DNA from: Terracoccus sp. 273MFTsu3.1 | GTDB taxonomy: Bacteria; Actinomycetota; Actinomycetes; Actinomycetales; Dermatophilaceae | Assembly (NCBI RefSeq): GCF_000383675.1 | Contig: NZ_KB911821.1 | Span: 744,001 to 808,000 of the forward strand | Direction: 5' to 3' | Length of the DNA stretch: 64,000 nt | Shown here: one piece after another, positions 1 through 64,000 of the stretch | How the letters are laid out: each line of letters starts with the position of its first letter | Numbering within the stretch: the stretch's first letter is position 1 | The notes under the pieces: model-generated | Databases searched by the model: none | What the model was told of the DNA's origin: nothing | The model's input: only the letters and a program-made list of their open reading frames with translations | Made by a program: the position numbers and the translations under genes

Positions 1-531
1 GCTGAGGGTGAGCAGGTAGATGCGGCCTGCCCGCGCGACGCCGTAGGAGCGGGCGAGCACCTTGATGCCCTGCTGCTCGAAGGTCGTCGTGAAGCCGACG
101 GCCGAAGAGCCCGACACGCTCTTGTCGGGGGCCGAGGACACGGTGCGTCCCGCGGCTCCGAGCTGCTGGCGCCCCTTGGCCAGCTCGCCGTCGAGGACCG
201 ACTGGTCGCCGGCGGCCGAGGTGACGACGAGGTTGTTGGCGAAGGCACCGACCTTCTTGGACGACAGGAGCACGAGGTCGATGTCGGCCACGCCGGTGGC
301 CTTGTCGGTCGCCTCGGTCCACCCCTCCGGAGGCACGACCGTGAAGGCACCCGAGCGGCCCCGGACCTCGTCGCCCGCGGACGTCGTGGCCGAGCCGGTC
401 GCCGTCGAACCCGACGCTGAGGCCGGGCTGCTCGCGGGCGGCGAGGCGGTGGTGTCCTTCGAGCAGCCCGTGAGCACCAGAGCGCAGGTGAGGACGCCCA
501 CCGAGACGACGCGGGTCGGGCGGGCCTTCAT
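1..531 (-). CDS. Lipoprotein, LpqN-like (C-terminus beyond window)
   Basis: The frame opens with ATG at 531 and runs off the window edge, giving 177 residues. The N-terminus has a short basic region, a hydrophobic stretch and a lipobox LTGC (Cys23), so the product is probably exported and lipid-anchored. A Ser/Ala/Thr linker of about 30 residues follows, then a folded domain with a VPPEGW motif and an FANNLVV strand. This architecture resembles the LpqN/LpqT (Mog1/PsbP-like) lipoproteins of actinobacteria; that assignment is inference. The frameshifted gene at 32962-33788 has the same plan. It lies 62 bp downstream of truA on the same strand and may be co-transcribed with it. Confidence 0.75.
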   Translation of the reverse strand, partial: MKARPTRVVSVGVLTCALVLTGCSKDTTASPPASSPASASGSTATGSATTSAGDEVRGRSGAFTVVPPEGWTEATDKATGVADIDLVLLSSKKVGAFANNLVVTSAAGDQSVLDGELAKGRQQLGAAGRTVSSAPDKSVSGSSAVGFTTTFEQQGIKVLARSYGVARAGRIYLLTLS

Positions 532-593
532 GCGGACGATCCAACCACAGGTGGTCGGTGGCCGCCGGTCCGGTCTCGGGCCTGAGACACCGC

Positions 594-1451
594 TCAGACG
601 GGAGAACGCCGCGCTCGCGTGGCCGCGGCGCGCGCGGCGAGGTCGTCGTCGCCCGGGTAGACGACCTCCTCGAGACTGAGGCCGTGCGGCGGCATGACGT
701 GGATCCCCGCCGTGCGCTGGGCCCCGTCCCGGAGAGCCCGCGGCCAGTCCACGGCGCGACGGCCCTCGCCGACGGGCACGACGGCACCGACGAGCGACCG
801 CACCATCGAGTGGCAGAACGCGTCAGCCCGCACCGTGGCGGCGAGCACGCCGTCGGGCAGGCGGACCCACGAGAAGTCGATCAGGGTACGCACGGTCGTC
901 GCACCCTCCCGCTGCTTGCAGAACGCCGCGAAGTCCCGCAGTCCGACGAGCGAGCGTGACGCCTCGTCCATGGCCGCGACGTCGAGGGGTCGACGCCACC
1001 ACACGGTGTCATGGCGCCGGAGCGGGTCACGGTCTGCGTCGACGTCGGCAAGCCGGTAGAGGTAGCGGCGTTCGACCGCCGAGAAGCGTGCGTCGAAGCC
1101 GACGGGGGCCACCGCGGCACGGCGAACGACGACGTCCGTGCCCAGCAGGCCGCCGAGGCGACTGACGAGGGCCACCCCAGGCTCGCGGTCGGAGCGGCCC
1201 GGCAGGGCCGCCCACGCCCGGGCGTCGAGGTCGACGTGTGCGACCTGACCGCGCGCGTGGACGCCGGCGTCGGTGCGACCGGCCACGGTGACCCGGACGG
1301 GCTCGGGGCTGCGCAGCACGGTGGACAGGGCGGCGGTCAGCTCACCCTGGACCGTCCTCAGCGCCGGCTGGGCGGCCCACCCCGAGAAGGCCGTCCCGTC
1401 GTAGGCCAGGTCGAGGCGCACGCGCAGCGTGGACCCGCTCGACTCGTTCAT
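594..1451 (-). CDS. truA: tRNA pseudouridine synthase A
   Basis: Product of 285 residues, close to the usual TruA length. TruA isomerises uridines 38-40 in the anticodon stem-loop of tRNAs. The catalytic motif GRTDAGVHA is intact, with the nucleophilic Asp at about residue 61, and the N-terminal DLAYDGTAFSGW strand is typical. ATG at 1451 is chosen; a TAGGCT -10-like box lies 8 nt upstream, which suggests its own short-leader transcript. In many bacteria truA follows rplQ. Here a plus-strand secreted-protein gene separates them, so truA is no longer simply the last gene of the alpha operon. Confidence 0.95.
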   Translation of the reverse strand: MNESSGSTLRVRLDLAYDGTAFSGWAAQPALRTVQGELTAALSTVLRSPEPVRVTVAGRTDAGVHARGQVAHVDLDARAWAALPGRSDREPGVALVSRLGGLLGTDVVVRRAAVAPVGFDARFSAVERRYLYRLADVDADRDPLRRHDTVWWRRPLDVAAMDEASRSLVGLRDFAAFCKQREGATTVRTLIDFSWVRLPDGVLAATVRADAFCHSMVRSLVGAVVPVGEGRRAVDWPRALRDGAQRTAGIHVMPPHGLSLEEVVYPGDDDLAARAAATRARRSPV

Positions 1452-1579
1452 GGCGCCCGAGCCTAACGGGATCCGACGGGCGTCCGTGACTCGCGCCCGT
1501 CAACCACGCCGGGGCCGTGCACGTCCTATGAGTGGGCACCGGACGACCCGGTCCGGGCCCACCAGAAGGGGGAACCTCC

Positions 1580-2125
1580 ATGCACACCGTCACCCGCCGG
1601 CTCCTCGTCGCCGCGTGCGCGGCCGCACTCGCGGCCCCGGTCGCGTCCGCCGGCACCATCACACCCGCCACGGCGTCGACCGCGCCGTACTGCGGCATCA
1701 CCTGGGGATCGAGCGCGAAGGCGACGAGCCCCACCCAGCTCTGGACCGGCGCCGTCACCGGCGTCCGGGCCGGCCGGCACGCCTGCTACGACCGGCTCGT
1801 CATCGACCTCGCCCATGGCCGTGGCAGCCTGGGCTACGACGTCCGCTACGTCAGCGCCGTCACCGCGCCGGGCAGCGGCCTCCCCGTCGCCGTGAACGGT
1901 GGCGCGAGGATCCAGGTCACCGTCGACGCGCCGTCGGTCCTCGGCCGGACCACGACGACCTTCTCCGGCTGGACCACGTTCCGGCAGCTCCGGGGCATCG
2001 GCAGCTTCGAGGGCTACACGGACTACGGCCTCGGCGTGCGAGCTCGACTGCCGATGCGCGCCTTCGTCCTGGCCGACACCGACGGCGGCCGCCGTCTCGT
2101 CATCGACGTCGCGCACCGGTGGTGA
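1580..2125 (+). CDS. Secreted AMIN-like domain protein
   Basis: Product of 181 residues. ATG at 1580 is preferred over the in-frame ATG at 1532 because a GGGGGAA ribosome-binding site lies about 7 bases upstream and a typical Sec signal peptide (RRLLVAACAAALAAPVASA) then begins. The mature part contains CGITWGS, then YDRLVIDL, and ends with RRLVIDVAH, the pattern of actinobacterial AMIN-like beta-sandwich domains, where paired VIDL/VIDV strands are diagnostic. Two Cys (in YCGI and HACYD) could form a disulfide outside the membrane. Function is unknown; AMIN domains often bind the cell wall. It is oriented against rplQ and shares a two-way terminator with it. Confidence 0.8.
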   Translation: MHTVTRRLLVAACAAALAAPVASAGTITPATASTAPYCGITWGSSAKATSPTQLWTGAVTGVRAGRHACYDRLVIDLAHGRGSLGYDVRYVSAVTAPGSGLPVAVNGGARIQVTVDAPSVLGRTTTTFSGWTTFRQLRGIGSFEGYTDYGLGVRARLPMRAFVLADTDGGRRLVIDVAHRW

Positions 2126-2130
2126 ACGCG

Positions 2131-2165
2131 AGAAGGGCCCCGCACCAGTGGTGCGGGGCCCTTCT
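2131..2165. terminator. Bidirectional intrinsic terminator
   Basis: A perfect 16-bp inverted repeat (AGAAGGGCCCCGCACC and its complement) with a 3-nt loop begins 5 bp after the stop codon of the secreted protein and lies before the rplQ stop. The A-rich and T-rich ends suit termination in both directions between the two converging genes. Confidence 0.85.
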
Positions 2166-2192
2166 CGTCGCGCCGGAGCGTGAGTCACTCGG

Positions 2193-2221
2193 GGTGGCTC
2201 ACGGTGGCTCACGGTGGCTCA
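2193..2221. repeat. Triplicated 10-bp direct repeat
   Basis: Three tandem copies of GGTGGCTCAC (the last truncated) end exactly at the rplQ stop codon. Each copy contains TGA on the minus strand, so the stop region is repeated. This is probably replication slippage without function. Confidence 0.6.
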
Positions 2222-2935
2222 GGAGCCGGAGCCGGCCTTCGTGAAGCCGGCGGCCTCGGCGTCCTCGGCCGACTTGAACCAGAACTCGGCGATCGTCTGG
2301 TCGTACCACTGGCCGTCGGGCTCGTGGTACTTGCCGGAGTCCGCGTTGCCCTTGACGGTGTAGCCGTCCTCAGGCGACGAGCCGTCCTCGTTCGCAGCGA
2401 CGGCGCCCTTCGGCAGCTCGACCGCGGCCTCGGTGGCCTCGGTGGCCTCGGTCGCCTCAGCCTTCTCGGCGTCCTCGGCGGCCTTGGTGTCGGCAGCAGC
2501 CTGCTTCGACTCGCTCTGCTTCGCAGCGCGCTTCGTGGCGGCCTCGGCCTCCTTGACCGTCGCCTTCTTGGCCGACAGCGGCTCGCGGACGAGCTCGATG
2601 ACGACCATGGGGGCGTTGTCGCCCTTGCGGGCGGCGATCTTCGTGATACGGGTGTAGCCACCGTCGCGGGCCGCCATGTCAGGGGCGATCTCCGCGAACA
2701 GGCGGTGGACGACACCCTTGTCGCGCACGACCGTGAGGACGCGGCGACGGGCGTGCAGGTCGCCGCGCTTGGCGAACGTGATGAGACGCTCGGCGAGCGG
2801 GCGCAGACGCTTGGCCTTGGCCGCGGTCGTCGTGATCTTGTCGTGCTCGAAGAGCGACGTCGCGAGGTTGGCCAGGATCAGCCGCTCGTGGGCTGGGCCG
2901 CCACCGACGCGGGGACCCTTGGTGGGGGTGGGCAT
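2219..2935 (-). CDS. rplQ: 50S ribosomal protein L17 (bL17) with C-terminal extension
   Basis: Residues 1 to about 120 match bL17, a large-subunit protein near the exit tunnel ([27 protein letters not shown]). The protein is 238 residues, roughly twice the core. After the core comes an Ala/Glu/Lys-rich linker with [10 protein letters not shown] repeats, then a compact module of about 45 residues ([33 protein letters not shown]). That module resembles small ribbon-like domains appended to L17 in some Micrococcales and found in other proteins; its function is unknown. The gene follows rpoA, as in the alpha operon. Start ATG at 2935 is preceded by an AGGAGA ribosome-binding site. Confidence 0.97.
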
Positions 2936-3007
2936 TTCGTTTCTCCTAGAAGTCCGACCAGGCCGTTCTCGAGCTGTTCGCCGAGGGCTCGGTCAAGAAG
3001 CGGTTGG

Positions 3008-4039
3008 TCAGAGACGCTCGTCCTCGACGAACGACTGGTCGTCGTCGTCGCTGTAGTCGTCCTCGCCGTAGCCGTCGACGAGGGCAGACGGGTCGAACCC
3101 GGGCGGGCTGTCCTTGAGGGCCAGACCCATGCCGACGAGCTTGGCCTTGACCTCGTCGATCGACTTCGCACCGAAGTTGCGGATGTCGAGCAGGTCGGCC
3201 TCGCTGCGGCCCACGAGCTCACCCACGGTGTGGATGCCCTCGCGCTTGAGGCAGTTGTAGGAACGAACGGTGAGGTCGAGGTCCTCGATCGGCAGGGCGA
3301 GGTCCGCGGCGAGCGCGGCGTCCGTCGGCGACGGGCCCATGTCGATGCCCTCGGCCTCGACGTTGAGCTCGCGAGCCAGACCGAAGAGCTCGACCAGCGT
3401 CTTGCCGGCCGAGGCCATGGCGTCACGCGGGGTCATCGAGTTCTTCGTCTCGACGTCGACGATGAGCTTGTCGAAGTCGGTGCGCTGCTCGACACGGGTC
3501 GCCTCGACCTTGTAGGTCACGGTGAGCACCGGGCTGTAGATCGAGTCGACCGGGATGCGGCCGATCTCCTGGTCACCGGACTTGTTCTGCTGCGCCGAGA
3601 CGTAGCCACGGCCACGCTCCACGGTCAGCTCCATCTCGAGCTTGCCCTTGTCGTTGAGCGTCGCGATGTGCAGGTCGGGGTTGTGCACCTCGACACCCGC
3701 CGGAGGCGTGATGTCGGCGGCGGTGACCGCACCCGGGCCCTGCTTGCGCAGGTACATGACGACCGGCTCGTCGTGCTCCGAGGAGACGACGAGGCCCTTG
3801 ATGTTGAGGATCATCTCGGTGACGTCCTCCTTCACGCCCGGCACGGTCGTGAACTCGTGGAGCACGCCGTCGATGCGGATGGAGGTGACCGCCGCGCCCG
3901 GGATGCTCGAGAGCAGGGTGCGACGGAGGGAGTTGCCGAGCGTGTAGCCGAAGCCGGGCTCGAGCGGCTCGATGGTGAAGCGGCTGCGGTTCTCGACCAC
4001 GACCTCTTCGGAGAGCACGGGACGCTGTGCGATGAGCAC
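3008..4039 (-). CDS. rpoA: DNA-directed RNA polymerase subunit alpha
   Basis: Product of 343 residues. The N-terminal domain (about 1-230) carries the dimerisation motif [17 protein letters not shown] and the [13 protein letters not shown] segment. The C-terminal domain (about 250-320) has [16 protein letters not shown] and [11 protein letters not shown], the helices that contact UP-element DNA and activators. An acidic tail with DYSDDDDQ ends the protein, as in other actinobacteria. It lies between rpsD and rplQ. A long intercistronic hairpin sits in the 158-bp gap after rpsD, so rpoA expression may be uncoupled from the ribosomal genes upstream. Confidence 0.98.
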
Positions 4040-4153
4040 TGTTCATTTCCTTCCCACGGGCGACCGCCATATGACGCCTCGTGAAACTGCCCGGTCGTGA
4101 TCCGGGCGGGCCGGCTCGGCTCTGTCTGCGAGCGCGACCCCACGCACAAGGGG

Positions 4154-4189
4154 GGCGTATGCCGCTGGGCGAGCCCAGCGGCATACGCC
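4154..4189. repeat. Intercistronic hairpin rpsD/rpoA with GTATGCC pair
   Basis: A perfect inverted repeat with 17-bp arms around a GA centre. Each arm starts with GGCGTATGCCGC or its complement. It begins 8 bp after the rpsD stop and lacks a T-tract, so it looks like an RNA-processing or partial-attenuation hairpin rather than a strong terminator. The same design recurs at 41043-41076 and 48708-48741. Confidence 0.8.
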
Positions 4190-4197
4190 GCCTTGCA

Positions 4198-4806
4198 TCA
4201 GTTCTTCGAGTAGAGCTCGACGATCAGCTGCTCGGTGAGCTGCGAGTCGATCTGCGCGCGCACCGGGAGCTGGTGGATGAGGATCTGCAGCGAGCCGTCG
4301 ACGACCTGCATCCAGGCCGGGACGGGACGCTCGCCGAACGTCTGGCGAGCCAGCTCGAACGGGAAGGTCTCGACCGACTGCTTGCGGACCGTGATGATGT
4401 CGTACTGCTCGACGCGGTAGCTCGGGACGTCGACGCGCACGCCGTTGACCTCGAAGTGACCGTGCGTCACGAGCTGGCGGGCGTGGCGACGCGTGCGGGC
4501 CAGGCCCGCGCGGTAGACCACGTTGTCCAGGCGCGACTCGAGGATCTGGAGAAGGTTCTCGCCGGTCTTGCCGGGGCGCTTCGCCGCTTCCTTGTAGTAG
4601 CGGACGAACTGCTTCTCCATGACGCCGTACTGGAAGCGGGCGCGCTGCTTCTCCTGGAGCTGGGTGAGGTACTCCTTCTCCTGGATCCGGCGACGGCCGT
4701 GCTGGCCGGGCGGGAAGGGACGGAGCTCGAAGTTCTTGTCGCCGCCGACGAGGTCCATCTTGAGGCGGCGGGACTTCTTGGTGATCGGGCCGGTGTAACG
4801 AGCCAT
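4198..4806 (-). CDS. rpsD: 30S ribosomal protein S4 (uS4)
   Basis: Product of 202 residues, full length for the family. uS4 is a primary 16S-binding protein that nucleates 30S assembly. The N-terminus MARYTGPITKKSRRL, the segment PPGQHGRRR and the S4 RNA-binding module (SRLDNVVYRAGLARTRRHAR, then VTHGHFEVNG) are clear. The N-terminal Cys residues of zinc-binding S4 are absent, so this is the zinc-free form. It lies between rpsK and rpoA. In other bacteria S4 autoregulates this operon; whether the hairpin just downstream takes part here is unknown. Confidence 0.97.
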   Translation of the reverse strand: MARYTGPITKKSRRLKMDLVGGDKNFELRPFPPGQHGRRRIQEKEYLTQLQEKQRARFQYGVMEKQFVRYYKEAAKRPGKTGENLLQILESRLDNVVYRAGLARTRRHARQLVTHGHFEVNGVRVDVPSYRVEQYDIITVRKQSVETFPFELARQTFGERPVPAWMQVVDGSLQILIHQLPVRAQIDSQLTEQLIVELYSKN

Positions 4807-4837
4807 GTTTCTAGTTCTCTCTCTCGCTCAGGCCGGA

Positions 4838-5233
4838 TCAGACGCGACGGCGCTTGGGCGGGCGGACACCGTTGTGCGGCGTGGGCGTGACGTCGCTGAT
4901 CGCGCCGACCTCGAGGCCGGTGGCGGTGAGCGAGCGGATCGCCGTCTCGCGGCCCGAGCCCGGGCCCTTGACGAAGACGTCGACCTTGCGCATGCCGTGC
5001 TCCATGGCGCGGCGGGCAGCAGCCTCGGCAGCCATCTGGGCGGCGAACGGGGTGGACTTGCGCGAGCCCTTGAAGCCGACCTGGCCGGCAGAGGCCCACG
5101 CGATCACGGCGCCGGTGGGGTCCGTGATCGAGATGATCGTGTTGTTGAACGTGCTCTTGATGTGAGCGTGCCCGTGGGCGACGTTCTTCTTCTCCTTGCG
5201 ACGAACCTTCGTCACACGAGCCTTGGGAGGCAT
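4838..5233 (-). CDS. rpsK: 30S ribosomal protein S11 (uS11)
   Basis: Product of 131 residues, the family norm. uS11 lies on the 30S platform beside helix 690 and contacts mRNA near the E site. Family motifs are [30 protein letters not shown] and the C-terminal [16 protein letters not shown]. It sits between rpsM and rpsD in canonical order. A ribosome-binding site GTAGGAG precedes ATG at 5233. Confidence 0.97.
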
Positions 5234-5289
5234 TTTTCTCCTACGTCAGAACTGAATGTCGGTGAGACGTGATCGCGAGGCGATCAGCG

Positions 5290-5664
5290 TCACTTGGCCT
5301 TCTTCTTGCCGGCCACGGTGCGCTTCGGGCCCTTGCGGGTGCGCGCGTTGGTCTTGGTGCGCTGACCGCGCACGGGCAGACCACGACGGTGACGGAGACC
5401 TTCGTAGGAGCCGATCTCGACCTTGCGGCGGATGTCGGCCTGCACCTCACGGCGAAGGTCACCCTCGAGGCGGTAGTTGCCCTCGAGGAAGTCACGAAGC
5501 GCAACGAGCTCGGTCTCACCGAGGTCCTTGACGCGGGTGTTGGGGTCGACGCCGGTGGCAACCAGCGCCTCCTTGGAACGGGTGCGACCGACACCGAAGA
5601 TGTAGGTCAGTGCGACCTCGACGCGCTTCTCGCGCGGAAGGTCGACTCCAACAAGACGAGCCAT
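5290..5664 (-). CDS. rpsM: 30S ribosomal protein S13 (uS13)
   Basis: Product of 124 residues. uS13 is in the 30S head and forms intersubunit bridges with the 50S. ATG at 5664 gives the standard N-terminus [16 protein letters not shown], although the frame stays open to 5964. The helix-two-turn-helix region ([12 protein letters not shown]) and the basic tail ([20 protein letters not shown]) are intact. A 224-bp gap separates it from rpmJ upstream, longer than most gaps in this operon; I see no gene there. Confidence 0.97.
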
Positions 5665-5888
5665 GTTGGGTTGTCTCCTGATTTCTGTTACGCGGAGGTC
5701 TGGAGCAAGGCACCGATCCGGGGTCACGGTCCGCCACACAGAAGGACGGGCCACCGGTCCCCGGCCTCCGTGCCGGGGGTGACGTCCTGCGCCGACACGA
5801 CGGTCGGTCATCAGGGGCCGGGTGCTGCTTTCATTCACTTGTCTTGCGTGCTGTCGAAGTTCTGTCGACGGCGAGGTGGTGCTTCTGC

Positions 5889-6002
5889 TCAGCCCTGGCG
5901 CTGCTTGTGGCGCAGGTTCTCGCAGATCACCATGACCCGACCGTTGCGGCGGATCACCTTGCACTTGTCGCAGATCTTCTTGACGCTCGGCTGAACCTTC
6001 AT
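5889..6002 (-). CDS. rpmJ: 50S ribosomal protein L36 (bL36), zinc-binding form
   Basis: A 37-residue protein starting [14 protein letters not shown]. The zinc ligands of the C+ form are present: Cys11, Cys14, Cys27 and His32. bL36 stabilises 23S domain contacts near the peptidyl transferase side of the 50S. A zinc-free paralogue, which would be induced under zinc limitation, is not in this window. It lies between infA and rpsM, the conserved actinobacterial position. Confidence 0.96.
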
Positions 6003-6156
6003 CTGCCTGCTGTCTTCAGATCGCGCGCCTGCCACCGCGGGCCCCGGAGGGCACGTGACGATCAGGTGCTTGGTTGTGTAATCGGGAGTTGGTGCTGTGC
6101 ACTCGTCCCGGCCCGACGTGCCCGCTCTCACGGACGGTCGCGGCCGACCCTGGTGC

Positions 6157-6378
6157 TCAGCGGTAGCGGAAGACGATCCGACCGCGGGTCAGGTCATAGG
6201 GCGAGAGCTCGACCACCACACGGTCCTCCGGGAGGATCCTGATGTAGTGCTGTCGCATCTTGCCCGAGATGTGTGCGAGCACCTTGTGACCGTTGGAGAG
6301 CTCCACCCGGAACATCGCGTTCGGGAGAGCCTCGACGATCGTGCCCTCGATCTCGATGACACCGTCCTTCTTGGCCAT
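6157..6378 (-). CDS. infA: Translation initiation factor IF-1
   Basis: Product of 73 residues, one OB fold ([52 protein letters not shown]). IF-1 binds the ribosomal A site during initiation. It is the first gene of the infA-rpmJ-rpsM-rpsK-rpsD-rpoA-rplQ unit. ATG at 6378 has a GGAGG ribosome-binding site a few bases upstream. The 257-bp divergent region to the histidine kinase gene should hold promoters for both; I could not assign the infA promoter with confidence. Confidence 0.97.
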
Positions 6379-6585
6379 ATCCTCCGTCTATCTGTTGGTG
6401 GCCGACCCGGACTGAACCGGCCTTTGGGACGTGCCTGGGTGCCGCGCTCGTCGCACAGCGAGAACTCAGGCGCCGAGGCACACGACACCCAACGCACAAG
6501 ACTACGCCACGCGGGCCCGTTCCCCGAAATCGTGGCCGCGGCCGACCACCTGGCCGGAAGGCCCCGCGCCCGGACCCGGGGAGGG

Positions 6586-6635
6586 TCCTCCCACGGGAGG
6601 ATCCCGTATGCCGTCGCCTTGGGTAGCGTGCTCGC
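6586..6635 (+). promoter_or_regulatory. Promoter and palindromic operator of the two-component operon
   Basis: A perfect palindrome TCCTCCC-AC-GGGAGGA lies at 6586-6601. A -10-like TAGCGT at 6624-6629 sits 6 nt before the GTG start at 6636, so the mRNA is probably leaderless. The palindrome is centred near -42, a class II activator position. The same 7+7 palindrome occurs before alr (8661-8676). Confidence 0.65.
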
Positions 6636-7958
6636 GTGACCGTCCGGCCCGCACCCCAGGCTCCCACTGCGCCGGCCGCACCCGGCGGGGCGGCACGGCC
6701 GCTCGTCGACCGCGTCGGGGCGATCATCGCCCTGCTCTACTTCGTCGCGTCGATCACGGTCGCCGCGGGGCTGGGCCGCAGCGCCTGGTGGGTCAACGTG
6801 CGGGACCAGCCCGCGGTCCTCGGCTACGTCGGCATCGGGCTCGGCGCCCTCGCCCTGCTCCTGCTCCCCCGCTTCCCGCGCGCGACGTTCGCCGCGTGCG
6901 GCGTGCTCGCCTACCTGCTGTACGCCGTCGGTGCCATGGTCGGGCTGCCGACGGTGCTCATGGCACTGGTCGCGCTCTTCGGCGTCACCCTCTGGACCGA
7001 CCGGCGCGGCGGCCTGTGGGCCCTCGCGGCGGCGCTGGGCTCGATCGGCGTCGCCACCGTGCTGCTCCTCCTCCGCTTCGGCTACCTCCTGCCACCGCTC
7101 GAGACCTTCCTGTCCGACCGGGTCGCCGTCTTCCTCTTCAACAGTGCCGCCGTCGTCGTGCTCACCTGGGCCGTGGCCGACCAGGTCCGCGCGGCCCGGG
7201 AGCGCGCCGCGCTCCAGCACGAGTCCGCGTCGCACGCCGCCGACGCGGCCGCCCACGAACAGGCCGAGCGCGCTGCAGTGAGCCGCGCTGACGGGCTGGC
7301 GGACCGGCAGAGGATAGCCCGCGAGATGCACGACGTCGTGGCGCACGGACTCTCGGTCATGATCGTGCAGGCGGACGGTGCGCGCTTCGCGGCCGCCTCC
7401 GACCCGGACGCCGCGACGACCGCGCTCGCGACGATCGCCGCGACGGGGCGGGCCTCGCTGGCCGAGATGCGGCGGCTGCTGGGCGTGCTCCGCGACGACA
7501 CGGCCGGCATCCCGGAGGCGCCGCAGCCCGGACTGGCCGACATCGAGACGCTCGTGGCCGGCCTCACCGCGGGAGGGAGGATCGTGCACCTGCGCCAGGA
7601 GGGCGAGCTGGTGACCCACGACGCGAGCGAGGGCGACGCCGCGACCGGGCTGACGGCATACCGGATCGTCCTGGAGGCCCTGACGAACGTCATGAAGCAC
7701 GCCGGCGACGACGCGACGGCCTGGGTCAGCGTGACCGTCGGACCGAGCCGTGTCGTCGTCGAGGTCGTCGACGACGGCGTCGGCGGGGGCCACGTCGACG
7801 GTGGCGCGGGCCACGGGCTGCGCGGCATGGCCGAGCGGGTCGAGGTGCTGGGCGGCTCTCTCGTCACCGGACCCGATCCTCGTGGGGGCTACCGGGTCGT
7901 GGCGACGCTGCCGCGACTCGCGGCCGGGGCGACCCGACCCATCGAGGTCACGCCGTGA
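6636..7958 (+). CDS. Sensor histidine kinase, NarL/DesK type
   Basis: Product of 440 residues, starting at a GTG immediately after a -10-like box. The N-terminal 165 residues form about five or six membrane segments with no large extracellular domain, typical of kinases that sense membrane or envelope state. A short coiled coil follows, then the HisKA_3 motif REMHDVVAHGLSVM with the phosphoacceptor His232. The ATPase domain shows EALTNVMKHA (N box), VVDDGVGGG (G1) and GHGLRGMAERV (G2). It overlaps the response regulator by GTGA, so the two are translationally coupled. The signal is unknown; the adjacent D-Ala-D-Ala genes suggest envelope stress (inference). Confidence 0.93.
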   Translation: MTVRPAPQAPTAPAAPGGAARPLVDRVGAIIALLYFVASITVAAGLGRSAWWVNVRDQPAVLGYVGIGLGALALLLLPRFPRATFAACGVLAYLLYAVGAMVGLPTVLMALVALFGVTLWTDRRGGLWALAAALGSIGVATVLLLLRFGYLLPPLETFLSDRVAVFLFNSAAVVVLTWAVADQVRAARERAALQHESASHAADAAAHEQAERAAVSRADGLADRQRIAREMHDVVAHGLSVMIVQADGARFAAASDPDAATTALATIAATGRASLAEMRRLLGVLRDDTAGIPEAPQPGLADIETLVAGLTAGGRIVHLRQEGELVTHDASEGDAATGLTAYRIVLEALTNVMKHAGDDATAWVSVTVGPSRVVVEVVDDGVGGGHVDGGAGHGLRGMAERVEVLGGSLVTGPDPRGGYRVVATLPRLAAGATRPIEVTP

Positions 7959-8608
7959 TCCGCGTCATGATCGTCGACGACCAGGCGCTCGTGCGAGCGG
8001 GCTTCGCCATGCTCGTGCGGTCGCAGCCCGACCTCGTCGTGGTGGCGGAGTGCGCCGACGGCCAGCAGTGCCTCGACACCCTCTCGACGCTGCCGGTGGA
8101 CGTCGTCCTCATGGACGTCCGTATGCCACGGATGGACGGCATCGAGGCCACCCGCCTGATCGTCGAACGCGACTGCGCCACAAGAGTTCTCGTGCTGACG
8201 ACGTTCGACCTGGACGAGTACGCCTTCACGGCCCTGCGTGCCGGAGCCTCCGGCTTCCTCCTCAAGGACGCGCCACCCGAGGACCTCCTTGCGGCGATCC
8301 GCACGGTGCACGCCGGCGACGCCGTCATCGCGCCCTCGACCACGCGACGCCTCGTCGAGACGTACGTCCGGAGCGCTCCCGTGGCGCCGGCGCTCCTCGA
8401 CCGCACGACGGCCCTGACCGACCGTGAGCGCGAGGTCTGGGTGGCCATCGCCAACGGCCTGACGAACTCCGAGATCGCCGAGGCGCTCTTCGTCTCCGAG
8501 ACGACGGTCAAGACGCACGTCGGCCACATCCTCGCCAAGACCGGCGTCCGCGACCGCGTCGCGCTCGTCGTGCTGGCCTACCAGACGGGCGCCGTGGCGC
8601 TGTCCTGA
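7955..8608 (+). CDS. Response regulator, NarL/LuxR family
   Basis: Product of 217 residues. The receiver domain has the acidic pair Asp8-Asp9, the phosphorylation site Asp54 in VLMDVRMP, and a conserved Lys in FLLKDAPPEDL. The C-terminal LuxR-type helix-turn-helix (about 150-210) reads LTDREREVWVAIANGL, then SEIAEALFVSETTVKTHV. GTG at 7955 overlaps the kinase stop. NarL-type regulators bind short inverted repeats as dimers. The palindrome shared by its own promoter and by alr is the obvious candidate site. It is unlike VanR, which is OmpR-type. Confidence 0.95.
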   Translation: MIRVMIVDDQALVRAGFAMLVRSQPDLVVVAECADGQQCLDTLSTLPVDVVLMDVRMPRMDGIEATRLIVERDCATRVLVLTTFDLDEYAFTALRAGASGFLLKDAPPEDLLAAIRTVHAGDAVIAPSTTRRLVETYVRSAPVAPALLDRTTALTDREREVWVAIANGLTNSEIAEALFVSETTVKTHVGHILAKTGVRDRVALVVLAYQTGAVALS

Positions 8609-8660
8609 GCCGAACGACGGTCGAGGCCACAGCCGCGTCTCCACCCGCGCCGCGCCGCGC

Positions 8661-8735
8661 TCCTCCCGGGGGAGGACGCCGAGCTCGGTCCGCGGCCCGA
8701 TGCGGGCCGCGGGGTCGCGCTCCTAGCGTCGAGTC
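8661..8735 (+). promoter_or_regulatory. alr promoter with shared palindrome and GC hairpin
   Basis: Palindrome TCCTCCC-GG-GGGAGGA at 8661-8676, identical in both arms to the one before the kinase. A second inverted repeat CCGCGGCCC/GGGCCGCGG lies at 8690-8712. TAGCGT at 8724-8729 ends 6 nt before the alr ATG, predicting a leaderless transcript with the palindrome centred near -67. Confidence 0.6.
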
Positions 8736-9920
8736 ATGATCGAGACAGACCCTCGGGCCACGGTCGCGCTCGCACCTCCGGCGTCCACCTCGCTGGCAGG
8801 CGAGCTCGCGGAGGCCGTCGTCGACCACGGGGCCCTCGCGGCGAACGTCCGCACCCTCCGCGCGGCCGCAGGCACCCGGCTCATGGCCGTCGTCAAGGCC
8901 GACGCCTTCGGGCACGGCGCCGTGCCGGTCGCCCGCACCTGCCTCGCCGCCGGTGCGTCCTGGCTCGGGGTGACCCGCGTCGCCGAGGCGCTCGAGCTGC
9001 GTCGGGCCGGCATCACGGCTCCGGTCCTCGCGTGGCTCTTCGAGCCGGCCCGGACCGAGGAGGCGGTCGTCGCAGACGTGGACCTGTCCGTGAGCAGCCC
9101 CGGCGACCTCGCCGCGGTCGCCCGCGCGACGGGACGTGCCCGCCTCCACCTCAAGCTCGACACCGGCCTGCACCGCAGCGGCTGCCCGGGCGAGGACTGG
9201 GCCCGGCTCGTGGCCGCCGCCGCAGCGCTGGAGTCGGCCGGACGGGTCCGGGTCGTCGGTCTGTGGTCCCACCTGTCGCACGGCGGCGACCCGGACGCGG
9301 TCGCGACCCACCGCCAGCTGCTCATGTTCCGCGTCGGCATCGACCTCGCGCGTGCCGCCGGACTGCGCCCCGAGGTCGTGCACCTCGCGAACACCGCTGC
9401 GGTGCAGGCCGACCCACGCCACACGGCATACGACCTCGTCCGGGTCGGAGCCGGGATCTACGGGATCGGCGACGGGCTGCGCCCCGCTCTGACCCTGCGC
9501 ACCCGGGTCGTGCAGGTCCGCCGTGTCGCGTCGGGTCGCGGGGTCGGCTACGAACACGTCGGCCGCACGACGCGCGACACCCATCTGGCGCTCGTCCCGC
9601 TCGGCTACGCCGACGGGTTGCCACGAGCCGCGACGGGCCGGGCAAGCGTGTGGGTCGGCGGGCGACGGGCCCCGCTCATCGGCCGGGTCAGCATGGACCA
9701 GGTCGTGGTCGACGTGGGCGCGGAGCCGGTCCCGGTCGGCGCCGAGGTGCTCGTCCTCGGAGCGGGTGACCGCGGCGAGCCGACCGCTCGCGACTGGGCG
9801 GCCTGGGCCGGCACGAACGAGCACGAGATCTACACGGGCATCGGCGCACGCGTCGAGCGCCGGCACGTCGGGGGCGTCACGGGCATCCAGAGGCCCGGCG
9901 TCGGAACAGAGGAACGATGA
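8736..9920 (+). CDS. alr: Alanine racemase
   Basis: Product of 394 residues, fold-type III PLP enzyme that interconverts L- and D-alanine. The PLP lysine lies in AVVKADAFGHG (Lys54); the family more often has Tyr where Phe stands here. The TIM barrel includes LKLDTGLHRSG and LWSHLSHGG. The C-terminal barrel has the second catalytic Tyr in GVGYEHVG, then LVPLGYADGLPR and GRVSMDQVVVD. The start is set by the TAGCGT box 6 nt upstream. It overlaps ddl by ATGA. Actinobacteria often carry alr near tsaE, so this may be a second, dedicated racemase; a genome search would tell. Racemisation of another residue cannot be excluded. Confidence 0.9.
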   Translation: MIETDPRATVALAPPASTSLAGELAEAVVDHGALAANVRTLRAAAGTRLMAVVKADAFGHGAVPVARTCLAAGASWLGVTRVAEALELRRAGITAPVLAWLFEPARTEEAVVADVDLSVSSPGDLAAVARATGRARLHLKLDTGLHRSGCPGEDWARLVAAAAALESAGRVRVVGLWSHLSHGGDPDAVATHRQLLMFRVGIDLARAAGLRPEVVHLANTAAVQADPRHTAYDLVRVGAGIYGIGDGLRPALTLRTRVVQVRRVASGRGVGYEHVGRTTRDTHLALVPLGYADGLPRAATGRASVWVGGRRAPLIGRVSMDQVVVDVGAEPVPVGAEVLVLGAGDRGEPTARDWAAWAGTNEHEIYTGIGARVERRHVGGVTGIQRPGVGTEER

Positions 9921-11017
9921 GGGTCGCGGTCATCCACGGAGGCACGAGCACCGAGCACGACGTGTCCGTCGCGAGCGGCGAGGGGATCGTCGCCGGCCTG
10001 CGCAGCGCCGGCCACGACGTCGTTCCCGTGCTCGTCGAGCGGTCGGGCGAGTGGCGGACCGGCAGCGGCTCGGGCGTCCTGCACGCCGCCGAGACGCTGC
10101 TGGGCTGTGACGTGGCGGTGCCCGCGCTGCACGGGGTCGTCGGCGAGGACGGCACCGTCCAGGGGTTCCTCGAGATCCTCGGCGTGCCCTACGTCGGCTC
10201 GCCCGTCGCGGCGAGCGCCGTCTGCCTGGACAAGCAGCTGACCAAGCTCGTCGTGGCCGCGGCCGGGGTGCCCGTCGCACCGGGCCTGCTCGTCCCCTCC
10301 GAGCAGGCGGTCGCCGCGACGCGATCGGCCGAGGAGCTCGAACGGCTCGTCGACGACGTGACCGCGGCTGGCCTGCTCGGCGCGCTCTTCGTCAAGCCGG
10401 CGCACGGCGGGTCGAGCATGGGGGTCACCCGGATCGACGTCGTCGTCGACCACGCGGACGGCGGGGGGCCAGGGGCTCTCGCGACCTCGCTGTCGAGGGC
10501 TCTGTCGACAGCCCTGTCGACCGCACTGGAGGGCGGACCGGACGCCGTGGTCGTCGAGGCGGAGGTTGTCGGGCTCGAGGTCGACGTGCCGGTGCTCGAG
10601 CTGCCCGACGGGCAGGTGCGGTGCGGCCCGGCGCTGCTCGTCGAGAGCGACCCCGACGAGCCGTTCTTCACCGAGACCGCCAAGTACGCCAGTGCCGGGA
10701 CGCGGTTCACCGTGCCCGCCGGGCTCCCCGTGGAGCAGACCCGACGCCTCGAGCGGCTCGCGACCACGGCCTACCGGGCCCTCGGGTGCCGGGGCCTCGC
10801 CCGCGTCGACTTCCTCGTCGGGCCGGACGGGCCCGTGCTCAACGAGGTCAACACCTTCCCGGGCTTCACGCCTGCCTCGCAGTTCCCGCGGATGTGGGCC
10901 GCCGCGGGACTGACCTACCCCGAGCTCGTCGACGTCCTCGTGCGCACCGCGGCAGGACGGCCGGCCGCAGCGACCGGCCATGCGGTGGACGCGACGCGCG
11001 GCGTGGTCGTCGGATGA
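9917..11017 (+). CDS. ddl: D-alanine--D-alanine ligase
   Basis: Product of 366 residues with an ATP-grasp fold. The N-terminus is VAVIHGGTSTEHDVS; HGVVGEDGTVQGFLE and YVGSPVAASAVCLDK follow, and the metal-binding end is VNEVNT-like (LNEVNTFPGFTPAS). The omega loop reads FFTETAKY; Tyr in the AKY motif is the mark of D-Ala-D-Ala ligases, where D-Ala-D-Lac enzymes differ. A GALATSLSRALSTALSTALEGG insertion in the central domain is low-complexity. The gene is coupled by ATGA to alr and overlaps the next gene by ATGA, so three enzymes of D-Ala metabolism are made together. The product inferred is D-Ala-D-Ala; D-Ala-D-Ser is not excluded by sequence alone. Confidence 0.9.
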   Translation: MRVAVIHGGTSTEHDVSVASGEGIVAGLRSAGHDVVPVLVERSGEWRTGSGSGVLHAAETLLGCDVAVPALHGVVGEDGTVQGFLEILGVPYVGSPVAASAVCLDKQLTKLVVAAAGVPVAPGLLVPSEQAVAATRSAEELERLVDDVTAAGLLGALFVKPAHGGSSMGVTRIDVVVDHADGGGPGALATSLSRALSTALSTALEGGPDAVVVEAEVVGLEVDVPVLELPDGQVRCGPALLVESDPDEPFFTETAKYASAGTRFTVPAGLPVEQTRRLERLATTAYRALGCRGLARVDFLVGPDGPVLNEVNTFPGFTPASQFPRMWAAAGLTYPELVDVLVRTAAGRPAAATGHAVDATRGVVVG

Positions 11018-11811
11018 GTGCGTCGCCGAGCACCGTCACGCCGGCCCGGTCCACGGGTCCGGTGCTGCTCGCCGACCCGAGGGTCAGCGGCATCCCCGTC
11101 GTCGAGGACGGCTCCCCTCTCGTCGACCTCGCCGCACTCGGGCTTCAGGTCAGGCGTCTGCCACCGGCACCGCCGCCCGGTCTCGGTCTGACGTCGACAC
11201 CGACTGATGCGGTCCCGGGGGCACGGCCCGGATCGCACGGGCTGGTCCGGCGCACGCTGGCCGAGCGCCTCGCGGAGGCGGAGGCCCTGCTCCCCGACGG
11301 CCTGCGCCTGCTCGTCGTCGAGGGGCTGCGACCCCTGGCGACTCAGCGGATGATCCACTCGGCGTACCGAGCCCGTCTCGCGACCGAGCGACCAGGCATC
11401 GACGCGCACGTGCTCGACCGGCTCGCGAGCAGGTTCGTCGCCCCACCGGCCACGGCGCCACACGTCAGCGGCGCGGCCGTCGACCTGACGCTCGCCGACG
11501 GCGACGGCCGGCCCCTCGACCTCGGCTGTCCCGTCGACGCGACCCCGGAGGAGAGCGGCGGGGCGTGCTACTTCGACGCCCCCGGCCTCGACGACGAGGC
11601 GCGCCACCTGCGGCGCGTGCTCGCCGGCGCCCTGGGACCGGCGGGCCTCGTGAACTACCCGACCGAGTGGTGGCACTGGTCGTTCGGGGACCGCTACTGG
11701 GCCCATGTCACGGGTAGCCCCTTCGCGGTCCACGGTCCGGTGGCTGCCCCCGACCACGTCACGGACGCTGCCCCGAGCCTCAGCCCTCGAGCTCGGCCCG
11801 GCGGAGCGTGA
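11014..11811 (+). CDS. VanX-like D-Ala-D-Ala dipeptidase (peptidase M15D)
   Basis: Product of 265 residues starting at the ATG that overlaps the ddl stop. The zinc site of VanX is complete: His150 and Asp157 in HVSGAAVD, catalytic Glu218 and His221 in EWWHW. The substrate-binding Arg is in EGLRPLATQ. The protein has about 60 extra N-terminal residues compared with VanX and no clear signal peptide, so it is probably cytoplasmic. VanX enzymes hydrolyse free D-Ala-D-Ala. Coupling to a D-Ala-D-Ala ligase would be a futile cycle unless it serves turnover, recycling or another dipeptide. Its 3' end overlaps the converging DUF1801 gene by 32 bp. Confidence 0.88.
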   Translation: MSASPSTVTPARSTGPVLLADPRVSGIPVVEDGSPLVDLAALGLQVRRLPPAPPPGLGLTSTPTDAVPGARPGSHGLVRRTLAERLAEAEALLPDGLRLLVVEGLRPLATQRMIHSAYRARLATERPGIDAHVLDRLASRFVAPPATAPHVSGAAVDLTLADGDGRPLDLGCPVDATPEESGGACYFDAPGLDDEARHLRRVLAGALGPAGLVNYPTEWWHWSFGDRYWAHVTGSPFAVHGPVAAPDHVTDAAPSLSPRARPGGA

Positions 11812-12124
11812 CGACCCGCTCGATGACCTCGTCGGGGATCGGCTGGTCGACGCTGAAACGGATCGTGCCCTTGCTCAGGGAGTGCCCCGCCAGGTCGGGC
11901 GCGACGGACTCGACGACAGCGGGGCTGAACGGGAAGACCGAGAGGTGCTTGGCCGCCGCGGTGATCCCCAGGAGCGGACGGCCGGCGAGACGCAGGGCCG
12001 GCATGCCGTAGCTCGTCCCCTCGTCAGCGTCGGGCGCCACCCTCCGGGCGACGTCGACCACGTGCTGCAGGGCTGCGCGCTGGTCCGGCTCGAGACCGAC
12101 GAGGTAGTCACCGATGGTTCCCAC
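11780..12124 (-). CDS. DUF1801 (YdhG-like) protein
   Basis: Product of 114 residues from GTG at 12124. The family pattern is clear: IGDYLVGLEPDQRAALQ, then DEGTSYGMPALRLAGRPL, HLSVFPFSPAVVE, LSKGTIRFSVDQPIP and a C-terminal helix. These small cytoplasmic proteins are related to frataxin-like iron-binding folds in some annotations, but their function is unproven. The frame continues upstream to 12538 without resembling the family, so the internal GTG is chosen. It converges on the dipeptidase gene. Confidence 0.85.
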   Translation of the reverse strand: MGTIGDYLVGLEPDQRAALQHVVDVARRVAPDADEGTSYGMPALRLAGRPLLGITAAAKHLSVFPFSPAVVESVAPDLAGHSLSKGTIRFSVDQPIPDEVIERVVTLRRAELEG

Positions 12125-12244
12125 CCGGCCATCGTGGCACCACCGCGGTTGCCGCGGGCCTGTTCGACGCACCTGCTCCCCCGGGTATGGGTGGACGACC
12201 CCTCCACGGCCGTCGTCACGACGACCCCTCCACGAAAGGCCATC

Positions 12245-12466
12245 ATGAGCGCTCGCACCCGTACGCGCACCCGGACCTCGACGATCGTCGTGCTCCTCTG
12301 GCTCCTCATCGGCGTCTTCGCCGCCTTCCAGCGCGGCTACCTCGGCTCGGCGGACCCGAGCTGCAGCCGGCTGGCCACGACGGCCGTCACGATCGTGGCC
12401 GGCCCGCTCAACTACGTCGGCCTCGACCCGCGCATCGGCTGCTCGACCCCCCAGCCCTCGAACTAG
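12245..12466 (+). CDS. Small conserved membrane protein
   Basis: Product of 73 residues. A basic Arg-Thr N-terminus (RTRTRTRT) is followed by one transmembrane helix (TIVVLLWLLIGVFAAF) and the conserved stretch QRGYLGSADPSC, then VTIVAGPLNYVGLDPRIGC. Two Cys lie after the helix and probably outside the cell, where they could pair. Near-identical small proteins are common in actinobacteria, to my recollection, without known function. A ribosome-binding site of the GAAAGG type precedes ATG at 12245. Confidence 0.75.
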   Translation: MSARTRTRTRTSTIVVLLWLLIGVFAAFQRGYLGSADPSCSRLATTAVTIVAGPLNYVGLDPRIGCSTPQPSN

Positions 12467-12504
12467 GCCGTGAGCGAGGCGGGTGGGCGCGGCATACTGG
12501 CCGG

Positions 12505-13242
12505 GTGACCGAGCCCGGCGCTGACGCCCCCGTCCCACCCGCCACCTCCACGCCGTCGGAGGCCCCGGCCACGTCGCCCGAGAGCACTGGTCGCGTGACG
12601 GCCCCCTCGGAGGCCGAGAGCGTCGAGGACTACTTCGCGCGCATCGCGGCCGCGGCCGGCGACGACGGCCGCCTTCCCGTCGCCGTCGAGGAGATGCCCG
12701 GCTGGGATATCTACCCCTACGAGATCGAGGGCCTGCGCCTCAAGCCGGTGCAGCCCCCGGCCGACGAGGAGCCGCCCCGGCGCGGCGAGCTCGCCGCCGA
12801 CTGCTGGTGTGCCGACGGCTTCGGGGACACCGACGACCGGCTCGTCTGGTCGAACGCCCGCTGGCGCCTCACGTTCTCCGTCGACACCGGCCTGCCGGTG
12901 ATGCTCATGCTCATGCCCCTCGCGCACCACGACCTGCCCTCCCTGCCGGGCGACCTCGCCGCCGAGATGGGACAGCTCGTCGTGGCGGTCTCCGACGCCG
13001 TCGAGCACGTACCGAGCGTCGGCCGGGTCCAGCTGGCGAAGTACGGCGACGGCGGGGCGCACCTGCACCTGTTCTTCCTCGGCCGTCCCGCGCGCATGCT
13101 CCAGTTCCGCGGGTCACCCCTCATCGACTGGGAGGAGAACCTCCCCCGGGTCCCCCTCGACGTGCTCCGGACGAATGCGCGCGTGGTCGCCGAGCGGATG
13201 GTCGTCCACGTCGGTGGCACCACCGGAGCACTCGGCCGCTAG
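12505..13242 (+). CDS. Conserved actinobacterial protein, HIT-like
   Basis: Product of 245 residues from GTG at 12505; CATACT ends 6 nt upstream, which fits a leaderless start. The first 45 residues are Pro/Thr/Glu-rich and disordered. The folded part has WDIYPYEIEGL, CWCADGFGDTDDRLVW, MPLAHHDLPSLP and AKYGDGGAHLHLFFLGRP. The H-x-H pair late in the domain and the overall order recall HIT-superfamily proteins with a degenerate active site; this is inference from pattern. I do not know a function. It is transcribed in the same direction as the small membrane protein upstream. Confidence 0.7.
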   Translation: MTEPGADAPVPPATSTPSEAPATSPESTGRVTAPSEAESVEDYFARIAAAAGDDGRLPVAVEEMPGWDIYPYEIEGLRLKPVQPPADEEPPRRGELAADCWCADGFGDTDDRLVWSNARWRLTFSVDTGLPVMLMLMPLAHHDLPSLPGDLAAEMGQLVVAVSDAVEHVPSVGRVQLAKYGDGGAHLHLFFLGRPARMLQFRGSPLIDWEENLPRVPLDVLRTNARVVAERMVVHVGGTTGALGR

Positions 13243-13280
13243 CCCGACAGCGGCGCGACCGGCTGCACGAGGGCACCGGG

Positions 13281-14159
13281 TCAGAGGCCGGACGGCCATC
13301 CGGGCCCGTTGGCGGCGGGCCAGGCGGGCGGGTCGGCCACGTGGGCGAACACGAGGCGCGGGTCGGTCGCCACCCCCGCGAGCTCGGCGTCCGTCACCCC
13401 GTGGGCGGTGGTCTCGGTGCCGCTCCCCCGGTGCGCCGTCGCGGTCACGACGGTCGCGTCGGCGGTGCGCCAGAACGTGGCTGTGGTCCGGAGCCCGTCG
13501 TGGGACAGCACCAGCGTCCCTCCGTCCTTCCGGGTCACGACGCAGGACGTCGCCCCCTCGGCAGAGCGCCCGGGAGTGAGCGTCACCGACCCGTCGGGGG
13601 CGATGTCTCCTGTCCTCAGGCGCGTGCCGGTGCCGTCGACCACCCGGACGGATGGGTCACAGACCGGCGGCCCGGCCGGCGCGTCGGTCGGCCGCTGGGA
13701 CATCAGCACGGTGAGGGTGTCGTCGCCGGCGACGCGGTAGTGCGCCTGCCACTCGGTGGCCCTCGACGCCTCGGTGTCGGGCAGGGGGGTCGAACGGGTC
13801 CAGTCACTCGCGTAGATGCCGGTGGCGCGACCCGGGCGCGCCACGTGGTCGGCGACGACCTGCGCCAGGGTCTCGTCGACCGTCGTGCCCGGAACCCAGT
13901 CCGTGGCCGACGACGCCACCCCGGCTGCCGCGGGGGTCGACGTCGCCGGAGGATGGAGGGCACCGGTCCCCACGACGCCGACCATCGCGACGACGGCGAC
14001 CCCGGTCACGCCCGACGCCACCGCCGCGCGCCTTCGCCCGGCTCGCCGGCGGCGGCCGCCCACGAGCGTCGCGTGGAGGTCCGGTGCGCCGAGCACGTCG
14101 GTGGTCGCCCGGTCGAGGCGGTTCCTCAGCTCTTCCTCGATGGTGCTGTGCAGGGTCAT
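13281..14159 (-). CDS. Membrane-anchored protein, candidate anti-sigma partner
   Basis: Product of 292 residues. The N-terminal 50 residues are cytoplasmic (TLHSTIEEELRNRLDRATTD, then GGRRRRAGRRR). One transmembrane helix follows at about 48-70 (ASGVTGVAVVAMVGVVGTGAL), with an extracellular beta-rich domain to the C-terminus. Its ATG overlaps the stop of the sigma factor gene (ATGA), so the two are translationally coupled. Position and topology suggest a regulator of the sigma factor, but no HxxxCxxC zinc anti-sigma motif is present. SigE-family genes are often followed by such proteins of unknown role. Confidence 0.75.
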   Translation of the reverse strand: MTLHSTIEEELRNRLDRATTDVLGAPDLHATLVGGRRRRAGRRRAAVASGVTGVAVVAMVGVVGTGALHPPATSTPAAAGVASSATDWVPGTTVDETLAQVVADHVARPGRATGIYASDWTRSTPLPDTEASRATEWQAHYRVAGDDTLTVLMSQRPTDAPAGPPVCDPSVRVVDGTGTRLRTGDIAPDGSVTLTPGRSAEGATSCVVTRKDGGTLVLSHDGLRTTATFWRTADATVVTATAHRGSGTETTAHGVTDAELAGVATDPRLVFAHVADPPAWPAANGPGWPSGL

Positions 14160-14650
14160 GCGCGCGCTCCTTCGCTGCTCGTCAACACGGTCTCCAGGCG
14201 TGACAGCGCCCGCGCGGCCTGGCTCTTGACGGTGCCCTCGGGCAGGTCGAGCACGCGGGCCACCTCGGCGACGGACAGGTCGTCGAGGTAGCGCAGGACG
14301 ACGACGGCTCGGTGCTTCGCCGAGAGCTGGGCGAGGGCCGCCATCAGCTCGGGGTCCACACGCTCCCGGACGTCCGCGGCCCGGTCGGGGACCTCGGCGA
14401 CGAGAGGCTCTCGCCGCGCCTTGCGGGCCGCGGTGTAGCAGGAGTTGACGAGGGCCCGTCGGGCATAGGCGTCGCGGGTCTCGTCGTGGATCCGCGGCCA
14501 GTGGACGTAGAGCTGGGTGAACGTCGACTGCGCCGCGTCCTCCGCCGCTGCCCAACTGCCGAGGATGGCGTACGCCGTCCTCATGAACGCCCGCTGCCGC
14601 GCCGCGTAGTACGCGCAGTAGTCGCTCTCCCACACGGGCTGTCGCCCCAT
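14156..14650 (-). CDS. SigE-family ECF RNA polymerase sigma factor
   Basis: Product of 164 residues from ATG at 14650, chosen because a strong GGAGG lies about 6 nt upstream; an in-frame start at 14692 is less likely. Region 2 includes YYAARQRAFMRTAYAI and DAAQSTFTQLYVHWPRI. Region 4 includes LSAKHRAVVVLRYLDDLSV and VLDLPEGTVKSQAARALSRL, the helix-turn-helix that reads the -35 element. Such factors direct RNA polymerase to stress promoters. It is coupled to the membrane protein downstream. Target promoters are unknown. Confidence 0.93.
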   Translation of the reverse strand: MGRQPVWESDYCAYYAARQRAFMRTAYAILGSWAAAEDAAQSTFTQLYVHWPRIHDETRDAYARRALVNSCYTAARKARREPLVAEVPDRAADVRERVDPELMAALAQLSAKHRAVVVLRYLDDLSVAEVARVLDLPEGTVKSQAARALSRLETVLTSSEGARA

Positions 14651-14746
14651 CGTCGTCCTCCCTCGCCGGCTGCTGTCGTGGTGGATACCCACCAGCGCCC
14701 GGTTCGGTTCCGTCCGCGACCCGTCGACCGCCGACCAGGCCCGCCC

Positions 14747-16297
14747 TCAGTGCGCGTGGCTCGCGGGCCGCTCGAAGAAGAGCACGGCGACGACGCCGAT
14801 GAGCAGGGCCGCAGCGGGCAGCAGCATCGACTCGGCCATCGCATCGGCAAAGCCGCTCGCGACCTGCGCCGGCATCGTCGCCCCCGACCCCTGCAGCCCG
14901 CTGAGCTGTCCGGAGACGCCGGGCAGGTCGGCGGCGAGGCGGGCCTCGATGAGGGCCGCGATGGCCGCGCTGCCGAGGACGGCGCCGACCTGGCGGGTCG
15001 TGTTGTAGACGCCCGACCCGGCACCGGCCGACGACAGCGGCAGGTTGCGGGTGGCGGTCGCGCCGAGCGGACCCCACATGAAGGCGTTGCCGACGCCCAT
15101 GAGAGCCATGGGCAGGAGCAGCACCCACGTCTCGGTCTCCGGGTGCATGACGAGGGCAAGCCAGAGCAGTGACAGTGCCGTGAGGCCGATCCCGGCCGCG
15201 GTGATGCCGCGCGGGTGGACCCGGTCGGCGAGCCGGCCGGAGACGGGAGCGAGTCCGCCCGAGATGACGGCCATCGGCGCGAGCAGGAGCGCCGAGGCGG
15301 TCGGCGACATCCCACGCACCGCCTGGGCGTAGAGCATGAGGGGGAAGGCCATCGCCGTGATGGAGAACCCGATGGTGGTGATCGCGACGTTGGCGAGCGA
15401 GAAGTTGCGGTCGTCGAAGAGCCGCAGGGGCAACAGCGGCTCGCGGGTGTTGTGCGCCTGCCACCAGATGAAGACGCCGAGCACGAGCAGGCCGACGCCG
15501 ATGATGAGCGGCACGGAGACGAACCCGGAGATGGTGCCCCAGTCGTAGGTCTCGCCCTCCTGGACGCCGAACACGACGAGGAACATCCCGACCGCCGACA
15601 GCGCGACGCCGATCCAGTCGAAGCTGTGGCTGTGCGTCTCGAGCCGCGGCACGAGACGGGCGGCGAGCGCGAACGCGACGACGCCGACGGGCACGTTGAT
15701 GAAGAAGATCCACTCCCATCCGGGACCGTCCACGAGCAGTCCACCGACGACGGGACCGACGAGGATCGCCACGCCTGCCGTGGCGCCCCACAGCGCCATG
15801 GCCTGACCACGGGAGGCCGCCGGGAACGTGCGGGTGATGACGGCCATCGTCTGGGGCGTCAGCATCGAGGCGCCGAGTCCCTGCACGACGCGGGCGACGA
15901 TGAGCCCGGTGATGGTGCCGGTGAGCCCGCACCACAGCGAGGCGAGGGTGAAGACCGTCAGCCCCACGAGGTAGAGGTTCTTCGGTCCGTAGCGGTCGCC
16001 GAGCCGGCCCGTGATGAGCAGCGGCGTGGCGTAGGCGAGCAGGTAGGCGCTCGTGACCCAGATGACGCTGTTGACGTCGGTGTCCAGTCCCCTGAGGATC
16101 GCGGGCGTCGCCACCGACACGATGGTCGAGTCGACGAGGATCATGAAGAAGCCGATGACCATCGCCCAGAGGGCCGGCCACGGGTTGTGCCCGTCGGGCA
16201 CCCCGCCCAGCGGCGCCACGCGGGCGGTGGCCGGGGCCGTCACCTCTCCTGTCGCGTCGCGTCCGGTCACGTCGGTGGTGCTGTCCTCGCCGGCCAC
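14747..16297 (-). CDS. MFS drug exporter, EmrB/QacA (DHA2) family
   Basis: Proton-driven exporter with 14 predicted membrane helices. From GTG at 16297 (ribosome-binding site GGAAGGGG upstream) the product is 516 residues; a longer frame from 16351 lacks a site. Motif D1 appears as LVDSTIVSVATPAI, motif A as GRLGDRYGPKNLYL, and motif C as GATAGVAILVGPVVGG. The second half repeats the pattern (GRLADRVHPRG). The family exports antiseptics and lipophilic drugs, and some members export lipids. The first 40 residues are a charged cytoplasmic leader. No regulator lies next to it except the sigma-factor pair. Confidence 0.92.
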   Translation of the reverse strand: MAGEDSTTDVTGRDATGEVTAPATARVAPLGGVPDGHNPWPALWAMVIGFFMILVDSTIVSVATPAILRGLDTDVNSVIWVTSAYLLAYATPLLITGRLGDRYGPKNLYLVGLTVFTLASLWCGLTGTITGLIVARVVQGLGASMLTPQTMAVITRTFPAASRGQAMALWGATAGVAILVGPVVGGLLVDGPGWEWIFFINVPVGVVAFALAARLVPRLETHSHSFDWIGVALSAVGMFLVVFGVQEGETYDWGTISGFVSVPLIIGVGLLVLGVFIWWQAHNTREPLLPLRLFDDRNFSLANVAITTIGFSITAMAFPLMLYAQAVRGMSPTASALLLAPMAVISGGLAPVSGRLADRVHPRGITAAGIGLTALSLLWLALVMHPETETWVLLLPMALMGVGNAFMWGPLGATATRNLPLSSAGAGSGVYNTTRQVGAVLGSAAIAALIEARLAADLPGVSGQLSGLQGSGATMPAQVASGFADAMAESMLLPAAALLIGVVAVLFFERPASHAH

Positions 16298-16472
16298 GGT
16301 GGCCCCCCTTCCGCTGCCTGACGCAGCACCTCTGATTGTCCACCCGGGCACCGACAGCCGTCAGGCTCCCGTCCAGGGTCCGTCCGCGCCCCGCGTCGCG
16401 GCGGCCGGCGACCGCCACCGGTCCCACGAGGGGCCAGGACGCCCGACCGGCCCACGACAGGACGGCCCCGCC

Positions 16473-17906
16473 TCAGGCGTACGACCAGCGCGTCGCCAGC
16501 CACAGCGGGTCGTAGCCGGTGAGCGGCACCATCCGCCACGTCAGGTCGGCGTCGGCGCTGCGGAGACGGGCCTCGATGCGGAAGCGGTGGGGCGTCTCGA
16601 TCACGACGACCTCGGCGCGGAAGGTGTCCTCGTCGACCCAGCCGCCGCTCGAGACGACGGGCAGGGTCGCTCCCCCGGCCACCAGCTCGCCCTCGCGCCA
16701 CAGACCACGGCCCACCGGCACGCGCAGCCACTCACCCCGCCGACTGAGTCCGAGCACGACGTCGGGCCCGTCGCGGGTCACGGAGACCGCGGTGTAGTCC
16801 TTCGACAGGTCCGAGCCGTCGGACCGGTTGAACTCGGCGTACTCCGGCCCGAGAGCGTCGCCGGACATGGCGGGGATCTCGAGACCGGCGAGCCGCTCGG
16901 CCAGGGCGCGGTCGGCGTCAGCGGAACCGCTCCCGCCGATGGCCGGCACGACGTGGGCCCACAGCCCGTCGAGGGTGGACTGCATGCGCGACTGCTCCGC
17001 GGTGATCGCCACGACCGTGCCGTGCTCGGGCAGGACGATGAGGAACTGGCCGTAGGCACCGTCGCCGCGGAAGCCGTGGCGCTGCATCCAGAACGAGTAG
17101 CCGTAGCCGCGGCGCCAGTCCTCGTCGGCGCCGGGGTCCTCGCTGACCGGCCCGAAGCCGCGAGTCGCCTCGGCGACCCACGCCTCGGACAGCAGCTGCC
17201 GCCCCTCCCACCGGCCGCGGTCGAGGTAGAGCTGGGCGATGGAGGCGATGGCCTCGGTGGTCAGGTGCGACCCGGTGAACCCGAGCTCGCGCCCGAGCGG
17301 GTCGCGGTGCCAGGGGATGTCGGGCAGACCCAGGGGCGCGAGCAGCCGCGGGCGCAGCATCTCGGCCACGCCGACCCCGGCGACACGCCGCACGATGACG
17401 GCGAGCAGATAGGTCGCCACCTGGTTGTACGCGAAGACCGTTCCCGGGCGCCGGGTCGGCCGGGTCGCGAAGACGCGCGGGACCCAGTCGTCCCCGTCGC
17501 CGCCCTCGCTGCCGCCCAGCCGGTCGAAGACGTGTGCCCAGGCGTCCTCCTCGTGCCCCACGGTCATCGACAGACAGTGGGCGATCCGCACGTCCTCCCA
17601 GCCGTCGGCCACCAGGGCGCGGTCGAGCTCGGGGAAGTGGTCGAGGACGCGGTCGTCGAGCGACAGGCGGCCCTCCTGGACGAGGAAGCCGACGGCCGTG
17701 GCCGTCACCGTCTTCGAGAGGGAGTACGCGAGATGGACGCGGCTCGCGGCATACGGCCTCCACCAGCCCTCCGCGACGACGTGTCCGTGACGCACGACCA
17801 TGAGGCTGTGCAGCCCGAGGTTGTCACGCTCGGCGGCGTCGACGAACGCATGGATGCCGGCGGCGTCGACGCCCTGCGCCGACGGGGTGCTGCGGGGAAG
17901 GCTCAC
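16473..17906 (-). CDS. Serine hydrolase, beta-lactamase class C-like family
   Basis: Product of 477 residues without a signal peptide, so probably cytoplasmic. The Ser-x-x-Lys motif is SLSK. The second motif reads YNQ (FAYNQVATYLL) instead of the usual Tyr-x-Asn. The C-terminal HGFRGDGAYGQF segment corresponds to the third motif region (often HTG). About 110 extra residues form a C-terminal beta domain. Relatives include esterases, D-amino-acid peptidases and 6-aminohexanoate hydrolases, so antibiotic resistance should not be assumed. A TAGCCT box lies 7 nt before the GTG at 17906, suggesting a leaderless mRNA. Confidence 0.88.
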   Translation of the reverse strand: MSLPRSTPSAQGVDAAGIHAFVDAAERDNLGLHSLMVVRHGHVVAEGWWRPYAASRVHLAYSLSKTVTATAVGFLVQEGRLSLDDRVLDHFPELDRALVADGWEDVRIAHCLSMTVGHEEDAWAHVFDRLGGSEGGDGDDWVPRVFATRPTRRPGTVFAYNQVATYLLAVIVRRVAGVGVAEMLRPRLLAPLGLPDIPWHRDPLGRELGFTGSHLTTEAIASIAQLYLDRGRWEGRQLLSEAWVAEATRGFGPVSEDPGADEDWRRGYGYSFWMQRHGFRGDGAYGQFLIVLPEHGTVVAITAEQSRMQSTLDGLWAHVVPAIGGSGSADADRALAERLAGLEIPAMSGDALGPEYAEFNRSDGSDLSKDYTAVSVTRDGPDVVLGLSRRGEWLRVPVGRGLWREGELVAGGATLPVVSSGGWVDEDTFRAEVVVIETPHRFRIEARLRSADADLTWRMVPLTGYDPLWLATRWSYA

Positions 17907-17969
17907 GAGCGTGAGGCTACGCGTCCGCAGGCCGCGGGTGGGCCGGTGACGGCCCCGAGTCGCGCGCGG

Positions 17970-18824
17970 TCAGGCGGTGACGTCGAGGGGGGCGTATGCC
18001 GCCCCGGCAGCCGCGAGCGCAGCCTGGCCACCGTCGACGGCCGTGAGGATCCACAGGCCGTCCTCGCGGACGGCGACCGAGTGCTCCCAGTGCGCGGCCC
18101 GGGTGCCGTCGACCGTCACGACGGTCCAGTCGTCGGCGAGCACCTTGGTGTCGATGCCGCCGAGGGTGACCATCGGCTCGATGGCGCCGGTGAAGCCGTC
18201 GACGAGCTTGGGTCCCGTCTCGCGCACCGCGTAGTTCGGGATCTGGGGGTCCATGTGCATCTGGGTGCCGATGCCGTGGCCGACGTACTCGTCGATGACG
18301 CCGTAGGTGCGACCGTCGCGCTCGGCGGCGGCCTCGATGCTCGCCTCGACGGCGTCACCGACGGCATAGAGACGACCGCCGACCTGCATCGCGGCGATCC
18401 CGGCGTAGAGGCTGGCCTCGGTGGCGTCGATGAGGGCGAGGTCCTCGGGGCGACCCGCCTCGCGCCCGCCGACGACCGCGGTGAAGGCCGCGTCGCCGTT
18501 CCAGCCCTTGACCTCGGCGCCGCAGTCGACCGAGACGATGTCGCCGGCCTCGAGGACGCGCGGGCCCGGGATGCCGTGGACGACCTCGTCGTTGACGCTC
18601 GTGCACAGCGTGTGGCTGTAGCCCGGGACGAGCTGGAAGTTGGGGATGCCGCCGTTGCTGCGGATGAACTCCTCCGCGAGACGGTCCAGCTCGAGCGTCG
18701 TCAGACCCGGACGCAGCTCGCTGGCGAGCAGCTCGAGCGTGCGCCCGACGAGCAGGCCCGCCTCACGCATGAGGCGGAGCTGCTCGTCGGTGCGGCCCTG
18801 GAGCCGGTTCCGGCGTCCGAACAT
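17970..18824 (-). CDS. map: Methionine aminopeptidase, type I
   Basis: Product of 284 residues that removes the initiator Met from nascent proteins. The di-metal ligands are visible: Asp in VSVDCGAE, Asp in WNGDAAF, His in GHGIG, Glu in AIEPMVTLGG and Glu in HWEHSV. The conserved substrate His lies in DEVVHGIPG. A GTATGCC word overlaps its 3' end. It follows adk in the usual order of the secY-adk-map unit. In many actinobacteria infA is close downstream; here about 11.5 kb of accessory genes intervene. Confidence 0.96.
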   Translation of the reverse strand: MFGRRNRLQGRTDEQLRLMREAGLLVGRTLELLASELRPGLTTLELDRLAEEFIRSNGGIPNFQLVPGYSHTLCTSVNDEVVHGIPGPRVLEAGDIVSVDCGAEVKGWNGDAAFTAVVGGREAGRPEDLALIDATEASLYAGIAAMQVGGRLYAVGDAVEASIEAAAERDGRTYGVIDEYVGHGIGTQMHMDPQIPNYAVRETGPKLVDGFTGAIEPMVTLGGIDTKVLADDWTVVTVDGTRAAHWEHSVAVREDGLWILTAVDGGQAALAAAGAAYAPLDVTA

Positions 18825-18887
18825 CGGTGGTCCTTCTCGGTGACGACACCAGGACGACGCCCTGACGGCGACGTCGCTGCGGTGTGC

Positions 18888-19457
18888 TCAGGCGTGCTGC
18901 GGCAGGGCCGCGATGACACGGTCGGTGACGTCGTCGACAGCACCCATGCCGTCGACCTTGACGAGCAGTCCGGCGACCTCGTAGTGCTCCGCGAGGGGCG
19001 CGGTCTCCTTGCGGTAGATCGCCTGGCGCTCGCGGATGACGTCCTCGGTGTCGTCGGCGCGACCCTCGGTCTCGGCGCGCTTGAGCAGACGCTCGACGAT
19101 GGCGTCCTCGTCGACCTCGAGCTCGAGGACCGCGTCGAGCGCGTGGCCGTGCCGCGCCAGCATCTCGTCGAGCGCGTCGACCTGGCCCGCGGTGCGCGGG
19201 TAGCCGTCGAGGAGGAAGCCGTGGGTGGCGTCGTCCCAGGTGAGCCGGTCCTCGACGATCTCGTTGGTGATGTCGTCGGAGACGTAGCCACCCGACGTGA
19301 TGATCTCGTGGACCTTGACGCCGAGCGGGGTCTGGTCCTTGATGTTGGCGCGGAAGATGTCGCCGGTCGAGATGGCCGGGATGCCCAGGCGCTCGGCGAT
19401 CCGGGCGGCCTGCGTGCCCTTACCGGCGCCGGGCGGGCCGAGGATGATCAGTCGCAT
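18888..19457 (-). CDS. adk: Adenylate kinase
   Basis: Product of 189 residues, the short-lid form. It interconverts ATP + AMP and 2 ADP. P-loop GPPGAGKGTQ begins at residue 8. The AMP-binding STGDIFRA, GFLLDGYPRT and the lid/DDTEDVIRER segment are intact, and no zinc-finger lid is present. The secY stop and adk start overlap as TAATG, so the genes are translationally coupled. Confidence 0.97.
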   Translation of the reverse strand: MRLIILGPPGAGKGTQAARIAERLGIPAISTGDIFRANIKDQTPLGVKVHEIITSGGYVSDDITNEIVEDRLTWDDATHGFLLDGYPRTAGQVDALDEMLARHGHALDAVLELEVDEDAIVERLLKRAETEGRADDTEDVIRERQAIYRKETAPLAEHYEVAGLLVKVDGMGAVDDVTDRVIAALPQHA

Positions 19458-20779
19458 TAACGGAGGAACCCTTCGTAGTGACGCTGCTGCAGCTGCGCCT
19501 CGATCTGCTTCACCGTCTCCAGGCCCACACCGACGACGATGAGGATCGACGTGCCACCGAACGGGAAGTTCTGGTTGGCGCCGACGAGGACGAGGGCCAC
19601 GAGCGGGATGAGCGAGACGATGGCGAGGTAGATGGCACCCGGCACGGTGATTCGGGTCAGGACGTAGTTGAGGTACTCGGCCGTGGGTCGCCCGGCCCGG
19701 ATACCCGGGATGAAGCCGCCGTACTTCTTCATGTTGTCCGCGACCTCGGTCGGGTTGAACGTGATGGACACGTAGAAGAACGTGAAGAAGAGGATGAGCG
19801 CGACGTAGGTCGCCATGTAGAAGGGGTGGTCGCCCTTGACGAGGTTCTCCTGGACCCACGAGACCCAGCCCGGGTTGTTGCCGTCGGCGCGGGTGTTGAA
19901 CTGCGCGATGAGGCCCGGGAGGGCGAGCAGGGAGCTGGCGAAGATGACCGGGATGACGCCCGCCATGTTGACCTTGAGCGGGATGTACGTGGACGTGCCG
20001 CCGTACATCCGGCGTCCGACCATCCGCTTGGCGTACTGCACCGGGATGCGGCGCTGGGACTGCTCGACGAAGACCACCGCGGCGATGACGAAGACACCGA
20101 GGATGAGGATGCCGAGGAAGGTGCCCCAGCCCTTGTTCTCCTTGATGGCCCAGAGCGAGGCGGGGAAGCCGGCGGCGATCGAGGTGAAGATCATCAGGGA
20201 CATGCCGTTGCCGACGCCCTTGTCGGTGATGAGCTCGCCGAACCACATGATGAGGCCGGTGCCGGCCGTCATCGTCAGGACCATGATGAGAATCGTGACC
20301 ATCGACTGGTCGGTCATGATCGTGTCGCAGGAGCCGCCGAAGAGGCTGGACGGGTTGCGCGCGAAGGTGACGAGGGTCGCCGACTGGAGGATCGCGAGAC
20401 CGATCGTCAGGTATCGGGTGTACTGCGTCAGCTTGCTCTGCCCCGACTGGCCCTCTTCCTTGAGCGCCTCGAAGCGCGGGATGACGACCGTGAGCAGCTG
20501 GATGATGATGCTGGCCGTGATGTACGGCATGATCCCGAGCGCGAACACCGACAGCTGCAGCAGCGCACCGCCGCTGAAGAGGTTGGCCAGGTTCAGGAAG
20601 CCGCTCTGGTCGCCGCTCTGACCCTTGCTGGCCTCCAGGCAGTTCTGCACGAGGCTGTAGCTGATGCCCGGCGTCGGCACGTGCGATCCGAGCCGGAACA
20701 GCACGATGATGCCGAGCGTGAAGAGCAGCTTCTTGCGCAGGTCCGGGGTACGGAACGCGCGGGCGAAGGCGGCGAGCAC
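19457..20779 (-). CDS. secY: Protein translocase subunit SecY
   Basis: Product of 440 residues with ten membrane helices, the channel of the Sec translocon. Family motifs: the N-terminal FRTPDLRKKLLFTLG, the plug-region segment LANLFSGGALLQLSVFALG, the cytoplasmic loop QRRIPVQYAKRMVGRR and the C-terminal QIEAQLQQRHYEGFL. It follows rplO after a 179-bp gap rich in inverted repeats, unusual for this compact operon, which may carry an attenuator or internal promoter. Confidence 0.97.
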   Translation of the reverse strand: MLAAFARAFRTPDLRKKLLFTLGIIVLFRLGSHVPTPGISYSLVQNCLEASKGQSGDQSGFLNLANLFSGGALLQLSVFALGIMPYITASIIIQLLTVVIPRFEALKEEGQSGQSKLTQYTRYLTIGLAILQSATLVTFARNPSSLFGGSCDTIMTDQSMVTILIMVLTMTAGTGLIMWFGELITDKGVGNGMSLMIFTSIAAGFPASLWAIKENKGWGTFLGILILGVFVIAAVVFVEQSQRRIPVQYAKRMVGRRMYGGTSTYIPLKVNMAGVIPVIFASSLLALPGLIAQFNTRADGNNPGWVSWVQENLVKGDHPFYMATYVALILFFTFFYVSITFNPTEVADNMKKYGGFIPGIRAGRPTAEYLNYVLTRITVPGAIYLAIVSLIPLVALVLVGANQNFPFGGTSILIVVGVGLETVKQIEAQLQQRHYEGFLR

Positions 20780-20854
20780 TGGGTCCTCCTGGGGGGCCGC
20801 GCGGTGGCGCGGCGTAAGTCATGCAATCCGTGGAAGGTTAACGCAAAGGCGCAA

Positions 20855-20938
20855 CGCCCCGGGCTCCCCACCGCGGTGGCCGACGTCACGTCGGCTCGCG
20901 GGTCGGGCGCCCGGGGCGCTGCTCACACGAGATGTGTG
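20855..20938. promoter_or_regulatory. Structured rplO/secY intercistronic region
   Basis: Several inverted repeats are nested here. CGCCCCGGGC at 20855-20864 pairs with 20909-20918. Between them are a 12-bp palindrome CCACCGCGGTGG (20868-20879) and CGACGT-C-ACGTCG (20881-20893). CACAC-GAGAT-GTGTG (20924-20938) follows the rplO stop. On the mRNA strand the outer stem is followed by a T-rich stretch, so partial termination is possible. No promoter was assigned. Confidence 0.5.
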
Positions 20939-20958
20939 GTGGTCACTCGAGCCTGGTC

Positions 20959-21435
20959 TCAGCCGGCGAGGGCCGTGACCGTGCCGCCGGCGGCCTCGAT
21001 CTTCTCCTTGGCGGACGCCGAGAACTTGTGTGCCTCGACCTCGACCTTGACGGAGATCTCGCCCGTGCCGAGCACCTTCACCGGGAAGCCGTCACGGACG
21101 GCACCCTTGGCGACGAGGTCGGCGACGGACACCTGACCACCCTCCGGGAAGAGCAGCTGCAGGCGGTCCAGGTTAACGACCTGGTACTCCGTGCGGAACG
21201 GGTTCTTGAATCCGCGGAGCTTCGGGAGGCGCATGTGCATCGGCATCGAGCCGCCCTCGAAACGCTCCGGGACCTGGTAACGGGCCTTCGTGCCCTTGGT
21301 ACCACGACCGGCGGTCTTGCCCTTGGAGCCCTCACCACGACCGACGCGGGTCTTGGCGGTCTTGGCTCCGGGGGCCGGACGCAGGTGGTGGACCTTGAGG
21401 GCGGACTCGCCCGACTTCTTGGCGTTGTCGGCCAT
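20959..21435 (-). CDS. rplO: 50S ribosomal protein L15 (uL15)
   Basis: Product of 158 residues. uL15 binds 23S domain II and helps late 50S assembly. The glycine/arginine-rich N-terminal extension ([21 protein letters not shown]) and the folded domain ([17 protein letters not shown]) are typical. The C-terminus [16 protein letters not shown] is the standard L15/L18e end. It follows rpmD with a 2-bp gap. Confidence 0.96.
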
Positions 21436-21437
21436 GG

Positions 21438-21620
21438 TCAGTCAACCTCCTCGACGGACACGAGGTGCGTGACCGTCTTGACCATCCCGCGGATCTCGGG
21501 ACGGTCCTCCTTGACGACGACGTCGCCAATGCGCTTCAGACCGAGGCTGCGCAGCGTGTCACGCTGGTTCTGCTTGCCACCGATCTCGGAACGGGTCTGG
21601 GTCACCTTGAGACGAGCCAT
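21438..21620 (-). CDS. rpmD: 50S ribosomal protein L30 (uL30)
   Basis: A 60-residue protein beginning [20 protein letters not shown] and containing [13 protein letters not shown]. The length equals the bacterial family norm. It starts 1 nt inside the rpsE stop (TGATG-like junction at 21620), so the genes are coupled. Confidence 0.96.
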
Positions 21621-22276
21621 CACGCACCAGCCTTCGCAGCCTGGGCCTCGGCCATACCGGCGGCACGGGCCTTGAGCATGGCCGCCGGAGCGACCTCCTC
21701 GAGGGTCTTGCCACGACGGGCAGCGACCGACTCGGGGCGCTCGAGCTCGCGCAGGGCCTGGGCCGTGGCGTGCACGATGTTGATGGCGTTGTCGGAGCCC
21801 AGCGACTTGCTGAGGACGTCGTGGACGCCGGCGCACTCGAGCACCGCACGCACCGGGCCACCGGCGATGACACCGGTACCGGGGGCGGCGGGGCGGAGCA
21901 TGACGACACCTGCGGCGGCCTCACCCTGGACGGGGTGCGGGATGGTGCCCTGGATGCGCGGGACCTTGAAGAAGTTCTTCTTGGCCTCCTCGACACCCTT
22001 GGCGATGGCCGCGGGAACTTCCTTGGCCTTGCCGTAGCCGACACCCACCGTGCCGTCACCGTCACCGACGACGACGAGGGCGGTGAAGCTGAAGCGACGA
22101 CCACCCTTGACGACCTTGGCGACACGGTTGATGGTCACGACGCGCTCGACGTACTGGTTCTTGTCGTCACGGCTGTCGCGGTTGTCGCGGCCGCCGCGGT
22201 TGTCACGGCGGTCTCCGCGCTCGGTGCGCTCGCCGCCACCGGCGGGGCCGGTGCCTCGACGCTGCTGTCCGGGCAT
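21620..22276 (-). CDS. rpsE: 30S ribosomal protein S5 (uS5) with RGD/RNR-rich N-terminus
   Basis: Product of 218 residues; the conserved core starts at about residue 41 ([20 protein letters not shown]). The core includes [13 protein letters not shown] and [15 protein letters not shown]; uS5 is at the mRNA entry channel and affects decoding fidelity. The first 40 residues are a Gly/Arg/Asp-rich extension ([20 protein letters not shown]), longer than in E. coli but found in varied form in actinobacteria. The C-terminal tail is Ala-rich. Confidence 0.96.
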
Positions 22277-22316
22277 CAGATGTTCCTCATCTCAACAATT
22301 GCGTTCACGAAGTTGC

Positions 22317-22691
22317 TCACAGGGTCAGACCGCCTTCGCGGGCGCCCTCGGCGATCGCCGCGACACGGCCGTGGTACTTGTTGCCACCACGGTCGAACAC
22401 GACGGCCTCGACACCGGCGTCCTTGGCACGGGCGGCCACGAGCTCGCCGACCTTCTTGGCCTTGGCGGTCTTGTCACCGTCGAAGGAGCGCAGGTCGGCC
22501 TCCATCGTCGAGGCCGAGGCCACGGTCTTGCCGACGGTGTCGTCGACGACCTGGACGAAGAGGTGACGGCTCGAGCGCGACACGACGAGGCGGGGACGGG
22601 CCGCGGTGCCGGCAATCTTCTTGCGACCGCGAACCTGGCGACGGATGCGGGCGGCAGCCTTGGACTTACCGCGCTTGATGATCATTGCCAT
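22317..22691 (-). CDS. rplR: 50S ribosomal protein L18 (uL18)
   Basis: Product of 124 residues. uL18 brings 5S rRNA into the 50S central protuberance. The basic N-terminus ([16 protein letters not shown]), [20 protein letters not shown] and the C-terminal [24 protein letters not shown] are diagnostic. It lies 3 bp after rplF. Confidence 0.96.
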
Positions 22692-22694
22692 GGC

Positions 22695-23231
22695 TTACTT
22701 ACCGGCCTTTCCAACCTTGCGACGGATCTGCTCGCCCGCGTAGCGAACGCCCTTGCCCTTGTACGGGTCGGGCTTGCGCAGCTTGCGGATGTTCGCCGCG
22801 ACCTCACCGACGAGCTGCTTGTCGATGCCCTGCACCGAGAAGCGGGTCGGGTTCTCGACGGCGAAGCTGATGCCGGCGGGAGCCTGGATGAGGATCGGGT
22901 GCGAGTATCCGAGCGAGAACTCGAGGTCCGAGCCCTTCGCGGCGACACGGTAACCCGTGCCGTGGATCTCCATCTTCTTCTCGTAGCCCTCGGTGACACC
23001 GAGGACCATGTTGTTGATGAGCGACCGGGTCAGGCCGTGGCGCGAGCGCGAGTCGCGCTCGTCGTTGGGGCGCTTGACCTCGAGGTTGCCCTCGCCCAGC
23101 TCGACCGTGATCGGCTGCACGACAGTCAGGGAGAGCTCACCCTTGGGGCCCTTGACGATGACGTCCTGGCCCTCGACCTTGACGTCCACACCCGAGGGGA
23201 TGGAGACCGGAAGTCGTCCGATTCGCGACAT
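22695..23231 (-). CDS. rplF: 50S ribosomal protein L6 (uL6)
   Basis: Product of 178 residues with two duplicated L6 domains. It lies near the factor-binding site of the 50S. N-terminus [15 protein letters not shown], then [19 protein letters not shown], and the second-domain signature [14 protein letters not shown]. It is 12 bp after rpsH in the spc operon. Confidence 0.97.
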
Positions 23232-23243
23232 GTCAGTGTCTCC

Positions 23244-23642
23244 TTACCAGACGTAGGCGAGGACTTCCCCACCCACGCCCTTCTCGTGTGCCTGGCGGTC
23301 GGTCAGCAGACCGTTCGACGTCGACAGGATCGCGACGCCGAGGCCACCGAGAACCTTGGGCAGGTTCGTCGACTTGGCGTAGACGCGCAGACCGGGCTTG
23401 CTCACGCGACGCACGCCGGCGATGGAGCGCTCGCGGTTCGGGCCGTACTTGAGGTCGATGGTCAGCGTCTGGCCGACCTCGGCCTCCTCGATCTTCCACG
23501 AGGCGATGTAGCCCTCGCTCTGGAGGATCTCGGCGATGTTCTTCTTCAGCTTCGAGTACGGCATGGAGACGACGTCGTGGTGCGCCGAGTTGGCGTTCCG
23601 GACGCGGGTCAGCATGTCCGCAATCGGGTCAGTCATGGTCAT
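23244..23642 (-). CDS. rpsH: 30S ribosomal protein S8 (uS8)
   Basis: Product of 132 residues. uS8 binds helix 21 of 16S rRNA and, in E. coli, represses the spc operon by binding its mRNA. N-terminus [19 protein letters not shown]-terminus [19 protein letters not shown] and GGEVLAYVW are typical. It is preceded by a 133-bp untranslated gap after rpsN, the longest inside this part of the operon, with a stable hairpin. Confidence 0.97.
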
Positions 23643-23694
23643 GTGGGCTCTCCGCCCTTCCTCACCGGGGTTTCGACCGGGGCTATCTGCCCGG

Positions 23695-23711
23695 CGACGG
23701 CTGGGCCGTCG
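23695..23711. promoter_or_regulatory. Hairpin in the rpsN/rpsH spacer
   Basis: CGACGGC-TGG-GCCGTCG forms a 7-bp stem with a 3-nt loop in the 133-bp gap before rpsH. The gap also has a second repeat, ACCGGGG-TTTCG-ACCGGGG. The position recalls S8-regulated mRNA sites but the structure has not been compared with the helix 21 target. Confidence 0.45.
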
Positions 23712-23775
23712 TGTGGCCGACCTACGGTGTCAGAGGTGTGTTGGTCTTGGGGTTGCTCTGGGCTCGGGGAGCCGA

Positions 23776-23961
23776 TTACCAGGAGCTCTTGGTCACGCCC
23801 GGCAGCTCGCCCGCGTGAGCCATCTCGCGAAGGCAGATGCGGCAGAGGCCGAACTTGCGGTACACCGAGTGCGGGCGACCGCACTTCTGGCAACGGGTGT
23901 ACGCGCGGACCTTGAACTTCGGCTTCCGGTTCGCCTTGTTAACGAGCGCGGTCTTGGCCAT
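23776..23961 (-). CDS. rpsN: 30S ribosomal protein S14 type Z (uS14), zinc-binding
   Basis: Short zinc-binding S14 of 61 residues. The ligands are in RCQKCGRPH and [13 protein letters not shown] (Cys-x2-Cys twice). uS14 completes the 30S head. The long zinc-free form, when present, is usually encoded with rpmB/rpmG elsewhere. It starts 1 nt before the rplE stop region, so it is tightly packed with rplE. Confidence 0.97.
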
Positions 23962-23962
23962 G

Positions 23963-24523
23963 TCAGTTCTCCTTGAAGGGGAAGCCGAGCTGCTTGAGCA
24001 GCGCGCGACCCTCGTCATCGTTGGTCGCCGTGGTGACCACGGTGATGTCCATGCCTCGCACGCGGTCGATCCGGTCCTGGTCGATCTCGTGGAACATCGA
24101 CTGCTCGGTCAGGCCGAACGTGTAGTTGCCGTTGCCGTCGAACTGCTTCGGCGAGAGGCCGCGGAAGTCACGGATGCGCGGGAGGGCGATCGTCACGAGA
24201 CGGTCGAGGAACTCCCACATGCGGTCACCGCGAAGCGTCGTGTGGGCGCCGATGGGCATGCCCTCACGCAGCTTGAACTGGGCGATCGACTTGCGAGCCT
24301 TCGTCACGATCGGCTTCTGACCGGTGATGGCGGTGAGGTCACGGACGGCACCCTCGATGAGCTTGCTGTCCTTGGCCGCGTCGCCGACACCCATGTTGAC
24401 GACGACCTTGACGACGCCGGGAACCTGCATGACGTTGGCGTAGCCGAACTGCTCGAGCATCGAGCTCTTGATCTCGTCCTGGTAGCGCTGCTGAAGGCGC
24501 GGCTTGGTGCTGGTGTCAGTCAT
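23963..24523 (-). CDS. rplE: 50S ribosomal protein L5 (uL5)
   Basis: Product of 186 residues. uL5 binds 5S rRNA and forms bridge B1b. Motifs: [40 protein letters not shown] (shown in part) and [14 protein letters not shown]. The C-terminal [13 protein letters not shown] is typical of actinobacteria. It follows rplX in canonical order. Confidence 0.97.
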
Positions 24524-24525
24524 TC

Positions 24526-24906
24526 TCAGAGGTCCTTGTCCGACTTGACCGCGACACGGACGCGGGACGCCTTCTGACGGCCATTGCGCTCGACGGTCTC
24601 GACACGCGTCTTGACGCGGGTCGGCTTCTTCGACTCGGGGTCGACGATCGCCACGTTGCTCACGTGGATCGCGGCCTCGGTGTGCGTCAGGCCACCGGTG
24701 CGCGTGCCACGGGCGGTCGCGCCGGCCTTGACGTGCTTGGTGACGCGGTTGATGCCCTCGACCAGCACACGCTGGGTCTCGGGGTAGACAGCGATGACCT
24801 TGCCCTGCTTGCCCCGGTCGCCGCCGTTCTTCTGGCTGCGGCCGGAGATGACCTGGACGAGGTCACCCTTCTTGATCTTCATCTTGGTGATGGTGGTCTT
24901 CGCCAT
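24526..24906 (-). CDS. rplX: 50S ribosomal protein L24 (uL24)
   Basis: Product of 126 residues from ATG at 24906. A GTG at 24912 in the same frame overlaps the rplN stop, but a GGAGG site spaced 10 nt from the ATG favours the later start. The KOW motif reads [21 protein letters not shown]. uL24 starts 50S assembly and lies at the tunnel exit. A basic C-terminal tail of about 20 residues extends beyond the E. coli protein. Confidence 0.95.
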
Positions 24907-24908
24907 GT

Positions 24909-25277
24909 TCACAGCACCTCCGGCGCGAGCGAGATGATCTTCATGAACTTCTTCTCGCGCAGCTCGCGGCCCACCGGGCCGAAGATGCGGGTACCACGAG
25001 GGTCACCGTCGGCCTTGAGGATCACCGCAGCGTTCTCGTCGAACTTGATGTAGGAACCGTCGGCGCGGCGACGCTCCTTGACGGTGCGGACGATGACGGC
25101 CTTGACGACGTCACCCTTCTTCACGTTGCCGCCAGGGATCGCGTCCTTGACGGTGGCGACGATGGTGTCGCCGATGCCGGCGTAGCGACGGCCCGAGCCG
25201 CCGAGAACACGGATGCAAAGGATTTCCTTGGCACCGGTGTTGTCGGCGACGCGCAGCCGCGACTCCTGCTGAATCAC
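24909..25277 (-). CDS. rplN: 50S ribosomal protein L14 (uL14)
   Basis: Product of 122 residues, the invariant family length. uL14 forms intersubunit bridges with 16S helix 14 and is the docking site of the silencing factor RsfS. N-terminus [19 protein letters not shown] and the central [15 protein letters not shown] are diagnostic. It opens the spc-type gene group, 75 bp after rpsQ. Confidence 0.97.
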
Positions 25278-25352
25278 TGTCTAACTCCTGTCGTCGTGCT
25301 GGTTCTCACCGGTTGCCCGGATGAGCCTTGCCGAACGGAAATGGGGGGTGGC

Positions 25353-25643
25353 TTACTTGGCCTTCTCGAGGATCTCGACAATGCGCCAGTGCTTCGTCGC
25401 GGAGAGCGGACGCGTCTCCATGATGAGCACGCGGTCGCCCACGCCGGCCTCGTTCTGCTCGTCGTGCGCCTTGACCTTGCTGGTGCGGCGGATGACCTTG
25501 CTGTAGAGCGCGTGCTTGACGCGGTCCTCGACCTCGACGACGACGGTCTTGTCCATCTTGTCGCTCACCACGTAGCCCTGACGGGTCTTGCGGTAGTTGC
25601 GCTCACTCGCCTGGTCGCTCACGACCTTCTCCTGCTCGCTCAT
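25353..25643 (-). CDS. rpsQ: 30S ribosomal protein S17 (uS17)
   Basis: Product of 96 residues. An OB fold with [20 protein letters not shown] and [20 protein letters not shown]. uS17 binds 16S helices 7 and 11. The first 14 residues are a short acidic extension. Its start overlaps the rpmC stop by ATGA. Confidence 0.97.
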
Positions 25644-26017
25644 GCGTCAGCCTCCTGCGCCTTGTCAGCCTTCTTGGCCTTCTTCTCGGCCTTGTCAGCC
25701 TTCTCGGGCTTGTCAGCCTTGTCGGCCTTCTTGTCGGCCTTGGCAGCCTTCTTCTCGACCTTCTCGGCCTTCTCCGGCGCCTTGGGGGCGGCGGGGGCCG
25801 AGCCGATGCCGAGCTCGCGCTCACGCATCTCGGTGTAGATGCGCGCGATGTCCTTCTTGACGGCGCGCAGACGGCCGTGGTTGTCCAGCTGGCCGGTGGC
25901 CGACTGGAAACGCAGGTTGAACAGTTCTTCCTTGGCCTTCTTCAGCTCGTCCGCCAGCTTCGTGTCGTCCAGACCACGCAGCTGCTCGGGAGCCAGGTCC
26001 TTGGTTCCGACTGCCAT
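25640..26017 (-). CDS. rpmC: 50S ribosomal protein L29 (uL29) with long Lys/Ala/Asp tail
   Basis: The L29 core is residues 1 to about 72 ([50 protein letters not shown]). The remaining 50 residues are a low-complexity tail made of KADK/KKAD units, almost doubling the protein to 125 residues. uL29 borders the exit tunnel and receives SRP and trigger factor, so a mobile basic/acidic tail there could touch nascent chains (inference). It overlaps both neighbours (rplP by 1 nt, rpsQ by 4). Confidence 0.95.
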
Positions 26018-26436
26018 CAGATGTCACCACCCTCACGCTGAACGAAGCGGCACTTCATGGGGAGCTTGTGCATCGCGAGACGCATGGCCTCACGCGCCAC
26101 CGGCTCCGCCACGCCCGAGATCTCGAACATGACGCGACCCGGCTTGACGTTGGCGATCCACCACTCCGGCGAACCCTTACCGGAACCCATGCGGGTCTCG
26201 GCGGGCTTCTTGGTGAGCGGACGGTCGGGGTAGATGTTGATCCACACCTTGCCGCCACGCTTCATGTAGCGGGTCATCGCGATACGAGCGGACTCGATCT
26301 GACGGTTGGTCACGTAGGCCGGCTCGAGAGCCTGGATGCCGTAGTCACCGAAGGCGATCGTCGTGCCACCCTTCGCCGCACCGTGGCGGTTCGGGTGGTG
26401 CTGCTTGCGGTGCTTGACTCGACGGGGAATCAACAT
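26017..26436 (-). CDS. rplP: 50S ribosomal protein L16 (uL16)
   Basis: Product of 139 residues, essential for A-site tRNA accommodation. N-terminus [20 protein letters not shown], then the conserved [19 protein letters not shown] and [20 protein letters not shown]. The PEWW loop Arg region, modified in some bacteria, is intact. Overlaps rpmC by 1 nt. Confidence 0.97.
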
Positions 26437-26438
26437 GG

Positions 26439-27263
26439 TCAGGCCTGCTCATTCTCGGTGCTGGCCGCGGCGGGGGCCTCGGCAGCAGCGGTCTCGTTCA
26501 CTGCCGGAGCAGCGGCGGTCTCGTTGCGGTCACCACGACGGGCGCGGTTCGGACGGTCACCGCCGTCACGACGCGGACCACGCGACGGGCGCGGAGCGGC
26601 GGCCTGCTGGGCAGCGAGCTCCTTGGCCGTCATGTCGCCCTTGTAGATCCACACCTTGACGCCGATGCGGCCGAACGTGGTGCGGGCCTCGTAGAAGCCG
26701 TAGTCGATCTGCGCACGCAGGGTGTGCAGCGGGACGCGGCCCTCGCGGTAGAACTCGGTGCGGCTCATCTCGGCGCCGTTGAGGCGGCCGGAGACCTGCA
26801 CGCGGATGCCCTTGGCACCGGCGCGCTGGGCGGACTGCATGCCCTTGCGCATGGCGCGACGGAACGCGACACGGGCCGAGAGCTGCTCGGCGATGCCCTG
26901 GGCGACCAGCTGCGACACGATCTCGGGGTTCTTGACCTCGAGGATGTTGAGCTGGACCTGCTTGCCCGTGAGCTTCTCGAGCTCGCCGCGGATGCGGTCG
27001 GCCTCGGCGCCGCGGCGACCGATGACGATGCCGGGGCGGGCGGTGTGGATGTCCACGCGGACGCGGTCACGGGTGCGCTCGATCTCGACCGATGCGATGC
27101 CGGCGCGCTCCATGCCCTTCTCCATCAGGCGACGGATCGAGACATCTTCCTTGACGTAGTCGCGGTAGCGCTGACCCGACTTCGTCGAGTCTGCGAACCA
27201 GCGGCTCTTGTGGTCGGTGGTGATGCCCAGACGGAAGCCGTGCGGGTTGACCTTCTGACCCAT
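26439..27263 (-). CDS. rpsC: 30S ribosomal protein S3 (uS3) with Arg/Glu-rich tail
   Basis: Product of 274 residues. N-terminus [20 protein letters not shown]; the KH domain has [20 protein letters not shown]; the C-terminal domain has [20 protein letters not shown]. uS3 shapes the mRNA entry site and helicase activity. About 60 residues at the end are low-complexity ([20 protein letters not shown] then Ala/Glu-rich), typical of actinobacteria but long. Overlaps rplV by 1 nt. Confidence 0.96.
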
Positions 27264-27658
27264 CAGCGGGCTCCCTTCGTGTTCTCCGGCTGCGTGACGA
27301 CCACGGTGATGTGGCTCGTCCGCTTGTTGATGCGACCGGCGCGGCCCTGGGCGCGCGGCCGGAATCGCTTCATCGTCGGGCCCTCGTCGACGAACGCGGC
27401 CGTGATGACGAGGTTGCGCTCGTCGAAGGCGACCGACTCACGGTCAGCCTTGACCCGGGCGTTGGCGATGGCGCTCTCGAGCACCTTCTTGACCGGCTCG
27501 GAGGCCGACTGCGGGGCGAAGGTGAGCACCGTGACGGCGTCGGTGGCGGCCTTGCCGCGGATTAGGTCCACGACACGGCGAGCCTTCTGCGGGCTGACAC
27601 GGACGTGCCGCGCCGAAGCCTTGGCTTCCATGACTTCTTCCTTGGATTCGGTGGCCAT
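27263..27658 (-). CDS. rplV: 50S ribosomal protein L22 (uL22)
   Basis: Product of 131 residues. uL22 lines the exit tunnel; its beta hairpin ([19 protein letters not shown]) reaches the constriction where macrolides act. The family helix [20 protein letters not shown] is intact. It overlaps rpsS and rpsC by 1 nt each. Confidence 0.97.
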
Positions 27659-27939
27659 CAGCGACGACGACCCTTCTTGTCGTCCTTCACGTGACCCTTG
27701 AACGTGCGGGTCGGTGCGAACTCGCCGAGCTTGTGGCCGACCATCGACTCGGTGACGAACACCGGGACGTGCTTGCGGCCGTCGTGGACGGCGAAGGTGT
27801 GGCTCAGCATGTCCGGGCTGATGACCGAACGACGCGACCAGGTCTTGATGACGTTCTTGGTGCCCGCTTCGTTCTGGGCGTCCACCTTCTTCTGAAGGTG
27901 GTCGTCGATGAAGGGGCCCTTCTTCAGGCTACGAGGCAT
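27658..27939 (-). CDS. rpsS: 30S ribosomal protein S19 (uS19)
   Basis: Product of 93 residues. [39 protein letters not shown] and [14 protein letters not shown] are family hallmarks. uS19 pairs with uS13 in the 30S head and contacts the 50S. 15 bp separate it from rplB. Confidence 0.97.
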
Positions 27940-27954
27940 TCCAAAGGCTCCTTA

Positions 27955-28791
27955 TCAGCGCTTCTTGCCAGTACGGCGGCGACGAACGATCAGCTTGTCG
28001 CTTTCCTTGTGTCCCTTGCGGGTCCGGCCCTCGGCCTGACCCCACGGGCTGACGGGGTGACGTCCACCGGACGTCTTGCCCTCACCACCACCGTGCGGGT
28101 GGTCGACCGGGTTCATGGCGACACCACGGACGGTCGGGCGCTTGCCCTTCCAGCGCATGCGGCCGGCCTTGCCCCAGTTGATGTTGCTCTGCTCGGCGTT
28201 GCCCACCTCGCCGACGGTCGCGCGGCAGCGCGCGTCGACGTTGCGGATCTCACCGGACGGCATACGCAGCTGGGCGTAGGGGCCGTCCTTGGCGACGAGC
28301 TGCACGCGAGCACCCGCGGAGCGGGCGATCTTCGCGCCACCACCGGGCTTGAGCTCGATCGCGTGGACGACCGTACCCACCGGGATGTTGCGCAGCGGAA
28401 GCGAGTTGCCCGGCTTGATGTCGGCCGCGGGGCCGTTCTCGATCGGGTCGCCCTGCTTCAGCTTGTTCGGAGCCAGGATGTAGCGCTTCTCGCCGTCGGA
28501 GTACTGGACGAGCGCGATGCGCGCGGTGCGGTTGGGGTCGTACTCGATGTGAGCGACCTTGGCCGGCACGCCGTCCTTGTCGTGGCGACGGAAGTCGATG
28601 ACGCGGTAGGCACGCTTGTGGCCGCCACCGATGTGACGCGTGGTGATGCGGCCCGCGTTGTTGCGGCCACCCGTCTTCGACAGGGGGCGGACGAGCGACT
28701 TCTCCGGGGTGGAACGCGTGATCTCGACGAAGTCGGCGACCGACGAGCCACGACGGCCCGGCGTGGTCGGCTTGTACTTACGGATACCCAT
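27955..28791 (-). CDS. rplB: 50S ribosomal protein L2 (uL2)
   Basis: Product of 278 residues, required for subunit association and the peptidyl transferase centre. The RNA-binding core has [19 protein letters not shown], and the C-terminal signature [20 protein letters not shown] carries the conserved His near the active site. Full length, canonical context between rplW and rpsS. Confidence 0.97.
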
Positions 28792-28819
28792 GTTCGTGTG
28801 TCCTTATTCTTCGTCGATC

Positions 28820-29119
28820 TCAGGCGCCCGCACCGAAGATGTCGATCGATCCCTCGCGGAGGGAGACGATCGCACGCTTGGTGTCCTTGCGCTTGCCGAG
28901 GCCGAAACGGGTGCGACGGGTCTTGCCCTGACGGTTCAGGGTGTGGACCTTGTCGACCTTGACGTTGAAGATCTGCTCGATGGCGATCTTGATCTCCGTC
29001 TTGTTCGCACGGGGGTCGACGATGAAGGTGTACTTGCCCTCGTCGAGCAGACCGTACGACTTCTCGGAGACGACCGGCGCGATCAGGATGTCGCGGGGGT
29101 CCTTGGTGTGGATGCTCAC
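28820..29119 (-). CDS. rplW: 50S ribosomal protein L23 (uL23)
   Basis: Product of 99 residues. [40 protein letters not shown] and a Lys-rich loop ([20 protein letters not shown]) match uL23, the docking site of trigger factor and SRP at the tunnel exit. It overlaps rplD by 4 nt (ATGA). Confidence 0.97.
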
Positions 29120-29742
29120 TTGGTGGCCTCCTTGTCGGCCTTGTCAGCCTTCACGGGACCGGCGACGAACGCGTCGAGGGCGGCCTGGGTGAAGACGATG
29201 TCGTCGGCGCACAGGACGTCGTACGTGTTGAGCTGGTCGGCGACCAGGACGTGGACGTTCTGCAGGTTGCGGACCGACTTGAACGCCACCTCGTCACCGC
29301 GCTCGAGCACGACGAGCAGGTTGGGGCGCTGGGTCAGACCGGCGAGCAGCGCGGCGGCGTCCTTCGCCGAGGGCAGGTCGCCCGAGACGATGGAGTCGAC
29401 GACGTGGATGCGGTCGAAGCGGGCCCGGTCGGAGAGGGCACCGCGCAGGGCGGCCGCCTTCATCTTCTTGGGGGTGCGCTGCGAGTAGTCACGCGGCTGC
29501 GGGCCGTGGACGACGCCACCGCCGGCGAACTGCGGGGCGCGGGTCGAGCCCTGACGGGCGCGACCGGTGCCCTTCTGGCGGTAGGGCTTGCGCCCACCGC
29601 CGCGGACCTCGCCGCGGGTCTTCGTCGAGTGCGTGCCCTGACGAGCGGCCGCGAGCTGAGCGACCACGACCTGGTGGATCAGCGGGACGTTGGTCTGGAC
29701 GTCGAAGATGTCAGCGGGAAGCGTGGGGGTCTTCGTGGCCAT
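29116..29742 (-). CDS. rplD: 50S ribosomal protein L4 (uL4)
   Basis: Product of 208 residues from ATG at 29742; an ATG at 29751 that overlaps the rplC stop would add three residues. The N-terminus is short, starting near [18 protein letters not shown], so the first strand usual in L4 (about 20 residues) is largely missing. The tunnel loop [20 protein letters not shown] is intact. The C-terminus ends [11 protein letters not shown], echoing the KADK units of the rpmC tail. Start choice is moderately certain. Confidence 0.95.
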
Positions 29743-29747
29743 GTGGA

Positions 29748-30401
29748 TCATGCACCCTTCGCAGCCGTGCGGATCAGGACGATGCCACCGCGGGGACCGG
29801 GAACGGCACCCTTGATGAGCAGGAGGCCCTTCTCGGCGTCAACGGCGTGGATCTGGAGGTTCTGGGTCGTCTGGCGAACGCCACCCATGCGACCAGCCAT
29901 GCGCATGCCCTTGAAGACACGGCCCGGGGTCGAGCAGCCGCCGATGGAGCCCGGCTTGCGGTGGTTGCGGTGCGCACCGTGCGAGGAGCTGACGCCGTGG
30001 AAGCCGTGACGCTTCATGACACCGGCGAAGCCCTTGCCCTTGGTCGTACCCGTCGCGTCGACGCGCTGGCCGGCCTCGAAGGACTCGGCCGTGATCTCCT
30101 GGCCGAGCTCGTAGTCGGCGGCGTCCGCCGTGCGGAGCTCGACGAGGTGACGGCGCGGCGTGACGCCGGCCTTCTCGAAGTGGCCGCTCATCGGCTTGTT
30201 CACCTTGCGCGGGTCGATCGCACCGAAGGCGATCTGGACCGCGGAGTAGCCGTCGGTCTCGTCGGCACGCACCTGCGTCACGACGCAGGGGCCGGCCTTG
30301 ACCACGGTCACGGGGACGAGCTTGTTGTCTGCGTCCCACACCTGGGTCATGCCGAGCTTCTCGCCGAGCACGCCCTTGACGTTCTTCTGAGCAACAGTCA
30401 T
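29748..30401 (-). CDS. rplC: 50S ribosomal protein L3 (uL3)
   Basis: Product of 217 residues. [17 protein letters not shown], the central [14 protein letters not shown] and the [20 protein letters not shown] finger that reaches the peptidyl transferase centre are intact. It is the second gene of the S10 operon, 13 bp after rpsJ. Confidence 0.97.
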
Positions 30402-30414
30402 CTCTACAACCGCC

Positions 30415-30723
30415 TCAGAGCTTGATCTCGATGTTGACGTCCGCCGGCAGGTCGAGACGCATCAGCGAGTCGACGGCCTTGGGCGTCGGGTCGATGATGT
30501 CGATGAGGCGCTTGTGCGTGCGCATCTCGAAGTGCTCGCGGCTGTCCTTGTACTTGTGCGGCGACCGGATGACGACGAAGACGTTCTTCTCCGTCGGCAG
30601 CGGGACGGGTCCCACCACGGTCGCGCCGGCGCGCGTCACTGTGTCAACGATCTTCCGGGCCGAGTTGTCGATGACCTCGTGGTCGTACGACTTCAGCCGG
30701 ATGCGGATCTTCTGTCCCGCCAT
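30415..30723 (-). CDS. rpsJ: 30S ribosomal protein S10 (uS10)
   Basis: Product of 102 residues from ATG at 30723, giving the canonical N-terminus [19 protein letters not shown]. uS10 sits in the 30S head and joins NusB in antitermination. Motif [20 protein letters not shown] is intact. An in-frame ATG at 30771 would add 16 residues ([16 protein letters not shown]) not found in the family. It is the first gene of the S10 operon, behind a leader of about 250 nt. Confidence 0.97.
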
Positions 30724-30772
30724 CTGATGAACGTCTCTCTCTCGCTTCTGACTACCGGTTCCCTTGGCCATC

Positions 30773-30822
30773 CGACCCCCGAGGTCGGGCGTGTCGCGCC
30801 CGCTTCGCGGTGAAAGGTGCGC
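30773..30822 (-). promoter_or_regulatory. rpsJ: S10 operon leader boxes A and B
   Basis: Box A (30773-30796) and box B (30808-30822) lie in the long untranslated leader of rpsJ. The same boxes, 23 of 24 and 13 of 15 identical by eye, lie in the rpsL leader (42005-42028 and 42098-42112). On the mRNA strand, box A contains CCCGACCTCGGGGGTCG, which can fold as CCCGA-CC-TCGGG or as CGACC-TCGGG-GGTCG, two exclusive hairpins. A shared regulator or antitermination role is inference. Confidence 0.6.
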
Positions 30823-30978
30823 ACCTGAGTGCCACTTTCGTGTGGAATGCCCGGCCGAACCGGGTAACTTGCGCTTCCCTCGGGCCTCCGAGAGGAGTCC
30901 GGGCGAGTCCCCGTCAGGAGGCTCTCAAGGGGCGGCGGCACCGACATGGGTCAGCGACGCGCGTCAAGCAACCTGAAC

Positions 30979-31008
30979 AGTGTGCCAGAGCCCGCACCGC
31001 ACTATCAA
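30979..31008 (-). promoter_or_regulatory. Putative S10 operon promoter
   Basis: Read on the minus strand: -35 TTGATA (31003-31008), 18-bp spacer, -10 CACACT (30979-30984). This predicts a start near 30972 and a leader of about 250 nt before rpsJ. The 329-bp stretch 30724-31052 holds no gene that I can support; it contains this promoter and the leader boxes. Confidence 0.5.
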
Positions 31009-31052
31009 ATCGAGCCGGCCCGGCATCGCAGGGCAGCGCACGTGGCGCGTCG

Positions 31053-31451
31053 TCAGGCACCGGGGCGGGCGCACGCGGGGGTGCCGCCCGGCAGCTGGTG
31101 CCGGTGCGCGGCCACCCAGCGGTAGGCCCGGGCGGCCAGCCACGAGACCCCCGGCGCCATGAGGAGGTGACCGGCCGGTCGCCAGGCGGGGGCGCCGTGG
31201 GTCGCGGCGCTCGCGATGGCGCGGTGGCCCGACAGGATGCGGCCGTCGGCGGTGATGAACTGGGCCGCCTCGTCGCAGTCCTGCACGGTGAGTCCCACGG
31301 CGGCGAGATCGATCGACTGCCAGGGACGCACGTCGTAGCGGTCGCGCCGGTCGACCCATCGCTCGATGAACTGCACACTGCGCGTGCAGAACCCGCAGTC
31401 GGCGTCGTAGACGAGGGTCGGCCGGTCCGGCACGACGAGCGTGGTCTCCAC
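31053..31451 (-). CDS. DCC family (DUF393) thiol-disulfide oxidoreductase-like protein
   Basis: Product of 132 residues from GTG at 31451. The family motif is YDADCGFCTRSVQFIE (Asp-x-x-Cys-x-x-Cys), followed by RPWQSIDL and a C-terminal helical part (YRWVAAHRHQLPGG). Members are assumed to be redox-active from the CxxC pair; substrates are unknown. The frame stays open well upstream, but homology starts at the GTG. It shares the minus strand with the S10 operon but lies upstream of its promoter, so it reads towards it. Confidence 0.85.
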   Translation of the reverse strand: METTLVVPDRPTLVYDADCGFCTRSVQFIERWVDRRDRYDVRPWQSIDLAAVGLTVQDCDEAAQFITADGRILSGHRAIASAATHGAPAWRPAGHLLMAPGVSWLAARAYRWVAAHRHQLPGGTPACARPGA

Positions 31452-31588
31452 GCCTCGATCATCGCACCCCGCAGCAGCAGGCCCGCCCGGAGCCACCTCG
31501 GCGCCACCTCGGCCGAGGACGTATGCCGTCGCGCCCGGTGTCCACCGACCGTCCGGCGGGAGCGTGGTGCGACTCCCCCGCCGAGCGC

Positions 31589-32893
31589 TCAGGCAGGGGC
31601 GAGGAACGCGCTCAGCGCTCCGGCATACATCGCCGGGTCCTCGGCTCCCATGAGCTCGCGCGTGCTGTGCATCGACAGGGCCGCCGCCCCGAAGTCGACG
31701 GTCGTCGCGCCCGTCAGGGACGACGTCACCGGCCCGACCGTCGACCCGCACGGCAGGTCGCTGCGGGTCACGAAGGTCTGCATGGGGACGCCGGCCTGCT
31801 CGCAGGCGAGGCGGAACGCCGCCGCACCGACCGAGTCCGTCGCGTAGCGAAGGTTGGTGTTGACCTTGAGCACGGGCCCGCCGTTGACACGGATCTGGTG
31901 CATCGGCTCGTGGCGGTCAGCGTAGTTCGGGTGGGTGGCGTGTCCCATGTCGCCGGACGCGATGACGGTCGCCGCGAGGGCCCGCCAGTAGTCGTCGCGG
32001 GTGCCGCCGCCCGCCGTGACGATGCGCTCGAGCACCGAGGGCAGCAACGTCGAGGTCGCGCCGCGCTCGGACGTGCTGCCGATCTCCTCGTGGTCGAAGA
32101 GCACGAGGACCGGCACGTGGGCGGGCTCGGTGGCCACGGCGTCGAGCAGCGCCCGCACCCCGGCATACGACGTCGCGAGGTTGTCGAGGCGCGGGGCCGC
32201 GATGAGCTCACGCGCCCGGCCGAGGCGGGTGGACGGCTGGACCGGGTGGGTCATGACGTCCCACGACAGGACGTCCTCGCGGTCGACCCCGACCTGCTCC
32301 GCGAGGTAGCCGACGAAGTCGCCGGGCTCGTCGCCGACGCCCCAGAGCGGCTCCATGTGGGCCTGCTTGTTGAGGGTGAGCGCCTCGTTCTGGGTGCGGT
32401 CGAGGTGGATGGCGAGCTGTGCCACGCGCAGCAGCGCGTCTCGCCCGTGGAAGGTCCGCGACTCGACACCCTCGGCGCCACGCACGGCGACCCGGCCTGC
32501 GAGGCCGAGGTCGCGGTCGAGCCACGAGCTGAGGATGAGGCCCCCGTAGGGCTCGATGCCGAGCATCTGCCAGCCGGCGCGCGCGTGGTCGGGGTTGGGC
32601 TTGACGCGCAGGTTCGGGCTGTCGGTGTGCGCCCCGACGACGCGGAAGCCCGCGGCGGGACCGGCCCCGGCCCCGTGCGCACCGGTGGTGTCCCAGGCGA
32701 TGAGCGACCCGCCCCGCACGAGGTAGTGCCGGCCCGGCTCGGTGGGCCACGGCTCGGTCTCGACGACCTCGGTGAAGCCCTCGGCGACGAGCCGGGCCGC
32801 CGCCTGCTCGCAGGCGTGGAAGGGCGTCGGTGAGGCGTCGACGTAGTCGATGAGGCCCTGGGCTTCGGTGTCGGTGTCGAACGAGTGCGCCAT
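31589..32893 (-). CDS. apeB: M18 family aminopeptidase
   Basis: Product of 434 residues, a di-zinc peptidase of the aspartyl aminopeptidase family that forms large tetrahedral assemblies. Start ATG at 32893 gives MAHSFDTDTEAQGL; DYVDASPTPFHACE is the typical opening. Metal-site motifs: GAHTDSPNLRVKP (His, Asp), RLDNLATSYAG (Asp), LFDHEEIGSTSERGA (Glu pair) and the C-terminal DFGAAALSMHSTRELMG (His). It removes N-terminal acidic or neutral residues from peptides in the cytoplasm. A TAGGGT box lies 8 nt upstream. Confidence 0.95.
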   Translation of the reverse strand: MAHSFDTDTEAQGLIDYVDASPTPFHACEQAAARLVAEGFTEVVETEPWPTEPGRHYLVRGGSLIAWDTTGAHGAGAGPAAGFRVVGAHTDSPNLRVKPNPDHARAGWQMLGIEPYGGLILSSWLDRDLGLAGRVAVRGAEGVESRTFHGRDALLRVAQLAIHLDRTQNEALTLNKQAHMEPLWGVGDEPGDFVGYLAEQVGVDREDVLSWDVMTHPVQPSTRLGRARELIAAPRLDNLATSYAGVRALLDAVATEPAHVPVLVLFDHEEIGSTSERGATSTLLPSVLERIVTAGGGTRDDYWRALAATVIASGDMGHATHPNYADRHEPMHQIRVNGGPVLKVNTNLRYATDSVGAAAFRLACEQAGVPMQTFVTRSDLPCGSTVGPVTSSLTGATTVDFGAAALSMHSTRELMGAEDPAMYAGALSAFLAPA

Positions 32894-32961
32894 GGCTCCC
32901 GACCCTATCCGCCGGTCGACCGGCCGCTCGGGCAGGGCCGGGCCGGAGGGCGGCACGGCGG

Positions 32962-33788
32962 TCAGACGCGGCGGAGGGTGCGCAGGATGCCGTCGGCGAT
33001 GGCGTCGGCCGCGTCCCAGTCGGAGGCCGAGACGGTGATGTAGGTGACCTGCCCGTCCAGCTCGACCGCGAGGGAACGGCTCGCGACGATCATCGTCGCG
33101 AGGGGCACCCGCGACCTCGCGACGAGGGCCTCGCCGACCGCCGTCGTCGTGCGGTCGACGCGGTCGACCGAAGCCCCGCCAGCTCGAGCTGGGAGCGCAG
33201 GTCGGCCGGACTGGGGAGCCGGGTGCCGGGAGTCGGGATGACGGACACGTTGTCGGCGAACCCGCGGCGCGGACGGCCCATGACCATGACGTCCATGGCG
33301 GTGCCGATCCGCCTCATGAACTCGTCCGCGGTCATCCCGGACTGCTCGGCGAGCGTCCGGAACGAGTCGGGCAGCACGGAGGCGCCGGCTCGAGTGGCCG
33401 CCGACGGGTCGACGGCCTGCCACCCGTCCGGCACCTCGAAGGACAGGCCGGCCCTCCGGGCCGTCACGCGACCCGCGACGACCACCGGCGCAGCAGGGTT
33501 CGGCGTCGCCGTGGCCACGGTCGCGGCCGACGTGGCGGTCGAGGGTGAGGTCGCGGTCGGGTCGGTCCGTGCCGGGGACGTCACCTCCGCGGTGGACGGA
33601 CCCGGCTGCGATCCCGCCCGCGGCACGGTGAAGGCGGAGCCACCGTCCTTGGCGCACCCGGACACGGAGAGCGCCAGCACGACGCCCAGGGCCGCGGCCC
33701 ACCGGCTCCCACTCCCACGGCTGGATCCCCTGCCACCTGCCGGACGCCGCGTGCAGCACGCCGACACCCTCTCCCCTGTCGAGACCAT
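32962..33788 (-). pseudogene. LpqN-like lipoprotein with a -1 frameshift
   Basis: Two minus-strand frames join at a C4 tract (33174-33177). The first has a hydrophobic signal and lipobox VSGC (AALGVVLALSVSGCAKDG), a Thr/Ser/Pro linker, FEVPDGWQAVDPS and GFADNVSVIPTPGTRLP. After LRSQLELAG the sense continues one frame back as ASVDRVDRTTTAVGEAL and ends DGILRTLRRV before 32962. A one-base deletion in the homopolymer explains it; a sequencing error is also possible. The plan matches the lipoprotein at 1-531. Start at 33788 is tentative. Confidence 0.75.
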
Positions 33789-33870
33789 GCGGCAAGTCAT
33801 ACGGCATCCGGGCACCGGCGGCAACGATCGTCGCGGCCGTGCCGTCGTGGCGGATGGCAGGATCGCCCGC

Positions 33871-34620
33871 ATGCCCGTTCCCGCGCTCCGGACCCTCGTC
33901 GCCGACCTGGCCTCCCCCGACCCCGCGGTGCGGGACGACGGGGCGTATGCCGCCCTGGCGCGCCTCGTGCGCGGGCGTGACCTCGGCGCGGACGACCGCT
34001 CGTGGCTCGCCCGGGAGATGCTCGAGCGGCTCGACCACGCCCGGGTGGAGGCCCGCGCCTTCGCGCCGCTCGTCCTCGCCGCACTCGTCGACTCCGGCGA
34101 CTTCGAGCAGGGATGGGTCGAGGACGTCACCCGGTGGTACGTCGCCGAGCCGGACCTCCGCGGGCACGACCCCGTCCTCGGGTGGGTGCACGCCGTCGCC
34201 CACGGTGCCGACTTCTTCGGGGCGTGCGGCGCCGCCGGCGTCGGCGACCCCGCCGCCCTGCTCGACGCCCTGGGCCGTCGGCTCGTGGCGCCGACGAGCG
34301 TCGTGTGGCGCGACCAGGAGGACGATCGGGTCGCCTGCGCGATCGCCCTGGTGCTCGCCCGCGACGACGTCGACGCGGCCACGGCCGTCGGGTGGCTCGG
34401 TCATGTCCGCGCCACGTTCGCGGCGGGATCTCCGGGTCCGGTGCCCGCCGAGGCGAGCAACACGATGCGGACGCTGCGCTCGCTGCACGTGGCCCTCGGT
34501 GAGCAGGTGCTGCGCCACGGTCAGCCGGTCGCCGTCCCGCACGATGACCTCGTCCGACGGGAGGTCGCCTCGCTCCTCTCCCACGTGACGCCGTGGTTCT
34601 GGCGGGCGCGGACCTCCTGA
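33871..34620 (+). CDS. DUF2785 domain protein
   Basis: Product of 249 residues from ATG at 33871. The frame is open much further upstream, but family similarity begins here, and CAGGAT lies 7 nt before the ATG. The signature is GHDPVLGWVHAVAHGADFFGA; the rest is alpha-helical (LARLVRGRDLGADDRSWLAR, FAPLVLAALVDSG). The family has HEAT-like helices and no known activity. A GTATGCC word lies inside. It is the first of a plus-strand run of four genes. Confidence 0.85.
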   Translation: MPVPALRTLVADLASPDPAVRDDGAYAALARLVRGRDLGADDRSWLAREMLERLDHARVEARAFAPLVLAALVDSGDFEQGWVEDVTRWYVAEPDLRGHDPVLGWVHAVAHGADFFGACGAAGVGDPAALLDALGRRLVAPTSVVWRDQEDDRVACAIALVLARDDVDAATAVGWLGHVRATFAAGSPGPVPAEASNTMRTLRSLHVALGEQVLRHGQPVAVPHDDLVRREVASLLSHVTPWFWRARTS

Positions 34621-34730
34621 CTCGACGGGGAGCGCTCCCCATTGGCCGAGCCGGCCCGCCCTGCCTAGGGTTTGGGGAGCGGCCACCCCCGGCCGCCACG
34701 GACGCCGACAGCTCGGGGAGGGCATCAGCC

Positions 34731-35879
34731 GTGGTCGTGTACAGGAAGGGCGCCGATCCGGATGCCCTCGATCGCAGCGCCGGCGAGCTCGACCGCTTCG
34801 CCGGCGAGTGCCGGGCGGCCCGCACCGCCGTCGACCACGCGTTCGGCGCGCTCGGAACCGCTTGTGGCGGAAGGGACTTCGACTCCTTCCGTGGAGACTG
34901 GCGGTCGTCCGCCCCCAGCATCGACGCACTGGAACGCGCCCTGCACGGGCTGGGCGCGAAGCTGCGCGAGAACGCCGCCAAGCAGCGCGGCGCCAGCGGG
35001 AACGCCGGTGGGACAAGCGGATCCGCCGGCAACGCAGGTGGAGGCCCCTTCGGCGGCGGAGTCTTGATGTCGTTCGGCCCCACTCCGTCACCGTCGCCCG
35101 GACCCGCGCCCACCCCGTCCGCTCCTCCGCCACCTGCCACGACGGGCACGGGTGGTCCCGTCGACGGCTACGACTTCGGTGAGCCGACCAAGCCCGACAT
35201 CGAGTGGGACGAGGGGTTCGAGTACGACTCCAAGGACTCGAACTGGCACGACCACATCGCGAAGCTCGAGTGGATGGCGAAGCTCGAGGGCAGCCGCATC
35301 GTCAAGTCGGACCTCGACGACGCGACGGCGATGTACGCCCACTACTGGGACAACGACGGCGAGCCGGTGCGGTTCGACTACGAGGAGGGCTACAGGGAGG
35401 ACCCGTCGATCGCGGCCAACGTCAACACCGAGGTGGCCCGCACCGCCGCGGCCGTCGACGAGATGGTCCGCAACGGCAACTCGCACTTCAGCATGACCGG
35501 GGACGCCCATCCGGCGACCGCCTACCCGACCACCGAGAACTGGCAGAAGACGATCGGCGGCTACCAGCAGTGGAGCAGCGCCGACGTCACCGTCGAGAAC
35601 GGCCAGGTCTCGATGCAGGTCACCGTCCACGCCGAGGACTACTACAACTTCAACCCGGACCAGTCCGACATCGCGAGCGGCGCCGGTGACAACGAGAACG
35701 GGCGCTTCACCGAGATCGGCTGGGCCAAGCCCTTCCCGTCGAGCGGCGACGTCACACGTACGATCACGTGGCCGGTCGGCTCTCCGCCGCCGGGCATCGA
35801 CGTGGGACCGGGGGATGTCGAGCGCACCCCCGGCCTGGGTCGGGAGGACCGAGCCGACGAACGAGGGAGCAGCCGATGA
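34731..35879 (+). CDS. WXG100-like N-terminal, uncharacterised C-terminal domain; candidate T7SS effector
   Basis: Product of 382 residues from GTG at 34731, with GGGAGG about 10 nt upstream. Residues 1-90 form a helical WXG100-like unit (ADPDALDRSAGELDRFAGEC, FDSFRGDWRSSAPSIDALER) with Trp but not Gly in the turn. A Gly/Ser/Ala then Pro-rich linker follows (about 90-140). The C-terminal 220 residues are acidic and aromatic (YDSKDSNWHDHIAKLEWMAK, YPTTENWQKTIGGYQQW, EDYYNFNPDQSDIASGAGDN, GRFTEIGWAKPF). No signal peptide. The layout is that of secreted polymorphic proteins. The domain is not one I can name. It overlaps the next gene by ATGA. Confidence 0.75.
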   Translation: MVVYRKGADPDALDRSAGELDRFAGECRAARTAVDHAFGALGTACGGRDFDSFRGDWRSSAPSIDALERALHGLGAKLRENAAKQRGASGNAGGTSGSAGNAGGGPFGGGVLMSFGPTPSPSPGPAPTPSAPPPPATTGTGGPVDGYDFGEPTKPDIEWDEGFEYDSKDSNWHDHIAKLEWMAKLEGSRIVKSDLDDATAMYAHYWDNDGEPVRFDYEEGYREDPSIAANVNTEVARTAAAVDEMVRNGNSHFSMTGDAHPATAYPTTENWQKTIGGYQQWSSADVTVENGQVSMQVTVHAEDYYNFNPDQSDIASGAGDNENGRFTEIGWAKPFPSSGDVTRTITWPVGSPPPGIDVGPGDVERTPGLGREDRADERGSSR

Positions 35880-36367
35880 GGACCCGTCCCACCCTGGCCG
35901 CTCTCGCGGCCGCCCTGACCCTCACCGTGAGCGCGGGGTGCAGCACCGACCCCGCCCCGACCGACGACCGCACGAGGAGCACCGTGAGCAGCGCGAACAA
36001 GACCGGCACCGGCGACGTGCGCACCGACCTCGAGCCGCTGACCAAGCGCTTCAGCGCGCTCGGCACGCCGGTTTCCGCGACGTGGATGTCGGGAACCCTC
36101 GGCGGTGACGCGCCGGGACCCTCGACGTACTGGATCGACGCCGTCGTCGAGGTCACTCCCGAGACCGCGGCCACCCTTCGCGCAGCCTCACCGGCGCCCA
36201 CCACCGAGGCACCCGATGTCGAGGACGGCGTCCGCTCCGCCGTGCCGTCGGGGCAGCTGCTCCGCTCGACCTCGCTCGACGCGCTCTTCGCCCAGGGATC
36301 CTTCCGCGCCAAGGCCTACCTCGCGGCCGACTCCGACACGGTCGTCCTCGTCGCCCTCGGCCAGTAG
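35876..36367 (+). CDS. Lipoprotein coupled to the WXG100-like gene
   Basis: Product of 163 residues. N-terminus RTRPTLAALAAALTLTVSAGC ends in a lipobox (VSAGC), so the mature protein is membrane-anchored outside the cell. The domain has TYWIDAVVEVTPETAATL, VRSAVPSGQLLRSTSLDALF and a final VVLVALGQ strand. ATG at 35876 overlaps the WXG100-like stop. Coupling of an exported-effector candidate to an extracellular lipoprotein suggests an immunity or docking partner. This is inference; no family was recognised. Confidence 0.75.
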   Translation: MRTRPTLAALAAALTLTVSAGCSTDPAPTDDRTRSTVSSANKTGTGDVRTDLEPLTKRFSALGTPVSATWMSGTLGGDAPGPSTYWIDAVVEVTPETAATLRAASPAPTTEAPDVEDGVRSAVPSGQLLRSTSLDALFAQGSFRAKAYLAADSDTVVLVALGQ

Positions 36368-36427
36368 CCGCCGGATCGGAGGCCCCGCACCCTGTCGGCC
36401 GGCTCCCGCGAGGAGGACCATCGGGCC

Positions 36428-37252
36428 ATGGACCCCTCCGAACGCCGCGCCGGCGTCGCCGCCCTCTTCGACCACCTCGCTCCGGGCTACGACCGGAGCG
36501 GCGTGCCGTGGTTCGGGCCCATCGGCGCCCGGCTCGTCGAGCTGACCGCGCCACGGCCCGGGGACCGCGCCCTCGACGTCGGCGCGGGTCGCGGAGCCGC
36601 GACCTTCCCGCTCGTCGACGCCGTCGGCCCCACCGGACACGTGACCGCGGTCGACCTCTCCCCTGCCATGCTCGAGCACCTCCGCGCCGAGGCCGAAGGA
36701 CGCGGCGCGCGGGTCGAGGCCGTCGTCGGCGAGGCGTCGCCCGACACCCTGCCGGCCGACACCTTCGACGTCGTCACCGCGTCGCTCGTGCTCTTCTTCG
36801 ACCCCCAGCCGGCCGAGACGCTGGCGGGCTGGGTGCGTCTGCTGCGCGCCGGCGGGCGCATCGGCCTGTCGACGTTCGGGCCCACCGACGCGGCCTGGGC
36901 CGCCGCCGAGGCCGCGCTCATGGCGTATCCGCCCCAGGTCCTCGACGCGCGAACCACGGGGCGCTCGGGACCCTTCGCGACCACCGACGCCACGGCAGCC
37001 CTCCTCGAGGCGGCCGGCGCCACCGAGGTCGACAGCCACGACGAGCCGCTCGAGGTCATTCTCCCCGACGCCGAGGCCTGGCGTGCCTGGACGATGACGC
37101 TCGGGCTGCGGCAGCTGTGGGCCGCCGTTCCCGACCGCGAGCTGCCCGCCGTCCTCACCCGCATCGAATCGGCCCTCGAGCCGGACCGCGGCGACGACGG
37201 CCGGCTCCACCTCACCCAGCAGGTCCGCTACACCACAGCCGCGAGACCCTGA
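36428..37252 (+). CDS. Class I SAM-dependent methyltransferase
   Basis: Product of 274 residues. N-terminus FDHLAPGYDRSGVPWFGPIG resembles UbiE-type enzymes. SAM-binding motif I is ALDVGAGRGAATFPL, motif II VTAVDLSPAMLEHLRAEA, and post-motif FDVVTASLVLFFDP. The substrate is unknown; small hydroxylated or quinone-like acceptors are usual in the group. It is 60 bp downstream of the lipoprotein and may be co-transcribed. Confidence 0.88.
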   Translation: MDPSERRAGVAALFDHLAPGYDRSGVPWFGPIGARLVELTAPRPGDRALDVGAGRGAATFPLVDAVGPTGHVTAVDLSPAMLEHLRAEAEGRGARVEAVVGEASPDTLPADTFDVVTASLVLFFDPQPAETLAGWVRLLRAGGRIGLSTFGPTDAAWAAAEAALMAYPPQVLDARTTGRSGPFATTDATAALLEAAGATEVDSHDEPLEVILPDAEAWRAWTMTLGLRQLWAAVPDRELPAVLTRIESALEPDRGDDGRLHLTQQVRYTTAARP

Positions 37253-37473
37253 CCGGAGTGAGAGGGAGCGTGCGCGCCGAGGGTGCCCACACGGCATACG
37301 GAACCGAGGAGCGGGGCGTTCGGGGCGAGGAGCGGCATCGGCGGCGGCCGACGACAAACGCAAGCGGCACGGACGCTGGTAGCGGCCGACGACGCTCCAC
37401 GCCGCGAGTCGCCTCGAGCGCCCCGCGACGGCCACGCGACCGGGAACGCAGCACCATCGCCGGGTACGCGGAA

Positions 37474-37503
37474 GGGCCCGCCCCGCCGAAGCGGAACGGG
37501 CCC
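37474..37503 (-). terminator. Terminator-like hairpin after tuf
   Basis: GGGCCCG...CGGGCCC with an inner stem CCGC-CGAA-GCGG. It lies about 37 bp after the tuf stop in the direction of transcription. The 287-bp gap 37253-37539 holds no gene; it has this hairpin and one GGCATAC word (37293). Confidence 0.7.
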
Positions 37504-37539
37504 TACCGGAACTGCAGGTGAAGCAGGTGCTGCGTCAGA

Positions 37540-38736
37540 TCACTTGATGATCTTGGTGACGCGACCGGCGCCGACCGTGCGGCCACCCTCACGGATGGCG
37601 AACTTGAGGCCGTCCTCCATGGCGATCGGCTGGATGAGCTCGACCGTCATGTCGGTGTTGTCGCCGGGCATGACCATCTCGGTGCCCTCGGGGAGGTGCA
37701 CGACACCCGTCACGTCCGTGGTACGGAAGTAGAACTGCGGACGGTAGTTGTCGTAGAACGGCGTGTGACGGCCGCCCTCGTCCTTCGAGAGGATGTAGAC
37801 CTGAGCCTCGAAGTCCGTGTGCGGGGTGATCGAGCCCGGCTTGCAGATGACCTGCCCGCGCTCGACGTCCTCGCGCTTGGTGCCACGAAGGAGCAGACCG
37901 ACGTTCTCACCGGCGCGACCCTCGTCGAGGAGCTTGCGGAACATCTCGACGCCCGTGACGGTCGTCTTGGCCGGCGGACCGGTGTGGATGCCGACGATCT
38001 CGATCTCCTCGTTGACCTTGAGGATGCCGCGCTCGATACGACCGGTGACGACGGTGCCACGACCGGTGATCGTGAAGACGTCCTCGACGGGCATGAGGAA
38101 CGGCTTGTCGACGTCGCGCTCCGGCTCGGGGATGGAGTTGTCGACGGCGTCCATGAGGTCGAGGACCGACTGGCCCCACTTCTCGTCGCCCTCGAGCGCC
38201 TTGAGCGCCGAGACCTGCACGACCGGAAGGTCGTCGCCCGGGAACTCGTACTGCGACAGGAGCTCACGGACCTCCATCTCGACGAGCTCGAGGATCTCCT
38301 CGTCGTCGACCATGTCGGCCTTGTTGAGCGCCACGACGATGTAGGGGACGCCGACCTGGCGGGCCAGGAGGACGTGCTCCTTCGTCTGCGGCATGGGGCC
38401 GTCGGTGGCGGCGACCACGAGGATCGCGCCGTCCATCTGAGCCGCACCCGTGATCATGTTCTTCACGTAGTCAGCGTGGCCCGGGCAGTCGACGTGGGCG
38501 TAGTGACGACCCTCCGTCTGGTACTCGATGTGCGCGATCGAGATCGTGATACCGCGCTGGCGCTCCTCGGGAGCCTTGTCGATGTCCTCGAACGCGAACT
38601 GGGGGTTCAGGTCGGGGTACTTGTCGTGCAGAACCTTGGAAATCGCAGCCGTCAGCGTCGTCTTGCCGTGGTCAATGTGACCGATGGTGCCGATGTTGAC
38701 GTGCGGCTTGGTCCGCTCGAACTTTGCCTTCGCCAC
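37540..38736 (-). CDS. tuf: Elongation factor Tu
   Basis: Product of 398 residues, the GTPase that delivers aminoacyl-tRNA. G1 [12 protein letters not shown]3 [12 protein letters not shown]4 NKADMVDD and the C-terminal barrel end [11 protein letters not shown] are intact. Kirromycin and GE2270A contact regions look standard. It is the last gene of the str operon, 104 bp after fusA, and the only tuf in the window. Confidence 0.98.
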
Positions 38737-38840
38737 TGTGGTCCTCCTCAGGACTATCTCGTGTTACGCCGTACGACCAGGGCAGGACGTGGCGCTGTTG
38801 GGGTGGTTTCCGATGGAAGAGACTACGGGATGTCCCGCAG

Positions 38841-40958
38841 TCACTCCCCGCGGGTCTTCTTGATGATCTCCTCGGCAACGGCCTTGGGGACCTCTGCGTA
38901 GGAGTCGAACTCCATGGAGAAGCTCGCGCGGCCCTGCGTCTTGGAGCGCAGGTCGCCGACGTAGCCGAACATCTCGGACAGCGGGACGAGGCCCTTGACG
39001 ACCTTGGCGCCGCTGATGTCCTCCATGCCCTGGATCTGGCCACGGCGGGAGTTGATGTCACCGATGACGTCGCCCATGTAGTCCTCGGGCGTCCGGACCT
39101 CGACGGCCATCATCGGCTCGAGCAGGACGGGGTCCGCCTGCCTGATGGCCTCCTTGAGGACCATCGAGCCGGCGATCTTGAACGCCATCTCCGAGGAGTC
39201 GACGTCGTGGTAGGCGCCGTCGTTCAGGGTCGCCTTGATGCCCACGAGGGGGTATCCGGCGAGCACGCCGTACTGCATGGCGTCCTGGATACCGGCGTCG
39301 ACCGACGGGATGTACTCACGCGGGACACGACCACCGGTGACACCGTTGACGAACTCGTACATCGAGCCGTCCTCGGTCTCACCCAGCGGCTCGAAGCTGA
39401 CCTGGACCTTGGCGAACTGGCCCGAGCCACCGGTCTGCTTCTTGTGCGTGTAGTCGTACTTGAGCACGGCGCGGCGGATCGTCTCGCGGTAGGCCACCTG
39501 CGGCTTGCCGACGTTGGCCTCGACCTTGAACTCGCGCTTCATGCGGTCGACGAGGATGTCGAGGTGCAGCTCGCCCATGCCGGCGATGATCGTCTGGCCG
39601 GTGTCCTCGTCGTGGTGGACCTGGAAGGTCGGGTCCTCGGCCGAGAGCTTCTGGATGGCCGTACCGAGCTTCTCCTGGTCGCCCTTGGTCTTGGGCTCGA
39701 TGGCGACCTGGATCACGGGGTCCGGGAAGGTCATCGACTCGAGCACGATCTGCTCGTTGATGTCCGACAGCGTGTCGCCGGTCGTCGTGTCCTTGAGGCC
39801 GATGGCCGCGTAGATGTGGCCGGCGAGGGCCTCCTCCACGGGGTTCTCCTTGTTGGCGTGCATCTGGAAGAGCTTCCCGATGCGCTCCTTGCGGCCCTTC
39901 GTCGAGTTGATGACGCTCGTGCCCGAGCTGATGTGGCCCGAGTAGACGCGGATGAAGGTCAGCGTGCCGAAGAACGGGTGCGTCGCGACCTTGAACGCCA
40001 GCGCGGAGAAGGGCTCCTCGGTGGACGGCGCACGGGTCAGCTCGACGGCCTCGTCGCCCGGCTTGTGACCGATCATCGGCGGGACGTCGAGCGGCGACGG
40101 AAGGTAGTCGACGACGGCGTCGAGCATCGGCTGGACGCCGCGGTTCTTGAACGCGGAGCCACAGAAGACCGGGTAGAGCTCGGAGTTGACCGTGAGCTTG
40201 CGGATGCCGGCCTTGAGCTCCTCGGGGGTCAGCTCCTCGCCACCGAGGTACTTCTCCATGAGCTCGTCGTCGGACTCGGCGACGCGCTCGACGAGGGCCA
40301 TCCGGTACTCCTCGGCCTTCGCCTGGAGGTCGGCCGGGATCTCGGCGATCTCGTACTTGGCGCCCATGGTCACGTCGCCCTTGGCGTCGCCGGGCCACAC
40401 GAGGGCACGCATGTAGACGAGGTCGATGACACCGAGGAAGTCGTTCTCGGCACCGATCGGCAGCTGCATGACGAGCGGCTCGGCACCGAGGCGGTCCTTG
40501 ATGGTCGCCACGGTGAAGTAGAAGTCGGCGCCGAGCTTGTCCATCTTGTTGACGAAGCAGATGCGCGGCACGTCGTACTTGTCGGCCTGACGCCACACCG
40601 TCTCGGACTGCGGCTCGACACCCTCCTTGCCGTCGAACACGGCGACGGCACCGTCGAGGACGCGCAGCGAGCGCTCGACCTCGACCGTGAAGTCCACGTG
40701 TCCGGGGGTGTCGATGATGTTGATCTGGGTGCCCTCCCAGAAGGAGGTCACGGCGGCAGACGTGATCGTGATGCCGCGCTCCTTCTCCTGCTCCATCCAG
40801 TCGGTCGTCGACGCACCGTCGTGGGTCTCACCGATCTTGTGGTTGACACCGGTGTAGAAGAGGATGCGCTCCGTCACCGTGGTCTTGCCAGCGTCGATGT
40901 GCGCCATGATGCCGATGTTGCGGACCTTCTTGAGGTCCGTCAGGACGTCGAGTGCCAC
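38841..40958 (-). CDS. fusA: Elongation factor G
   Basis: Product of 705 residues, the translocation GTPase. N-terminus [21 protein letters not shown]3 [12 protein letters not shown] and G4 [10 protein letters not shown]; domain IV has the conserved tip region near [11 protein letters not shown]. Full length in five domains. The 132-bp gap from rpsG contains a long GTATGCC hairpin (41043-41076). Confidence 0.98.
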
Positions 40959-41042
40959 GTCAGGTTTCTCGTCTCATTCGTCGTGGAGTGAAAATCGTGG
41001 GCGCCGCGGGCCGCGTCGTGTGACGGGCGGGCGCGTGCCCGG

Positions 41043-41076
41043 CGGTATGCCGTGGAGCGAGCTCCCCGGCATACCG
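41043..41076. repeat. Intercistronic hairpin rpsG/fusA with GTATGCC pair
   Basis: CGGTATGCCG (41043-41052) pairs with CGGCATACCG (41067-41076). After one mismatch, GGAGC-GA-GCTCC closes the stem. It begins 15 bp after the rpsG stop and has the same plan and GA centre as the rpsD/rpoA hairpin. Confidence 0.75.
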
Positions 41077-41090
41077 ACCGGACCGCTGGG

Positions 41091-41561
41091 TCACCAGCGG
41101 TAGTGCGCGAAGGCCTTGTTGGACTCGGCCATCTTGTGCGTGTCCTCGCGGCGCTTGACAGCGGCACCGAGGCCGTTGCTCGCGTCGAGGATCTCGTTCA
41201 TGAGGCGCTCGGTCATCGTCTTCTCGCGACGCTGCCGCGAGTAGCCGACGAGCCAGCGCAGGGCGAGCGTGGTCGAGCGGTTCGGCTTGACCTCGATCGG
41301 CACCTGGTAGGTCGCGCCACCGACGCGACGGCTCTTGACCTCCATGGCCGGCTTGACGTTGTCGAGCGCGCGCTTGAGCGTGGCGACGGGGTCGGTGCCG
41401 GTCTTCTGGCGAGCACCCTCGAGGGCGCCGTAGACGATCATCTCGGCGATCGACTTCTTGCCGTCGAGGAGGATCTTGTTGACGAGCTGCGTGACGAGCG
41501 GGCTCTGGTAGACCGGGTCGACGACGAGCGGGCGCTTCGGAGCGGGTCCCTTACGAGGCAT
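41091..41561 (-). CDS. rpsG: 30S ribosomal protein S7 (uS7)
   Basis: Product of 156 residues. [20 protein letters not shown], the loop [20 protein letters not shown] and [13 protein letters not shown] at the end match the family. uS7 starts assembly of the 30S head. Overlaps rpsL by 1 nt (stop/start at 41561). Confidence 0.97.
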
Positions 41562-41935
41562 CAGCTCTTCTCCTTCTTCGCGCCGTAACGGCTACGAGCC
41601 TGCTTGCGGTTCTTGACACCCTGGGTGTCGAGCGTGCCGCGGACGATCTTGTAACGCACACCCGGGAGGTCCTTCACACGACCACCACGCACGAGCACGA
41701 TCGAGTGCTCCTGCAGGTTGTGGCCGACGCCGGGGATGTAGGCCGTGACCTCGATGCCCGAGCTGAGGCGCACACGGGCGACCTTGCGGAGGGCAGAGTT
41801 CGGCTTCTTGGGGGTGGTGGTGTACACGCGGGTGCACACACCGCGGCGCTGGGGCGAGCCCTTGAGCGCCGGGGTCTTGGCCTTGCTGGCCTTGTCCTGG
41901 CGGCCCTTGCGGACCAGCTGGTTGATGGTAGGCAA
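41561..41935 (-). CDS. rpsL: 30S ribosomal protein S12 (uS12), TTG start
   Basis: Product of 124 residues. TTG at 41935 gives [12 protein letters not shown], the family N-terminus, with GGAG 8 nt upstream; no ATG fits. uS12 controls decoding accuracy. The streptomycin-relevant Lys43 ([10 protein letters not shown]) and Lys88 region ([16 protein letters not shown]) are wild type. It opens the str operon behind a leader of about 270 nt with conserved boxes. Confidence 0.96.
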
Positions 41936-42004
41936 CCTGGTTACTCCATAACGTTGCTCGTGGTCAGTCACCCTGGCGGGCGACTCCTTGACTGTTCGGT
42001 CCCT

Positions 42005-42112
42005 CGACCCCCGAGGTCGGGTGTGTCGGTACCGGTACTTCCCCCTGCACTCCCCTGCTTCACGACGGCCGGGAGGCAGTCGGTGGGAAGGGTTGCCCGG
42101 CGAAAGGTGTGC
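42005..42112 (-). promoter_or_regulatory. rpsL: str operon leader boxes A and B
   Basis: Box A at 42005-42028 and box B at 42098-42112 (CGGCGAAAGGTGTGC on the plus strand) match those in the rpsJ leader. Here they are 69 nt apart against 11 nt there. On mRNA, box B comes first, then box A, then rpsL 69 nt later. The rest of 41936-42319 (384 bp) shows no gene; it holds this leader and the promoter. Confidence 0.6.
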
Positions 42113-42212
42113 TCTGGACCGCAGTGATGTCACGTCCCGCGGTGAGCGGGCGGACAGGGCACCGAGGCCGTCATCGCGCATGCCTGAGTACGTGCCTCAG
42201 ACACAGTGTTCA

Positions 42213-42241
42213 AGCGTACCGGGGCGCGGCACGCCGACCAA
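42213..42241 (-). promoter_or_regulatory. Putative str operon promoter
   Basis: On the minus strand: -35 TTGGTC (42236-42241), 17-bp spacer, -10 TACGCT (42213-42218). Predicted start near 42206 and a leader of about 270 nt. The sequence ahead (CGATTTG) matches the S10 promoter (CGATTTG). Confidence 0.6.
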
Positions 42242-42319
42242 ATCGGTTAGACCGGCCCCCACGGGGCCGATGCGGTATGCCGTCCGACGCGCACCCCGCC
42301 ACGGCATCGGGGACGCTCG

Positions 42320-42949
42320 TCAGCCCAGGCGCCAGTCACCGGCGTACATGTGCAGGACAGGCACGCCGAGAGCCTCCCGGGCCCGGGAGGCCCAGTCGGT
42401 GTGGAAGGTGTCCTCGACGGCGTGCGGCTCCGTGACGACGACGACCTCGAGGGCGCCGAGGCGGGCCACCTCCTCGACGAGCGTCGGCATGGGGTCGTCG
42501 GCGGTGATCTCGCCGGTCGCGACGACGTCGTGGCCCCCGAACTCGGCCAGCGTCGTCGACAGCGCGGCGTCGGCGTCGGTGTGGGCCTCGCTCCGGTCGA
42601 CCGGGCGCAGCGACTCGAGCGCCTCACGCATCTCGAAGAGGCTGAGGTGGTTGAGGAAGGAGCTGAGCAGGTTGCGCTCCGTGTCGGCGGGCACGAGGAC
42701 CCGGTAGGTCGGCGCGTCGTCCTCGTGCAGCCCGAGGATCTTGTCGACGTCGACCGGCTTGAGCGCCTCCTCGGTGAGCACGATGATCGTCGGAGCCGGA
42801 CCGCTGTCGGTCTCGTCGGCGCGACGGCCGGCCGGTGCGTCAGCGGACGCCGCGGCAGACTCGACACCAGGCGCGGCGGTGGTGGGCTCGGTCGCCGCGC
42901 GCTCGGCGGGCTCGGGCGCGTTCGGCACGTCGGCCGTGGGCTCGGTCAT
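42320..42949 (-). CDS. Conserved actinobacterial protein of unknown function
   Basis: Product of 209 residues. The first 50 are Ala/Glu/Pro-rich and disordered. The folded part alternates strands and helices (PTIIVLTEEALKPVDVDKIL, YRVLVPADTERNLLSSFLNH, EVVVVTEPHAVEDTFHTDWA, VPVLHMYAGDWRLG), as in nucleotide-binding or USP-like alpha/beta folds, without a clear ATP motif. TAGGGT lies 6 nt before the ATG, so a leaderless mRNA is likely. It lies upstream of the str promoter. Confidence 0.75.
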   Translation of the reverse strand: MTEPTADVPNAPEPAERAATEPTTAAPGVESAAASADAPAGRRADETDSGPAPTIIVLTEEALKPVDVDKILGLHEDDAPTYRVLVPADTERNLLSSFLNHLSLFEMREALESLRPVDRSEAHTDADAALSTTLAEFGGHDVVATGEITADDPMPTLVEEVARLGALEVVVVTEPHAVEDTFHTDWASRAREALGVPVLHMYAGDWRLG

Positions 42950-42983
42950 GCGACCACCCTACCGAGGCAGCAGGTCTCGCGGC

Positions 42984-44540
42984 TCAGCGGTTGGTCATGC
43001 GCCAGCGCGCGAGCAGCACGCCGAGACGGTCCTCGACCGGTCGCGGCGAGGTGGCGGAGTAGTTGCTCATCATGACGAAGACGTAGCGCCGGCCGTCCGC
43101 GCCCGAGACGTAGCCTGCGAGCGACGTGACTCCCGTCAGGCTCCCGTTCTTCGCGCGCAGGTTGCCCGCAGCCGCGGTGCCCCGCATGCGGCTCGCCAGG
43201 GTCCCGCCGGTCCACCGGACCGGGTCGGCCCCTGCGACCGGCAGCGCCGCACGGAAGGTGGGCCACCACGACGTGCGCTGGACCTTGTCGAGGAGGGTCG
43301 ACAGCTGGTTGGGCGTCAGGCGGTCGGCGCGAGCGAGTCCCGAGCCGTCGACGAACCGCAGGCCCGCGGTGGGGATCCCGATGCGAGCCGCGTAGTCGCG
43401 CAGCGCCTTCGTGCCGTCGACCCAGCTGCCCGGACGTCCCGACCGGGCCCCGAGCGTCTTCGTGATGGCCTCGGCGTGGCCGTTGTTGCTCAGCTTGAGG
43501 AACGGCACGAGCAGCTGCCCCAGGGTCATCGACGTGTGCCGTGCCAGCAGCGCCTGACCGGCCGGCGTCCTGCCGCGCACGGCGGTCCCGTCGACCCGGA
43601 TGCCCGCGGCGACGAGCCGCGCGCGCAGGGCCCGCGCGGTCATGAGGGCGGGGTCGTCGACGGTGACCCACTTCTTGGCCGCCGCGTGCTCGAGGGGCAC
43701 CTGGCCGGTGACGGTCAGCGTGTTGGTGCCGGCCGCTCGGGCGACCGAGATCGTGGTCGCGGACCCGGCGGCGGAGGTGCGCGCCTTGTTGACCAGACGC
43801 ACGTGCGAGGCGGCGGCCGGCGGCGTCACGGTGAGCCGTGGCGCGCTCGCGATGCTCGTGGCGGGCGTCGCGGTGACGATGACGGTGCCCGCGTCGTAGT
43901 CGGTGTCGGGTGCCAACGTCAGGGCCGACACCTGCGCGGCGTAGTAGCTCGACGCGTACGACGTCGACCAGTACGGGTTGTAGCGCACCTCGTCGAAGGC
44001 GGACGCGTCGCCGACGACGTCACCCGTGACCCGGGTGACCCCCTTGGCCCGCAGGGCGCTCGCGAGCGAGGTCAGGTCGCGCTCGAGCAGCGTCGGGTCG
44101 CCGGTGCCCCTGAGGTAGAGGCGGGAGACCACTCCCCCGTTCGGGGCCGACGGTGCGAAGACGTCGGTGCGCCACCGGTAGGCGCTGCCGAGGGTGTACA
44201 TCGCAGCGGCGGCCGTGAACGTCTTCTGCGTCGACGCCGGGGCGAGCGGGGTGTTGGCGTAGCGGACGTAGACCGGTGTGCGCGTGGCGGCGTCGGCCAC
44301 GACGACTCCGACGTGCGCCGTCGAGGCCGTCACGCTCGGGTCGGTCATGAGCCGGCCCACCTCGCGGCGCAGGGCGGCGTCGCGCGAGGAGTAGACCGTG
44401 GCGCCGGAACCCGGCGGGGCCGTCGCCACGAGCGCCGCCACGGCCAGCATGACCACGGCGACGAGGAACGGCCAGCGCACCGCGCGACGCGGGCCGGCCG
44501 AGCCGCGGACGACCTTGAGCGAACGAGGAGCACCGAACAT
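42984..44540 (-). CDS. dacB: D-alanyl-D-alanine carboxypeptidase/endopeptidase, PBP4 type (S13)
   Basis: Product of 518 residues. One N-terminal membrane helix (WPFLVAVVMLAVAALVATA) serves as signal or anchor. The Ser-x-x-Lys motif lies in APASTQKTFTAAAAM. SNNGHAE is the Ser-x-Asn motif. The third motif reads KNGSLTG where KTG is normal; the Asn may alter substrate or drug binding. The long insertion between motifs 1 and 2 is typical of S13 enzymes. It trims peptidoglycan cross-links outside the cell. It stands alone next to rpoC, reading away from it. Confidence 0.92.
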   Translation of the reverse strand: MFGAPRSLKVVRGSAGPRRAVRWPFLVAVVMLAVAALVATAPPGSGATVYSSRDAALRREVGRLMTDPSVTASTAHVGVVVADAATRTPVYVRYANTPLAPASTQKTFTAAAAMYTLGSAYRWRTDVFAPSAPNGGVVSRLYLRGTGDPTLLERDLTSLASALRAKGVTRVTGDVVGDASAFDEVRYNPYWSTSYASSYYAAQVSALTLAPDTDYDAGTVIVTATPATSIASAPRLTVTPPAAASHVRLVNKARTSAAGSATTISVARAAGTNTLTVTGQVPLEHAAAKKWVTVDDPALMTARALRARLVAAGIRVDGTAVRGRTPAGQALLARHTSMTLGQLLVPFLKLSNNGHAEAITKTLGARSGRPGSWVDGTKALRDYAARIGIPTAGLRFVDGSGLARADRLTPNQLSTLLDKVQRTSWWPTFRAALPVAGADPVRWTGGTLASRMRGTAAAGNLRAKNGSLTGVTSLAGYVSGADGRRYVFVMMSNYSATSPRPVEDRLGVLLARWRMTNR

Positions 44541-44665
44541 GACGACCTCCGGAGGGTGTCGCCGGCCGGCCCTGGCGCCGCCGGACTCTCACCTCGCCCG
44601 AGAGACTAGTCCGATTTGTCCGTTTCCGGCGCGTCGAAACCGGCCGTCGAGCCCGGATACGCCGA

Positions 44666-44695
44666 GGGCCGGCTCCCCGGTCGGGGAGCCGGCCC
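44666..44695 (-). terminator. rpoBC terminator
   Basis: GGGCCGGCTCCCC-GGTC-GGGGAGCCGGCCC, a 13-bp stem about 53 bp after the rpoC stop. A GGCATAC word (44699-44705) sits beside the upstream arm. No T-tract is seen. Confidence 0.75.
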
Positions 44696-44747
44696 AGCGG
44701 CATACGTGGTGGTCGTCGTCCGCCGCTCGCGCGGCGGACGGGACCGG

Positions 44748-48644
<3,897 letters not shown>

Positions 48645-48707
48645 GTGGTTCCTTCTCTCGTAACTCTCGTTAAGTCTTTGGTCTGAGTGGTGTTCGTTGA
48701 CGAGGGG

Positions 48708-48741
48708 GCGTATGCCGCCGAGCGGGCTCAGCGGCATACGC
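48708..48741. repeat. Intercistronic hairpin rpoB/rpoC with GTATGCC pair
   Basis: GCGTATGCCGC (48708-48718) pairs with GCGGCATACGC (48731-48741). After one mismatch, GAGC-GG-GCTC closes the stem. It begins 24 bp after the rpoB stop and has the same outer arms as the 4154-4189 hairpin. Confidence 0.75.
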
Positions 48742-48765
48742 ACCGCTTGTCGTTAGGTGGCCTTC

Positions 48766-51700
48766 TCAGACCTCTTCGACGCTGGACGGCTCGCGCCGGC
48801 TCAGGTCGATGCCGAGCTCCTCCGCAGCGCGGAAGACCTCCTCGTCGGACTCCTTCATCTCGATCGTGGTGCCGTCGCTGCTCAGGACCTCGACGTTGAG
48901 ACACAGGGACTGCATCTCCTTGAGGAGGACCTTGAACGACTCCGGGATGCCCGAGTCGGGGATGTTCTCGCCCTTGACGATGGCCTCGTAGACCTTCACG
49001 CGGCCGGGAACGTCGTCCGACTTGATCGTCAGCAGCTCCTGGAGCGTGTAGGCGGCGCCGTACGCCTCGAGGGCCCAGACCTCCATCTCACCGAAGCGCT
49101 GGCCACCGAACTGGGCCTTACCGCCGAGCGGCTGCTGGGTGATCATGGAGTACGGACCGGTCGAACGAGCGTGGATCTTGTCGTCGACGAGGTGGTGGAG
49201 CTTGAGGATGTACATGTAGCCGACGGCGACGGGCTCCGGGAACGGCTCGCCGGAGCGGCCGTCGAAGAGGCGCGTCTTGCCCGAGGCGTCGATGAGGCGA
49301 ACCCCGTCGCGCGTCTTGAGCGTCGAGTCGAGCAGACCCGTGACGACGTCCTCGGAGGCACCGTCGAAGACCGGCGTCGCCACGCGCGTGCCCGCAGGGG
49401 CCTCGTGCGCGTCGGGCGCGATCTCCTTGGCCCACTCCGGGCTGCCCTCGATCTTCCAACCGCGCGAGGCGGCCCAGCCGAGGTGCAGCTCGAGGATCTG
49501 GCCGAGGTTCATACGACGGGGAACACCGTGCGGGTTGAGCACGACGTCGACCGGCGTACCGTCCTCGAGGAAGGGCATGTCCTCGACCGGGAGGATCTTG
49601 GAGATGACACCCTTGTTGCCGTGGCGGCCGGCGAGCTTGTCACCGTCGGTGATCTTGCGCTTGTTGGCCACGTAGACGCGGACGAGCTGGTTGACACCGG
49701 GCGGCAGGTCGTCGCCCAGGTCGGCACGGAACTCCTTGACGCCGATGACCGTGCCGGTCTCGCCGTGGGGCACCTTGAGCGACGTGTCGCGGACCTCGCG
49801 GGCCTTCTCACCGAAGATGGCGCGCAGCAGGCGCTCCTCCGGCGTCAGCTCGGTCTCACCCTTGGGCGTGACCTTGCCGACGAGCAGGTCGCCGTCGCGG
49901 ACCTCGGCGCCGACGCGGATGATGCCGCGCTCGTCGAGGTCGGCGAGGACCTCCTCGGAGACGTTCGGGATGTCCCGGGTGATCTCCTCGGGGCCGAGCT
50001 TCGTGTCGCGGGCGTCGACCTCGTGCTCCTCGATGTGGATCGAGGAGAGGACGTCGTCCTGGACGAGACGCTGGCTGAGGATGATCGCGTCCTCGTAGTT
50101 GTGGCCCTCCCACGACATGAACGCCACGAGCAGGTTGCGCCCGAGCGCCATCTCGCCACCCTCGGTCGCGGGACCGTCGGCGATGACGCCACCGGCCTCG
50201 AGACGGTCGCCCTCGTTGACGACGACGACCTGGTTGTAGCTCGTGCCCTGGTTGGAGCGCGCGAACTTGGCGATGCGGTACGTCTGGTACGTGCCGTCGT
50301 CGTTGGCGACGGTGACGAGGTCAGCCGACACCTCCTGGACGACACCGGCCTTCTCGGCACGGACGACGTCGCCCGAGTCGAGGGCGGCGCGGAACTCCAT
50401 GCCGGTACCGACGATGGGCGCCTCGCTCTTGACGAGCGGGACGGCCTGACGCTGCATGTTGGCACCCATGAGGGCACGGTTGGCGTCGTCGTGCTCGAGG
50501 AACGGGATCATCGCGGTCGCGGCCGAGACCATCTGGCGCGGCGAGACGTCCATGTAGTCGACCTCGTCGCCGGGGACGAGCTCGACCTCTCCACCCTTGG
50601 TGCGCACGAGCACGCGGTCCTCGGTGAAGTTGTTCTGCTTGTCGAGCGGCGCGTTGGCCTGGGCGACGACGTAGCGGTCCTCCTCGTCGGCGGACAGGTA
50701 GTCGACGTCGTCGGTCACGTGGCCGCCGGTCACCTTGCGGTACGGCGTCTCGATGAAGCCGAACGCGTTGATGCGACCGTAGGACGCGAGCGAGCCGATG
50801 AGGCCGATGTTCGGGCCTTCCGGCGTCTCGATCGGGCACATGCGGCCGTAGTGCGACGGGTGGACGTCACGGACCTCCATCTGGGCGCGGTCACGGGAGA
50901 TACCACCCGGGCCGAGCGCGGACAGACGACGCTTGTGCGTCAGACCCGCGAGCGGGTTGTTCTGGTCCATGAACTGCGAGAGCTGCGACGTGCCGAAGAA
51001 CTCCTTGATCGAGGCCACCACGGGGCGGATGTTGATCAGGGTCTGCGGGGTGATCGCCTCGACGTCCTGCGTCGTCATGCGCTCGCGGACGACGCGCTCC
51101 ATGCGCGACAGGCCGGTGCGGACCTGGTTCTGGATGAGCTCGCCGACGGAGCGGAGGCGACGGTTGCCGAAGTGGTCGATGTCATCGACCTCGACGCGGA
51201 CGTCGATCTCCTCGCCGTTCTTGACGCCCTTCATCGAGTCCTGGCCGTCGTGCAGCGTGACGATGAACTTGATCGTCTTGACGATGTCGTCGATCGACAG
51301 GGTCGAGTCGTTGATCGAGGCGTCGAGACCGAGCTTCTTGTTCACCTTGTAGCGACCGACCTTGGCGAGGTCGTAGCGCTTGCCGTTGAAGTAGAGGTTG
51401 TCGAGCAGCGTCTGCGCGGCCTCCTTCGTCGGCGGCTCGCCCGGGCGCAGCTTGCGGTAGATGTCGAGCAGCGCGTCGTCCTGGCCCTGGGTGTGGTCCT
51501 TCTCCAGGGTGAGGCGCATCGACTCGAACTCGCCGAACTCCTCGAGGATCTGGGCCTCGGTCCAGCCGAGGGCCTTGAGGAGCACGGTGACCGACTGCTT
51601 GCGCTTGCGGTCGACGCGGACGCCGACCATGTCGCGCTTGTCGATCTCGAACTCGAGCCAGGCGCCGCGGCTCGGGATGATCTTGGCCGTGTAGATGTCC

Positions 51701-52248
51701 TTGTCGGACGTCTTGTCGGGCGTGCGCTCGAAGTAGACGCCCGGGCTGCGGACGAGCTGCGAGACGACGACACGCTCGGTGCCGTTGATGATGAAGGTGC
51801 CGCGCTCGGTCATGAGCGGGAAGTCGCCCATGAAGACCGTCTGGCTCTTGATCTCACCCGTCTGGGCGTTCATGAACTCGGCGGTGACGAAGAGCGGTGC
51901 GTCGTACGTCTGGTCGCGCTCCTTGCACGACTCGATCGTCTTGCGGGTCTCCTCGAAGCGGTGGTCGCGGAACGACAGCGACATCGAGCCGCTGAAGTCC
52001 TCGATCGGGGAGATCTCCTCGAAGATCTCCTCGAGCCCGGACCGGTCCGGGACGTCGGTGCGCCCCTCGGCCTTGGCCGCGGCGACGCGAGCCTGCCAGC
52101 GCTCGTTGCCGAGCAGCCAGTCGAAGCTCTCCGTCTGAAGCGCCAGGAGGTCGGGGACCTCGAGTGGTTCGCGAATCTTCGCGAAGGACAGACGCCCCGA
52201 AGGGGTCTGTGCGGTGGACATGTTCGTCGCAGTACGCGAGGCAGCCAA
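48766..52248 (-). CDS. rpoB: DNA-directed RNA polymerase subunit beta, TTG start
   Basis: Product of 1160 residues from TTG at 52248 ([15 protein letters not shown]), with GAAGGA upstream. An ATG 11 codons later is less likely. Core motif [20 protein letters not shown] opens the conserved part. The rifampicin region [20 protein letters not shown] and [10 protein letters not shown] is wild type at the common resistance residues. The Mg-coordinating and switch regions near [15 protein letters not shown] and [12 protein letters not shown] are intact. It is transcribed from its own promoter (52401-52429). Confidence 0.98.
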
Positions 52249-52400
52249 GGAGGGTCCTTCCACGGGCCTTTTTCGAATCTTCAGATCCGCGTTGCCGCAT
52301 GGCTCCGCTCGCGGGTCCCGAGGTCATACCGGATGCCGGATGGCATGGTGTTTGGCCTGACCGAGGTCGCGAAGGGTGGGCATGGGCAGCGCAAAGGCCT

Positions 52401-52429
52401 AGCCTACCGGTAAAGGGCAGGAGTGTCCA
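52401..52429 (-). promoter_or_regulatory. rpoB promoter
   Basis: Minus strand: -35 TGGACA (52424-52429), 17-bp spacer, -10 TAGGCT (52401-52406). It predicts a start near 52394 and a leader of about 146 nt. The 499-bp gap 52249-52747 holds no gene that I can support; apart from this promoter I see a TAGCAT box (52695-52700) upstream of the DUF4282 gene. Confidence 0.7.
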
Positions 52430-52747
52430 GCCGGGTCAAGGGACGGAGATCGTCTCCCGAGGTGCCCACCCGGTCTCGAACGACCGGGCGCCCTCGACGT
52501 GACCTGCCACGCCCCCCGGACCGGGAGCTCGCGATGCGAACGCGACGAATATGGCCCTCCGCGGGCCGGACGTCAAGACCCACGCCCTCGCAGGCGCGTC
52601 GCGACACGCCGCCGAGCACCGCCCGGAACCCCGCTGACCTGCACGAACACGGCGGCGCCGGGCCTCGATCAGGACCGTCGGGAGGGCCTCCGCCCTAGCA
52701 TGGAGCACGCCAGAGATCCGTTGACGTCTCCTTCCGAGAGGGAAGCC

Positions 52748-53278
52748 ATGTCCGATCCGAACCCGCCCGAGCAACCGTCCTTCAACCAGCCGGCCGGGAG
52801 CGACCCGACCACGCCGATCCCGAGCAGCCAGCCCAGCTCGCCCGCGCCCGGCGCACCGGGCGCACCGGGCGCGACCGGGGCACCTGGCGCAACCGGCGCA
52901 CCCGTCGGCGGCAGCACGCCTCCCCCGCCGCCGCCCGTCGCACCGACCGGTGGACCGAGCGGGATGTCGAGCATCCCCGACCCCGCGCGCGAGGGGGCCG
53001 GCTTCTTCACGGCCCTCTTCGACTTCAGCTTCACGAACTTCGTGACGCCGATCCTCGTGCGCTTCGTCTACCTGCTGGCGACCGTGGCACTCGTCGCGAG
53101 CTGGCTCATCTTCGTCTTCGCCGGCTTCGCCAACAGCGTCGGCACCGGTCTGGCCGCGCTCATCCTCGGTCCGATCTTCGTGATCATCTACCTCGCCGTC
53201 ATCCGCATGACCCTCGAGTTCTACCTGTCGGTCGTCCGGATGAGCGAGGACATCCACAAGCGCCTCCCCCAGGCCTGA
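52748..53278 (+). CDS. DUF4282 membrane protein
   Basis: Product of 176 residues from ATG at 52748 (GAGAGGGAAG upstream). About 90 N-terminal residues are Pro/Ser/Gly-rich with GAPGAPGATGAPGATGAP repeats, encoded by near-identical 9-bp units. Two membrane helices follow (LLATVALVASWLIFVFAGF, then AALILGPIFVIIYLAVI), with the family segment FFTALFDFSFTNFVTPILVR before them and RMTLEFYLSVVRMSEDIH after. Function unknown; probably an inner-membrane protein with a cytoplasmic disordered arm. Confidence 0.85.
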   Translation: MSDPNPPEQPSFNQPAGSDPTTPIPSSQPSSPAPGAPGAPGATGAPGATGAPVGGSTPPPPPPVAPTGGPSGMSSIPDPAREGAGFFTALFDFSFTNFVTPILVRFVYLLATVALVASWLIFVFAGFANSVGTGLAALILGPIFVIIYLAVIRMTLEFYLSVVRMSEDIHKRLPQA

Positions 53279-53310
53279 CCGGGCCCGGCCGACGCCCGGC
53301 TCCGCCACGT

Positions 53311-53346
53311 CGAGTGGGCACGTCCCCCCGGGGACGTGCCCACTCG
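53311..53346. terminator. Bidirectional terminator
   Basis: CGAGTGGGCACGTCCCC and its exact complement form a 17-bp stem with a CC centre, between the DUF4282 gene and the converging aguA gene. Confidence 0.85.
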
Positions 53347-53386
53347 GCGTTCCCGGGCACGCCTCGGACGGACGGTGCGGCCGGCC

Positions 53387-54469
53387 TCAGAGCGAGGGCT
53401 GCTGCTGGGTGATGCAGTGGATGCCGCCGCCACGGTCGAACAGCGGCCGTGCGTCGACGCCGACCACCCGTCGCCCCGGGTACGCGTCGGCGAGGACACC
53501 GAGGGACGCGTCGTCCTGCTCGTCCCCGAAGGTGCAGGCGATGACGCCGTCGTTGACGACGAGGTGGTTGATGTAGGACCAGTCGACGGGCCCATCGGAG
53601 TCGGCCAGGGTGCGCGGCGCCGGCACGCCGACGACCTCGAGACGCTCGCCCCGAGCGTCCCGCGCCTCCTCGAGAAGCTCGCGAAGGGTGCGTGACACGG
53701 CGTGGTCGGGGTGCGAGGGGTCCTGCTGCTCGTGGAGCAGCACGACGCCCGGGCTCGCGATGGTGGCCACGATGTCGACGTGGCCCCGGGTGCCGAACTC
53801 GTCGTAGTCGCGGGTCAGGCCTCGCGGCAGCCAGATGCACGTCGTGGCGCCGATGGTGCGGGCGAGCTCCGCCTCGACGTCGCTGCGCGTCAGCCCCGGG
53901 TTGCGGCCCGGGTCGAGCTGGACGGTCTCGGTGAGCAGCACCGTGCCCAGCCCGTCGACGTGGATCCCACCGCCCTCGTTGACGAGGGACGAGCCGACGA
54001 TCTCGGCCCCGGACAGGCCGCCGACGAAGGCACCGATGCGCGCGTCGTGCTCCCACGTGGCCCACGACTGCGCGCCCCAGCCGTTGAAGACCCAGTCGAC
54101 CGCCCCGAGCCGCGAGCCGTCGGCCGAGCGGACGAAGGTCGGGCCGATGTCGCGCATCCACGCGTCGTCGAGGGCGGCCGGGACGAGCTCGACGTCGGGG
54201 TGCAGGTGGCCCGCGGCGACGTCGAGATCGGCGGGGACGACGACCATGCGCACCGGCTCGAACTCGACGACCGCGTTGGCCACGGCGGCCCACGTGCGAC
54301 GCGCCGCGGCCACCTCCTCCGGGGTCTCGCCGAGGGTGTAGCCCTGGCTCGGCCACGCCATCCACGTGCGGTCGTGCCGGTCCGTCTCGGACGGCATCGT
54401 CCAGCCGGGCCCCGACCCTGCCCCACCGGCCTCCGCCGCGGCGGCGCCGGTCACGGCGGCGTCGGTCAC
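53387..54469 (-). CDS. aguA: Agmatine deiminase
   Basis: Product of 360 residues from GTG at 54469, overlapping the aguB stop by 4 nt. It converts agmatine to N-carbamoylputrescine. Signature parts: WTMPSETDRHDRTWMAWP, DDAWMRDIGPTFV, NEGGGIHVDG, the catalytic GTRGHVDIVA His/Asp and the nucleophilic Cys in GGGIHCITQQQP. The frame is open further upstream but homology and overlap fix the start. Paired with the carbamoylase, it makes putrescine. Confidence 0.93.
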   Translation of the reverse strand: MTDAAVTGAAAAEAGGAGSGPGWTMPSETDRHDRTWMAWPSQGYTLGETPEEVAAARRTWAAVANAVVEFEPVRMVVVPADLDVAAGHLHPDVELVPAALDDAWMRDIGPTFVRSADGSRLGAVDWVFNGWGAQSWATWEHDARIGAFVGGLSGAEIVGSSLVNEGGGIHVDGLGTVLLTETVQLDPGRNPGLTRSDVEAELARTIGATTCIWLPRGLTRDYDEFGTRGHVDIVATIASPGVVLLHEQQDPSHPDHAVSRTLRELLEEARDARGERLEVVGVPAPRTLADSDGPVDWSYINHLVVNDGVIACTFGDEQDDASLGVLADAYPGRRVVGVDARPLFDRGGGIHCITQQQPSL

Positions 54470-55428
54470 GGCGCCACCTCGCGACGGTGCTCCTCGCGCA
54501 CGGGGGCGGTGAGGGCGGCATACGAGTCGGGACGACGGGTGGCGAGGAAGGGGAAGAGCTCGAGCCAGTCGCGCCGCTGCGCGAGGTCGAGGTCGGCGAC
54601 GAGGACGGCGGCCTCGTCGCGGGGGGCCTGGACCAGGACGCGGCCGTAGGGGTCGGAGATGAACGAGCTGCCGTAGAAGGTGATGAGACCCTCCGTGCCG
54701 AAGCGGTTGGGCACGACCATGAAGAGGCCGTTGGCGATGCCGTTGCCGACGATGACCTGCTGCCACAGCGGCTGCGTGTCGAAGTCCGGGTGGTCGGGCT
54801 CGGAGCCGATCGCCGTGGGGTAGCAGAGCACCTCGGCGCCGCCGAGCGAGTAGAGACGGGCGACCTCGGGGAACCACTCGTCCCAGCAGGTCGGCAGGCC
54901 GAGCTTGAGCGACGGGTCGCCCAGTGCCACAACCGGATACGCGTCGTCGGGCGGACCCGGCCGGAAGTACTTGTCCTCGTAGTAGCCGGCCGTGACGGGG
55001 ATGTGGGTCTTGCGGGTGCGGGCCACGACCTCCCCGCTCGGGGCGACGACGACCGCGGTGTTGAAACCGAGCCCGTCGCCCTCGTCGGCACGTTCGTAGA
55101 GCGAGGCGTGGACGTGGACGCCGAAGTCGCGGGCCGCCTCACGGGCGAAGGTCACGGTGGGTCCCGTCTCGAGGTCCTCGGCCGTCGCGGACGGGGTGCC
55201 CTCGGGGAGGGTGTCGGCGGGGTAGCGCGACAGGGTCAGCTCGGGCAGGAACACGATGCTGGCACCGGCCTCCGCGGCCGTTCGGATGCCGTCGCGGAGG
55301 GTCTCGACGAGGGCTGCCGGGTCGTCGACCCATTCGTGCTGCACGACGCCGACGCGCACCGGCGTGGCCTCCGGCTGGTCGACGCGGGCGAGGGACTCTG
55401 GGACGCCATTGGCCTGGATGAGCTTCAC
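54466..55428 (-). CDS. aguB: N-carbamoylputrescine amidase (nitrilase superfamily)
   Basis: Product of 320 residues from GTG at 55428. Catalytic triad of the superfamily: Glu in FLPELTLSRYP, Lys in RKTHIPVTAGYYEDKYF and Cys in GLPTCWDEWFPE. The protein hydrolyses N-carbamoylputrescine to putrescine, CO2 and NH3. Its position beside agmatine deiminase supports this over other nitrilases. It starts the two-gene unit. Confidence 0.9.
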   Translation of the reverse strand: MKLIQANGVPESLARVDQPEATPVRVGVVQHEWVDDPAALVETLRDGIRTAAEAGASIVFLPELTLSRYPADTLPEGTPSATAEDLETGPTVTFAREAARDFGVHVHASLYERADEGDGLGFNTAVVVAPSGEVVARTRKTHIPVTAGYYEDKYFRPGPPDDAYPVVALGDPSLKLGLPTCWDEWFPEVARLYSLGGAEVLCYPTAIGSEPDHPDFDTQPLWQQVIVGNGIANGLFMVVPNRFGTEGLITFYGSSFISDPYGRVLVQAPRDEAAVLVADLDLAQRRDWLELFPFLATRRPDSYAALTAPVREEHRREVAP

Positions 55429-55587
55429 AGCGTGCAGTATGCCGCAGCGCCCGGCAGGCGGTTCGGGCCTCGACGCCCGGTGCCCGGCGCCGTCACCACC
55501 CCGGGCGCAGCACCGCGCACGCCGCCGTGGGCCGCTCGGTCCCGGACGACCTCTCGGGCGCCCGGGACCTTCCCCCTCGTTCCCCCG

Positions 55588-56394
55588 TCAGAAGGCGGAC
55601 AGCTCGCTGACGAGCCAGCGGTCGCCCACCTTCCGCATCGTGGCGATGACCCGGTTCTGGTCGATCGCAGGTGCCTGCTGTGCCTTGGTGGTCGTGGCCT
55701 GGTTGACGAACGCCATGACCCGCACCGTCGTGCCCTCGCCGCCGTCGCCGTCGGCGTCCATGACACCCGCGTCGTAGACCTTGGCCTGGACGGTGGCGTC
55801 GTTCCTGACGGCCATCGGCTTGATGTCGGTGGCGGCGACCTTGGTGAACTGGTCCTTGAACGGGGAGGTCAGCTGCGGGGTGACCTCGCCGATGTGCTTG
55901 TCGAACGCGGAGCCGCTGTAGCTGAGCAGGCTCTCCAGCGTGGTCCGTGCCGAACCCACGGCGGCGGTCCGGTCGGTGTCGGACACCCCGGGGCGCAGGC
56001 CGTAGACGAGCGAGGCCGCGAGCACGGCGAGCGCCAGGGTGGCGCCGATGGCGGACGCCCACAGTCCGGCGGAGCCGCGCGAGCGCGTGCCGACGTCGGT
56101 CTGCCCGTCGTCCGCGGCCGCCTCCTGGCCGCTGGTCGGGCCCACCCGGCGCTCGTCGACCGCGGTCCCGCGGTCGCCCGCGGTGGTTCCGGTGGTGATC
56201 TCGGGGCTGGCACCGGAGGCGCCGCCCGTGCTCTCGCCGGTCGTGGACGGGCCCCGGTCGAGGACGATCGTCGAGGACGCGGGCGCGCCGGCACCCGAGG
56301 ACCGGCGGCGGGCACCGGCCACGCGCTTGCGTGGGCTCGCGCCCGATGCAGCCGACGCTGCGACGGGACGGCGGGGGTCAGCTGACGAAGTCAA
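55588..56394 (-). CDS. Mce-associated membrane protein
   Basis: Product of 268 residues from a TTG start at 56394 that overlaps the upstream gene by 17 bp. About 110 N-terminal residues are disordered (Ala/Gly/Ser/Thr, basic). One membrane helix (WASAIGATLALAVLAASLVYGL) is followed by a domain with LLSYSGSAFDKHIGEVTPQL and MRKVGDRWLVSELSAF, the Mas pattern. Mas proteins are thought to stabilise or assist Mce transporters. It is the last gene of the mce operon. Confidence 0.85.
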   Translation of the reverse strand: MTSSADPRRPVAASAASGASPRKRVAGARRRSSGAGAPASSTIVLDRGPSTTGESTGGASGASPEITTGTTAGDRGTAVDERRVGPTSGQEAAADDGQTDVGTRSRGSAGLWASAIGATLALAVLAASLVYGLRPGVSDTDRTAAVGSARTTLESLLSYSGSAFDKHIGEVTPQLTSPFKDQFTKVAATDIKPMAVRNDATVQAKVYDAGVMDADGDGGEGTTVRVMAFVNQATTTKAQQAPAIDQNRVIATMRKVGDRWLVSELSAF

Positions 56395-57049
56395 GGGTGC
56401 TCACCTTCCAGGCGTCGCCGACCTTCACGAGGTCGAGCCGGAGCCGGTACGTCTTCTTCTCGGCCTTGGGGGTCGATGCGTTCGAGGTGGGGGCGACGAC
56501 CCCGACGATGACCTTGGCCGAGTCGTCGTCGCCCGACACGAGCGAGGCCTCGGCCCGCTCGACCGTCGAGACCGTCTTGTTGGCGGTGACGACGGGCTTG
56601 AGCTGGGCCAGGGTGGAGGCGTACTCCTTGCGGAAGGCCCCGGTCGAGTCGTCGAGCACGCGCTGGGTGTCGGCGTCGAACGTCGTGGCGTTCATCGTCA
56701 CGAAGTTGACGGCGATCTGGCGCCCGGCGGCCAGGGCAGCGGCGCGGTTGTCGGCGTCGCGCTGCTGCTGCAAGGCCGAGCGCCCCAACGTCGCCGTGAC
56801 GGCGAACGCCGCGAGCAGCAGCACGGCCGTGACGGTCCACAGCAGGCGCGAGGTGGGACGCCACGTGCGGACACCCCTAAGGCCCGCACGTGGCGCGTCG
56901 GGGGGACCGGACCCCACTGCGGCGTCACTGGGGTCATGAGGCTCGTGGCGCTCGTGGAGCCCGTGGGGCTCGCGGTCGGTGGAGCTCTCGGGCGACCGCT
57001 GGGATCGTGGCGGTCGCTCGGTCTCCGAGCGGGTGGTGACCATCGTCAT
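56378..57049 (-). CDS. Mce-associated membrane protein
   Basis: Product of 223 residues. A charged N-terminus of about 65 residues is followed by one helix (LLWTVTAVLLLAAFAVTATL) and a domain with AVNFVTMNATTFDADTQRVL, STGAFRKEYASTLAQLKPVV and LRLDLVKVGDAWKVSTLDFV. This is the Mas fold, paralogous to its neighbour. It follows mceF by 25 bp. Confidence 0.87.
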   Translation of the reverse strand: MTMVTTRSETERPPRSQRSPESSTDREPHGLHERHEPHDPSDAAVGSGPPDAPRAGLRGVRTWRPTSRLLWTVTAVLLLAAFAVTATLGRSALQQQRDADNRAAALAAGRQIAVNFVTMNATTFDADTQRVLDDSTGAFRKEYASTLAQLKPVVTANKTVSTVERAEASLVSGDDDSAKVIVGVVAPTSNASTPKAEKKTYRLRLDLVKVGDAWKVSTLDFVS

Positions 57050-57074
57050 CGAGGGGGTTTCCTTCCGTCACCGG

Positions 57075-58373
57075 CTAGCGGAGCGCCTCCTGCATCATCC
57101 AGAGCCAGCTCGTGCCGTTGTCGGTCCGTTCGTCGCCACCGGCCGGAGCGACCGGCGACTGGACTGACAACGACGCAGGGCTGCCGGAGGTCACGGCCCG
57201 GTTGCCGAGGGCGACCGGCGTCGCCCCGAAGGACATCGGGTAGCTCTGCCCGCTCTGACCCCCTCGGGTGGGTTTGGGGGCGTTCTGGGCGCCGCGCACG
57301 TTGATGCCCGAGCCCCGCGAGGCCGCGCAGTGCGCGTCGAGGTTGACGGGCGGCAGGCCGGTCGTGCGGTGCGGGTCGACCTTCGTCGTGCCCTCGTAGC
57401 CGGCTGTGCACGCCTTGGGGTCGTCGACGTTGAGCACGAGCCCGAAGTGCGCGGTGCCGTCGCCGGGCACGACGCTGAAGCCACCCGTCACGACGTCGGG
57501 GTAGGTGACGAGCAGCTGCTCGATGCCGTCGAGCCGGGCCGTCGTCACGTTGCCGATGGTGATGAAGTTGGCGAGGAGCGCGGCCAGGCTCGCCTTGTTC
57601 TCCGAGATGAGCGCGTCGAGCTGCTCGACCGCGACGGACCCTCGGTCGAGGACGACGCGCAGGTCGGGGTCGGCCTGCCGGAGCGCGTCTGCGACGTTCG
57701 CGAAGCCGGACACGCTGGTGCGGATGTCGTCGCCGCTCTTGACCTGCGTGTCGAGGACGATCCGTCCGTCGTCGATGAGACGGGTCGTCTCGGGGAGCGC
57801 CTCGGAGGCGGCCGTGGTCAGGGCGTCACCCGAGTCGATGAGTCGCTGCAGGTCGGAGCCGCCACCCTTGAACGCCTCGGCCAGCTCGTCGACCGTCGTC
57901 ACGAGGTCGTCGCGCGGCACCGACGACACCGTGTCGTCCACGTGCTGGAGCAGCTGGTCGATGCGGAGCGGGAACGCGGTGCGCTCACGGGGGATGACGT
58001 CGCCGGCTGCCAGGTAGGGCGCCCGGGGCGTGCGGGGCTGGAGGTCGAGGTACTGCTCCCCCACCGCCGAGCGGTTCTCGACGACGGCCTTCGTGTCCTT
58101 GGGGACCTCGGTGCCACGGTCGAGGCGGGCGTCGACGACGACGCCGTCGCCCGACAGCCGCATCCCGTCGACCTTGCCGACGGTGACGCCCCGGTAGGTG
58201 ACCTCGGCGCCGACGAAGATGCCACCCGACTGTGCGAGGTCGGCGGACACGACGTAGCTGCCGCCGGCGATCTTGTCGGTGAGACCGACGTAGTTGGCCG
58301 ACAGGATCGCGACGAGGGTGATGGACAGCAGGGCGAAGGCGGCCAGCTGGAGCCGGACGGTGCGGGTGATCAT
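57075..58373 (-). CDS. mceF: Mce family protein F
   Basis: Product of 432 residues. ATG at 58373 overlaps the mceE stop by ATGA. One N-terminal helix (LAAFALLSITLVAILSANYV) is followed by the MCE domain (GIFVGAEVTYRGVTVGKV, SAVGEQYLDLQP) and a long alpha-helical part ending in a Pro/Gly-rich tail. Six such proteins (A-F) line a tunnel that carries lipids across the envelope. The sixth-position gene after the lipoprotein fits MceF. Confidence 0.9.
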   Translation of the reverse strand: MITRTVRLQLAAFALLSITLVAILSANYVGLTDKIAGGSYVVSADLAQSGGIFVGAEVTYRGVTVGKVDGMRLSGDGVVVDARLDRGTEVPKDTKAVVENRSAVGEQYLDLQPRTPRAPYLAAGDVIPRERTAFPLRIDQLLQHVDDTVSSVPRDDLVTTVDELAEAFKGGGSDLQRLIDSGDALTTAASEALPETTRLIDDGRIVLDTQVKSGDDIRTSVSGFANVADALRQADPDLRVVLDRGSVAVEQLDALISENKASLAALLANFITIGNVTTARLDGIEQLLVTYPDVVTGGFSVVPGDGTAHFGLVLNVDDPKACTAGYEGTTKVDPHRTTGLPPVNLDAHCAASRGSGINVRGAQNAPKPTRGGQSGQSYPMSFGATPVALGNRAVTSGSPASLSVQSPVAPAGGDERTDNGTSWLWMMQEALR

Positions 58374-59608
58374 CGGGAGCCTCCCGTGGGGAAGAGCGTG
58401 GACCACGACGCCGCGTCGGCCGTGCCGGCTCCGGAGCCGGGCCGGCCCGAGCCGAGCAGGCCGCCCGGCAGCGTCGTCGGCAGGGGCACTCCGGGCACCG
58501 ACGGGACGGTGACGCTCGGGAGCGGGACCGAAGGCACCGGCACCGACGGCAGCGGCACGGAGGGGAGCGGGACGCCGGGGATGCCCGGCAGGTTCGGGAG
58601 CTTCCCGACGCCGAGGTTGCCGGCGATGGTGTCGAGGTTGGTGTCGAGGGTGGCCCAGAGGTTCGTGAAGTCACCCTTGATGGTGTTCTGGGCGTTGTTG
58701 GGGAAGGGGTAGGTCAGGAGCAGCTGGTAGCTCTTCGGCAGGTCGTCACCGGCCTTGTTGAGCTGGCGCAGGATCGGGCTCACGGCCCGGAGGTTGGCCT
58801 CGAGGTCGCTGCGCGACCCTCGGATCACCCGGGTGCCGACCTCGCCGAGGTCGCGCAGCGCCGTCAGCATCGCCGTCAGCTGCCGACGCTGGTCGGCGAG
58901 GATCTTCAGGCCCTTGGGCAGCTCGTCCAGAGCCGCGGCGATCTTGGCCTGGTTCCGGGCCAGGGTCGACGAGAGCCGGTCGATGCTGTCGATGGCCCGG
59001 ACGATCTCGCCCTTCTGGGCGTCGAGCCCGCCGACGAACGTGTTGAGCTGCGTGACGAGGTCCTTCACGTCGCCGGTGCGCCCGCGGAGGGCGTTGTTGA
59101 GCTCGGCCTCGATGGTCTTCAGCTGTGCGACGCCACCACCGTTGAGCAGCAACGACATCGCGCCGAGGACCTCCTCGACCTCGGGGTTGCGGCTCGTGCG
59201 CGACAGCGGGATGCGGTCGCCCTGCCCGAGGCGGCCCTGGGCCGGCACGTCGGTGGGGGCGGCCAGCGCGACGTACTTCTCGCCGAGCAGCGAGGTCTGC
59301 TTGAGCTCGGCCGTGGCGTTGTCGGGCAGCACGACGTTGCCGGGGAGCCGCAGCCGGACCGTCGCGGTCCAGCCGGTCACCTGGATGTCCTCGACGGACC
59401 CCACGGTGACCTGGTTGACCTTGACCGACGACTGCGGCACGAGGTCGAGCACGTCGGCGAACTCTGCCGTGACCGTGTAGGAGTCGTCGCCGGTGCCGGC
59501 GCCACCCGGGAGCGGGAGGTCGTACGCGCTGCATCCCCCCAGAGCGAGGGAGGCCAGCACGACGACGGCGGAACGGCGTCGCGAACGGGAGCGGACGGCA
59601 TACGTCAT
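58370..59608 (-). CDS. mceE: Mce family lipoprotein (MceE/LprN type)
   Basis: Product of 412 residues. The N-terminus has a lipobox LGGC (SAVVVLASLALGGCSAYDLP). The MCE domain is FADVLDLVPQSSVKVNQVTV and SLLGEKYVALAAP. The C-terminus has VPLPSVPLPS-type repeats (about 340-380) followed by a Gly-rich tail. The lipid anchor is the usual trait of the E member. Overlaps mceD and mceF by 4 nt. Confidence 0.92.
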   Translation of the reverse strand: MTYAVRSRSRRRSAVVVLASLALGGCSAYDLPLPGGAGTGDDSYTVTAEFADVLDLVPQSSVKVNQVTVGSVEDIQVTGWTATVRLRLPGNVVLPDNATAELKQTSLLGEKYVALAAPTDVPAQGRLGQGDRIPLSRTSRNPEVEEVLGAMSLLLNGGGVAQLKTIEAELNNALRGRTGDVKDLVTQLNTFVGGLDAQKGEIVRAIDSIDRLSSTLARNQAKIAAALDELPKGLKILADQRRQLTAMLTALRDLGEVGTRVIRGSRSDLEANLRAVSPILRQLNKAGDDLPKSYQLLLTYPFPNNAQNTIKGDFTNLWATLDTNLDTIAGNLGVGKLPNLPGIPGVPLPSVPLPSVPVPSVPLPSVTVPSVPGVPLPTTLPGGLLGSGRPGSGAGTADAASWSTLFPTGGSR

Positions 59609-60819
59609 CGGGAGCCTCCGAGCAGTCCGCCGAGGGTCGGGTCGGCGCCACGCAGGTTGACGAGGCCACTCGACTGCGGGGTGCCTTGCAGCGCAGTGCC
59701 GCTCGGCAGCGACGGCAGGGTGGGCAGCTTCGGCAGCAGGGCCTTCTTGAGGGAGTCGCACAGCGTGGTGTTTCCCGTGTGCGTCGGGCCGGTCAGGATC
59801 GAGCACACGAGCAGCAGCGGGTCGTCGAGGCCCTTGGCGTTGTTGCGGGTGTCGAGGGTGCCGGTCTCGGGGTGGTAGGCGTTCTGGAGGTTCGACAGCG
59901 CGACCGGGGCGTTCTCGAGGAGCTGGGCCAGGGCCTGACGGTTCTTCGCGAAGGCGTTGGTGACGGTGACCGCGCGGTCGAGGTTGCTCTTGAGCAGCGC
60001 CCGGTTGTCGGAGACGAAGCCCGACACCTCGTCGACCGCGACCCCGAGGCTCTCGAGCGTCGCCTTGAGGTTCTCGCGCTCCTCGCTCAGCTGGGTCGCG
60101 ACGGTCGCGAGGTCGGTGTTGAGCCGCCGCACCTGCGTGTTGTTCGTCGCAAGCATCGAGGTGAAGGACTGGAGGTTCTTCACGGTGCCGAAGAGGTCGT
60201 CGCGGCTGCCGGACAGGGTCGAGAGCGCGGTCGAGAGGTCGTGCACCGTGCCGTTGATCTTGTCGCCGTTGCCGTCGAGGTTGGCGGCAGAGGTGCGCAG
60301 CAGCTCGTTGAGGGCACCGTCCTTGTTGGCCCCGTCGGGACCGAGCGCCACCATGAGGTCGTCGAGGCTCTGCGACACCCGGTCGAGCTCGACCGGAACG
60401 GCCGTGCGCTCCAAGGGGATTCGCGTCCCGGCAGCAAGCGCCGGGCCCGCCTCGTAGACGGGGAGCAGCTGGACGTAGCGGTCCGACACGAGGGACGGCG
60501 CGACGATCGCGGCCTTGGCCGAGGCGGGGACGCGGTACTTGTCGTCGTAGCTGAAGGTGACGTGCACGTGGTCGCCCTCGGGGGTCACGGTGTCGACCTG
60601 GCCGACCTTGACCCCGAGGATGCGCACGTCGGACCCCGGGTAGAGCCCGACGGCGCGGGTGAAGTCGGCGCTGACCGACGTCTGGCCCTGGCGGGGCCAG
60701 AAGACGATGCCGGCCGCGACGAGCGCGACGACGACGAGGCCGGTGACGACCTTGCCGAGCACGGTGGCGGGGCCGTGGAGCCGGCCGAACGGCATACGGG
60801 ATCTCTCGGGCGCGGGCAT
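59605..60819 (-). CDS. mceD: Mce family protein D
   Basis: Product of 404 residues from ATG at 60819, which overlaps the mceC stop by 1 nt (TGATG). Helix VLGKVVTGLVVVALVAAGIV, MCE domain RAVGLYPGSDVRILGVKVGQ and SLVSDRYVQLLPVYEAGP, then long helices (SLDDLMVALGPDGAN and onwards). The C-terminus is Gly/Pro-rich. Confidence 0.9.
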   Translation of the reverse strand: MPAPERSRMPFGRLHGPATVLGKVVTGLVVVALVAAGIVFWPRQGQTSVSADFTRAVGLYPGSDVRILGVKVGQVDTVTPEGDHVHVTFSYDDKYRVPASAKAAIVAPSLVSDRYVQLLPVYEAGPALAAGTRIPLERTAVPVELDRVSQSLDDLMVALGPDGANKDGALNELLRTSAANLDGNGDKINGTVHDLSTALSTLSGSRDDLFGTVKNLQSFTSMLATNNTQVRRLNTDLATVATQLSEERENLKATLESLGVAVDEVSGFVSDNRALLKSNLDRAVTVTNAFAKNRQALAQLLENAPVALSNLQNAYHPETGTLDTRNNAKGLDDPLLLVCSILTGPTHTGNTTLCDSLKKALLPKLPTLPSLPSGTALQGTPQSSGLVNLRGADPTLGGLLGGSR

Positions 60820-61850
60820 CAGCGACCACCTCCGGAGGCGCCGGGAAGGAGCAGGTCGGGCAGCTTCGTGCCGGGCAGGGCGAGCCCGGGTGTGCCGACG
60901 GGCACGACGAGGTTGGAGACCCACGTGTCGAACCAGCGTCCGGTGCCCAGCGTGTTGGCGTAGACCCGCGTGAACGGCGCCATCGCCTGGATCGTCTTCT
61001 GGAGGTCGGCGTCGTGCTTCTGGAGCATGGCGAGCGTCGTGTCGAGCTGGGCGAGGGCCGGCTTCAGCTGCGCCCGGTTGTCGCGCGCGAGGCCGGTCAG
61101 CTGCTTGGCGAGCGCCGACGTGTTGCGGAAGAGCGTGCGGATGTCGTCGCGACGCTTGACGAGCTCGACCATGAGCAGGTCGGCGTCCCGGATCAGCGTG
61201 CTGACCTGCTCGTTGCGGCTGCGGACGAGGCCGGTGACGCTGTTGGCCCGCTGGAGCAGCGAGCCGAGCTCGGCGTCGCGGCTCGCCACCGTGCGGGAGA
61301 GGCGTGAGAGGCCGTCGAGGGTGGCCTTGACGTACTGCGGGCTGTCCTTGAACTCCGTCGCGATGACCGTCAGGGACTTCGCGAGCTGGTCGGTGTCGAT
61401 GCGCTCGGTCGTCGTCGTGAGGTCCTGGAAGGCGTTGATGACGTCGTAGGAGCTGACGGTGCGCGAGACGGGGATCTGCGCGTCGGCGTCGAGCTGCCCC
61501 TGGCCCTTGGGGTCGAGGGCCACGTACTTCTCACCGAGGATCGTCTTCATCCGGACCGAGGCACCGGTCTGCGGGCCGAAGGTCGCGTCCTCCGTGATGG
61601 TGAAGTCGACGCGGACGTGGCCGTCCTCGAGGTCGACACCGGTCACCTTGCCGACCTTGACGCCGGCGATGCGCACGTCGTCGTCGGGCTTGATGCCGCC
61701 GGCCTCCGTGAAGGCCGCGCTGTATGCCGTCCCGCCGCCGATGAGCGGCAGGCTGGAGGCGTTGAACGCCAGGTAGAGCAGGACCGCGATGACGAGCAGG
61801 CCGATCGCACCGATCGGGACCGGGTTGCGCTCTCGGAAAGGGATGCTCAT
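60819..61850 (-). CDS. mceC: Mce family protein C
   Basis: Product of 343 residues from ATG at 61850, overlapping mceB by ATGA. N-terminus SIPFRERNPVPIGAIGLLVI forms the helix; MCE domain AGGIKPDDDVRIAGVKVGKV and KTILGEKYVALDPKGQG. Coiled helices follow (TTERIDTDQLAKSLTVIATE). C-terminal LPGTKLPDLLLPGASGGGR. Confidence 0.9.
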   Translation of the reverse strand: MSIPFRERNPVPIGAIGLLVIAVLLYLAFNASSLPLIGGGTAYSAAFTEAGGIKPDDDVRIAGVKVGKVTGVDLEDGHVRVDFTITEDATFGPQTGASVRMKTILGEKYVALDPKGQGQLDADAQIPVSRTVSSYDVINAFQDLTTTTERIDTDQLAKSLTVIATEFKDSPQYVKATLDGLSRLSRTVASRDAELGSLLQRANSVTGLVRSRNEQVSTLIRDADLLMVELVKRRDDIRTLFRNTSALAKQLTGLARDNRAQLKPALAQLDTTLAMLQKHDADLQKTIQAMAPFTRVYANTLGTGRWFDTWVSNLVVPVGTPGLALPGTKLPDLLLPGASGGGR

Positions 61851-62878
61851 GACTGGCACCTCGCTGACGAGACGTCGTAGGTGGGGCTCACGCCCGGGAG
61901 GATCGGGCTCTTGGTGTCGAACTTGCAGAGGTAGAAGTTGAACCACGACCCGTAGGTCGCCGTGCGCGTCAGCGTGGCGATGCGGCCCGGCGCGCCGGTG
62001 ATGAAGTCCTCGAACTCCTTGACGTTGGCAGGCTTGTTGAGCGTCGTGGCCAGCGTGCGCAGCTGGGAGACGTCGTCCTTGATGAGCGGACGCGTCGAGA
62101 CGAGCAGGTCGGCCGTCTCGGCCGAGAGCGTGTTGATCCCGGACAGCGACCGGCCGATCGTCTCGCGGTCGGCCGCGAGCCCGCTCGTGAAGCGCTGGAG
62201 CTGGTCGATGAGCGAGAGCAGCTGCTGGTCGTGGGCGTCGACGGTGCCGAGCACGGTGTTGAGGTTGTCGATGGTCCGGCCGATGACCGCGTCGCGGTCG
62301 GCGATGGCGGACGTGAGACTGGCCGTCTTGGCGAGCAGGGTGTTGACGTCGCCGCCCTCCCCCTGCAGCGTCTGGATGAGCAGGCCCGAGAGCTCGTTGA
62401 CATCGCTCGGCGACAGCGCGGCGAAGAGCGGCTTGAAGCCGTTGAAGAGGACCGTGAGGTCGAGCGCGGGGTGGGTGCGCGAGAGCGGGATCGTCGAGCC
62501 GTCGGCGAGCGGGGCAGGGGCTCCGGTGCCCTGGCTCAGCGCGAGGTAGCGCTGGCCGACGAGGTTGCGGTACTTGACCGTCACCTCGGTGCCCTGGGTC
62601 AGCACCGAGCTCTTGAGCACCGAGAAGTCGATCTCGGCGGTGGCGCCCTCGGATGTCGCGTCGTGGGCGACCCGGACGTCGGTCACCTCGCCGACCCGGA
62701 CGCCGGCGATGCGGACGTCCTGCCCGGCGATGACGCCCGTGGCGTCGGTGACGACGGCCGTGTAGGTCGCCTTGGAGCCGAGCTGGATGTTGGCGATCGT
62801 CAGCGCGAGGATGCTCGTCGCGAAGAGGGTCACCGCCGCGAAGACGATGAGCTTGATGAGTGAGCCCTTGACCTTCAT
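61847..62878 (-). CDS. mceB: Mce family protein B
   Basis: Product of 343 residues. MKVKGSLIKLIVFAAVTLFA is the helix, followed by the MCE domain (TGVIAGQDVRIAGVRVGEVT, YRNLVGQRYLALSQGTG) and long helices with TLQGEGGDVNTLLAKTASLT. Ends in DFITGAPGRIATLTRTATYG and a Cys-containing tail. Overlaps mceA by ATGA. Confidence 0.92.
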   Translation of the reverse strand: MKVKGSLIKLIVFAAVTLFATSILALTIANIQLGSKATYTAVVTDATGVIAGQDVRIAGVRVGEVTDVRVAHDATSEGATAEIDFSVLKSSVLTQGTEVTVKYRNLVGQRYLALSQGTGAPAPLADGSTIPLSRTHPALDLTVLFNGFKPLFAALSPSDVNELSGLLIQTLQGEGGDVNTLLAKTASLTSAIADRDAVIGRTIDNLNTVLGTVDAHDQQLLSLIDQLQRFTSGLAADRETIGRSLSGINTLSAETADLLVSTRPLIKDDVSQLRTLATTLNKPANVKEFEDFITGAPGRIATLTRTATYGSWFNFYLCKFDTKSPILPGVSPTYDVSSARCQS

Positions 62879-64000
62879 CGGGTGCTCACCACCGTGCCAC
62901 GCATCATCGGCCCGGCGAGCAGGGTCTGGATGCCGCTCGAGCCCCCGTCGGACGGCTGTCCGTCACGGTTGAGGAGGGCTCCGACGACGCGCTGCTCGTC
63001 GACCGTGCCGGCGCTGCCCGAGTCGGCGGCGGAGGCGTTGCCGAGGAGTGCCTGGGGCACGGCAGAGAAGGGCGTCCCGTCGCTCGCCGGCTGGGTGCCG
63101 TCGTCGAAGTGGTTGCCCGCGAAGGGGTTGGACTGTGAACCGTCGGGCGATGGAAGCCCGTAGCAGTGCGGACCCCGCTTGTCGTCCCAGCGCGGCTCCT
63201 CCCCCGGCTTGTACGCCTGCCGGGGAGGAACGACCTCGAGGGTGATGTGGAAGGTGCCACCCGCGAAGGCCGCGTTGGCGCGCGGGAGCCAGTTGACCAG
63301 GCCCGACGCCACGCACGGGTAGATCGGGGAGTACTCGGCAAGCAGCTGCAGCGTCGGCTTGCTGACCTGGCCGACCTGGATGATCCGCTGCTCGTTGTCG
63401 CGCAGGAAGCCGGCCGCCTCGTTGGCGAACCCCGCCGTACCGACGAGGAAGGCGGCGAGCTGCTGGTCCTTCTCGACGATGGTCTTGTTCGTGACACGGA
63501 GCGACTCGGTGAGGCGGAAGAAGTCGGGCGCGACGCCCGCGTAGAGGTCTGCGGTGTCGGCGAGCAGCGAGATGTCCTTCTGGATCGTCGGCATGCTGGG
63601 GTTGAGCGCCTTGAGGTAGCGGTCGACGAGCACGAGGTTGCGGCCGATCTGGTCACCGCGGCCGTCGAGGGTCGTCGACAGGGCGTTGAGGGTCGTGGCG
63701 AGCTTGGCCGGCTGCACGGTGCGCAGCAGCGGGTAGAGGTTGTCGAGGACCGTCTCGAGCTCGATCGACACCCGGCTGCGGTCCTGCGGGATGGTGTCCC
63801 CCGCCTCGATGGGCCGCGCGTTGGACGTCGCGGTGACGAGGTCGACGTAGCGCTCGCCGAAGAGCGTCTTGGGCAGCAGCCGGGCACTGACGTTGGACGG
63901 GATCTTGGCGACCTCGTCGGGCTGGAGCGCCAGCTCGAGACGCGCCCCCGTGGGAGTGGCCTCGACGTGGCGCACCTCGCCGACGAGCAGGCCACGCAGC
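62875..64000 (-). CDS. mceA: Mce family protein A (N-terminus beyond window)
   Basis: At least 375 residues; the start lies beyond 64000. The last part of the MCE domain is seen (GLLVGEVRHVEA, LLPKTLFGERYVDLVTATSN), then helices with LPLLRTVQPAKLATTLNALS-like order and DISLLADTADLYAGVAPDFF. The C-terminus is typical of A members (YSPIYPCVASGLVNWLPRAN, HCYGLPSPDG). The YrbE permease genes should lie just upstream, outside the window. Confidence 0.92.
   Translation of the reverse strand, partial: LRGLLVGEVRHVEATPTGARLELALQPDEVAKIPSNVSARLLPKTLFGERYVDLVTATSNARPIEAGDTIPQDRSRVSIELETVLDNLYPLLRTVQPAKLATTLNALSTTLDGRGDQIGRNLVLVDRYLKALNPSMPTIQKDISLLADTADLYAGVAPDFFRLTESLRVTNKTIVEKDQQLAAFLVGTAGFANEAAGFLRDNEQRIIQVGQVSKPTLQLLAEYSPIYPCVASGLVNWLPRANAAFAGGTFHITLEVVPPRQAYKPGEEPRWDDKRGPHCYGLPSPDGSQSNPFAGNHFDDGTQPASDGTPFSAVPQALLGNASAADSGSAGTVDEQRVVGALLNRDGQPSDGGSSGIQTLLAGPMMRGTVVSTR

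Follow-up and report, generated by a model that had tools for sequence, protein, structure and literature searches.

A 25-bp box in the rpsJ and rpsL leaders of Actinomycetes as a proposed operator of WhiA

Why would two ribosomal operons carry the same short sequence ahead of their first genes, and is this sequence read as DNA or as RNA? The question is raised by a stretch of 64,000 nucleotides from Terracoccus sp. 273MFTsu3.1 (contig NZ_KB911821.1, positions 744,001 to 808,000), hereafter called the window. On its minus strand lies the str operon, which consists of rpsL, rpsG, fusA and tuf and reaches 37543, and around 7 kb beyond it the S10 operon, in which rpsJ is followed by the gene for L3. 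The first-pass annotation had named rpsJ and rpsL as the genes preceded by the shared sequence, and NCBIfam models confirm both: rpsL (41564..41935, minus strand, TTG start), the first gene of the str operon, encodes the 30S ribosomal protein S12 (TIGR00981), and rpsJ (30418..30723, minus strand), the first gene of the S10 operon, encodes the 30S ribosomal protein S10 (TIGR01049 / NF001861). The best named match of the EF-G encoded in the window is that of Terrabacter sp. Root85, with 100% identity in the best segment.

Upstream of both genes, the leaders contain the sequence CGACAC[G/A]CCCGACCTCGGGGGTCG with one mismatch between the copies. A shared 24-nt box had previously been noted by eye, and it is real: minus-strand positions 30796-30773 and 42028-42005 are identical at 23 of 24 nt, and the ungapped score of the pair is 21, whereas 200 Markov-random sequence pairs scored 8.7 on average and 17 at most. 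As delimited here, the box is 25 bp long and spans 30772..30796 in the rpsJ leader (CGACACGCCCGACCTCGGGGGTCGG, minus strand) and 42004..42028 in the rpsL leader (CGACACACCCGACCTCGGGGGTCGA, minus strand); both copies are proposed to be extended operators of the regulator WhiA. The octamers GACACGCC at 30788..30795 and GACACACC at 42020..42027 (both minus strand) are exact instances of GAYACRCY, the WhiA core as defined in PMC11701221. In the rpsJ box, the G of GACAC lies 72 nt before the start codon. The downstream half of this box, CGGGGGTCGG at 30772..30781 (minus strand), comprises the conserved positions 16-25 and may represent a clade-specific auxiliary half-site, a role that is likewise proposed for CGGGGGTCGA at 42004..42013 (minus strand) in the rpsL box.

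The box is rare in its own genome. Its 17-nt heart occurs in three exact copies, which are found in the rpsJ leader, in the rpsL leader and inside a coding frame. The sequence CGACACRCCCG is present at 20 places, only the two leaders having three mismatches or fewer to the 25-bp consensus; the next best place has six. Additional 25-bp operators in this genome were therefore dropped, all other CGACACRCCCG places having at least six mismatches. A repeat search of the sequence did not return the box among the 20 largest families shown. A lone GCGACACGCCCG half-site, which is not followed by a downstream half, was seen at G000:C1:297597-297607 (locus L209); it is apparently intergenic, and its neighbours resemble, by eye, genes for glucosamine-6-phosphate deaminase and a replicative helicase.

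A second, 15-nt box had also been claimed for the two leaders, and this claim did not hold. The best common part is 12 nt long with one mismatch (CACCTTTCACCG at 30808..30819 on the rpsJ side and CACCTTTCGCCG at 42098..42109 on the rpsL side, both minus strand), and its score of 9 corresponds to the random level. Ten named loci, chosen as presumed near kin on taxonomy, were inspected for this box. On the rpsJ side, it is retained in one of seven named near-kin regions, solely in that of the nearest relative, L022. On the rpsL side, CACCTYTYGCCG, a sequence related to the second box, lies upstream of the rpsL box in five of the ten regions (L022, L023, L025, L027 and L058) and may be part of an rpsL-specific leader element. 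The promoters had been described as alike at both operons through a CGATTTG element, and this likeness extends to the near kin, in which GATTTG is present in 7/7 rpsJ and 10/10 rpsL regions. A consensus scan of the rpsJ and rpsL upstream regions reported no promoter, and the transcription start site (TSS) was estimated by eye from the CGATTTG element. The two leaders of L022 closely resemble those of the window, and in both of them the estimated TSS precedes the box by about 175-180 nt; in the other near kin the distance is roughly 140-220 nt.

Distribution of the box among Actinomycetes

The first-pass annotation had made its reading depend on conservation upstream of rpsJ and rpsL in relatives; such conservation is found for the 25-bp box and not for the second box. 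Relatives show the box as a delimited block of around 25 bp, which is placed in gene orientation, mainly upstream of rpsJ and/or rpsL, within the class Actinomycetes. With at most one mismatch allowed, a 20-base pattern was detected in 82 of 147 relatives and its reverse in none, and all 30 loci among the matches listed are located upstream of rpsJ or rpsL. The pattern GACACRCCCGNNNNCGGGG is present in 90 of 158 genomes of the class, and its reverse gave nine matches in eight genomes; this pattern has chance matches, as among the matches listed 25 of 30 loci lie upstream of rpsJ or rpsL and five elsewhere. The box searches yielded 111 distinct places, 53-224 nt before the start codon, of which 62 precede rpsJ, 46 precede rpsL and three lie elsewhere; since 40 stretches had been hand-chosen from the match list, 108/111 does not describe a random sample.

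To these searches, a set of 80 named loci can be added that were picked by their EF-G and not by the box, L043 and 20 loci without rpsJ in the stretch being left out. The core together with the downstream half (CG[G/T]G allowed, 350 nt) was found upstream of rpsJ in 48/59 and upstream of rpsL in 23/79 of these named loci, and a stricter pattern searched over 700 nt in the same EF-G-chosen loci gave 44 rpsJ and 23 rpsL leaders. Both genes are preceded by the box in 13 of the 59 named loci that hold rpsJ and rpsL. The core follows one strand: within 300 nt upstream of rpsJ, GAYACRCY occurs in 48/59 loci on the sense strand and in 3 on the antisense strand (2.9 expected), and within 300 nt upstream of rpsL in 26/79 and 5 (3.6 expected), respectively.

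The operon that carries the box differs between lineages. In one family with large genomes, presumably Streptomyces, CGACACRCCCGACCGCGTGGGTCG[G/A] lies 83-103 nt upstream of rpsJ in 11/11 genomes. Of the 29 genomes checked, the remaining 18 encode the WhiA domain HTH_WhiA, and the 320 nt ahead of their rpsJ contain no GAYACRCY. Among the 12 rpsL leaders from these 29 genomes, ten have the full box, one a half-site and one nothing, and the box is present in 9 of the 11 rpsL leaders from genomes without the rpsJ core. These counts come from 20 stretches read, 12 of which contained an rpsL leader (L261 was wrongly placed); ten of the 12 entered the test without fixed position that is described next. 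Some lineages thus carry the box ahead of rpsJ, some ahead of rpsL and some ahead of both genes, a choice that may reflect the way in which each operon is transcribed.

When the best 25-mer of each leader was taken with no position fixed, 92 of 177 leaders were within five mismatches of the consensus, none had six or seven, and the remaining 85 had 8-14. The 92 leaders match the whole consensus and thus show a clade-specific second motif downstream of the core, as would be expected of a WhiA operator. At positions 16-24, the information amounts to 1.1-2.0 bits in a set of 144 sites, 83 of which came from a pattern that also fixed positions 16-20. Outside positions 1-25 it drops, save for a preference for G of around 0.7 bits at positions 0 and -2 (144 sites). 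This set, for which two of 185 seed sites were dropped before counting, was seeded with GACACRCCC, so that positions 2-6 and 8-10 are fixed, as they are in the 144- and 73-site sets used for pairing below. A spread of the extended box beyond the class was dropped, because none of the 20 loci of other classes among the matches listed lies upstream of rpsJ or rpsL; five of these 20 correspond by eye to the coding motif DTPGHVDF.

Pairing of the leader transcripts

The box had originally been interpreted as part of a possible new ribosomal leader RNA. According to this explanation, it forms a hairpin in both leader transcripts, and this hairpin is the target of a ribosomal protein or of some other regulator that binds RNA. 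Its location inside the presumed transcribed leader and its gene orientation agree with this; moreover, hairpins can be drawn in single sequences, the inner CCCG/CGGG stem is nearly invariant, and in some relatives the 5' half pairs, by eye, with upstream stretches. However, the pairing is not maintained across relatives. Of 41 distinct sites obtained with no position fixed, 38 have CGACACRCCCG on the 5' side; hairpin A (CGAC/GTCG plus CCCG/CGGG) is intact in 21/41 without a single both-side change, and hairpin B (CCGACC/GGTCGG) in 7/41 with two. When the 3' half was fixed and the 5' half left free (29 distinct sites), one both-side change was counted for hairpin A and none for hairpin B. In the seeded set of 73 sites, from which two of 75 had been dropped for lacking CG at positions 16-17, the hairpins are intact in 44 and 21 sites with 0 and 2 both-side changes, and the seeded set of 144 sites shows 0 and 3; these sets carry no weight for any pair that has its 5' base within the seed, as changes there are invisible by construction. 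By comparison, an RNA beside the box in presumed Micrococcaceae has both-side changes in 11/17 pairs of a structure that was predicted from the same alignment. The sequence is thus retained and the pairing is not, which leaves a leader RNA unsupported, and the hairpin was rejected on the compensatory changes in the unseeded sites.

The comparison with known ribosomal leader families that had been suggested likewise returned nothing relevant. The window has no match in Rfam 15 at the gathering score, and with a permissive E-value, 12 leader loci and the rpsJ leader gave irrelevant weak matches alone. In primary sequence, the best sense score of the box against the 23S rRNA of its own genome is 8, within the random range of 7-13, and the 16S rRNA of two relatives gave no match above that range; mimicry of rRNA by primary sequence is not supported in these three molecules.

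A further argument against an RNA comes from the 11 of 59 rpsJ leaders without the box, whose genera we take to be Microbacteriaceae. All of them carry GACACGCCCG just upstream of TTGCA or TTGCG, which by eye resemble a -35 element. Since transcription should not include a half-site that lies upstream of a -35 element, the form recognised there would be DNA. Three loci (L053, L057 and L068) possess both the leader box and a half-site of the GACACGCCCG type. With no hairpin maintained by compensation, no relevant Rfam match, no primary-sequence rRNA match above random and half-sites ahead of a -35-like sequence, a new ribosomal leader RNA is not supported, and a protein-binding hairpin is considered improbable.

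Tandem copies of GACACGCC, spaced at 14 or 17 bp, were observed upstream of rpsJ in L067, L078, L079, L083 and L086, where they directly precede a -35-like sequence; the same factor may be used in another way at these loci.

A proposed operator of WhiA

The protein that is best matched by the box is WhiA. In M. gallisepticum, WhiA binds the rpsJ promoter and represses the rpsJ operon; its HTH domain binds the core GAYACRCY, its homing-endonuclease-like domain binds a second motif further downstream, the grip becomes looser in ATP, and elongation was barely blocked (PMC11701221). The same source reports that the core is found upstream of rpsJ in most species retaining whiA and that some clades have a second motif of their own; the Actinobacteria are named there as one of the groups whose operon is led by rpsJ. 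In S. venezuelae, ChIP-seq of WhiA placed a peak at rpsJ, at a distance of 75 bp to the start codon, and infA, rpsH, rpsA and efp are further targets, all of which, together with rpsJ, are lower in the whiA mutant (PMC3781837). The S. venezuelae site is GACAC, which has no consistent orientation over the whole regulon, and according to the authors further determinants must exist (Bush 2013, PMC3781837). Binding of WhiA depends on WhiB in this organism, for which no extra consensus is described (PMC4850268).

The genome analysed here encodes one protein with an HTH_WhiA match, which also contains the Pfam domains WhiA_N and LAGLIDADG_WhiA, and has eight matches to the WhiB-type domain Whib. HTH_WhiA is present in 149/158 genomes of the class; as WhiA is near-universal, finding it together with the box is hardly informative. 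An exact GAYACRCY is present in each of the two boxes of the window, one of which stands at the rpsJ operon of a bacterium that has kept whiA, as is known for WhiA operators. This analysis observed the box, its conservation, its placement, its exact agreement with the published core and a WhiA encoded in the genome, and on this sequence evidence the 25-bp box is very likely a DNA operator, to which WhiA would bind in this organism. Three routes had been suggested for coordinated control, namely a protein, an antitermination complex and a leader RNA; the exact core and a WhiA with three Pfam domains speak for the protein, and a leader RNA is not supported.

In the proposed mechanism, the WhiA operator is situated in the presumed transcribed leader of the str (rpsL) and S10 (rpsJ) operons, and with an operator at both, one regulator would set the transcription of both. 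The C-terminal HTH domain of WhiA would read GACACRCC. The downstream half CG[G/T]GGGTCGG, which starts 14 bp after the start of the core, would be read by the LAGLIDADG-like domain, possibly together with a WhiB-like protein such as the one that acts with WhiA in Streptomyces. If the analogy to Mycoplasma holds, the grip on this second half would depend on ATP, and the transcription of ribosomal protein genes would track the energy supply; we consider such ATP dependence about as probable as its absence. Repression and activation are close to even as the sign of regulation, and we lean only slightly to repression, since the published signs differ, WhiA being a repressor in Mycoplasma and rpsJ being lower in the whiA mutant of S. 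venezuelae.

Several findings count against a WhiA operator. The box lies around 140-220 nt after the estimated TSS in the near kin, compared with 22-40 nt in Mollicutes, and WhiA of M. gallisepticum barely blocked elongation (PMC11701221); its fixed gene orientation would suit an RNA or a polar mechanism; 18 of 29 genomes have HTH_WhiA and no rpsJ core; and the box is absent from 56 of 79 named rpsL leaders. The long distance to the TSS, the fixed orientation, the opposite signs of WhiA and the absence from these rpsL leaders keep our confidence in the operator below certainty and that in the mechanism lower still.

The box could instead be the operator of another DNA-binding regulator and include GACACRCC by chance. 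The S. venezuelae ChIP-seq peak at rpsJ is the sole evidence for binding in an actinobacterium that we are aware of (PMC3781837), the conserved block extends over 25 bp whereas the consensus of the WhiA regulon in Streptomyces is just GACAC, and WhiA occurs without the rpsJ core in the 18 of 29 genomes mentioned above. However, the box matches exactly an octamer that was determined independently, at the same gene and in another phylum (PMC11701221), and the ChIP evidence does place WhiA at rpsJ in an actinobacterium (PMC3781837). We regard a different regulator as quite improbable, even more so than the hairpin. A boxA-like antitermination or pause element that acts on RNA polymerase in both operons would fit the leader location common to two long and presumably highly expressed operons, but is hardly credible, given that the box is unlike boxA, that no terminator-like sites were found on the leader strand of the rpsJ or rpsL region and that half-sites are located upstream of the promoter in the presumed Microbacteriaceae.

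Read as a WhiA operator, the box resembles the rpsJ operator of M. gallisepticum (Fisunov et al. 2024, PMC11701221) in the sequence GAYACRCY, the gene rpsJ, the location downstream of the TSS and the clade-specific second motif after the core. In contrast to that operator, the second half is CG[G/T]GGGTCGG instead of GTTGT, the box lies around 140-220 nt and not 22-40 nt past the TSS, which is estimated here, and it is also found at rpsL. The main text of PMC11701221 contains neither rpsL, rpsG, fusA and tuf nor the term 'str operon', and rpsL is absent from the main text of PMC3781837. With the WhiA/WhiB regulon of S. venezuelae (PMC3781837, PMC4850268), the box shares the GACAC core and the target rpsJ, and WhiB-type genes are present here too; that regulon, however, is described as comprising mainly sporulation and division genes with GACAC alone, whereas the ribosomal sites have a common 25-bp block. 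Bacterial ribosomal protein leader RNAs (Eckert & Weinberg 2020, PMC7247131) occupy a similar leader position at ribosomal operons, but the box has no conserved secondary structure; 'uS10', 'uS12' and 'rpsJ' have no occurrences in the main text of that paper, and a single 'rpsl' in the L13 row is taken as rpsI.

WhiA at rpsJ is already known. The rpsL/str copy, the common 25-bp form specific to the class and the shifting between operons were not found in the main texts of the open literature covered here. According to one source, there is 'almost no information' on the control of ribosomal protein synthesis in Actinobacteria (PMC8470358). If the proposal is true, WhiA, which is known there for its role in sporulation and division, would be central to the coupling of ribosome production to the state of the cell in a large part of the class. 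Its control would also extend to the str operon products EF-G and EF-Tu. The extended site would also provide a concrete sequence for the question of how WhiA chooses its targets, which the authors of the ChIP-seq study left open (PMC3781837). It is tempting to speculate, with roughly even chances of being right, that across Actinomycetes the S10 and str operons answer to one energy-linked regulator through a single 25-bp extended WhiA (WhiA-WhiB) operator. In this view, CG[G/T]GGGTCGG would supply some of the missing specificity by which the small number of GACAC sites bound in S. venezuelae differ from all others among approximately 15,000.

Other candidate leader elements near rpsJ

Two further elements were observed upstream of rpsJ. 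The first is a structured element between the box and rpsJ, with GNGAGGAACCCG...GGATTCRG inside a covarying helix, which is found at L047:13626-13692 and in 22 further loci (alignment A3), at L062:13829-13921 and at L137:1518-1584. The genera of L047 and of the 22 further loci are presumed to be Micrococcaceae. Of 24 members, 23 were aligned and L062 was left out; 11 of the 17 predicted pairs show both-side changes. One member gave no match in Rfam, and when 59 + 65 sources were searched with a model of the element, neither the window nor any locus of another family matched it strongly. It is a candidate ribosomal leader RNA.

The second consists of long rpsJ leaders, around 330 nt upstream of rpsJ, in L053, L057, L060, L064, L067, L068, L070, L073, L074, L078, L079, L083, L086 and L101 (alignment A2). 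One of them had no match in Rfam. They have several conserved blocks, around CACTGCCAGGCAGTGCATAG, AGGCCGCGGGCAGCAG, TTGACAGAAGAACAG and GCGTCCAATGC...GACGC, and are possibly leader RNAs.
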